This document shows positions 1 through 40,092 of a stretch of 40,092 bases of DNA, piece by piece. The notes beneath the pieces were generated by a model. It saw only the letters and a list, made by a program, of their open reading frames with translations, was not told the DNA's origin and did no database searches. Position 1 is the first letter of the stretch. Each line of letters opens with the position of its first letter. Source of the DNA: Oscillospiraceae bacterium (GTDB lineage: Bacteria > Bacillota > Clostridia > Oscillospirales > CAG-272); NCBI GenBank assembly GCA_015065335.1, contig SVQM01000007.1, positions 1 through 40,092 of the forward strand. Reading direction: 5' to 3'. The translations under genes were made by a program, and so were the position numbers.

Positions 1-133
1 AAAACACAAGCGGTTTGGTGTGGCAGATGCTTTGTCATGTTCTCTGTTATGCCTTTTATGGGAAAAGCAGAAACATATCGCCGGTGACGGAGAATGGAAT
101 ATTTTAAAATTACACAACAAAAGGAGAATTTTT

Positions 134-817
134 ATGAAGAAAATAACAGCATTATTTTTAGCAGTATTTATGGCGGTCAGCCTATCCGTGAATCTTTACG
201 CAGCTGATTTTGACGTATCAGATTATAAAAATCCGTTTACAGGTACTGCATATACCGAAGATGATTTTTACGGAAACGGAACTATTATCATTATTTTGTC
301 TCATGAGGCAAGCATTGAGTGGCGTGAGTATACCAAGGAGGACTTCCCCGAACTTGAGCTTGATTCTGTTGATACAAAAGATCCTGCATCTACGGACAAA
401 GAATTCATTCTTGGAAATCCGGAATATCGCAACTTTGTGCACATTACTTTGAAGGACAAGAGCAACAAAGCTGTAATTGAAGCAATAGAGCTTCTGTATA
501 ACAGAAATGATGATGACTATATGTCCGAAAATCCTAAAAAGGATATTCATTTAGCGCTGCCCATGTACAAAACATACTATGATAAACCTGATATAAATCC
601 GGATATCGATGACAACTTTTCATATACAATAGGTGATGTTAATAATGATGATATTTTAAACCTTACAGACGTATCGCATATGCTAAAATATATAGCAGGA
701 TGGGAAAATATTGAGATTATTTTTTTAGCTACAGATTTAAACGGAGATGATGTGATTACTCTTAGCGACGCATCTATACTTCTTAAAAAACTTGCAAAAT
801 GGGGAATATATAATTAA
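134..817 (+). CDS. Secreted protein: signal peptide, subtilase-propeptide (I9)-like domain, C-terminal dockerin-like repeat pair
   Basis: ATG at 134 preceded by AAGGAGAA; MKKITALFLAVFMAVSLSVNLYA signal peptide. C-terminus GDVNNDDILNLTDVSHMLKYIAGWE...DLNGDDVITLSDASILLKKLAKW is dockerin-like. Middle segment resembles the N-terminus of the subtilase at 2154 (YTKEDFPELEL vs YTQSDFPEIEI). Confidence 0.85.
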   Translation: MKKITALFLAVFMAVSLSVNLYAADFDVSDYKNPFTGTAYTEDDFYGNGTIIIILSHEASIEWREYTKEDFPELELDSVDTKDPASTDKEFILGNPEYRNFVHITLKDKSNKAVIEAIELLYNRNDDDYMSENPKKDIHLALPMYKTYYDKPDINPDIDDNFSYTIGDVNNDDILNLTDVSHMLKYIAGWENIEIIFLATDLNGDDVITLSDASILLKKLAKWGIYN

Positions 818-857
818 GGGAATATTTTAAAATTATACAACAAAAGGAGAGATATTT

Positions 858-1403
858 ATGAAAAAGTTAACAGCATTAACAGTTACACTCGTACTTTTAA
901 TCTTATCATTAGCACAGGTCATATATGCATCGGATGAAGGTTATATTGGGAATATAGGTGAAATCAGAGTAGGTCTTTATGAAGCTGAGCGTTTTGACTA
1001 TGATTCATTTCCCGGTGTAAAAATACAAATAATTAGATACTACAGCAGTTGCGGCTTCTATATTATGCTTGAAGAAAGGACAATTAAAGCTACAGATGAG
1101 GCGGTAGAGATCATAAAATCAATTATCGGAGATAATATCGAGTATATAATACCTTCTTATAAGACGATAGTATCCGGCGACCTCATGTGGTATAACGGAG
1201 ATGCTGATAGTGATTGGGATTGTGATCTTACCGATGTATCTCTTGTTCTGAAATATATTGCCAAATGGGATGTGCCCTTTGAAAATTCGGAATTCGAAGC
1301 CGTGGATTTATACAGAGACGGTAAGATAACACTTGTGGACGTAACTATTATGATGAAAAAGATCGCCGGATGGGACCAGAGCAAATGGCTGCCGGCACAG
1401 TAA
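858..1403 (+). CDS. Secreted dockerin-like protein with diverged propeptide-like domain (tandem paralogue of 134..817)
   Basis: RBS AAGGAGAG; signal peptide MKKLTALTVTLVLLILSLAQVIYA; NGDADSDWDCDLTDVSLVLKYIAKWD...DLYRDGKITLVDVTIMMKKIAGWD dockerin repeats; IIPSYKTI motif shared with paralogues. Confidence 0.82.
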   Translation: MKKLTALTVTLVLLILSLAQVIYASDEGYIGNIGEIRVGLYEAERFDYDSFPGVKIQIIRYYSSCGFYIMLEERTIKATDEAVEIIKSIIGDNIEYIIPSYKTIVSGDLMWYNGDADSDWDCDLTDVSLVLKYIAKWDVPFENSEFEAVDLYRDGKITLVDVTIMMKKIAGWDQSKWLPAQ

Positions 1404-1436
1404 TTTCTAAAAAAAGGAGATATAAGGAGATATAAA

Positions 1437-1619
1437 ATGAAAAGGATTGCTTCGGGAGGATTGGATAATGACACTGATTCGTTAAGTACTAATGAGCATA
1501 GTTCAAATGAAAGTATTCATAAATACATAAAATTTTCTGAAGAAATTTTAGAAGAACATGTGAAAAGCAGAAACATATCGCCGGTGACGGCAAATGGAGA
1601 TGCGGATGAGTTTTTTTAA
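1437..1619 (+). CDS. Short hypothetical ORF (60 aa)
   Basis: ATG preceded by duplicated AAGGAGATAT; its 3' part contains a 29-bp sequence also found at 62-90. No recognisable domain. Confidence 0.3.
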   Translation: MKRIASGGLDNDTDSLSTNEHSSNESIHKYIKFSEEILEEHVKSRNISPVTANGDADEFF

Positions 1620-1641
1620 AAAAGAGGAAACACAAAGAAAT

Positions 1642-1672
1642 ATGAGCTTAGCATAACACCAAGCTCATTTGT
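1642..1672 (+). terminator. Putative intrinsic terminator hairpin
   Basis: ATGAGCTT..AAGCTCAT inverted repeat followed by a T/A-rich tract. Confidence 0.4.
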
Positions 1673-1732
1673 AAAATTTCAATTTTAATTTTATTCGGGT
1701 TTTACAGGATGTGATAATAACTTTGTTTATCA

Positions 1733-2023
1733 TTAAATGCTATGTCCTGCAATACGTTTCAAGATAAGCGAAGCATCTGACAAATTCAATACATTGTTAT
1801 TATCCATATCATATGAATGGAAATATTCATAAATGTCAACATCCCACTTGGCGACGTGTTTAAGAAGGAGCGATACATCAGAAAGATTATACTCACGGTA
1901 CGTGTCGCCTATAAAAGGTACTTCAACCCACCCATCAGGTATGTCATTGGCAAATGACACCGATGCAAAAACCGAGATAATGATACAAATAGCAATCAAA
2001 AACATCGAAAACTTTTTTAACAA
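1733..2023 (-). CDS. Small secreted dockerin-only protein
   Basis: TTG start at 2023 preceded by GGAGG; signal peptide LLKKFSMFLIAICIIISVFASVSFA; degenerate first repeat GDTYREYNLSDVSLLLKHVAKWD then intact DMDNNNVLNLSDASLILKRIAG. Confidence 0.75.
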   Translation of the reverse strand: MLKKFSMFLIAICIIISVFASVSFANDIPDGWVEVPFIGDTYREYNLSDVSLLLKHVAKWDVDIYEYFHSYDMDNNNVLNLSDASLILKRIAGHSI

Positions 2024-2153
2024 AACAATCCCTCCTAAACGATATATTCTCATCTATAGTATATGAAATATACTACACCATGGGAATATATTATACCACT
2101 TTTTTGAGCTTTTGTAAATACATTTTTGAAAATTTAAATATTTGAGGTGCAAA

Positions 2154-4829
2154 ATGAAAAAAATTATTAGTTCTATTATGTTGATATCAATCATTTTTTC
2201 TATATGTATCCCTGTTTTTTCCGATAACATAGATGACAATAACAACATAAATTACAGCCAAGCAAAAGATTCATTAAACTTTTGCGACGCTATACTTGAC
2301 AATGAATTTTCGGGTGATGGTGTTATATATGTGACTATGCATCACGATGTAAGTGATGTAGGGAAAATTTATACTCAATCTGATTTTCCGGAAATAGAAA
2401 TTGAAAATATTTTTGACATAACCTCAGCTAACATAAATAGTAAAAAAGAAGATTACGGACCTGATTTTAAGAACATATTAAAAATTATTCTTGTACATAA
2501 AGATAGAGATGGTGTTATTTCATCCATCGAAAAGCTACAGTTTAGAGCTAATGTCGATATATATTGGGTAGAACCCTCTTAAAAACTAACGTGTACAGAA
2601 GAGGTTATTATAGACAATTCGGAGCCTGTTTTTAATGACACATATTATCCATCTCAAAAATGGGTATATGATATTATTGGATTAACTGATGTATGGAGTG
2701 AATTCGATATTGATTGCAATTCTTTGAAAGTAGCAATAGTTGATAGGCATGGTGTTAAACAACATGAGGATATAGAATTGGAATCAGAAATAAATCTATA
2801 TGGTTCTGATTTTAATTATCAAACAGCCGGAAATCATGGTACTTCGTGTGCCGGCATTGTAGGTGCTACACAGAATAATGGGAAATGGGTTGCCGGTATT
2901 TGCAAAAATATTAGTATAATATCCATTATTCCTCCGAAACTATCATACAATGTTAATGATCCATCTGATTCTAATATTGTTTCTTTTTTTACAGATATAG
3001 TAAAGTGCCTTAATGATCATAATATTTCTGTCGCAAACATAAGTTTTTGCATTGAGGAACAGTATGTCTATGCCAATAAAACTTCTTGTGAGAATATAAT
3101 AAATAATTATCGGGGACTTTTAATATGTTCAGCAGGAAATAAAAATTTTGATGTTGATGATGAACCTCTCTTTCTATCAAGCTTTAATTGTAACAATATT
3201 ATTTCCGTTGGAGCTACAAATTCAAGTGATGAACTTTGGTATAAAAATAAACAATCAGGAACAAATTACGGAATCAAAAGTGTTGATTTGTTTGCTCCGG
3301 GACATGGGCTTAGTGTAATAATCGGTAGTGGTAGTTCATCTGATATAGAACTTGATGCTTATGGAACGTCTTATGCCGCTCCAATAGTCTCCGGCGTAGC
3401 TGCGCTGATAATGTCCGAAAATCCAAGTCTGGATCCCCTACAGGTCAAAGCTATCATTATGAATACGGTAGACAGAAGTGATGCTTTCATCGGTAAATGC
3501 GTCAGCGGCGGTAGAATCAACGCATACAGAGCTGTATATGTAGCACATGATCTGAAAGATAATGCTCCCGATACCGAAAGTCGTTACAACTCGAATTTCC
3601 TGTTCCATGCAAGCACAAATACTATTGTTAAATACGTAGGTATACACGGTACCCCTGATATGCCTTCAGAAATTAACGAAGTTCCTGTAACGAAAATAGA
3701 AGAACGTGCTTTTTATAAAAACACGTTCATCAGACAGATTGATATACCTTCAAATATTACGCGAATCGGTGAGGAGGCTTTCAGGCAATGCACGGCGTTG
3801 GAAACAGTTACCGTTGGCTCATCCATTATACAAGATAGAGCTTTTCTTGGATGTAATTCACTTGAAAACGTAACTCTCTCGAATAATCTTGTAGGTATAG
3901 GTGAAATGGCATTCTGGGATTGTAACTATGAATATATATCAGTCCCGAATACTCTGGTCGCCATCGGAGACGATGCATTTGCTCTGAGTTCGCATCTTAT
4001 TGTACCGGAAGGCTCGGATGTTCAAAATTACTTTGCATCAAAGGGTTACTCGATGCTTCTTATCACGGGCGGAAGTGTTTCCGGTTATCATAATGGCACT
4101 TTTGTTTATGTGGATCCCGATAATCCGGGAGGCCTTAAGAATATCAACATACCGGAATCCTATTTGGGTACTCCAATAACCTATATTGGCAGTCATGCTT
4201 TTGAAGATGCGGATAATATAGAGATGATCAATATACCCACCACCGTTACGTCCATCGGTTACAGAGCTTTCAGAGGCTGTGATAACCTTAAAACCGTGGT
4301 CATTCCTCCGTCGGTCACAAGTATTTCAAACAGCATGAACAGTACCATCGTTGAGGATTCACCCAATGCGACGATATACTGCACAAGGGCTTCGTCTGCT
4401 TATGGGCATGTGTTGCAGAATAATCTTTCATGCATTCATATGGAGACAAGAACAAATGACGCCGGGGATGAGTATGCGGTTGTGTGCGGACTGTTGGAAA
4501 AAGAGGGGAACGGAACAGAATATATTATTCCCGAGACTTTTGCAGGACTTACCGTAACCATGATCGATCCCGCTGCATTTTCATGTTCGATGGAAACTCC
4601 TTTTAACATGACAAAGATGTTTATTCCCGAAACTGTAGAAACGATCGGAGGCAATGCTTTTTCTGATTGTACTAATCTTACGGATGTTTACATATATTCA
4701 GATACAGCAACGGTAGGATTATACTGTTTTGCCGGTGTAGATACTTCGCATTTTAAAATACATTGCAAGTCCGGTTCTCCGGCATTTGTTTATGCGGCAA
4801 TTAACGGCTATACCTTTGTACTTATGTGA
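2154..4829 (+). pseudogene. Secreted S8 (subtilisin-like) protease with propeptide and C-terminal BspA-type LRR repeats, interrupted by an in-frame TAA at 2580-2582
   Basis: ORFs 2142..2582 and 2724..4829 are in the same frame; 2583-2723 is open in that frame (KLTCTEEVIIDNSEPVFNDTYYPSQKWVYDIIGLTDVWSEFDIDCNS). Triad motifs VAIVDRHGV (Asp), NHGTSCAGIVGA (His), YGTSYAAPIVSGVAAL (Ser). LRR-like repeats such as IPSNITRIGEEAFRQCTALETVTV. Signal peptide at 2154. Confidence 0.8.
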
Positions 4830-4855
4830 GTATAATTACAACAATACCATAAATG

Positions 4856-4885
4856 GGGCTGACTTCATCTGTCAGCCCTGTTTTT
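4856..4885 (+). terminator. Intrinsic terminator after the subtilase
   Basis: GGGCTGAC-TTCATCT-GTCAGCCC followed by TGTTTTT. Confidence 0.85.
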
Positions 4886-4992
4886 CATATTTACGGCTCT
4901 AAGTGAAAAAATCCACTCTGTCGCTATTGTAATTTTTGAATATATATGGTAAAATAATAGAATAATAATGATAATTACATCGGAGATAAACC

Positions 4993-6180
4993 ATGGAATA
5001 CATTTTTTCTGATAAACTGAACTCGCTGAAGCCTTCCGCTATCCGTGAGATACTCAAAAACAGCGGAAACTCTATCCCCTTTTCTGCGGGAAATCCCTCT
5101 CCTCTGTCCTTCCCCGTTGACGCTATCCGTGAGCTTTCCGCAGATATTTTTCAGAACAACTCTACTGCGGCACTCCAGTACAGCATCACCGAGGGCTACG
5201 CTCCCCTGATCGAAAGTGTTGCCGCAAGACTGAAGTCTCGTTTCAATATTGACACAGACCACAATCCCGTTATCATCACATCGGGCGGTCAGCAGGGTAT
5301 CGAGCTTGCCTGTAAGGCATTCTGCAACGAGGGTGACACCGTTATCTGCGAGAATCCCAGCTTTATCGGAGCACTTAATGCTTTCCGTTCTCTCGGTACA
5401 AATCTCGTGGGAATCGACATTGAGGGCGACGGCATCTCTCCCGAGAAGCTCGATCTGGCACTCACCGAGAATCCCCGTGCAAAGCTCATCTATCTGATCC
5501 CCACATTCCAGAACCCCCGCGGTACTACCACATCTCTTGAAAAGCGCAAGGCTATTTACGAGGTGGCTCTCCGTCACAAGGTGATGATCCTTGAGGATAA
5601 CCCCTACGGTGAGCTTCGCTTCAGCGGTGAGGAGATCCCCACTCTCAAGTCCATGGACACCGAGGGCATCGTGATCTACTGTTCATCCTTCTCAAAGATC
5701 CTCTCCGCAGGTATGCGTGTAGGATTTGTATCTGCTCCCGAGGCAGTTATTCAGAAGATGGTCGTTGCAAAGCAGTGTGAGGACGTTCACACCAATATCT
5801 TCTTCCAGATGCTCTGCCACCGCTTTATGACCGAGTACGATTTCGACGGTCACATCAAGGGCATCTGCGATCTCTACGGCAGAAAATGCGCTCTCATGAT
5901 GAGCGAGCTTGATAAGAATATGCCGAAGGAGATCACTCATACCGTTCCCGACGGCGGTCTGTTCGTATGGCTTACAATGCCTGCAGGCTCCGATATGCTC
6001 GGATACATCAAGGCGTGCACCGCCGCAGGAGTATCTGCAGTTCCCGGAATCGCATTCAACGCTGACACCGAAGCATCATCCGATTCATTCCGCATTACAT
6101 ACGCCACTCCCTCCGACGAGGATATTGTCAAAGGTATCGGAATCATGGCGGATGTAGCGAAGAACTGGATTAAATCCTAA
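4993..6180 (+). CDS. PLP-dependent aminotransferase, class I/II (2-aminoadipate transaminase-like)
   Basis: PLP fold signatures, e.g. IIYCSSFSKILSAGMRVGFV (Lys motif), ITSGGQQGIELACKAF, EDNPYGELRF; RBS GGAG upstream. Confidence 0.88.
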   Translation: MEYIFSDKLNSLKPSAIREILKNSGNSIPFSAGNPSPLSFPVDAIRELSADIFQNNSTAALQYSITEGYAPLIESVAARLKSRFNIDTDHNPVIITSGGQQGIELACKAFCNEGDTVICENPSFIGALNAFRSLGTNLVGIDIEGDGISPEKLDLALTENPRAKLIYLIPTFQNPRGTTTSLEKRKAIYEVALRHKVMILEDNPYGELRFSGEEIPTLKSMDTEGIVIYCSSFSKILSAGMRVGFVSAPEAVIQKMVVAKQCEDVHTNIFFQMLCHRFMTEYDFDGHIKGICDLYGRKCALMMSELDKNMPKEITHTVPDGGLFVWLTMPAGSDMLGYIKACTAAGVSAVPGIAFNADTEASSDSFRITYATPSDEDIVKGIGIMADVAKNWIKS

Positions 6181-6230
6181 GGCTTTTATCCAAGATCCAT
6201 TATATTGTTTGATAAACGGAGGTGTTTTAT

Positions 6231-8055
<1,825 letters not shown>

Positions 8056-8076
8056 GAAATTAGAAAAAGCTCTTTG

Positions 8077-8126
8077 CTTCCCTCTCAGAGGGAGGTGTCT
8101 CGATCACCTGATCGTGACGGAAGAAG
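8077..8126. repeat. Intergenic two-hairpin repeat (CCCTCTnAGAGGG-AGGTGTC-stem-GACGGAaGAG type)
   Basis: CTTCCCTCTCAGAGGGAGGTGTCTCGATCACCTGATCGTGACGGAAGAAG; same architecture as 40019..40070. Confidence 0.6.
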
Positions 8127-8180
8127 TTTTAATTAACATAAAATAAGTTATCTATCATAGAAAGGTTATAGGCAAGTATC

Positions 8181-9572
8181 ATGGAACTTACTGAAATTCG
8201 CTCCCTCTACCGCAATGCGGCTGATTTTGAGGGCAAAAAAGTCACTGTCGGCGGATGGGTGAGAAGCATTCGTGCATCCAAGACTTTTGGCTTCATCGTT
8301 ATGGCTGACGGTACGTTTTTCGAAACTCTGCAGATCGTTTACAGCGAAAATCTCCCCAATTTTGCGGAGATCGGCAAGCTGAACGTTGGTACTGCGCTCA
8401 TCGTCAGCGGTACTATCGTGGCAACTCCCGAGGCAAAGCAGCCCTTCGAGCTTCACGCAGACGAGGTAGTTGTTGAGGGCCCCTCTACTCCCGATTATCC
8501 TCTCCAGAAGAAGCGTCACACCACCGAGTACCTGCGTACCATCTCCCACCTCCGTCCCAGAACCAATCTGTTCCAGGCGGTATTCCGCATTCGCTCTCTT
8601 GCGGCATTTGCTATCCACAAGTTCTTCAATGAGAGAAACTTCGTATATACTCACACTCCTCTCATCACCGGTAGTGACTGTGAAGGTGCAGGTGAGATGT
8701 TCCGTGTTACTACCATGGATCCGGCAAACATCCCCATGACCGAGGACGGACAGGTTGACTACAGTCAGGATTTCTTCGGACGCAGCACTAACCTTACCGT
8801 CAGCGGACAGCTCAACGGTGAGACCTTTGCTATGGCGTTCCGCAACATATACACCTTCGGTCCCACATTCCGTGCCGAGAACTCCAACACCACCAGACAC
8901 GCCGCTGAGTTCTGGATGATCGAGCCCGAGATGGCTTTTGCCGATCTGAATGACGATATGGCGTTGGCTGAGGACATGATAAAGTACATCATAAACTACG
9001 TTCTTGAAAATGCTCCCGAGGAAATGAAGTTCCTGAATCAGTTCGTTGACAACGGACTCCTTGAGAGACTTGAGCATGTGGCAAATTCCGAGTTCGGTCA
9101 TGTGACCTACACCGAGGCTGTTGAGATCCTTGAGCGTAACAACGACAACTTCGCATACAAGGTATACTGGGGCTGTGATCTTCAGACCGAGCACGAGAGA
9201 TACCTCACCGAGCAGGTATTCAAGCGTCCCGTATTCGTTACCGATTATCCCAAGGAGATCAAGGCGTTCTACATGAAGCTGAACGAAGACGGAAAGACCG
9301 TTGCCGCTATGGACTGTCTCGTCCCCGGAATCGGTGAGATCATCGGCGGGTCTCAGCGTGAAGATGATCTCGCAAAGCTTGAGGCTCGTATCGACGAGCT
9401 TGGTCTCGACCGTGAGAGCTACGGCTTCTACCTTGACCTCCGTAAGTACGGCTCCGCCCGTCACGCAGGCTTCGGTCTCGGCTTCGAGCGCTGCATCATG
9501 TACCTCACAGGCGTCCAGAATATCCGTGACGTCCTCCCCTTCCCCAGAACAGTAGGTACTTGCGAGCTTTAA
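8181..9572 (+). CDS. asnS: Asparaginyl-tRNA synthetase
   Basis: Full-length class IIb aaRS: OB-fold [50 protein letters not shown]-terminal [28 protein letters not shown]. Confidence 0.96.
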
Positions 9573-9589
9573 TTATATTATTTATTTTT

Positions 9590-10267
9590 GCGGGGAACCC
9601 TTTTTCGAGAAAAAGGGGTTCCCCGCACCCCTCCCAAAAAGCTTTATATAAAAATTTATAGGTGCTTATGTTTTTCATAAGCACCGTTTTGGTCGTGAGA
9701 TCACTTTGTTTTTCAGGTGAAGCTGTGCCGATATTTGCCCGTCGGGCTTCCCGACTTTTTCGAGAAAAAGGGGTTCCCCGCACCCCTCCCAAAAAGCTTT
9801 ATATAAAATATTATAGGTGCTTATGTTTTTCATAAGCACCGTTTTGGTCGTGGGATCTCTTTGTTTTTCAGGTGAAGTTGTGCCGATATTTACCCGTCGG
9901 GCTTCCCGACTTTTTCAAGAAAAAGTTCCTCCCCCACACCCCCTCTTTAAAAAGCTTTATATAAAAATTTATAGGTGCTTATGTTTTTCATAAGCACCGT
10001 TTTGGTCGTGGGATCTCTTTGTTTTTCAGGTGAAGCTGTGCCGATATTTGCCCGTCGGGCTTCCCGACTTTTTCGAGAAAAAGGGGTTCCCCGTACCCCT
10101 CCCAAAAAGCTTTATATAAAACAAGACAAGGTACACTCAAAATTGTAGGGGTCGGCGCCATCGACGACCCGTTTTCGATTTTAGTTATACCTTGTTTTCT
10201 ATTTATTTGAAAGTTTTTGCGGGTGGGGTACGGGGAGGGTGCTTTTTTCAAAAAGCATCCTCCCCGC
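9590..10267. repeat. Expanded two-hairpin intergenic element with internal ~155-158 bp tandem repeat (about 3 copies)
   Basis: Anchor AAAAAGCTTTATATAAA at 9636, 9791, 9949 and 10104; each unit carries GGTGCTTATG-TTTTT-CATAAGCACC and GTCGGG-CTT-CCCGAC hairpins; terminal hairpins at 9590-9626 and 10231-10267. Confidence 0.85.
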
Positions 10268-10414
10268 ATAATAATAGTAATATTCAAACCTTAAATAGTT
10301 TCCGTATTATTGCAGACCAAAATGGTGACGGTTTTTTGACAATGACTTTCATAGGGGCGGCTCCTTTCGTATATGTACCTACGTTATCAGTATATGCGAA
10401 GGTTTTGTTTTTGT

Positions 10415-11053
10415 TCAGAGCTTCTCCGATCGAATAAGGAGTAGCTTTCCCTCATGACACGTAACAGTGGCACCGCAGGCGAGAGTCTCGTTACTCACTG
10501 CGTAAGCATCAGCTCTGGTGAGAGTACTTCTGTCAAGGGGGTATGCGCATCCCTCGGCAGATATCACACATTCGTCAAGAGCAAGGGTGGAGAAATATCT
10601 GTACTCCCCGTGGGGAATATGGACAGCTTCGCCATCACGTATTACACGAAGCTCATTTGCTCCGTCGGTATAAATAACGCTAATCCCTCTGTCTGACAGT
10701 GCTTCAAGGAGGAACACGTTTGACAGAGTATGATCGGCTCTGCCGCTAAGCCCACCGATGATATACAGCTCCGCAGCACCTCGCTCAATGGCAATATATG
10801 CCGCAAGCATGGTATCAGTCTCATTCTTCTGTGCAGGATGGCGGATGATCTCACTCATTCTGCCTGTTGCCGCATCTATGTATTCCACTGGCATACTGTC
10901 TCCGATGGAATCAAAATCCCCAACGATCAGGTCGGGAAAAACACCGAGCTTTTTCGCCATAATGAATCCGCTGTCAGCGGCAACGCAAAGCTCATGATGA
11001 GGGATCCTCACACCTGTGGCACATTCACCGCCCGTAAATATCACAGCTCTCAT
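10415..11053 (-). CDS. thiN: Thiamine pyrophosphokinase
   Basis: VAADSGFIMAKKLGVFPDLIVGDFDSIG and HPAQKNETDTMLA motifs; 4-bp overlap with rsgA. Confidence 0.9.
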   Translation of the reverse strand: MRAVIFTGGECATGVRIPHHELCVAADSGFIMAKKLGVFPDLIVGDFDSIGDSMPVEYIDAATGRMSEIIRHPAQKNETDTMLAAYIAIERGAAELYIIGGLSGRADHTLSNVFLLEALSDRGISVIYTDGANELRVIRDGEAVHIPHGEYRYFSTLALDECVISAEGCAYPLDRSTLTRADAYAVSNETLACGATVTCHEGKLLLIRSEKL

Positions 11054-12024
11054 TTTTTCGCCTCATTCCGTCTCTGCCAATCCGGCTTTTTCTTCATAGT
11101 CTCATAGAGATTTACAAAGCTCTCGTGACGCCGCAGGGATATTTTCCCTTCACTCACAGCATCTCTCACAGCACATTCCTCTTCTTTTGTATGAGTACAG
11201 TCTGCATATCTGCATTGATCAAGATACGGCACAAATTCACGGAATGCCGCAGTAAGCTTCTCAGGCTCAAAAAAATCGAACCGTTCAAAATCCAGCATGG
11301 AAAATCCGGGTGTGTCTGCAAGATAAAGCTCATCTGCAATGGGATAAAGCTCCACCGCACGAGTGGTGTGGCGTCCTCTCTCGGTCTTTCGGCTGACACC
11401 GCCAACCTCAGGAGCGATATGGGGGAAAAGCTGTCCCACGAGAGATGATTTTCCCGCACCGGACACTCCTGCAAATGCGGCAACAGCGCATCTGCCTTCG
11501 CTGTCCGTACCTCTGCAGCCGTAGATATAATCAAGTACCTCAGTACATCCCTCACCGGTCATCGCATCGGTGAGAAAGGTCTTAAATCCCGCAAGGGTAT
11601 ATTCCTCAGCGATCTCTCGGGCATAGTCCCCGTCAAGATCACACTTATTCACAACGATGGCACACTCGATACCGTTTGCATCCGCAATTACCGTAAGCTT
11701 ATCGATGTAAAAAAGATCCGGCTTCGGGGACGATGCAGGCACAACGATCATCATATGTGAAAGATTAGCCATTGGAGGGCGGATCAGCGTATTGCGCCTA
11801 TCATGGATGGCAATTATCACTCCTGCGGCACCGGACACATCATCCACAGTATCTGAGAGCTCGATATCCACAGTATCACCGGGAAGGGGTGATATTTTTT
11901 CATGTCTGAATACACCCCTTGCACGGCAGAGATACTCCTCAGCGACAGCATCACAAACAGGGCGGACTGTATATAGTCCGCCCACGCCCTTTGTTATTAT
12001 TCCCGTCACAACATCATTTGTCAT
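11050..12024 (-). CDS. rsgA: Ribosome small subunit-dependent GTPase A
   Basis: Circularly permuted GTPase motifs VVNKCDL, GVSGAGKSSLV, ADTPGFS; zinc site CRYADCTHTKEEECAV; ATG at 12024 with GGGAG upstream. Confidence 0.92.
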   Translation of the reverse strand: MTNDVVTGIITKGVGGLYTVRPVCDAVAEEYLCRARGVFRHEKISPLPGDTVDIELSDTVDDVSGAAGVIIAIHDRRNTLIRPPMANLSHMMIVVPASSPKPDLFYIDKLTVIADANGIECAIVVNKCDLDGDYAREIAEEYTLAGFKTFLTDAMTGEGCTEVLDYIYGCRGTDSEGRCAVAAFAGVSGAGKSSLVGQLFPHIAPEVGGVSRKTERGRHTTRAVELYPIADELYLADTPGFSMLDFERFDFFEPEKLTAAFREFVPYLDQCRYADCTHTKEEECAVRDAVSEGKISLRRHESFVNLYETMKKKPDWQRRNEAKK

Positions 12025-12040
12025 AGTAAGATACTCCCGG

Positions 12041-13930
12041 TCATAGTTCATCATCAACAGGCACAGCCTCCTCAGAAAGTCCTGCAGTCTCGGTCTCGCT
12101 TTCCACAGGCTCTGATGATACGATCTCACTGTCGATGGGTTCATCAGATATATCCGTATCCGACACCACATCCGATATCTCTTCAGTTTCCGAAGTCTCA
12201 GGTGCCTCTGTTTTCTTATCGGTCTTTTTTGTTGTATCCTCGGTTGTCTCCTCAGGAGCCTCAGTTGTCTCCTCAGTTTTACCGTAATCCTTACCGCCGC
12301 TGACGGTAAAGTTTATAAAGCTGTAAATGAACGCCTCATCTCCTGCACGAACACTCTGTGTAAGAACAGTTCCCTTCGCCTTATCAGATGCCTCATAAGT
12401 CACATCTCCGGGAAACAGCTTGTTCTCAAGAAGTCCCTTGAGCGCTTCACCCTCATTCTTGCCGACGAAATCCGGCATCTCGATCTTTTCGGCAGTAGGA
12501 CCTGAGCTGACGTACAACGTCACAGTATCACCGTTTTCAAGAGTTTCTCCGATATCGGGAGCAGTTGATATCACCGCACCCACATCATAAACACTGTTCA
12601 CCTGTGATTCGGTCACGATATCAAGCTTCACACCGATGTTTTCAAGAATTATCTTCGCCTCACGATAATCAAGCACAGTAACGTCGGGCATCTGAACGTG
12701 CCTTGGTCCCTGGCTCACCGTAAGAGTAAGCTCGCAACGCTTCTCACCCTTAACAACTCTTCTCGTCTCACCCGCCTCAGGAGACTGACTTATTATCTTT
12801 CCTGCAGGAACATCGTCAGAGTATGTCTCCTTGAGTATCAGCTTATAGTACTCAGAGCTGTCGAAGAACATCTCCATATCCTCCGTGTAAGACTGTCCGA
12901 CGAAATCCTTTATAGTGATAGTTTCGGTAGAATCATCTGCTCCGGAGAAGATGCTCGACAGAACGAAGAACACCGATACTATCGCCGCAATAAGAAATGC
13001 AACGGAAACACCCAATATTATGGGGAACATACTCTTACTTTGCTTACCGTTTTTGCTCTTGTTCTTTTTATTGGGATTTTTGAACTGTATTGACGGATTC
13101 TCCTTGAGTTTTGAGAGCTGACGTATCATCTGTGTCGCATTCTGATACCTCATCTCCGGTGATTTCTCAATAGCCATTGTAATGATCTGCTCAAGCCCCT
13201 TGGGAATGCTCTCGTTTATCTCACGGGGAGAGGTAGCAGATTCATTTATCTGCATAAGTGCAACAGATACAGGGCTATCTGCGGTAAATGGCAATTTACC
13301 CGTAGCCATCTCATACATAAGAACTCCGAGAGAATAGATATCGCTTCTCGCATCAATAGCATTACCGCTTGCCTGCTCGGGACTGATGTAATACACAGTT
13401 CCGATGGCCTTGTCGGTCATTGTAACGGTCTCCGCATTGGGGAGCTTTGCGATACCGAAATCCGTCACCTTGACGATTCCGTTTTTAAGGAGCATAATAT
13501 TCTGAGGCTTTATATCTCTGTGCACGATACCTTTTGCATGAGCATGCTCAAGGGCACGAAGTATCTGCTCCGTATATCCGATGATCTCTCTGAGTGAAAG
13601 AACACCCTTCTTTGTCATGTAATTCTTAAGAGTGATACCCTCGATATACTCCATGACGATATACTTCTCGGCGTTTTTCATGGAAACGTCGTAGATGTTC
13701 ACGATATTGGGGTGAGAGAGCATTGATACAGCCTTTGACTCATTTATGAATCTTTTAACAGACTGCTCATCCTTTGCGATCTCATCCTTCAGTATCTTTA
13801 CTGCCACATTACGGCGCATCAGTGTGTCCTCGGCCTTGAATACCACTGCCATTCCGCCGATACCGATTACCTTCTCTATCCTATAGCGGTTATCAAGAAC
13901 CGCACCTACATATCTTTCATAATTTTCCAT
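12041..13930 (-). CDS. prkC: Stk1/PrkC-type PASTA-domain Ser/Thr protein kinase
   Basis: GIGGMAVVFKA, HRDIKPQNIML, DFGIAKL kinase motifs; single TM; three PASTA-like repeats; acidic/Thr-rich C-terminal tail. Confidence 0.94.
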   Translation of the reverse strand: MENYERYVGAVLDNRYRIEKVIGIGGMAVVFKAEDTLMRRNVAVKILKDEIAKDEQSVKRFINESKAVSMLSHPNIVNIYDVSMKNAEKYIVMEYIEGITLKNYMTKKGVLSLREIIGYTEQILRALEHAHAKGIVHRDIKPQNIMLLKNGIVKVTDFGIAKLPNAETVTMTDKAIGTVYYISPEQASGNAIDARSDIYSLGVLMYEMATGKLPFTADSPVSVALMQINESATSPREINESIPKGLEQIITMAIEKSPEMRYQNATQMIRQLSKLKENPSIQFKNPNKKNKSKNGKQSKSMFPIILGVSVAFLIAAIVSVFFVLSSIFSGADDSTETITIKDFVGQSYTEDMEMFFDSSEYYKLILKETYSDDVPAGKIISQSPEAGETRRVVKGEKRCELTLTVSQGPRHVQMPDVTVLDYREAKIILENIGVKLDIVTESQVNSVYDVGAVISTAPDIGETLENGDTVTLYVSSGPTAEKIEMPDFVGKNEGEALKGLLENKLFPGDVTYEASDKAKGTVLTQSVRAGDEAFIYSFINFTVSGGKDYGKTEETTEAPEETTEDTTKKTDKKTEAPETSETEEISDVVSDTDISDEPIDSEIVSSEPVESETETAGLSEEAVPVDDEL

Positions 13931-13964
13931 TATATCTATCCCGCCCTTCTACTGTTTCCGAAGG

Positions 13965-14771
13965 TCACATTGAAATGATAACAACTGTAATGTTATCACT
14001 TCCGCCGCCGAGATTTGCTTTTTCTATAAGAGATGCACAAGCGCCTTCAGGCCCTTCTGCCTCTGTCACACATTTTACTATATCCTCTTCGGTTATATGA
14101 TTGGTAAGACCGTCTGTACAAAGAAGCACATACCCACCGCTCATATCCGTATCTACCGTAAAGAAATCCGTTTCTACCACAGCCTCGGTTCCCACCGCAC
14201 GTGTGATGATATTTCTGTTATTTGAAGTCTTTGCCTCATCAGCCGTCATCTTTCCGATATCAACAAGATACTGCACAAAAGAATGGTCATGGGTGATCTG
14301 GGTAATGCTCTCATCCTTTATGATGTACATACGGCTGTCTCCGACATTTACTGCGTACACTTTATCACCGCTTATATATGCGGATACGAGAGTCGTACCC
14401 ATTCCGTTCAGCGCATCATTTTCATTTGCCGCAGCATATACCGCATTATTTGCGGCTCTCACTGCTGAAAGAAGGATCTCCTTTACGGACTTGTCCTTAT
14501 TTACAGCTCTGCCCGACAGATCCTTTGTCTCTCCCATACCCCACTTATCAAGTGGAATACCGGGATCATCGGCTCCTGCAAGGCTTATATCGATGTATCC
14601 GGAAAAAGCCGCCGTCGCAGTTGAGGATGCTTCCTCTCCGCCGGAGGCACCTCCCATACCGTCGCATACAACGGCAAGCAGTCCGCAGTCATATTCCTTT
14701 ATCAGAAAACTGTCCTGATTGACCTGACGCTTCATCCCGACATTCGTCATTCCGAAAACACGCATAGTCAT
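13965..14771 (-). CDS. prpC: Stp1/PrpC PP2C-family protein phosphatase
   Basis: NQDSFLI, VVCDGMGG, VGDSRMYII, CTDGLTNH, GGSDNITVV motifs; adjacent to PASTA kinase. Confidence 0.94.
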   Translation of the reverse strand: MTMRVFGMTNVGMKRQVNQDSFLIKEYDCGLLAVVCDGMGGASGGEEASSTATAAFSGYIDISLAGADDPGIPLDKWGMGETKDLSGRAVNKDKSVKEILLSAVRAANNAVYAAANENDALNGMGTTLVSAYISGDKVYAVNVGDSRMYIIKDESITQITHDHSFVQYLVDIGKMTADEAKTSNNRNIITRAVGTEAVVETDFFTVDTDMSGGYVLLCTDGLTNHITEEDIVKCVTEAEGPEGACASLIEKANLGGGSDNITVVIISM

Positions 14772-14886
14772 GACCGTCCTTTCTTACTAAGGTCTTTATT
14801 ATTCATCTCTTTAACAATATACCACATCTCTGTTACATCTATTATAATATACTTCACACCGCAAGTAAACGATTATTATAAAAATT

Positions 14887-15945
14887 TTACATATTGTCCC
14901 CTTTGCCGTCATCAAGCCTTCTAAGTCTGAGCTGACCACAAGAGGCATCTATATCTCCGCCGAGACGACGACGGATAGTTGCATTGATACCGCATTTTTC
15001 AAGAACACGGCAGAATTTTTCCGAATTTTGCCTACCGGGTGCCGTAAGTCCAGTTTCCTTCACGGGATTAAGGAGAATAAGATTCACATGGCACGGCCTG
15101 TCCCCCATTTCCTTCCTCAGGAGGCGTCCGAGAGCCTCTGCTCCTTCTGCTGAATCATTCTCACCTGCAATGAGTGTATACTCAAAGGAGATACGTCTGC
15201 CCGTAGTATCGAAATAGTATCTGCAGGCATCCATCAGCTCCGCTATACACCATTTGCGGTTTATTGGCATGAGAGATGAGCGCACATCGTCATTGTACGC
15301 ATGGAGCGAGATGGAAAGCGTTACGGGAAGTCCTTCTCCCGCAAGGCGTTTTATTCCGTCAACAAGTCCGCAGGTGGAAACGGATATATGTCTAAGTCCG
15401 ATACCGGGACCTCCCTCGGCACTGACAAGGCGAAGAAATTTCACCGTATTGTCGTAATTGTCAAAGGGCTCTCCGATCCCCATCATCACCACTCCGTCAA
15501 CTCTGTCACCGCTGTCTCTTGCGGCTACGAGAACCTGTCCGAGGATCTCAGAGGCTGTGAGGTCTCGTGTTTTTCCTCGAAGCGTGGATGCACAGAAGGA
15601 GCATCCCATCCTACAGCCTGCCTGAGATGAGACGCAAAGCGTAGTACCGTGGTCGTATTTCATAAGAACGCACTCCACACACTCGCCGTCTGTAAGCTCC
15701 ATGAGATATTTGACGGTGCCGTCCTTAGCAGATACGTATTTTTCAAGGATGGAGGGAAGCCTGTACTCGGCATTCTCCGCCAGCTTTTCCTTGAAGGAGG
15801 CAGGCAGATTCTTCATATCTGCGATCTCTCTGCCCTTCATCATCCAGCCGTAAAGCTGTTCGCCGCGGAAAGCGCTCTCGCCCATCGATACGGCAAGCTC
15901 CCGCAGCTCTGTTTTTGTCATTCCAAGTATATCTTTCATAAGCAT
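14887..15945 (-). CDS. rlmN: 23S rRNA (adenine2503-C2) methyltransferase
   Basis: Radical SAM CRMGCSFCAS motif, GIGEPFDNYDN, SISLHAYND, RLGGDIDASCGQLR. Start placed at 15945 or 15939 because upstream ORF sequence overlaps a hairpin repeat. Confidence 0.93.
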   Translation of the reverse strand: MLMKDILGMTKTELRELAVSMGESAFRGEQLYGWMMKGREIADMKNLPASFKEKLAENAEYRLPSILEKYVSAKDGTVKYLMELTDGECVECVLMKYDHGTTLCVSSQAGCRMGCSFCASTLRGKTRDLTASEILGQVLVAARDSGDRVDGVVMMGIGEPFDNYDNTVKFLRLVSAEGGPGIGLRHISVSTCGLVDGIKRLAGEGLPVTLSISLHAYNDDVRSSLMPINRKWCIAELMDACRYYFDTTGRRISFEYTLIAGENDSAEGAEALGRLLRKEMGDRPCHVNLILLNPVKETGLTAPGRQNSEKFCRVLEKCGINATIRRRLGGDIDASCGQLRLRRLDDGKGDNM

Positions 15946-15949
15946 TTTA

Positions 15950-16133
15950 TTACACGGGACTCTGTCCCGCACCCTGCCAAACCCTTTTTGAAAAAAGGGT
16001 TTGGATTCCCAAAAACTTCAAAAGAACTATTATTTGGTATACGTCACACTAAAGCTTTTACTTTGTCATAGCAAAGCCCTAAAGTTTTTGAGGGTTCCAA
16101 GGGAACTTTTTTCAAAAAGTTCCCTTGGCGTTC
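15950..16133. repeat. Two-hairpin intergenic element, copy B
   Basis: Left stem CCAAACCCTTTTT-GA-AAAAAGGGTTTGG; internal inverted boxes CCCAAAAACTT / AAGTTTTTGAGGG; right stem CCAAGGGAACTTTTT-TCA-AAAAGTTCCCTTGG. Confidence 0.8.
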
Positions 16134-16136
16134 TCC

Positions 16137-17480
16137 TCATCGTACCCTAATAAACTTTGAAATAAAGAATCCGTCGGTACCTGTCTTATGCGGCATGAGT
16201 GTGGCATATCCGTCGTTTCCCATTCCGCAAAGCTCGAAGGGCATCGGTTCAAACTCGGGATGCTCATCCCTGAATCTCATAAACACGCCCTCATTCTCCG
16301 CAGGATTCAATGTACAGGTAGAATACATGAGAACTCCGCCCTGCTTTACGCATTTTGCCGCACTGCAGAGGATATCATATTGCACTCCGGGAAGTCCCGC
16401 TATATCCGCAACGGATTTATAACGGATGTCAGGCTTTTTTGAGAGAACACCGAGTCCCGAGCAAGGAGCATCGCATAAAACATAATCGGCACATCCGAAA
16501 AGCTCTTCCGCAGGAGATTTTCCGTCACCCACATCCGCCTCGATTATCTCGATCCCAAGACGTTTTGCTCCATCACGAATAAGTGACAGCTTATTTTCAT
16601 GTATATCAAAGGATCTGACCGATCCCTCATTTTCCATAGTGATCGCACAACCAAAGGACTTTCCTCCGGGAGCCGCACACATATCGAGGACTACCGAGCC
16701 TTTTTCGGGTGACAACACTGCCACAGCGGCGGCAGATGCTTCATCCTGCACGAACCAAAGTCCCTCGTCGATACCCGAGAGGAACTCATTTCCCGATGTA
16801 ACAAGAACGTGAGGCACGATCTTTGACAAGCGGGATTCGGCCCCAAGCTCCGACAGCCTTGACGCCGCAGCCTCGGGAGAGCACTTCAGTGTATTCACAC
16901 GAAGGCATAACCTGTCTCCTCCGAAGGAGGAATCAAGTATCCCCTCCGTATCAGCCTCACCATATGCATCAAGGAAGAATACGCAAAGCTCACGAGGCAC
17001 GGAATATTTCACCGAAAGGTGTCCCGCAAGATCATCGCCCCTCGGGGGAAGCTCAAAATTTTTCTCTCCTCTGAGAAATGCTCTCAACACCCCGTTCACA
17101 AGTCCCGATGCTCTTTTCGGTACGAGTGCAACCGATTCGGACACCGCCGCATGATCGGGGATCTTGTCCATGTACAAAAGCTGATACAGTCCAAGCCTGA
17201 GTGCGGCACGCACTATCGGCTCAAGCTTTTTTGCCGGGGTCGACGAAAGCCTGTCAATGATGTAGTCAAGTGTGACAGATCTTTCCACCACTCCATAGAC
17301 AAGTGCCGAATATAGTCCCCTGTCAGCTCCGTGAAGCTCTCCGCCCTCAAGAGTGGCAGCAGCCTCAAGTCCTGCATATTTGCCCAGCTTCTCCCATTTT
17401 ACAAGGGAATCCGCCGCAAATTTACGAGGATTCGCAGAGGCTTTTTGCCCGTTTTTCCTATTCTTTTTTATATCAACCAC
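16137..17480 (-). CDS. rsmB: 16S rRNA (cytosine967-C5) methyltransferase
   Basis: NusB-like N-terminus, SAM motif VLDMCAAPGGKS, CDAPCSGLGVLSKKPDIRY, YSTCTLNPAENE. Confidence 0.93.
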   Translation of the reverse strand: MVDIKKNRKNGQKASANPRKFAADSLVKWEKLGKYAGLEAAATLEGGELHGADRGLYSALVYGVVERSVTLDYIIDRLSSTPAKKLEPIVRAALRLGLYQLLYMDKIPDHAAVSESVALVPKRASGLVNGVLRAFLRGEKNFELPPRGDDLAGHLSVKYSVPRELCVFFLDAYGEADTEGILDSSFGGDRLCLRVNTLKCSPEAAASRLSELGAESRLSKIVPHVLVTSGNEFLSGIDEGLWFVQDEASAAAVAVLSPEKGSVVLDMCAAPGGKSFGCAITMENEGSVRSFDIHENKLSLIRDGAKRLGIEIIEADVGDGKSPAEELFGCADYVLCDAPCSGLGVLSKKPDIRYKSVADIAGLPGVQYDILCSAAKCVKQGGVLMYSTCTLNPAENEGVFMRFRDEHPEFEPMPFELCGMGNDGYATLMPHKTGTDGFFISKFIRVR

Positions 17481-17549
17481 AGGCTTTTTGCCTCCTCTGT
17501 TTTAGTCAACTGTAAAATATCGCTTATTTTATGCAATTGCAGAATATAC

Positions 17550-18500
17550 TCAACGAAGCACATCACCCACGTTGATTTTTCTTCCTCGGACAAAATCCGC
17601 CGCCTTCATAGAGCCTTTTCCCTCGGGACGCACCTCAGTTACGGCTACAGCACCGCTTTCGCAGGCAACGACGATCTCACCCTGTCCCTTATCGGAGACG
17701 GAGATCACCTGACCGGGTACTGCATCGGAGGGGACGTTCACATCAGCCACAACAGCAGACACGATTTTGATTCCTTTGCCGTCGGGCATCTTGCATCTGC
17801 AAAGGGGAACGGGAGAAAGTCCTCGTATCTGTCTTGAGATCACAGCCGCATCTCGTGTAAAATCGAGAGTGTAATCCTCAGCAGTGATCTTTGCGGCATA
17901 GGTGGATAGAGAATCATCCTGCGGTGTGCGCGGAAGCGCCTCACCCGACCGTAGTATCTCTGAAACACGGCACAGAGCCGCACCGCCTGCCACGCACAGC
18001 TTATCGTGGACTGTGCCAAAATTATCGGTATCGGTAATGTCGATCTTTTCGCAGAGGATCATATCGCCTGTGTCAAGTCCCTCAGCCATATACATAGCGG
18101 TAACACCTGTTTCAGTATCACCGTCCATTATTGCACGCTGGATAGGAGCCGCACCACGATACCTGGGAAGGATCGATGCATGGGCGTTGATACAGCCGTA
18201 CCTTGGATAGTCAAGCACATATTTCGGAAGGATCTTGCCGTAGGCAGCAACGTATATCACATCGGGTGCAAGCTCATCAAGAGTATCGGAAAATGCACCG
18301 TCCCTTAAAGTATCCGGCTGATACACGGGGATGCCATGCTCCTGTGCCAGTACCTTCACGGGAGGGGGAGTGAGCTTCATTCCTCTGCCCACAGGCTTAT
18401 CGGGCTGAGTTACGGCACCGACTATATCCTCACCTTTATCTATGAGCGCACGCAGGCACTCAGCCGCAAAATCGGGGGTTCCCATAAAAAGAACACGCAT
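17550..18500 (-). CDS. fmt: Methionyl-tRNA formyltransferase
   Basis: MRVLFMGTPDFAAECLRAL, VTQPDKPVGRG, NAHASILPRYRGAAPIQRAI. Confidence 0.95.
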   Translation of the reverse strand: MRVLFMGTPDFAAECLRALIDKGEDIVGAVTQPDKPVGRGMKLTPPPVKVLAQEHGIPVYQPDTLRDGAFSDTLDELAPDVIYVAAYGKILPKYVLDYPRYGCINAHASILPRYRGAAPIQRAIMDGDTETGVTAMYMAEGLDTGDMILCEKIDITDTDNFGTVHDKLCVAGGAALCRVSEILRSGEALPRTPQDDSLSTYAAKITAEDYTLDFTRDAAVISRQIRGLSPVPLCRCKMPDGKGIKIVSAVVADVNVPSDAVPGQVISVSDKGQGEIVVACESGAVAVTEVRPEGKGSMKAADFVRGRKINVGDVLR

Positions 18501-18520
18501 ATTACAATACCTCGATCATA

Positions 18521-18988
18521 TTATTCAAAATCCGCAGGATCCAGCTTCTCGATCATCTTATCGATGAACAGCGTTCCGTCAAGATGGTCAAGCTCGTGGC
18601 AGAATGCTCTTGCCGCAAGATCTGTACCTGTGACGGTAAACTCCTCACCGTTTCTGTTGAGAGCTTTGACTGTTACGGATTTGGGACGTCTTGTGATGCC
18701 CCATACTCCGGGTACGGAGAGACATCCCTCAGTCTCCTCCTGTGTTCCCGTATAGGCGATGATCTTAGGATTTATAAGCTCAAGAAGCCCTGTTTCTTCT
18801 GTATCAACGAGAACTACCCGACGAAGAACGCCGACCTGTACTGCCGCAAGGCCACAGCCCTGTGCATCTGCAAGAGTCTCCTTCATATCATCAAGAAGAC
18901 GGATTATCCTTGGTGTGATCTCGGTCACCTCACGACTTGTCTTGCGGAGTACCGGATCGCCCTCTTTTACAATATTAAGTATAGCCAT
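18521..18988 (-). CDS. def: Peptide deformylase
   Basis: GCGLAAVQVG (with G-to-C/A variation), EGCLSVPG, HELDHLDGTLFID motifs. Confidence 0.95.
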   Translation of the reverse strand: MAILNIVKEGDPVLRKTSREVTEITPRIIRLLDDMKETLADAQGCGLAAVQVGVLRRVVLVDTEETGLLELINPKIIAYTGTQEETEGCLSVPGVWGITRRPKSVTVKALNRNGEEFTVTGTDLAARAFCHELDHLDGTLFIDKMIEKLDPADFE

Positions 18989-19017
18989 GATTTTTCTCCT
19001 TAGTATATTTCATTATG

Positions 19018-19203
19018 CGAGAACCCCTTTTGGACAAAAGCGGTTCTCGCGCTCTCCCCAAAAACTTTCAAACTAATACACAAGCAAAGCGAATGCAAGG
19101 CATCAGACCAAACAGTTTAGTATCACTTTGTTTACTTATTTATTAAAAAGTTTTTGAGGGGGAGGTCCGGAGGGGAGCTTTTTTCAAAAAGTTCCTCCTC
19201 CGC
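19018..19203. repeat. Two-hairpin intergenic element, copy C
   Basis: GAGAACCCCTTTTGGACAAAAGCGGTTCTC, CCCAAAAACTTT ... AAAGTTTTTGAGGG, GGAGGGGAGCTTTTTTCAAAAAGTTCCTCC. Confidence 0.75.
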
Positions 19204-19217
19204 AAAATAATCACCGA

Positions 19218-21767
19218 TCACAAGCTCGATGGATTAAGGTCGACGCTGATCGTCAGCCGTTTTGTAGCCTTATGGCCGAAATTGCACAGTATCTCGGAGA
19301 GCATTTCTCTTGTTCTGCGGGACAGCTTACATTTTATGACCATTCTCATACGGCAATTGTTCTGTACCTTATACACGGGAGCCTCAAAGGGACCGAACAC
19401 TACCGTTTTCACGTCGGAATATTTTCCCGACAGCATCTCACGTATCATCTCGGAGAGGCGTTTTGCTCCGACTCCGAGAAGTGCCTCATCGGGAGATGTC
19501 AGTGTGAACACCGCCATATCACAGAATGGCGGGAACACGAGCCCACGTCTGATTCGGATCTCCTGCTCAAAGAAAGCGGGATAATCCTGCGCTGCCGCAA
19601 GGCGGATCACATCGGAATCGGGATTCTGCGTCTGTATGACGGCAACGCCCTTATCAACCGCACGTCCTGCTCTGCCGATCACCTGGGTGAGCATCGCAAA
19701 GGTTCGCTCTGCCGCACGGTAATCATCAAGATAAAGTGAAGCATCCGCATTGAGCACGCCGACCAGTGTAACCTTTGGGAAATCGTGTCCCTTTGTAACT
19801 ATCTGCGTACCGAGAAGCACCTTTGCATCACCACGCCTGAACCTTGACAGTATCTCATCGTGTGAGAATTTCGTTCTCGTTGTATCTGTATCCATGCGTA
19901 TCACAGGCACTCCGGGGAGCATCTCAGACAGTTCCTCCTCGGCACGCTGTGTTCCGTAGCCCATGAAAAGCATATGTGTCGATCCGCACTCAGGACAGAC
20001 ATCAGGCACTTTTGTGCGGAATCCGCAGTAGTGGCAGGAGAGAGTCCCGCTGTCAGCACGGTTTTTGAGGTAGCTCTCGCCCTCTCCCTCCTTCAGATGC
20101 CTGTATGTATGATAAGTTAGAGATACCGAGCAATGAGGGCATCTTATAGGCTCACCGCAATTTCTGCAAGAAAGCACACTGCTGTAGCCTCGCCGATTAA
20201 GGAAGATTATGGACTGCTTATCATCAGCCGCAGTCTCACAGATCTTCTCACGGAGAAGTGCCCCATAGGGCGATGCACCCGGAAGAAGCTCACCCCTCGT
20301 ATCGCTTATAAGCACCTCGGGAAGTGTTGCGCCTCCGTATCTCTCCTTCATCTCAACAAGGGTATATATCCCTTGCTTCGCCTTATAATAGCTGCCCACC
20401 GACGGTGTCGCCGATGCAAGAAGCATCATAGCTTTCATGTCGGCGCATCTTTTTCTCGCAATATCGTGGGCAAGATATTTCGGGTTTATATCGCTCTTGT
20501 AGGTATGCTCCTGCTCCTCATCAATAACGATAAGTCCAAGCCTTTCCACAGGAGCAAACACAGCCGATCTTGTTCCGATGACCACATCGGCGCCGCCGTC
20601 CTTCACCCGTCTCCACGCATCGAATCTCTCACCTGCGCTTAGTCCCGAATGGATCACGGCAACTCTCTCTCCGAAGGCGGAAAGGAATATTCCCACAGTC
20701 TGAGGAGTAAGTGCGATCTCGGGGACAAGAACGATGGCATCACGTCCGCCATCAAGAGTACGCCTGATCATTTCGATTATAACTCTGGTCTTACCCGACC
20801 CGGTAACTCCGTGAAGGAGTGCCGCCTTAGGCTCACCCGAATCAAGAAGTCCGCCGAGAGTTCTCACCGCCGCCGCTTGTTCTTCGGTCAAAGGAGAACT
20901 TGCCGCCGCAGTCTGTCCCACAGGCACAGAGTAAGGATTTCTTGAGATCTCATCCTCACGAAGCACCACAAGTCCCTTTTTTTCAAGAGCCTTCAGCCTC
21001 ACTCTGTCTCCTTCGGGGCAAAGCTCAAACAACTCATCTGCACTGACAAATCCGTCTCTCTCGTTGCGGTCATCCTCATCCGGAACAAGCTTCACAAGGC
21101 ATCTGAGAAGCTCCGCCTGAACGGCACTTCTCAGCTTTTGAGATGCCACCTCTCCGTCAGCGATGGCTGCAGCAGTCTCCACAGGCACAGCCAGCGCACA
21201 CATGAGCCGACGCCTGATCCCGTCACCTGTGGAGTCCTCCCTGTCTCTCTGAAGCACTCCCGCCTGAACGAGCTCCTTCACAGAGCTGACAGCATCCTTG
21301 CCGAATTCCTGTCGAAGCACCGCAAGAGATACTTTATCTCTTGCCGAAACATACGAGTATATCACGGCACAGCGCTCGCTCATTCCGTCAGCGTCCTTCC
21401 CTGCCACCGCAGAGTAATACTCATTTATCTTAGACATAGCCGCCGCAGGCACTACTGCTCTCACCGCATCCCCGAAGGTGCAGAGGGTATGCTCCTTCAT
21501 ATATGCACAAATTGAAAGCAGCTCCGTCGACAAAAGAGACGGACGTGTTACTGCAGCCACAGGCTTTATCCTGTCTGCATCCGTGTCGGTGTCACTTTTG
21601 AGCTCTGCCACAACTGCCATAGTCTTTCGGTTTGAGCGCCCGAAAGGAACTGTGACTATACTTCCGACACCTATTCCCGAAAGCTCCGGCGGTACAAAAT
21701 AATCATACATCTTGTCCGCATGATAGGGAGATTCAAGTATATACACCGAAACATATTCCGAATTCAA
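19218..21767 (-). CDS. priA: Primosomal protein N' (replication restart helicase)
   Basis: Walker A HGVTGSGKTRV, DEEQEHTYKSD, zinc cysteines CRNCGEPIRCPHC/CHYCG/CPECG, QVIGRAGRA; TTG start 21767 with GGAGG upstream. Confidence 0.94.
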   Translation of the reverse strand: MNSEYVSVYILESPYHADKMYDYFVPPELSGIGVGSIVTVPFGRSNRKTMAVVAELKSDTDTDADRIKPVAAVTRPSLLSTELLSICAYMKEHTLCTFGDAVRAVVPAAAMSKINEYYSAVAGKDADGMSERCAVIYSYVSARDKVSLAVLRQEFGKDAVSSVKELVQAGVLQRDREDSTGDGIRRRLMCALAVPVETAAAIADGEVASQKLRSAVQAELLRCLVKLVPDEDDRNERDGFVSADELFELCPEGDRVRLKALEKKGLVVLREDEISRNPYSVPVGQTAAASSPLTEEQAAAVRTLGGLLDSGEPKAALLHGVTGSGKTRVIIEMIRRTLDGGRDAIVLVPEIALTPQTVGIFLSAFGERVAVIHSGLSAGERFDAWRRVKDGGADVVIGTRSAVFAPVERLGLIVIDEEQEHTYKSDINPKYLAHDIARKRCADMKAMMLLASATPSVGSYYKAKQGIYTLVEMKERYGGATLPEVLISDTRGELLPGASPYGALLREKICETAADDKQSIIFLNRRGYSSVLSCRNCGEPIRCPHCSVSLTYHTYRHLKEGEGESYLKNRADSGTLSCHYCGFRTKVPDVCPECGSTHMLFMGYGTQRAEEELSEMLPGVPVIRMDTDTTRTKFSHDEILSRFRRGDAKVLLGTQIVTKGHDFPKVTLVGVLNADASLYLDDYRAAERTFAMLTQVIGRAGRAVDKGVAVIQTQNPDSDVIRLAAAQDYPAFFEQEIRIRRGLVFPPFCDMAVFTLTSPDEALLGVGAKRLSEMIREMLSGKYSDVKTVVFGPFEAPVYKVQNNCRMRMVIKCKLSRRTREMLSEILCNFGHKATKRLTISVDLNPSSL

Positions 21768-21841
21768 AAGAAACACCTCCTCCGACAAAAAATCGACGGA
21801 GGGGAGGCACAAAGCTTCCCCTCCCAAAAATTTATTCCGCT

Positions 21842-22171
21842 TTACTCAGCAAAGGGTACCTCTGCGACAGTCTCCTCAGCATCATCAGAGATCTCCTCAG
21901 CAGTTACGCCGTCACCGAGAATCGTATACTCGCCGCTTTTGATACGGTTGATAGCGGTACGCACCGCCTTCTCATCACGGAATTCCTTGGTTATCATGGA
22001 AGCAAGGCTCTTGTCGGTGTCCTTGTTTGCGATCATTCTCTCAGCCTTTTCACGCTGACGAACATACTCATCTGTGATAACTCTCGCACACTTCGCAGTA
22101 GCGATAACCAGTGCGTATCTGTTTACCTTTTCATTTGTAAGCTCTCCAATGGAGGGATAGATCATATCCAT
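21842..22171 (-). CDS. rpoZ: DNA-directed RNA polymerase subunit omega
   Basis: MDMIYPSIGELTNEKVNRYALVIATAKCARVI; position next to gmk. Confidence 0.85.
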   Translation of the reverse strand: MDMIYPSIGELTNEKVNRYALVIATAKCARVITDEYVRQREKAERMIANKDTDKSLASMITKEFRDEKAVRTAINRIKSGEYTILGDGVTAEEISDDAEETVAEVPFAE

Positions 22172-22192
22172 TTGTATTCACCTGTCCTTTAA

Positions 22193-22804
22193 TTAGTTTT
22201 CGAAAAATGCATCAGTCACACTTGTCATGCGGCTCTGCCTGTAGTGCTCTGATTTAAGTATCGCCTGAAGATCTGCGGCACATTCATCCGCACGTCCGTC
22301 ATAGCTTACTGCTATGTAGTCGTAATCCTTAGAGAGTGCGATCTCCTCTCTCGCTCTTGCCATGCGCCACTCTATCACCTCGTCAGTCTCGGTGCCTCTT
22401 CCTCTGAGTCTCGCCTCAAGAGTTTCTCCATCCGGAGGTATCAGCATGACCGTAACCGCATCGGGGAATTTTTTCTTTATCTGAGAGGCTCCGTCGACCT
22501 CTATCTCAAGCACCATATCCTTGCCGGATTCAAGCACACGTCTCACCGCCTCAGCAGGAGTTCCGTAAAGATTGTCGCAGTACTCAGTATATTCAAGGAT
22601 CTCACCTGCGGCGATCCGCCTCTCAAACTCCTCACGTGAAATGAAGTAGTAATGTACTCCGTCCTCCTCGCCCGGTCTCGGGGCTCTTGTAGTAGCGGAC
22701 ACGGACAGCGCAAGCTCGGGGATCCGTTCCCGAAGGAGCTTCACAGCCGTACCCTTACCGCTTCCCGCAGGGCCTGAGATCACCATAAGAATTCCGTTAC
22801 TCAT
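22193..22804 (-). CDS. gmk: Guanylate kinase
   Basis: [39 protein letters not shown]. Confidence 0.95.
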
Positions 22805-23066
22805 CTGCACCCTCCCCGTCATCGGTATCATACCTGCCCTCAAGACGTCCTGCAAGAGTTTCCGCCTGTATTGCCGAAAGGATCACATGGTCACTGTCGG
22901 TGATAATAACGGATCTCGTCTTACGACCGCAGGAGCAGTCGATCACACGTCCGAAATCTCTCGAATCCTGAACGAGTCTCTTTATGGGAGCACTGTCAGG
23001 AGATGCCACCGTTATTATCCTCTCGGCGGACACCATATTGTTAAAGCCTATATTTATAAATTTCAT
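22797..23066 (-). CDS. remA: DUF370/RemA-family regulatory protein
   Basis: [71 protein letters not shown]; conserved synteny upstream of gmk. Confidence 0.9.
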
Positions 23067-23067
23067 C

Positions 23068-23961
23068 TTACTCTATATTCTGTATCTGCTCACGGATCTT
23101 CTCAAGCTCGTTCTTCATCTCCACCACGAGATGGGACACCTCGGTATTGTTTGCCTTTGAGCCGATCGTATTCACCTCACGGTTCATTTCCTGAACGAGG
23201 AAGTCGAGCTTACGTCCCGCAGGCTCATCCGATGAAAGGATATCCTCAAGTGCCGCAAGGTGGCTTCCCAGTCTGACGATCTCCTCATCTATGGAAACTC
23301 TGTCAGCATAGACAGCCGCCTCCGTAAGGATTCGTCCCTCAGCGATCTCAAGTGCCGCCTCGTCAAGGATCTTCTTGATGCGACAGAACAGCTTTTCTCT
23401 GTAGCCTGCGATCTCTCCCTCGGAAAGTGCTTTGACCTGAGATGCAAGCTCCGCTATCCGCTTGCCCTTTCCTCGAAGATCGGATGCAAGTGCCGCACCC
23501 TCATCCTCACGTCTGAGGCAGAACATCTTCACCGCCTCTTCAAGTGCGGGAAGTATATCGGCAAAATCCTTCTCCCCGTTATCCTCGGGACGTCTTGTGC
23601 GGAAAAGCTCCCTGTTCTGAGCAACGCTCATGGTGGTGATATCATCCGCAAGTCCGAATCCGTCTCTCAGCGCACGAAGCGCTGTGATATAGCTCTCCGC
23701 CGCCGCACTGTCAAGCACGATAGCGGAAGATCTGTCCTCAAGGATCTCCACCGATATATATACCTCTACCTTACCTCTTACAACTCCCGCAGTGGCAAGA
23801 TAGCCTCTCACCTTATCCTCAAGATATGTAAGATGTCTCGGAAGCTTTACCGTAAGGTCGAGAAATCTTGAATTAACAGATTTGATCTCAACTGTTACAT
23901 CTTTATCCTCGGCAGCAGTCATTACTCTTGCTCTGCCGAAGGCTGTCATACTTCTTGGCAT
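23068..23961 (-). CDS. yicC: YicC family protein (endoribonuclease family)
   Basis: [49 protein letters not shown]. Confidence 0.93.
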
Positions 23962-23997
23962 TTATATTCCTCACATACATATTTCTATACATAATAT

Positions 23998-24027
23998 ATT
24001 TTACACCAAAACAATGCAGTTTGTCAA
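23998..24027 (-). promoter_or_regulatory. Sigma-A-type promoter for the yicC operon
   Basis: Minus strand TTGACA-18 nt-TAAAAT upstream of yicC. Confidence 0.7.
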
Positions 24028-24246
24028 CGGAAATATAACGATTTGCAGGGGTTTTAATTAAATTACGCACATATTCTTCCTATCCGATACGGATTCATTT
24101 AGCACAGGCTTATCATTCCGCCGTAGCTTTATTTCAAATCGGACGTGATGTGTCCTGTTTGTTTTGCTTGATCTCTGTGTTATTTGCAAATTCTATTCAA
24201 AGGAAAACCGAGGCGCATCAAAGCGTCCCGGTTTCTTACACATCTT

Positions 24247-24486
24247 TTATCTTCCGCCGGAGGTATCACTTGTACCCATGCCGGAGGTCATACCCCCCTC
24301 GTTACCGGATGTCATGGTACCTCTCTCCTCGGAGGTTGTTTTTCCGTTTTCATCAGCCTTTGTGGTAACTGTTGTATCGGCAGATGATGTGCCGTCAGTG
24401 TTATTGTCCTTATTGCCTCCGCATGATACAAGACTCATGGAAAGAACAAGTGCCAGAGTCAGGACTGTTATCTTAAACTTCTTCAT
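24247..24486 (-). CDS. Small lipoprotein with Ser/Thr/Gly-rich tail
   Basis: MKKFKITVLTLALVLSMSLVSCGGNKDN lipobox; RBS AAAGGAG; low-complexity C-terminus. Confidence 0.75.
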   Translation of the reverse strand: MKKFKITVLTLALVLSMSLVSCGGNKDNNTDGTSSADTTVTTKADENGKTTSEERGTMTSGNEGGMTSGMGTSDTSGGR

Positions 24487-24628
24487 GGTTTTCTCCTTTT
24501 ACATCTGCTCTTACAGATGCATAATAGTTCTTTGAAAATTCTCAGGTGTATTTTAAGTGTTCCGCAGATGGATACAGCGGAGCTCAAAATTATTATTTCC
24601 CGAATTTTAAAGATTATGACATGATTTC

Positions 24629-24658
24629 TTGACACACAATATTATTATATTGTATACT
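24629..24658 (+). promoter_or_regulatory. Sigma-A-type promoter
   Basis: TTGACA-18 nt-TATACT, about 55 bp upstream of CDS 24714. Confidence 0.75.
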
Positions 24659-24713
24659 ATATAAAAGGTCGTTTTTTATCTTTAATTATAATTCAACAAG
24701 AGAAAGGCTGGTC

Positions 24714-26012
24714 ATGGATATGACTCGGAAAATCACATTCAAAAAAGCTTATATCTGTTATTTGGCGATCCTGCTCGTCATTGTGATCTCCTGCCTTATT
24801 TATGTGGGATCAGTCCTCGGGGAATACGAGGATTCTCAGCCCGAAAACAAAGCTCTGGCTCATTTCAAAACGATGCAGTCTGCTGCCGCAGACGGTACGC
24901 TCAGAGATCTCATCGACGCAGATATCTCCGATGAGCTAGTATCCGCAACTTCATCAAAGCTGATAGCGGCAAAAGGTACACTTTCATGTGAGCTTACCGA
25001 AAATTCAGGCGGCGGTGAGCTTCTTGTCTACACGGTGAAGTCAGACGATGAACGCATCGTAGATATAGAGCTTACCGGAAAAACGGGAGACACAAGGCTT
25101 ATTATCTTCCCTATGACCGATTGGAAGGTCACATCCGTTGTACCTGCCGAATATAACTACAAGCTGACTTTGCCCGCTTCAATGACAGTCACAAAAAACG
25201 GTGAGGCTGTTTCAGGTGAGTCTACGGCAAACGGTAGAGTTGTTTATGAGTTTTCCGAATATCTGAACAGTCCCGATGTCGTCGTGCGTGACAGTATAGG
25301 CAGTGAGGTCTCCTACGACGAAAAGACAAAGCTGTCCATTACTGAATATATTGTGCAGATCCCGTCAAACTATGTGATCTGCTCCGCAGACGGTTCGGTA
25401 AGTGTTCCCGTAAGCACTGCCGAATGTACCGATATAAACGATTACAAATACGTTTCCCAGTACACCGAAATGCCGAAGAACGCTGTCTACAGGCTCGGTA
25501 TCATAGGCGAGGACACAGATTTCATCATCCGTGACAATCTGGGGAACACTGTTGACTACACCCTTGACGGACATACACTGAAGATCGAAGGACAGGCTTC
25601 CTCACCGGAAATCCCGGCTGACGTTTACTCAAAGGATGATGTTCTCTCAAATGCACGCAAGTGGAGCCTTTTCATGACGGCTGATCTGGGTGGTGCAAAT
25701 CACGGATACGGTCAGGTTGAAGAATTCCTTCTCCCCGATTCGTACCTTGAAGAAGTTGCTTACAAGTGGGCAACAGGTGTCGATATCACATTTACAAGCG
25801 TACATCGTCTCGACAATCCTCCTTTCTCCGAGGAATCTGTGACGAATTACATCAAATACAACAGCGAATGCTTCTCCGTTGATGTAAGGCTCACTAAGGT
25901 GATGCATCTCAACTCGGGCGATGACGTGACAGATACCATGAATTGCCGTTTCTACTACATTTACAGAGACGGTTGGTATGTGGCGGATATTCAGGAAATA
26001 ATCGGCGAATGA
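24714..26012 (+). CDS. Hypothetical membrane-anchored extracytoplasmic protein
   Basis: Single N-terminal TM (AYICYLAILLVIVISCLIYVGSVL) and long soluble domain; RBS GAAAGG; strong promoter upstream. Confidence 0.8.
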   Translation: MDMTRKITFKKAYICYLAILLVIVISCLIYVGSVLGEYEDSQPENKALAHFKTMQSAAADGTLRDLIDADISDELVSATSSKLIAAKGTLSCELTENSGGGELLVYTVKSDDERIVDIELTGKTGDTRLIIFPMTDWKVTSVVPAEYNYKLTLPASMTVTKNGEAVSGESTANGRVVYEFSEYLNSPDVVVRDSIGSEVSYDEKTKLSITEYIVQIPSNYVICSADGSVSVPVSTAECTDINDYKYVSQYTEMPKNAVYRLGIIGEDTDFIIRDNLGNTVDYTLDGHTLKIEGQASSPEIPADVYSKDDVLSNARKWSLFMTADLGGANHGYGQVEEFLLPDSYLEEVAYKWATGVDITFTSVHRLDNPPFSEESVTNYIKYNSECFSVDVRLTKVMHLNSGDDVTDTMNCRFYYIYRDGWYVADIQEIIGE

Positions 26013-26030
26013 TGAAAGGAGTAAAAACAT

Positions 26031-27224
26031 ATGAATAACAACACACCGGCTCCAATGCATCTGCGCCGACAGAAGCGCGGACTTTTTGACAAGCGATCAA
26101 GAAGAAGACGTAATCACACAAGACAAAACAGACCCTCAACCCCTCCCGGAAGATACAACGGCAAAAAGCTCACCGCCGGAAAAGTAATCCTTCGTGCTCT
26201 TGGCATGATAATGACATTTGTTCTTGCCGTGGTGATAATACTCGGTGCATCTCTTAAAATGATATGCAGTGATATTTCCCCTGCGGCAAAGAATACATTT
26301 GTCACCACCATACTTGAAACGGGTAAGCTCAAATTCCTTGCAAATATTTTTGTAGACTCCGATGAGGTGAAGGCAATAGTTGACGCAAATACCATGACCG
26401 AAATGGAGGATGAGGTCGACGGATCACTGATCTCCATTGGTGGCGGCGGAGAGATCTCGGGAGATATTTCTGATACAACGCAAAAGGACATTGAAGTTAT
26501 CGAGGTCAGCGGACGCACCTTCTACGGCAACATGATAATCGTAAAGGATCCCTCACGCATCAGTCTTGCATCCATATATCCGTGGCGTGATCAAGGCGTG
26601 AATCTCGACGAGCTTGTGAAGGGCGCAGATGCTGTTGCAGGTATCAACGGAGGACTTTACAACTCCGGAAACAACTCAGGCGGCCGTCCCTACGGAATCG
26701 TTGTGGCAAACGGAGAGATACAGCTCAACGAGCCTCAGTCATTCCCCGGCCTTGTACTTATCGGCTTTGATGAGGACAATATCCTTCAGATAATAGATGT
26801 TGACGGAATGACACCTGCAGAATCCGAGGCAATTATAAAGGAAAAGCGTATCCGTGATGCAGTCACCTTCCAGGAGGATGCAACGGACAAGAATAATCAC
26901 TTTGTAAAGCTGGTAATAAACGGCAACGCCCGTGAGCTTAACGGGGCGGGAAGCGGTCTCAACCCGAGGACCTGCATCGGTCAGCGTGCTGACGGATCTG
27001 TTCTTATGCTCGTCACCGACGGACGAGGAAAATCCGGCCACCTCGGTGCATCAGCCTCCGATCTCATCGGAGTAATGATGGAGTACGGTGCAGTCAATGC
27101 GGCAAACCTTGACGGCGGAAGCTCATCAAGCATGTATTATGAGGGTGAATACCTCATGACGAGCGTAACCTTCTATTACTCAAACGAATCTTGGCGTATG
27201 CCCGTGGCATTCGTGGTAAAGTAA
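26031..27224 (+). CDS. Membrane-anchored phosphodiester glycosidase (NAGPA/DUF2233) family protein
   Basis: VAGINGGLYNSG, NPRTCIGQRADGSVLMLVTDGRG, AVNAANLDGGSSSSMYYEG motifs; N-terminal basic stretch then TM. Confidence 0.85.
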   Translation: MNNNTPAPMHLRRQKRGLFDKRSRRRRNHTRQNRPSTPPGRYNGKKLTAGKVILRALGMIMTFVLAVVIILGASLKMICSDISPAAKNTFVTTILETGKLKFLANIFVDSDEVKAIVDANTMTEMEDEVDGSLISIGGGGEISGDISDTTQKDIEVIEVSGRTFYGNMIIVKDPSRISLASIYPWRDQGVNLDELVKGADAVAGINGGLYNSGNNSGGRPYGIVVANGEIQLNEPQSFPGLVLIGFDEDNILQIIDVDGMTPAESEAIIKEKRIRDAVTFQEDATDKNNHFVKLVINGNARELNGAGSGLNPRTCIGQRADGSVLMLVTDGRGKSGHLGASASDLIGVMMEYGAVNAANLDGGSSSSMYYEGEYLMTSVTFYYSNESWRMPVAFVVK

Positions 27225-27240
27225 TAAACGAGGTATATGT

Positions 27241-28311
27241 ATGGGATCCTGGGGAACAGCGCTATATTCAAATGATACGTCAAGCGATGTTCGTGATATG
27301 GCAAATGAGGTATATCCACTTGTAGGGATCGAAGAAGGCACACGCCTTATCTTCGAGGAATACGCCGATGTCATGACGGAAAACGACAACGACTGTGCGG
27401 ACTTTTGGTTTGCTCTGGCAGATTGGCAATGGCGTCACGGAATCCTTACTGATGATATCAAAGAAAAAGCCATCACTCTGCTTGAAGCACATACGGGAAT
27501 AGATGAATGGGAAAAGTTCAAAACTGCCGCCGATGTTAAACGCAGGCTTGCAGTCATGGATAAGCTCCTCACACAGCTTCGCTCACCAATGCCGAGGATG
27601 AATATACCCAAAGCAAAGATCGCAAAGCCAAAGCACAAGCCGGGAGATATTATCATCGCACGTACCTGCTCGTCGGATCACAGTTCTGCTGATTTTTTAT
27701 GGAGTATAGAACGCTGCACATACCCATATATCTATAAGTCCGAAACAGCTGATAGATTACCCGAGCTTTTGAAACCTCCGTTTACGGCATATGATAAATA
27801 CATTGCCATACTTTGTGTCGGTACGGAAAAGATGCTTCATTCACAATATGTTGAAGGGATCTACGACGAGCACAGTGTCTATGCGTTTTACGATTATGTG
27901 AGCGACGAAAAGCCTACTGCAGACCGACTGAAAAAATGCGGATTTTTGCCAAAATATCTGCGCTACGCAAGCACTGTGGGTACCGCAATTGAAACTATCG
28001 GGTGGACATACACCTTCAAGCTTTTCACCTACAGCTTCAGAATATCGAAAAATTCATTCGAAAGCTCCGTCGAGCATTTTACCTGCAAGGACGAATATGA
28101 AAGATTTTCCTGTCTTTTTTCAATGAAGAATTATTTGTCCGAGCCATCATATAATTTTGAGTTACATGATGCATTTTCGGATTTCTTTGAGGGAAAAGCC
28201 ATACTTTCAGCCGCAGGGATCGGATATGACAACCTCCTTGACAAAGACATTGAGAATCCCCCGATTTGCTCTGCTGATGAGATATTAAACCTGATAAAAA
28301 CAATGGAGTGA
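27241..28311 (+). CDS. Hypothetical protein with DUF4259-like N-terminus
   Basis: MGSWGTALYSNDTSSDVRDM start resembles the MGxWGTgxxxND family; coherent ORF with terminator. Confidence 0.65.
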   Translation: MGSWGTALYSNDTSSDVRDMANEVYPLVGIEEGTRLIFEEYADVMTENDNDCADFWFALADWQWRHGILTDDIKEKAITLLEAHTGIDEWEKFKTAADVKRRLAVMDKLLTQLRSPMPRMNIPKAKIAKPKHKPGDIIIARTCSSDHSSADFLWSIERCTYPYIYKSETADRLPELLKPPFTAYDKYIAILCVGTEKMLHSQYVEGIYDEHSVYAFYDYVSDEKPTADRLKKCGFLPKYLRYASTVGTAIETIGWTYTFKLFTYSFRISKNSFESSVEHFTCKDEYERFSCLFSMKNYLSEPSYNFELHDAFSDFFEGKAILSAAGIGYDNLLDKDIENPPICSADEILNLIKTME

Positions 28312-28330
28312 CTGATAAGTCACTCCATTG
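28301..28330. terminator. Bidirectional terminator between convergent genes, overlapping the 3' end of 27241..28311
   Basis: CAATGGAGTGACT-GATA-AGTCACTCCATTG perfect 13-bp stem flanked by AAAAA and TTTTT. Confidence 0.88.
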
Positions 28331-28335
28331 TTTTT

Positions 28336-29379
28336 CTATTTCAGGCAATCCTCGATAAATCTGTCAAGCTCAGCTCCGTATCTCTTAGGATCAAAAAGAT
28401 AGCTCTGAGTATGCTCAGCTCCGTCTACAAGGATCATCCTTGCCATTCCCGAAGGAGCATTTGCGAAATTCGTCTCACTCATATCATGAGGCACGAATGT
28501 ATCACCCGTGCCGTGTGCAAACATAAGCGGCACCTTGGTCTTCTTCACAGATTCCGCCGCACTTACATCGGCAAAGTCCACTCCGATACGTCTCTTGCTC
28601 ATTACTCTCGCAAGAGGAACGAAGGGAAATTCGGGCAGATGGTACATCCGCTTTATTACAGACTTGAAGATATCCGATGGACTTGTATATCCGCTGTCCG
28701 CCACGACTCCTCGCACGTTATCGGGCAGATCCATAGATGCCGTCATAAGCACTGTCGCCGCGCCCATTGAAACTCCGTTGAGGATCACGGGAAGATCCGG
28801 CAGACGTCTTTTCACCTCATTTGCCCAAAGGATCACGTCAAACCGTTCAAGAGCTCCATAGCTGATGTACTTTCCTCCGCTTTCACCATGCGCTCTGTTA
28901 TCGAGGATAAGCAACGAATACCCCTTCTCGTGAAGGGGCTTTGCAATATATGCAAAATCCCTGAGTCCGTTTGATCTGTAGCCGTGCACGAGAATAAAAA
29001 GCGCACGGGAATTCTCAGCCGGAATGTAATGTGCCACAAGAGGAATTCCGTCATCGGAGGTGATGTTCCACCTTTCGGGATCCTTTGAGAGGATCCACGC
29101 ACGGCCCTCTTCCTTCTTGCGATTCGCATATTCTCTACGCTTTACGGTCTCAGGATCCATGGCGTTTCTATATCTGCGGCGCTTCATGTTTCTGACAGCC
29201 GCCGATGCGGTCTTCTGTTCCGCATGAGGATCCCACACGCTCATATCGGGGTCGGGGTTCCTGCCTCTGCGGTTCACGAATCCGAGATCGAAAAAGAACT
29301 CCGATGCGGCGGCAAGTGCTCCGGCAACTCCGAGAACACCGATCGCCGCACCTATATATTTCTTCGTTTTCTTATTCAT
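28336..29379 (-). CDS. Alpha/beta hydrolase, membrane-anchored
   Basis: LFILVHGYRSNG, LNGVSMGAATVLM nucleophile elbow, VADSGY, MFAHGTGDTFVPH; N-terminal hydrophobic anchor. Confidence 0.88.
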   Translation of the reverse strand: MNKKTKKYIGAAIGVLGVAGALAAASEFFFDLGFVNRRGRNPDPDMSVWDPHAEQKTASAAVRNMKRRRYRNAMDPETVKRREYANRKKEEGRAWILSKDPERWNITSDDGIPLVAHYIPAENSRALFILVHGYRSNGLRDFAYIAKPLHEKGYSLLILDNRAHGESGGKYISYGALERFDVILWANEVKRRLPDLPVILNGVSMGAATVLMTASMDLPDNVRGVVADSGYTSPSDIFKSVIKRMYHLPEFPFVPLARVMSKRRIGVDFADVSAAESVKKTKVPLMFAHGTGDTFVPHDMSETNFANAPSGMARMILVDGAEHTQSYLFDPKRYGAELDRFIEDCLK

Positions 29380-29412
29380 TTTATCACACCTTTCATCGGG
29401 ATCTGTACTCCG

Positions 29413-31659
<2,247 letters not shown>

Positions 31660-31660
<1 letters not shown>

Positions 31661-32922
31661 CATATCGCCTTCGCATTTGCGAGGAGATACTTCTCTGCCT
31701 CACCTGACCAAAGTCCGTTATTCGCCTTTACGATACGGTCAAGCTCTGCGAACATGGGATCGGTCTTTCCGAGCTCCTCAAAATCAGCCAGGGCTGTAAG
31801 GGGGAGGCTGATATGGTTATAGATCAGCTTCTTACCGCCGGGTATCTTCGGGAGATTGAGAGTAGTCTCAGCCGCCGCATCAAGTCCGCCGATATGTGTG
31901 ACCATTGCGGCAGGATTGATCAGACCCTTGTTCATCATCTCGATAGCCTCACGCATATCGTTAGTGTTACCGCCGCTGGTACCTACTATGTGTGTATATG
32001 CATAGTGAACGTTGAAGAAGTTGAACTCTGCCTTGAATTTTTGATCGGTGGGACCTGCGAAGAAGTTGAGACATCCGTCAAATCCGAGGATAGCATCACC
32101 CTGCTCAACGAGAGCACGTACAGGTGCGAAGCAGATAACATCATCATATCCCGTGCCGCCTGTGAGATCACGGAGGACCTGTGCGGGGTCGTCCACCTTA
32201 CCGGTATTCACATAGTGAAGCTCGACACCGTGCTTTGCAGCCTCCTCTACGGTATAGATGGATGCGGCTCTCTCAAGGCGAGCGTCGTCGATATCTGTTA
32301 CAACGAGAAGTGACGGACGGCGGTCACAGTGGATAGCATAGTCGATAGCGCCGAGTCCCATGGGTCCTACAGATGCGAGAAGCGCCATCTTTCCACCCTC
32401 AACTATACCCATCTTGTGCTCATAGCAGCCTGCTGTAGTGTGGTACATTGCGTGGAATGTTCCGATGATACAGCTCATAGGCTCTGCAAGAGAGCCGTAG
32501 AAGTAGGTATCGGAATCATATGGCAGGAGGCAATCCGCAAGGAGAGTCTCAATGGGAATATTGGCGTACTGTGTCTCGCCGCCTGCGTAGTTGTAGGAAT
32601 ATCCGGGAGCCATAAGTGAACCTTTGTAGAAGTGTGCAGGCTGGATAGAGAAGCCGTCTCCTTCCTTGAACTTATGCTTCCAGTTCTCGCCTACCTCAAC
32701 GATAGTTCCGCAGAACTCATGACCGACGATAGTGGGGTTGTTCTCAACATCATCGGGTACACGTTTGTGCTCGCCGCCCTCGATGGCAGCCTTGTATGTA
32801 CTCATGCAGATGGAGTCGGAGATCACCTTTACTCTCACTCCGTCAGGCCCGATCTCGGGCAGCTCTACATCCTCAAGTCTGAGGTCCATTTTTCCGTGTA
32901 TTCTGAGTGCTTTTGTTTTCAT
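31660..32922 (-). CDS. Zinc-binding dehydrogenase, L-sorbose-1-phosphate reductase (SorE)-like
   Basis: GHEFCGTIVEVGENW, GSLAEPMSCIIGTFHAMYHT, GPMGLGAIDYAIH, FFAGPTDQKF; recognised resemblance to SorE-type proteins, no search run. Confidence 0.75.
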
Positions 32923-32952
32923 TACTGTTACTCCTTATGTGAAGAGTACGGT

Positions 32953-33129
32953 CGCTTTTTGAAAAAAGCTCCGCAAAAACTTTATACTGTGTAGCCATAT
33001 AGATTTACTATATGGGTTCGTCTGTGACAAGATTTATCCGATTTGCTTTTTATCCGAAAGTTTTTGAAGTTCCAAGAAACTTTTTTCAAAAAGTTTCTTG
33101 GTGGTGGTTTGGAGGCAAAGCCTCCAAGT
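32953..33129. repeat. Two-hairpin intergenic element, copy E
   Basis: GCTTTTTGAAAAAAGC, GCAAAAACTTTATA ... GAAAGTTTTTGAAG, CCAAGAAACTTTTTTCAAAAAGTTTCTTGG, GGAGGCAAAGCCTCC. Confidence 0.75.
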
Positions 33130-33142
33130 AAAAAACAAATAC

Positions 33143-34300
33143 TTACGCATTCTCACGTCTTATCAGCTCCCATGCGGAGTCGATAAGATTTTCGAACTTA
33201 GGGTTTTCCATTGCTTTGACGACAAAGCTCTGTCTTGGGGAATTTATATCCTCGCCGCTGACCTGCATAAGTCCGTGACTGTCTGCAAGTGAACGGATAC
33301 GGTCAAGCTGTGCGGGGGTATTTCTCGTAGGCATATAGGTGATGCCCATGACTCCCGCATCCGCAAGGAACTGCACAAGCTCATCGAGGTAATCATCCTC
33401 AAACTTCTGCGCCGCTTTATCCCCTGTGACACTGTCGGTCACATCTCCGAGATACGCATAGCAGAACAGTGCACCTGCATCTGCCGCAAGCTTCGCCGCC
33501 TCTGTGATATGGAGGCACTCATCAGTTGCGGGAACGTATATCTTTGACACGAATGCACCCTTGAGTATTCCGAGAAGGTCATACTCAAAATAGGGTGATC
33601 CCGTATCCTGCATAAGCGCACACTGCTTTTCGGAGAGGCTCACTCCTACTGATGCAAGCCCGCCTGTGATACCCTCTCTGCCGAATCTCTCCGTGAGCTT
33701 TCTCGCAAGGGCGAGCATCAAGTGACGCTCGGTAACGGAACCTCCCACCTCAGCCTCTGACAAAGGGCGGACATCCTTATCATAGTCAATGACAACACCC
33801 TTATCCGCAAGGACTGCGTTGATATTGTCTATCATTCTTCGGTTGCGTTCCTCACGTCTTTGACGTAAAGGCTCAAATGCCGCCTGCAGCATTCCGATAC
33901 TGCCGTGAGGTACAGCCTGCATGGTCATGTAGCTGACGCCGGGCTGATCGGGATTATTTGTGCGGAGCGTCTCGAAAGGAGTTCCCTTCATTGACACACG
34001 GCACTCCATGCCCACGGTTACGGGCATACCAAGTATCTTTCCTGCTTCAAGGAACTCCACAGCACCGCCGATGGAATCGTGGTCCACGATACCTGCGGTG
34101 GCAAGGCCTTCAGCCTTTGCCGCCCATACAGCTGCGGTAGGTGAATAAGGCGAGAATGAATATATCGTGTGGATGTGGTTGTTTATGAATCTGCGATCGG
34201 TCTCGGGGAAGGTGGCGGATCTCGCCAGCTCCGCAAGATTTGCAAGCCGCTTCTCAGGGGTAGCGGCATTCAGAGGTGTCAGAATATTTTCACTAATCAT
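33143..34300 (-). CDS. PHP domain-containing protein
   Basis: NNHIHTIYSFSPYSP, GIVDHDSIGG, VGMECRVS: PHP-type metal-binding motifs. Confidence 0.8.
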   Translation of the reverse strand: MISENILTPLNAATPEKRLANLAELARSATFPETDRRFINNHIHTIYSFSPYSPTAAVWAAKAEGLATAGIVDHDSIGGAVEFLEAGKILGMPVTVGMECRVSMKGTPFETLRTNNPDQPGVSYMTMQAVPHGSIGMLQAAFEPLRQRREERNRRMIDNINAVLADKGVVIDYDKDVRPLSEAEVGGSVTERHLMLALARKLTERFGREGITGGLASVGVSLSEKQCALMQDTGSPYFEYDLLGILKGAFVSKIYVPATDECLHITEAAKLAADAGALFCYAYLGDVTDSVTGDKAAQKFEDDYLDELVQFLADAGVMGITYMPTRNTPAQLDRIRSLADSHGLMQVSGEDINSPRQSFVVKAMENPKFENLIDSAWELIRRENA

Positions 34301-34307
34301 AACGACC

Positions 34308-35183
34308 TCAGTTAAGCATGCACTGTCCGCCTGTTACGGGGATAGCCTGACCTGTCTCATATGTCTGCTCTACGGCATAGAAGATCGCCTTTGCCACGTC
34401 TGCGGGGAAACAGCCTCTGTTCATGGGGACCTTTGCCTCATAGAACTTCTTAACATCCTCGATCGTCTTTGCGCCGGGCACCTTTCCCGCATTGAGGTAC
34501 TGCACGAAAAGACCTCTCTCGGGATCACACCACAGGGGACCGTCAAGGAAGTTGCCGGGACAGATAGCATTCACCTTGATATTGTAAGGGCAAAGCTCAA
34601 GGGCAAAGGACTGAGTAAGTCCGATACCGCCGAATTTACTTCCTGCATATGCAAAATTCTTATTTGAGCCTTCAAGTCCGGATTTTGAGTTCACCTCGAT
34701 GATATCACCCATCCAGCTGTTGTCAGCCGCAAATTGCGCTCTCATGATTGCGGAAACATACTTCACGCAGAGGAAATACGCAGTGTAGTTGATCCCCGTA
34801 ACGAAATCGAAATCCTTTCTTTCAAGCTCCGCAAGAGAACCTGAGCGAACAACACCTGCGTTGTTTACGAAAATGTCGATACCGCCGAATTTTTCAACGG
34901 TCTCACCTACCATTGCAGCTACGCTCTCCTCGTCTGTCACGTTCACCTTAACGGCAAAAGCTCCCTCTCCGAGAGACTCCGCAACAGTCACCGCAAGGTC
35001 ATAGTTAAGATCTGCAATAACAACGGATGCACCCTCACGGTACATCTCCTCGGCAATTCCACGACCAAATCCCTGAGCAGCTCCGGTAACGATAGTCACC
35101 TTTCCCGAAAGTCTGCCGGGGCGGTCGTCACGCTTACCGATATTCTCGGCGGCGATCTTTTCCCATTTAGTCATATCTATCAT
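34308..35183 (-). CDS. SDR oxidoreductase, sorbitol-6-phosphate 2-dehydrogenase-like
   Basis: VTIVTGAAQGFGRGIAEEM, NNAGVV, YAGSKFGGIG, FLDGPLWCDPERGLFVQYL; likely start ATG 35183. Confidence 0.78.
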   Translation of the reverse strand: MIDMTKWEKIAAENIGKRDDRPGRLSGKVTIVTGAAQGFGRGIAEEMYREGASVVIADLNYDLAVTVAESLGEGAFAVKVNVTDEESVAAMVGETVEKFGGIDIFVNNAGVVRSGSLAELERKDFDFVTGINYTAYFLCVKYVSAIMRAQFAADNSWMGDIIEVNSKSGLEGSNKNFAYAGSKFGGIGLTQSFALELCPYNIKVNAICPGNFLDGPLWCDPERGLFVQYLNAGKVPGAKTIEDVKKFYEAKVPMNRGCFPADVAKAIFYAVEQTYETGQAIPVTGGQCMLN

Positions 35184-35260
35184 TTTAATGCACCATCCTT
35201 TGTTGCAATATTTCTTCATTGTAATTATATCACAACAGCATACGGATTTCAATTATTTAC

Positions 35261-35299
35261 AAAAAAACTTGTCGGAAAAACCGCAATTTTTCCGACAAG
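35261..35299 (-). terminator. Intrinsic terminator of the HD-domain gene
   Basis: Minus strand CTTGTCGGAAAAA-TTGCGG-TTTTTCCGACAAG followed by TTTTTTT. Confidence 0.85.
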
Positions 35300-35302
35300 C
35301 TA

Positions 35303-35962
35303 TTACATAATATTTTGTCCGTTTATCACAAGCCTGAAGCTGAGTCCGAGTCTCTCCGCCGCCTTGCGGCACATTATCATACGATGGAGGAATATCTCGA
35401 AGTAATCCATCACCGTAGAATATCTGCTCTCAAGGATAAGCTCAAGGGTGATCTCCTTTACCCGTGGATCTATCTTCACCGATGATTCCTTGACGGAATA
35501 ATTCACACGGTCGTGTATATCGAAATTCGTCTCGCAGGTGTTGCGCACTCTTGATCTGCGCACGTCTGTCTTATCTGCGATAATAAGCGCCGCCGACACG
35601 GGATTAACAGGCATTCCGTCACCCTCGTCGTGGTTTCCTATAGCGGTGATGACCGTAGCGATCTCCTCGGGCTCCATCCCCATTTTCTCAAGGATCCTGA
35701 AGGACATGAGCGCACCGCTTTGAGAATGATCTACCCTGTTTATAAGATTACCGATATCGTGCATATATCCTGCGATCATTGCAAGCTCCACCTCACGGTC
35801 AGAGTAACCCATTACACGAAGTATCTCACCTGCCGTACCGGACACCTTCTCCACATGAGCAAAGCTGTGCTCCGTGTAACCGATGGCACGAAGCGACTCA
35901 TCCGCCTTTATGATGTATGTCTGTATTTCCGTATTGTTTTTTATATTTTCAAATGTTACCAT
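35303..35962 (-). CDS. HD domain protein (predicted phosphohydrolase)
   Basis: HSFAHVEKVSGTAG, AGYMHDIGNLINRVDHSQ, IGNHDEGDG. Confidence 0.85.
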   Translation of the reverse strand: MVTFENIKNNTEIQTYIIKADESLRAIGYTEHSFAHVEKVSGTAGEILRVMGYSDREVELAMIAGYMHDIGNLINRVDHSQSGALMSFRILEKMGMEPEEIATVITAIGNHDEGDGMPVNPVSAALIIADKTDVRRSRVRNTCETNFDIHDRVNYSVKESSVKIDPRVKEITLELILESRYSTVMDYFEIFLHRMIMCRKAAERLGLSFRLVINGQNIM

Positions 35963-35980
35963 GGGAAACTCCTTTGTTAT

Positions 35981-36358
35981 TCAAGCCCTGTTTTCCTTCA
36001 CCCACAAAAGAAGCTGCTCATAGCTCATTTCACCTGCAGCTACCGCAAGTCCTACCCGAACAACATCATCCACATCAGGATCTATCCTCACGCCGTTTGT
36101 TTCCAGGAATGTCATCATCACATACATACCTATCCGCTTATTTCCGTCCACAAAAGCATGATTCGATATAAGAGAATACCCGAGCCTTGCGCCTTTTTCT
36201 TCCTTTGTGGGATAAAGCTCCTCACCTCCGAATGTCTGATACACAGATTCTACAGCACTGTCAAGAAGATCTATATCTCTGAGACTGGGGTCACCGCCTG
36301 TTTCTTCAGTAATGAGCTTATGAAGAAGAAGCACCTTTTCTCTGCTTATTTTTATCAT
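35981..36358 (-). CDS. Doc-type (Fic/DOC) toxin
   Basis: HAFVDGNKRIGMYVMMTFLETNG matches Doc HxFxxxNKR motif; overlaps upstream antitoxin ORF. Confidence 0.88.
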   Translation of the reverse strand: MIKISREKVLLLHKLITEETGGDPSLRDIDLLDSAVESVYQTFGGEELYPTKEEKGARLGYSLISNHAFVDGNKRIGMYVMMTFLETNGVRIDPDVDDVVRVGLAVAAGEMSYEQLLLWVKENRA

Positions 36359-36597
36359 TTCGCAAGCTCCTCAAACGCACGGCGATATTTTTTAAGTACT
36401 CTTGACGCTACAAAATCGATCTTTTCATCATCAGTCATTTCTATCGTAGTATCGTTTTCTATATCGACAAGCTTATACTTTGGCTTATTATTCTTAAAAA
36501 TATATACTTCGCCACCTCGGTCTGCCATCCGTGCGATCTTTGAGAAATTCCGGTTTGCTTCTGATATCGACACTATTTTACTAAAATCTATATTCAT
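36355..36597 (-). CDS. Phd/YefM-type antitoxin
   Basis: VSISEANRNFSKIARMADRGGEVYIFKNNKPKYKLVDIE; 4-bp overlap with Doc. Confidence 0.85.
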   Translation of the reverse strand: MNIDFSKIVSISEANRNFSKIARMADRGGEVYIFKNNKPKYKLVDIENDTTIEMTDDEKIDFVASRVLKKYRRAFEELAK

Positions 36598-36624
36598 ATT
36601 ACCCCTCCTTCAGTATCCGATCAT

Positions 36625-36653
36625 ATTATACACATATTTTAGGATATTGTCAA
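36625..36653 (-). promoter_or_regulatory. Consensus promoter of the phd/doc operon
   Basis: Minus strand TTGACA-17 nt-TATAAT. Confidence 0.85.
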
Positions 36654-36671
36654 CCTAATATTTATCCGATA

Positions 36672-36702
36672 AAAATACCGCAGACATTTCTGTCTGCGGC
36701 AT
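36672..36702 (-). terminator. Terminator of rnpB
   Basis: Minus strand CCGCAGACAGAAATGTCTGCGGTATTTTT. Confidence 0.85.
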
Positions 36703-36703
36703 G

Positions 36704-37068
36704 AGTAAGAGCTGTAAGCCGGGTTCTGTCGTAGTACTGCCATCTATCTTGGCATATGCATCACTGCACAGCTCTGTGCCACCTGCGGAATTATGCCGGG
36801 CAAGCATCTCCCGAAAGGGAGCTCCGCATACGGTGTTGCTTCGGATAGGGTTTACATTTGCACGCAGTCGCCTGCCGTGCAGGTGAGCTCTTACCTCACC
36901 TTTCCATCCTTACCAAGCTTTGATTTATCAAAGCGAGGCGGTCTATTTCTGTTGCACTTTCCCTGGAGTCGCCTCCGGCGGTCGTTATCCGTTATCCTGC
37001 CCTGCGAAGCCCGGACTTTCCTCACACCAATACCTTTCGGCCCCATGGTGCGCGGCAGTCTGCTCTTC
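36704..37068 (-). ncRNA. rnpB: RNase P RNA (bacterial class A)
   Basis: Minus strand GAGGAAAGTCCGGGCTTCGCAGGGCAG..., GGAAAGTGCAACAGAAA, GGTAAGGATGGAAAGGTG, GTAAACCC, ACAGAACCCGGCTTA; ends approximate. Confidence 0.95.
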
Positions 37069-37079
37069 TCGTATTATAT

Positions 37080-37108
37080 ATTATATCGGATTTACCCGTC
37101 CTTGTCAA
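37080..37108 (-). promoter_or_regulatory. Consensus promoter of rnpB
   Basis: Minus strand TTGACA-17 nt-TATAAT immediately upstream of RNase P RNA. Confidence 0.88.
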
Positions 37109-37178
37109 ACCAATTTTGTATAATTATAAAAAATTGTGAATTTTCATCTCACTTCTGTAAAAATACGCATTTGTCTAA

Positions 37179-37207
37179 TTGACATTTAGTCCTTGTTATG
37201 GTAGAAT
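37179..37207 (+). promoter_or_regulatory. Promoter of nrdR
   Basis: TTGACA-17 nt-TAGAAT. Confidence 0.8.
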
Positions 37208-37244
37208 TACAAAAACATTTCCCGCAGAACGGAGACTCAAATAT

Positions 37245-37685
37245 ATGAAATGCCCCGCTTGTGCATCCCCCGACAGCAAGGTTATCGATTCAAGACCTGT
37301 AGAAGAAAGCAACAGCATTCGTCGACGCAGAGAATGTCTTAATTGCCAGACAAGATTCACCACATATGAATTCATCGACGTATTTCAGCCTGTGGTACTG
37401 AAAAAGGACGGCTCCAAAGAGTATTTTGACAGGGGCAAGCTTATGTCAGGACTTATGAAGGCATGTCAGAAGCGTCCTGTTGACGCCGAGGCTCTTGCAA
37501 AAGAGATCGAGGCTGAGATCCACAACTCCCTTCGCAAGGAGATCACCTCAAGTGAGCTTGGTGAGATCGCAATGGAGAAGCTCCGCACTCTTGATGCGGT
37601 AGCATATGTGCGCTTTGCATCCGTACACAGAGAGTTCAAGGATGTTGAGACCTTCATGCGTGAGCTTGAGGATCTGAAAAAATAA
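37245..37685 (+). CDS. nrdR: Transcriptional repressor NrdR
   Basis: MKCPACASPDSKVIDSRPVEESNSIRRRRECLNCQTRFTTYE zinc ribbon and ATP cone. Confidence 0.96.
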   Translation: MKCPACASPDSKVIDSRPVEESNSIRRRRECLNCQTRFTTYEFIDVFQPVVLKKDGSKEYFDRGKLMSGLMKACQKRPVDAEALAKEIEAEIHNSLRKEITSSELGEIAMEKLRTLDAVAYVRFASVHREFKDVETFMRELEDLKK

Positions 37686-37696
37686 TATTATTAAGT

Positions 37697-37733
37697 TCCG
37701 CCGCATGGTCCTTTCCCTGTGGCGGTTTTTCTG
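37697..37733 (+). terminator. Terminator after nrdR
   Basis: CCGCCGCA...TGTGGCGG followed by TTTTT. Confidence 0.75.
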
Positions 37734-37795
37734 TATTGATTATTCTTTCAGAATGTATTAAAATATATACAGAAATAAATAAACGGAGACATATC

Positions 37796-39901
37796 ATGAA
37801 AACAGTAAAAAAATTATGCTCATTTTTCATTGCCGTGCTTACTTTGGTATCGGCGGTATCCGTATCATGTACCACAGAAGCGGCCACGCCGTCTCTGAAG
37901 GCTTCCTCCGCACTCACCATCAGTGCAGAGGACGGATATCTTCACGGTATCTGGGGCACTGTCACCGCCGAAAAGCTTGCGGCTGAGTTTGAAGATACCG
38001 TACAGATATCCTCAAACGGTAAAGCGATCTCCGGAAGCACTGCCGTATCATCCGATGATACTGTCTCGGCAGGAGGCACTTCCATTTCCGTGCTCATTTA
38101 CGGTGACAGCGACAGAAACGGAAGGATAAACCTGTCAGATGTGTCCATGATGCTGAAGCACATCGCAAAATGGGAGGTCACACCTTGTATCGCCGCTTCG
38201 GATACGGACATGAACGACAAGGTCACCCTCGCCGATGTATCATCTCTTCTCCGATGGATAGCCGGATGGGACATCACTCTCGGAGATTCGGTATTCCCCA
38301 AAACAGAGCTGAAGCTGAACGGGAATTTCAGCATAGTTATCCCCAAGATATACGATCCCTTTGAGATGGAGGCGGCAAAGCTGCTCTCTGCGGCTCTTGA
38401 CAAAATTTACGGAGAAAATAAGGGGAACGGACGCATAATCACCGACGATATGAGTGCCGTGTGCGAGATCCTTGTGGGAAACACTGCACGCAGCCGTTCT
38501 GCTGACGCAAGGAAAAAGCTCGGTGAATTTGAGTGGAGCTACGACATCCCCACAAACAGATCTGTTGTTATCACGGGAAGCGATCCCATAGGTACATACG
38601 AGGCAGTAAGTGCATTCGTGTGGGATCTTTTCGGTTATGTTGACAGAAACAATGTTATCTCCTCCTACAATAAGTGGAACGGCAGTGAGTATGTCACCGT
38701 CAATACTTCTTCGACGCTCACCACCGGCACAAAATACATATACGATCATGGCCCTTCGGAAAGATCTCTCACTCTCGGTGGCAGAGACATCTCTGAATAC
38801 GTGATCGTCGACAAATCCGGACACAGCGATTCCGCAGAGCTTCTCAGGAGAGCCATCGAGCGTGAAACAGGTCATTCCCTCTCTGTAGTATCAAAGAAGG
38901 AGGCGGTAAGCGCCCCTACGATAAGGCTTGGCATCGGCAAAGAGGAGAGTGGTGAATTCCTCATAGGGCTTTCCACGAATGTATTTGCCATTGGTCTATC
39001 GGGGGATGATATCCTAATCGACGTGCTTGATTATTCAAAGCTCCTCCATGCGGTGAGAGCATTTGATGAATGGTATATCCGCGGCGGTCTCGATCTCACC
39101 GAAGGAGAGATCAAGTACGGCGGCATCGGTTCAAATCTTCTTCGTGAGACTTCACGCACCGACACCGATATCTCCGACGGCGTTACTTATTCGGAAATAC
39201 GGTACACCGATAAGAACGGGCTTCCCGTTATCGCTTACGTAGTAAAAGCTGATAGGGGTGCAGAGCGTGTGATGATGGGCATGATGGACAACGGTACCGC
39301 TGTAACGAACTCCAAGGCAACGGTACTCGATGCGATAAATGCCGCAGAGGCTGACGGCATCGACATCGCCGCAGGCGTTAATGCGGATTTCTTCCACATC
39401 GAATCCGACTACTCACCTGTGGGACTTTGTGTCAAGGACGGGGTCATACTCAAGCAGAATACAGAAACAAAACCGTGGATCGCCGTTATGAAGGACGGTA
39501 CCTTTGATTGTGGTATCGCAGGCGAAGCACGGAGCAAGATCACAAGCATGGATCAAGGCTTCGGTGCATCTCACGTGCTTTTGAAATACGGGATCGTATA
39601 TCAGGATGGAGTTGGTGATTCCTTCGGTGAGATACGCCACCCCCGTACCGCCATGGGATATGACGGTGAGGGAAATGTGTACCTCATCGTGGTAGACGGC
39701 AGACGCCCCAAGCTGTCAAACGGTGCATCTCTCCTTGATCTTACGATAATTTTCAGAGATCTCGGCGTCACGAGCGGTGTGAATCTCGACGGCGGCGGCT
39801 CCTCCACCATGATCGTTGATGAGGACGGTTTCGTCACGAAGAACAGCCCTTCCGACGGTGCGCTCCGCAAAGTATTCAACTCAGTACTTATAAAGAAATA
39901 G
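37796..39901 (+). CDS. Secreted dockerin-containing phosphodiester glycosidase (NAGPA family) protein
   Basis: Signal peptide from ATG 37796; GDSDRNGRINLSDVSMMLKHIAKWE...DTDMNDKVTLADVSSLLRWIAGWD internal dockerin; C-terminal VNADFFHIESDYSPVGLCVKDG...HPRTAMGYDGEGNVYLIVVDGR...GVNLDGGGSSTMIVDEDG. Confidence 0.88.
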   Translation: MKTVKKLCSFFIAVLTLVSAVSVSCTTEAATPSLKASSALTISAEDGYLHGIWGTVTAEKLAAEFEDTVQISSNGKAISGSTAVSSDDTVSAGGTSISVLIYGDSDRNGRINLSDVSMMLKHIAKWEVTPCIAASDTDMNDKVTLADVSSLLRWIAGWDITLGDSVFPKTELKLNGNFSIVIPKIYDPFEMEAAKLLSAALDKIYGENKGNGRIITDDMSAVCEILVGNTARSRSADARKKLGEFEWSYDIPTNRSVVITGSDPIGTYEAVSAFVWDLFGYVDRNNVISSYNKWNGSEYVTVNTSSTLTTGTKYIYDHGPSERSLTLGGRDISEYVIVDKSGHSDSAELLRRAIERETGHSLSVVSKKEAVSAPTIRLGIGKEESGEFLIGLSTNVFAIGLSGDDILIDVLDYSKLLHAVRAFDEWYIRGGLDLTEGEIKYGGIGSNLLRETSRTDTDISDGVTYSEIRYTDKNGLPVIAYVVKADRGAERVMMGMMDNGTAVTNSKATVLDAINAAEADGIDIAAGVNADFFHIESDYSPVGLCVKDGVILKQNTETKPWIAVMKDGTFDCGIAGEARSKITSMDQGFGASHVLLKYGIVYQDGVGDSFGEIRHPRTAMGYDGEGNVYLIVVDGRRPKLSNGASLLDLTIIFRDLGVTSGVNLDGGGSSTMIVDEDGFVTKNSPSDGALRKVFNSVLIKK

Positions 39902-40092
39902 CCCGGACTGAGCCCGTAGCACGGGCGGGCGGATATCGGCATTACTTCAACCGAGGGATAAAGTTGGTCCCACGACCGTGACCCCGATGATTTCTCCGAA
40001 ACATCGGGCGTACCCTGAGCCTTCCCCTTGAGGGGAAGGTGTCAGGCACAGCCTGACGGATGAGGTGTTTCCTGTCCGTAGCACGGGCAGGC
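39901..40092. repeat. Intergenic composite repeat: inverted relative of the CGGTCGTG...TGCCGATAT core plus CCTTCCCCTTGAGGGGAAGGTGTC-type element
   Basis: Reverse complement CGGTCGTGGGACCAACTT...TTGAAGTAATGCCGATATCCGCCCG aligns with cores at 9850-9900 and 31593-31645; 40019..40070 has two-hairpin GAGGGGAAGGTGTCAGGC..GCCTGACGGATGAGG. Confidence 0.7.

Follow-up and report, generated by a model that had tools for sequence, protein, structure and literature searches.

Dockerin-borne homologues of a subtilase prodomain in an Oscillospiraceae genome: candidate trans-acting protease inhibitors

Two secreted proteins encoded at the start of a contig from an Oscillospiraceae bacterium, by the genes at positions 134 and 858, appear to consist of the prodomain of an S8 subtilase, minus the catalytic domain, joined to a dockerin. 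On sequence comparison, we give slightly better than even chances to the reading that they are product-like inhibitors of subtilases, which would act in trans and guard the proteins docked beside them. The window, meaning the whole stretch of 40,092 nucleotides that was analyzed, is the entire contig C117 of a 2.16-Mb MAG that is 75%-complete. Related stand-alone prodomains occur elsewhere in the same genome and in other Clostridia.

Two dockerin proteins and their prodomain-like domains

The gene at 134 (134..817, forward strand) encodes a protein of 227 aa with a signal-peptide-like start, a prodomain-like domain at about 269-580 and a dockerin at 632-793. The gene at 858 (858..1403, forward strand) encodes a protein of 181 aa with the same order of parts: a signal-peptide-like start, a short and divergent prodomain-like domain at about 951-1169, and a dockerin at 1197-1364. 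Both dockerins are of type I and match the Pfam family PF00404 (5e-7 and 2e-6, respectively). The contig edge adjoins gene 134. Downstream of 858 lies a small ORF of unassigned nature (1437..1619, forward strand), the end of which has a 41-nt repeat in common (93%) with the leader that precedes gene 134. On the reverse strand, a gene (1733..2053) that separates 858 from the S8 gene at 2154 encodes a secreted protein of 106 aa that is mostly one degenerate dockerin, which scores 1e-12 with a home-made dockerin profile and falls under the Pfam threshold.

An earlier note on this DNA had proposed that both dockerin proteins carry a domain resembling the propeptide of the S8 protease at 2154. The proposal was examined with a profile built from the S8-attached prodomains of other genomes, into which no sequence from the window and no stand-alone sequence entered, and which was searched against 1,478 ORFs including all those of the window. 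This profile found the 134 domain at 5e-11 and the prodomain of the window's own S8 gene at 2.6e-12, along with two proteins encoded elsewhere in the genome, a free copy of 134 aa on contig C50 (6.5e-15) and a dockerin protein on contig C150 (5.5e-7); it gave no match to 858 among the 1,478 ORFs. The 134 domain also matches A2 at 2.7e-30, and in a leave-one-out search it scored 2.8e-25, versus 1.3 for the best unrelated ORF of the window. When 858 was left out of a mixed profile it scored 0.006, whereas no unrelated ORF of the window did better than 1.1; in a comparison of 16 sequences it matched another dockerin copy from its own genome (on C50) at 2e-6. Because the foreign-only profile finds 134 alone of the pair, and 858 reaches only 0.006 in the leave-one-out search, the sequence comparisons make the 134 domain a secure homologue of the S8 subtilase prodomain and 858 probably a divergent member of the same family, on weaker evidence. 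The proposed resemblance thus stands for 134 and is probable for 858.

Structure prediction points the same way for 134. The AF2 model of its domain (pLDDT 85.4) places strands at 29-34, 55-60, 80-85 and 117-122 and helices at 36-39 and 90-106, a predicted beta-alpha-beta-beta-alpha-beta order that is the order of elements in subtilase prodomains. Comparison of the domain with the PDB by Foldseek and VIA gave only generic ferredoxin-like or RRM matches, with a best Z of 6.5.

The more specific suggestion that these domains belong to the I9 family was not borne out, since none of 24 copies matched Inhibitor_I9 (PF05922; MEROPS I9) at E up to 1. The only Pfam family touched by several copies is instead PF22148 (Fervidolysin_NPro-like), which 9 of the 24 touch with a best E of 8e-5. 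The 134 domain itself gave no match to PF22148, and the stand-alone relative L047 scored 19 bits against a curated cut-off of 21, so that neither of these stand-alone forms reaches the cut-off. A profile made from the prodomain together with the start of the mature protease matches both fervidolysin (1r6v, 1.6e-7) and pro-subtilisin E (3whi, 3.2e-7) over the end of the prodomain; profile A3 alone found no prodomain among PDB sequences. By these comparisons, the nearest described family is the Fervidolysin-type prodomain (PF22148), not Pfam Inhibitor_I9.

The S8 gene at 2154 and further copies in the genome

The S8 gene, on the forward strand, begins with a signal-peptide-like start and a prodomain (2154..2582), which are closed by an in-frame TAA (2580-2582) one codon past the conserved proline of the prodomain end (VEPS, then the stop). 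After this TAA the frame stays open for 748 codons (2583..4829) and spans an S8 catalytic domain (2727-3473; PF00082, 4e-33) and LRR_5 repeats. The first in-frame start codon is TTG at 2724, and no ATG or GTG was found in frame between the TAA and this TTG, so the catalytic half would be made without a signal peptide. The columns of the catalytic triad are present (invariant D197, H228 and S406), with DRHG where relatives show DSG or DTG. The predicted fold of the read-through gene (pLDDT 64) is too low in confidence to judge docking of the prodomain, and its catalytic domain is clearly that of a subtilase.

An in-frame stop just past the prodomain makes an active protease improbable. If the TAA is not an assembly error, the gene is probably inactive or on its way to being so in this MAG, and its sole product would be a secreted prodomain. 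The dockerin proteins at 134 and 858 are accordingly unlikely to have this protease as their target today. The earlier suggestion that the dockerin proteins regulate the adjacent protease is therefore doubtful: the stop follows the prodomain, the catalytic half has neither a signal peptide nor an ordinary start, and the opposite-strand gene intervenes before 2154. This is also the sole Peptidase_S8 detected in the 75%-complete genome.

The genome holds six stand-alone copies in all. Besides 134 and 858, there is the dockerin protein on C150 (482 aa) and a trio of tandem genes on C50, the first with a dockerin and an unnamed 'YG' domain, the second with a dockerin, and the third, the free copy, lacking both dockerin and protease; three of these four further copies thus carry a dockerin. 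The free C50 copy shares 62% identity with the window's S8 prodomain and pairs with it in the domain tree (0.93). An initial scan of the genome's contigs with the 134 protein gave no match. For the C-terminal parts of the C150 protein and of a protein from genome G807, a PrcB-like identity was considered and dropped, as it found no family support. The same 127 bases stand at an end of both C117 and C50, which is probably an overlap left by assembly inside a repeated leader, and the prodomain family has accordingly probably spread by duplication. Two cohesin proteins were found (on C48 and C79), both of them also dockerin-bearing, and dockerin matches in the genome number 101 at E up to 0.01.

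End points, neighbors and anchors of stand-alone prodomains

A processed subtilase propeptide ends at P1 of the cleavage site and inhibits the protease with its tail in the active site. Profile-to-PDB alignments (thermitase, gliadinase, AK.1 protease and others) place residue 1 of the mature subtilase 8 residues past the conserved proline, so the predicted P1 of self-cleavage is the seventh residue past that proline (Pro+7). A motif-based estimate on 33 sequences has its mode at 7 (16 sequences), followed by 8 (9 sequences). Of 12 lineages with stand-alone copies that end with the domain, 7 stop at Pro+7, with C50 and G175 placed by an alignment made by eye. The pattern was recognized after looking, and treating all tail lengths from 4 to 15 residues as equally likely under the null is a simplification. 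Dockerin-borne copies run beyond Pro+7 into a linker and do not end at the cleavage point. On sequence grounds, the Pro+7 end is the strongest mechanistic hint that the free copies provide.

Subtilase prodomains are also foldases, and a tethered prodomain could, instead of inhibiting an S8 protease, help it to fold or to find its place on the scaffold they share. Gene neighborhoods bear on this alternative. A stand-alone gene lies within 5 kb of an S8 gene in 6 of the 11 sampled genomes that have both kinds (0.15 expected; Poisson 1e-8). In two species of genus g27 the order is operon-like: downstream of an S8 gene that carries its own dockerin, and in the same orientation, comes a prodomain-dockerin gene, at a distance of 65 bp in G050 and 38 bp in G086. 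In G008, the gene right behind that for a dockerin-bearing S8 protein encodes a prodomain protein with a membrane anchor. Such pairs are what a trans-acting foldase might be expected to show, but the S8 proteins of g27 and G008 already have prodomains of their own, the only S8 gene detected in the window's genome is interrupted, and some genomes have stand-alone copies with no detectable S8 at all (G005, G016, G026, G235 and G259). We consider a foldase role for a cognate S8 unlikely, though it is the close alternative to inhibition.

The prodomain-like domain proved to be sparse among the genomes searched, which numbered 295 for the order, 391 for the class, 295 for the family and 398 for the phylum. 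Class-level matches outside the window's order are mostly the prodomain of an S8 protein; within the order, many copies stand alone. Dockerin-borne copies occur in three species of one genus (G026, G050 and G086) and in G807, and RGIG6331 (locus L091) has dockerin proteins with a stand-alone prodomain. Other anchors are found as well: four tandem lipoproteins in G259, three tandem lipoproteins followed by an S8 in RGIG5552 (locus L087), SLH domains in G934 and, in G008, a membrane anchor at the C-terminus. Free secreted copies occur in G659 and G591, which are other members of the class. The named relatives are uncultured Clostridia, chiefly from the ruminant gut, along with one Treponema; two further matches (L110 and L111) are probably due to chance. 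The prodomain fold might simply be a binding or structural module reused on surface proteins, with no tie to a protease. The domain is found fused to CotH and on the external portion of membrane proteins whose genes neighbor ECF sigma genes, it occurs in genomes without S8, and its ferredoxin-like fold is generic. However, proximity to S8 genes far exceeds chance and the Pro+7 end recurs, and we judge a neutral module quite improbable.

In the domain tree, which is built on 98 columns and has many weak deep branches, stand-alone and S8 copies interleave, and several stand-alone copies are sister to the S8 copy of the same locus (support 0.998 in G120, 0.992 in G086 and 0.969 in RUG14066). This interleaving argues that stand-alone copies arose repeatedly by loss of the catalytic domain. 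Duplication in tandem, with the catalytic half lost afterwards, would also account for both the adjacency and the sister relations. Comparisons between copies that all stand alone give dN/dS values of 0.24-0.33 (L087), 0.14-0.34 (G259) and 0.27 (L091). Between the dockerin-borne 134 and C150 proteins, synonymous sites are saturated and dN is 0.33, with non-synonymous changes per site far below synonymous ones (Fisher 5e-16). These values argue that the stand-alone genes are under purifying selection as stand-alone proteins. The least probable reading, that the copies are decaying by-products in which a functionless prodomain half lingers after S8 duplication and loss of the catalytic half, would account for the in-frame stops in such S8 genes (TAA in the window and G355, TAG in G811, G769 and G642), for the decayed catalytic remnant after the stand-alone copy of G120 and for the truncated S8 remnant with that of RUG14066, but it fits poorly with dN/dS well under 1, with new anchors and multi-copy expansion, and with a Pro+7 end kept in unrelated lineages.

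Proposed role and relation to known inhibitors

The repeated origins, varied anchors, adjacency to S8 genes and Pro+7 ends are the reasons for favoring trans-acting, product-like inhibitors (or foldases). In the inhibitory scheme, an S8 prodomain would lose its catalytic domain and gain a dockerin, by which cohesin scaffolds on the cell surface could hold it. The tethered prodomain would then bind and block subtilase-type proteases near the scaffold; these presumptive targets might be the cell's own subtilases or foreign ones, and are possibly foreign. A broader proposal, more tentative and in our estimate somewhat short of an even chance, is that gut Clostridia have repeatedly redeployed the freed prodomain as an anchored inhibitor or sensor system acting in trans, with swappable anchors (dockerin, lipid, S-layer or membrane), free forms that end where self-cleavage would occur, and a link to ECF sigma and anti-sigma factors in some genera.

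The closest known relative is the fervidolysin prodomain (PF22148; 1r6v), an N-terminal S8 prodomain that is the nearest sequence family and is reached by the profile of S8 members. In fervidolysin the prodomain is a covalent part of the protease, whereas here it stands alone on a dockerin and scores under the Pfam cut-off. Dockerin-bearing S8 subtilases (L074, L085, L100 and L121) have the same or a diverged prodomain and the same kind of dockerin but retain the catalytic domain, and they are a plausible source of the prodomain-dockerin proteins through internal loss. Stand-alone I9 propeptide inhibitors are known in fungi, namely yeast Pbi2 and Pleurotus POIA1. These are likewise subtilase prodomains without a protease, used there as inhibitors; the copies described here differ in being bacterial, secreted and anchored, and in having no match to Pfam Inhibitor_I9.

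Among dockerin-borne inhibitors, the inhibitor domain of the cyspins is, according to the earlier note, an I29 cysteine-protease propeptide and PinA is a serpin, folds that are unrelated to the one considered here. PinA of C. thermocellum is reported to inhibit subtilisin-like proteases (by the title of a reference in PMC5301203), and inhibition has been shown for the cyspins of C. cellulovorans (PMC3444338). Both are thought to protect the complex to which they dock; the proteins described here similarly carry a dockerin on the same polypeptide, in a genome with cohesins, and their inhibitory activity is putative. A search of the open-licence literature, with most subscription journals outside its scope, found no paper on a (Fervidolysin-type) prodomain-dockerin protein. 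Cellulosomal protease inhibitors and stand-alone propeptide inhibitors are thus kinds already known, and what appears to be new is the prodomain-on-dockerin version. The architecture itself, anticipated by the earlier note as free-standing prodomain homologues on dockerins, recurs in other genera and beside S8 genes.

These proteins may point to a little-noticed way of restraining proteases. Two questions become testable with them: whether a prodomain that evolved to act in cis can be freed and used in trans repeatedly, and whether ending at the cleavage point predicts inhibitory strength. If the proposal is correct, a function would be assigned to a secreted protein family that is unnamed in Pfam and NCBIfam, and cellulosome-like complexes would have gained a second, unrelated route of protection from proteases beside serpins and cyspins, one derived from the protease's own safety catch.

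Repeated leader and other genes of the window

Two contigs of this genome share 127 identical bases at their ends (window 1-127 and 15102-15228 of contig C50, locus L040), and this sequence is a repeated leader that lies 5' of prodomain-dockerin genes. Parts of the same leader are found again within the window, at 816-850 and 1558-1598. The window also encodes another dockerin-like protein, which has an NAGPA phosphodiester glycosidase domain (37736-39901), and a secreted protein of 106 amino acids, on the minus strand at 1733-2053, that consists of a degenerate dockerin and almost nothing else.

S8 genes with this kind of prodomain are broken by an in-frame TAA or TAG in five genomes (window 2580-2582, and loci L137, L147, L100 and L096); in three of the five interrupted genes, the stop is near the junction of prodomain and mature protease.

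Partner domains of the prodomain

An unnamed domain with the pattern 'YGTY...EAYExGxLTxEDI', for which a search for a Pfam model found none, occurs repeatedly on stand-alone prodomain proteins. It also adjoins S8 genes, including in Treponema, and at L090 is joined to S8 in one protein; the other loci are L129 (6163-7095, on C50), L043, L045, L046, L048, L089, L099, L142 and L149. In other single proteins, a prodomain-like domain is combined with a CotH kinase domain (L114 1288-3192, genome G554) or with S-layer homology domains (L146 592-1890, genome G934).

Sigma factor neighborhoods

In genus g27, a gene for an ECF sigma factor, followed by one for an anti-sigma-like membrane protein, lies directly upstream of the S8/prodomain-dockerin genes. 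In genome G005 the membrane protein encoded next to the sigma factor carries the prodomain as a fusion to its outer part, and apparently the same fusion, similarly placed, occurs in G011. Arrangements of sigma factor, membrane protein and prodomain are located at L120 (675-2404), L126 (3368-4884), L119 (3-1510), L118 (2472-3374), L045 (167-2067) and L044. The association of ECF sigma and anti-sigma-like genes with S8/prodomain genes or fusions possibly reflects protease-sensing signalling.

Follow-up and report, generated by a model that had tools for sequence, protein, structure and literature searches.

The window, a stretch of 40,092 nucleotides from an Oscillospiraceae bacterium, carries a gene for a secreted subtilase that is cut by an in-frame stop codon. 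Has an ordinary protease gene been broken recently, is the stop an error of the assembly, can the protease still be made, or is a prodomain without its protease of use to the cell?

The interrupted gene and its neighbours

The gene starts on the forward strand with ATG at 2154, and its frame runs to the stop codon at 4827-4829. The initial annotation described this frame as open save for TAA at 2580-2582, and the sequence confirms it: the TAA is the single interruption of an otherwise open frame of 892 codons, whose translation reads DIYWVEPS up to the stop and KLTCTEEV after it. Given that the 748 codons 3′ of the TAA are free of stops, where 51 are expected from base composition (P ~1e-23), we conclude that 2154-4829 is a real interrupted coding frame.

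Before the stop, the gene encodes a signal peptide (2154-2222; the cleavage site was placed by eye) followed by some 119 residues. These include a fervidolysin-type prodomain at 2283-2579, recognized by a profile match from 2283, by its AlphaFold2 model and by relatives that match PF22148; it ends at P-S, immediately before the TAA. After the stop come a linker and the N-terminal arm of the S8 domain (2583-2726), followed by the Peptidase_S8 catalytic domain itself (2727-3473), identified by a profile match, conserved columns and a fold match. The downstream part matches PF00082 with an E-value of 4e-33 (115 bits against a cut-off of 21.8). The catalytic Asp (2742-2744), His (2835-2837) and Ser (3369-3371) and the oxyanion Asn (3138-3140), all on the plus strand, lie on invariant or nearly invariant columns of the alignment with homologues, while the Gly two residues after the catalytic Asp is changed. 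The frame ends in a BspA-type leucine-rich repeat region (3687-4829; LRR_5, 2e-48). The order of signal peptide, prodomain and S8 domain is that of the fervidolysin-type prodomain, and the profile alignment bears out the earlier placing of the stop between propeptide and catalytic domain.

Within the same gene, third-position G+C rises from 0.21 to 0.38 at about position 3387 (codon 411), just past the catalytic Ser, and none of 300 shuffles gave a jump as strong; in this respect the gene resembles a mosaic, as if assembled from two sources.

Three genes for secreted proteins precede it. The first (134-817, plus strand) encodes a homologous prodomain and a dockerin but no protease, as judged from profile and sequence matches and from a tree, and its prodomain is a detectable homologue of that of the interrupted gene (27% identity, E 2e-10). 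The second (858-1403, plus strand) encodes a dockerin protein in which profile and sequence searches found only a PSYK motif like that of the prodomain end. The third (1733-2053, minus strand), divergent to the subtilase gene, encodes a small dockerin-like protein with an EF-hand match of only E 0.08. The initial annotation had treated the neighbours as paralogues and had likened the truncated product to them, minus the dockerin. Both statements hold for 134-817; neither is supported for 858-1403, which shares the short motif only and was not found as a homologue, and a solo prodomain elsewhere in the genome, on contig C50, fits the architecture better still.

The stop codon among homologues

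No second S8 gene was found in the organism's own genome (155 contigs, 75% complete), and the comparison of homologues therefore drew on relatives; a search of the genome_contigs set gave one distant relative only. The family sample comprised 397 genomes, 63 of them with relatives of the S8 part. Genes were counted as full-length when the match to the prodomain+S8 profile (length 394) started at or before position 40 and ended at or after position 370; there were 23 such genes, and 20 of them carry no stop at all. Prodomain and S8 domain share one frame in 28 aligned intact rows (27 distinct genes), and homologues with signal peptide, prodomain and S8 domain uninterrupted are present in many species.

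The TAA occupies profile position 96, right after P-[N/D]. Counted from the alignment columns, this position is Tyr in 14 of the 28 intact rows and Phe in two, and P-[N/D]-Y is the motif that closes these prodomains. The view that TAA replaces a Tyr codon, first taken from the neighbouring genes, is thus backed by homologues in which Tyr is the commonest residue of the column; none of the 28 rows has a stop at the site. In the S8 domain of the interrupted gene, 17 of 71 conserved columns hold a residue other than the consensus one; the count is 0-16 for intact homologues and 22 for one distant homologue. Since this count lies above nearly all intact homologues, some loosening of the S8 domain may have preceded the stop.

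Three partly overlapping surveys, at the level of family, order and class, covered about 1,100 distinct genomes and yielded 61 distinct full-length pro-S8 genes. Five of these carry one in-frame stop (8%, 95% interval 3-18%): the window gene with TAA at profile position 96, and genes with TAG at position 116 in G170 (L057), TAG at 122 in G127 (L041/L058), TAG at 157 in G1081 (L111) and TAA at 273 in G797 (L110), each of the last four with an open frame after the stop. The gene of G1081 ends in a dockerin-like repeat and comes from a genome on one 3.8 Mb contig. Such stops are thus sporadic as well as repeated, and these proteases look dispensable enough for occasional loss. Such loss fits a survey of complete bacterial genomes in which in-frame stops were widespread and often short-lived (Belinky et al. 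2021, PMC7918605). A clustering of stops at the prodomain end was also considered: the three stops of the family survey lie within positions 96-122 (post hoc chance ~1%), which at first suggested a stop that recurs and may have a function, and the stops at 157 and 273 from the class survey weakened the pattern.

Two further genomes hold genes broken in other ways. In G183 (L098), a pro-subtilase lacks most of its catalytic domain: the prodomain runs into a TGA shortly after a P-N-F motif, and the last part of S8 follows in another frame. In G435 (L100), prodomain copies form an array around a subtilase gene that is itself broken and contains three more in-frame TAA codons.

Origin of the stop and expression of the downstream frame

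The single stop, the intact frame and the uninterrupted homologues best support the first option of the initial annotation, a recent nonsense mutation. We put the probability at roughly 70% that an ordinary pro-subtilase gene was hit by one recent nonsense substitution. The starting point would be a secreted pro-subtilase with signal peptide, fervidolysin-type prodomain, S8 domain and BspA-type leucine-rich repeats; a single substitution would then have turned the conserved Tyr codon that closes the prodomain into a stop, recently enough that nothing further has broken in the downstream frame. Because ribosomes would stop at the TAA, 2154-4829 would supply the cell with no protease, only with a free prodomain of some 119 residues for export. 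The sampled strain would then carry a young pseudogene, or else its population would hold both this allele and intact copies.

As in a pseudogene, a premature stop lies in a frame that is intact among homologues. The downstream frame holds no second disruption. Given that 4% of single substitutions there would create a new stop and none has arisen, neutral divergence since the stop is bounded at about 3.4%, or at about 1.1% if indels are assumed to be ten times rarer than substitutions. With other free prodomains of functional appearance in this genome, discussed below, the truncation may be more than simple loss.

The stop is known from one consensus sequence. Conceivably, if improbably, the organism has an intact gene, and the TAA arose by a sequencing or consensus error or, in an assembly of mixed strains, by a minority or chimeric call. 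The assembly is indeed fragmented and incomplete, and 2.6 kb from the stop the contig ends in a repeat common to contigs C14 and C50. However, about 100 dockerin matches and 97 matches to the subtilase/LRR query in the same genome include none with an in-frame stop, and the density of errors is therefore low. Furthermore, substitution errors are rare in covered contigs, and the same kind of stop occurs in the genome on a single 3.8 Mb contig. As to the contig end, bases 1-127 of the window are identical to the end of C14, with partial copies at 816-850 and 1558-1598, and bases 1-149 match the end of C50 at 98% identity; there, this leader precedes another dockerin/prodomain cluster. It looks as if C14 could continue either into the window start or into C50, which places the contig break in a repeated leader cassette.

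If the nonsense substitution is real, does the cell have any way left to make the protease? TAA serves as a normal stop codon in this DNA, closing 13 of the 29 genes in the window, and a change of genetic code was rejected on this ground. No tRNA that would read TAA, TAG or TGA was found around 29 matches to RF00005 (Rfam), a set that is incomplete given that the genome is 75% complete; no RNA structure was found downstream of the stop (z -0.28); and the stop site holds no repeat. A suppressor tRNA and an RNA element after the stop were accordingly both rejected.

Low-level readthrough, with free prodomain as the main product and full-length protease as a minor one, would account for the intact downstream frame and catalytic residues, and bacterial in-frame stops under purifying selection have been reported (PMC7918605). 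The stop is conserved in no homologue, however, and neither a suppressor tRNA nor a stimulating RNA structure accompanies it. TAA is also generally the least leaky stop codon. We regard readthrough as very improbable, and the programmed readthrough raised by the initial annotation finds no backing at this site. The same goes for phase-like variation, given that the change is a substitution rather than slippage.

A restart of translation after the stop, with the S8-LRR part as a separate cytoplasmic protein, would have an AGAGG-like stretch shortly 3′ of the stop to draw on. Beyond that stretch, however, there is no in-frame ATG, GTG or TTG before TTG 2724, the first canonical start, 47 codons past the stop and already within the beginning of the S8 domain, and a protein begun there would lack both signal peptide and prodomain. 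We give this reading next to no weight. The downstream part would thus be left, as annotated at first, without ordinary secreted expression, and readthrough, restart and phase switching are all unlikely.

Prodomains without a protease

What the cell would make from the interrupted gene is then its prodomain. Taken alone, this prodomain has no significant match in Pfam, NCBIfam or PDB sequences. Among 31 aligned relatives, 11 match the fervidolysin N-terminal prodomain PF22148 (best 7e-5), although the window copy itself does not, and none matches the Inhibitor_I9 profile. AlphaFold2 predicts a small alpha/beta fold (mean pLDDT 85.5, core >90), for which a fold search with the prodomain model alone returned general ferredoxin-like domains as the nearest solved folds, none of them significant. 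Modelled through the stop, prodomain and S8 domain together are subtilisin-like (mean pLDDT 78), with a best fold match of E 1e-21 and a TM-score of about 0.8 by target length to several subtilisins. On these models, what the interrupted gene yields should be a free prodomain that folds and is exported, in line with the secreted propeptide-only polypeptide first proposed, its fold being predicted and its export and stability presumed.

The closest relative of this prodomain belongs to no protease: it is the solo secreted prodomain of the same genome (C50:13001-13396, minus strand; L059 3972-4406), which is 54% identical, has about the same length and closes a cluster of dockerin genes next to rimP-nusA; a protease relic was looked for behind it and none was found. 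A second contig encodes a prodomain fused to a dockerin without a protease, like 134-817 (C150:18180-18485; L060). In the tree, the window prodomain, the C50 solo copy and the dockerin-borne copies of 134-817 and C150 form one group with support 95/95. Further protease-free prodomains occur in the G435 array and in other proteins of G005, G016, G001 and G166, and well-supported branches of the tree force at least five changes between protease-linked and protease-free labels. Judging by these sequences, free and dockerin-linked copies are common in the group, and protease-free copies arose repeatedly in the order. In G028 (L092) and G492 (L104), a prodomain-only copy lies immediately 5′ of an intact, closely similar pro-subtilase, apparently from partial tandem duplication. 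The window's own genome shows about 100 matches to dockerins and no fewer than two cohesins, and a scaffold might thus carry those prodomains that are fused to dockerins.

Such protease-free prodomains may reasonably be suspected of being protease inhibitors. The stop might have been kept for the use that the cell has of a free secreted prodomain, as an inhibitor of, or folding helper for, other subtilases. The window prodomain's place in a group with one solo and two dockerin-borne prodomains of its genome, all three without a protease, its likeness to the C50 copy, the repeated origin of such copies and a stop that falls precisely where a confidently predicted fold ends would all suit this reading. 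Nevertheless, we consider it unlikely: constraint cannot yet show in so young a stop, the frame after it is intact, stops of other homologues also fall inside the S8 domain (157 and 273 of 394), and no partner protease was found in the genome sequence, itself 75% complete. A stop as young as this cannot separate use from loss. A wider form, for which we would likewise claim little likelihood, is that across the order subtilase prodomains have repeatedly been freed by nonsense mutation, partial duplication or dockerin fusion to serve as secreted, partly scaffold-anchored inhibitors, TAA 2580 being such a conversion in the act.

Under the preferred reading, a recent nonsense substitution, the stop alone is one more nonsense-interrupted gene, and its value lies mainly in what it points to: secreted subtilase prodomains without proteases, some of them on dockerins, which form a family with poor annotation in cohesin-bearing bacteria. 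If these inhibit proteases, they would offer a means to protect or tune enzyme complexes outside the cell, and the window gene would illustrate one way in which a protein of this type can originate.

With nonsense-interrupted bacterial genes at large (PMC7918605), the window gene shares one in-frame stop in a recognizable open frame and, probably, a short life; it differs in that its stop falls exactly at a domain border and leaves a folded domain. Like the fervidolysin-type pro-subtilases (PF22148 and PF00082), it has a prodomain followed by S8, with relatives of the prodomain matching PF22148; unlike them, it has no Pfam match for its own prodomain, is interrupted and carries LRR_5 repeats. 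Free-standing inhibitors of the Inhibitor_I9 type, which resemble subtilisin propeptides, include the fungal POIA1 and the plant SPI-1. They too are prodomain-like proteins produced without a protease, whereas none of the 31 prodomains aligned here matches I9 and, in the window gene, a protease frame still follows the stop. A search of the open literature found no direct precedent for prodomain-type inhibitors with dockerins. Dockerin-borne serpins are, however, known in Ruminococcus flavefaciens (PMC2930009), and the neighbouring gene 134-817 resembles them in joining an inhibitor-like module to a dockerin in a cohesin/dockerin organism; its module differs in being a subtilase prodomain, a suspected inhibitor.
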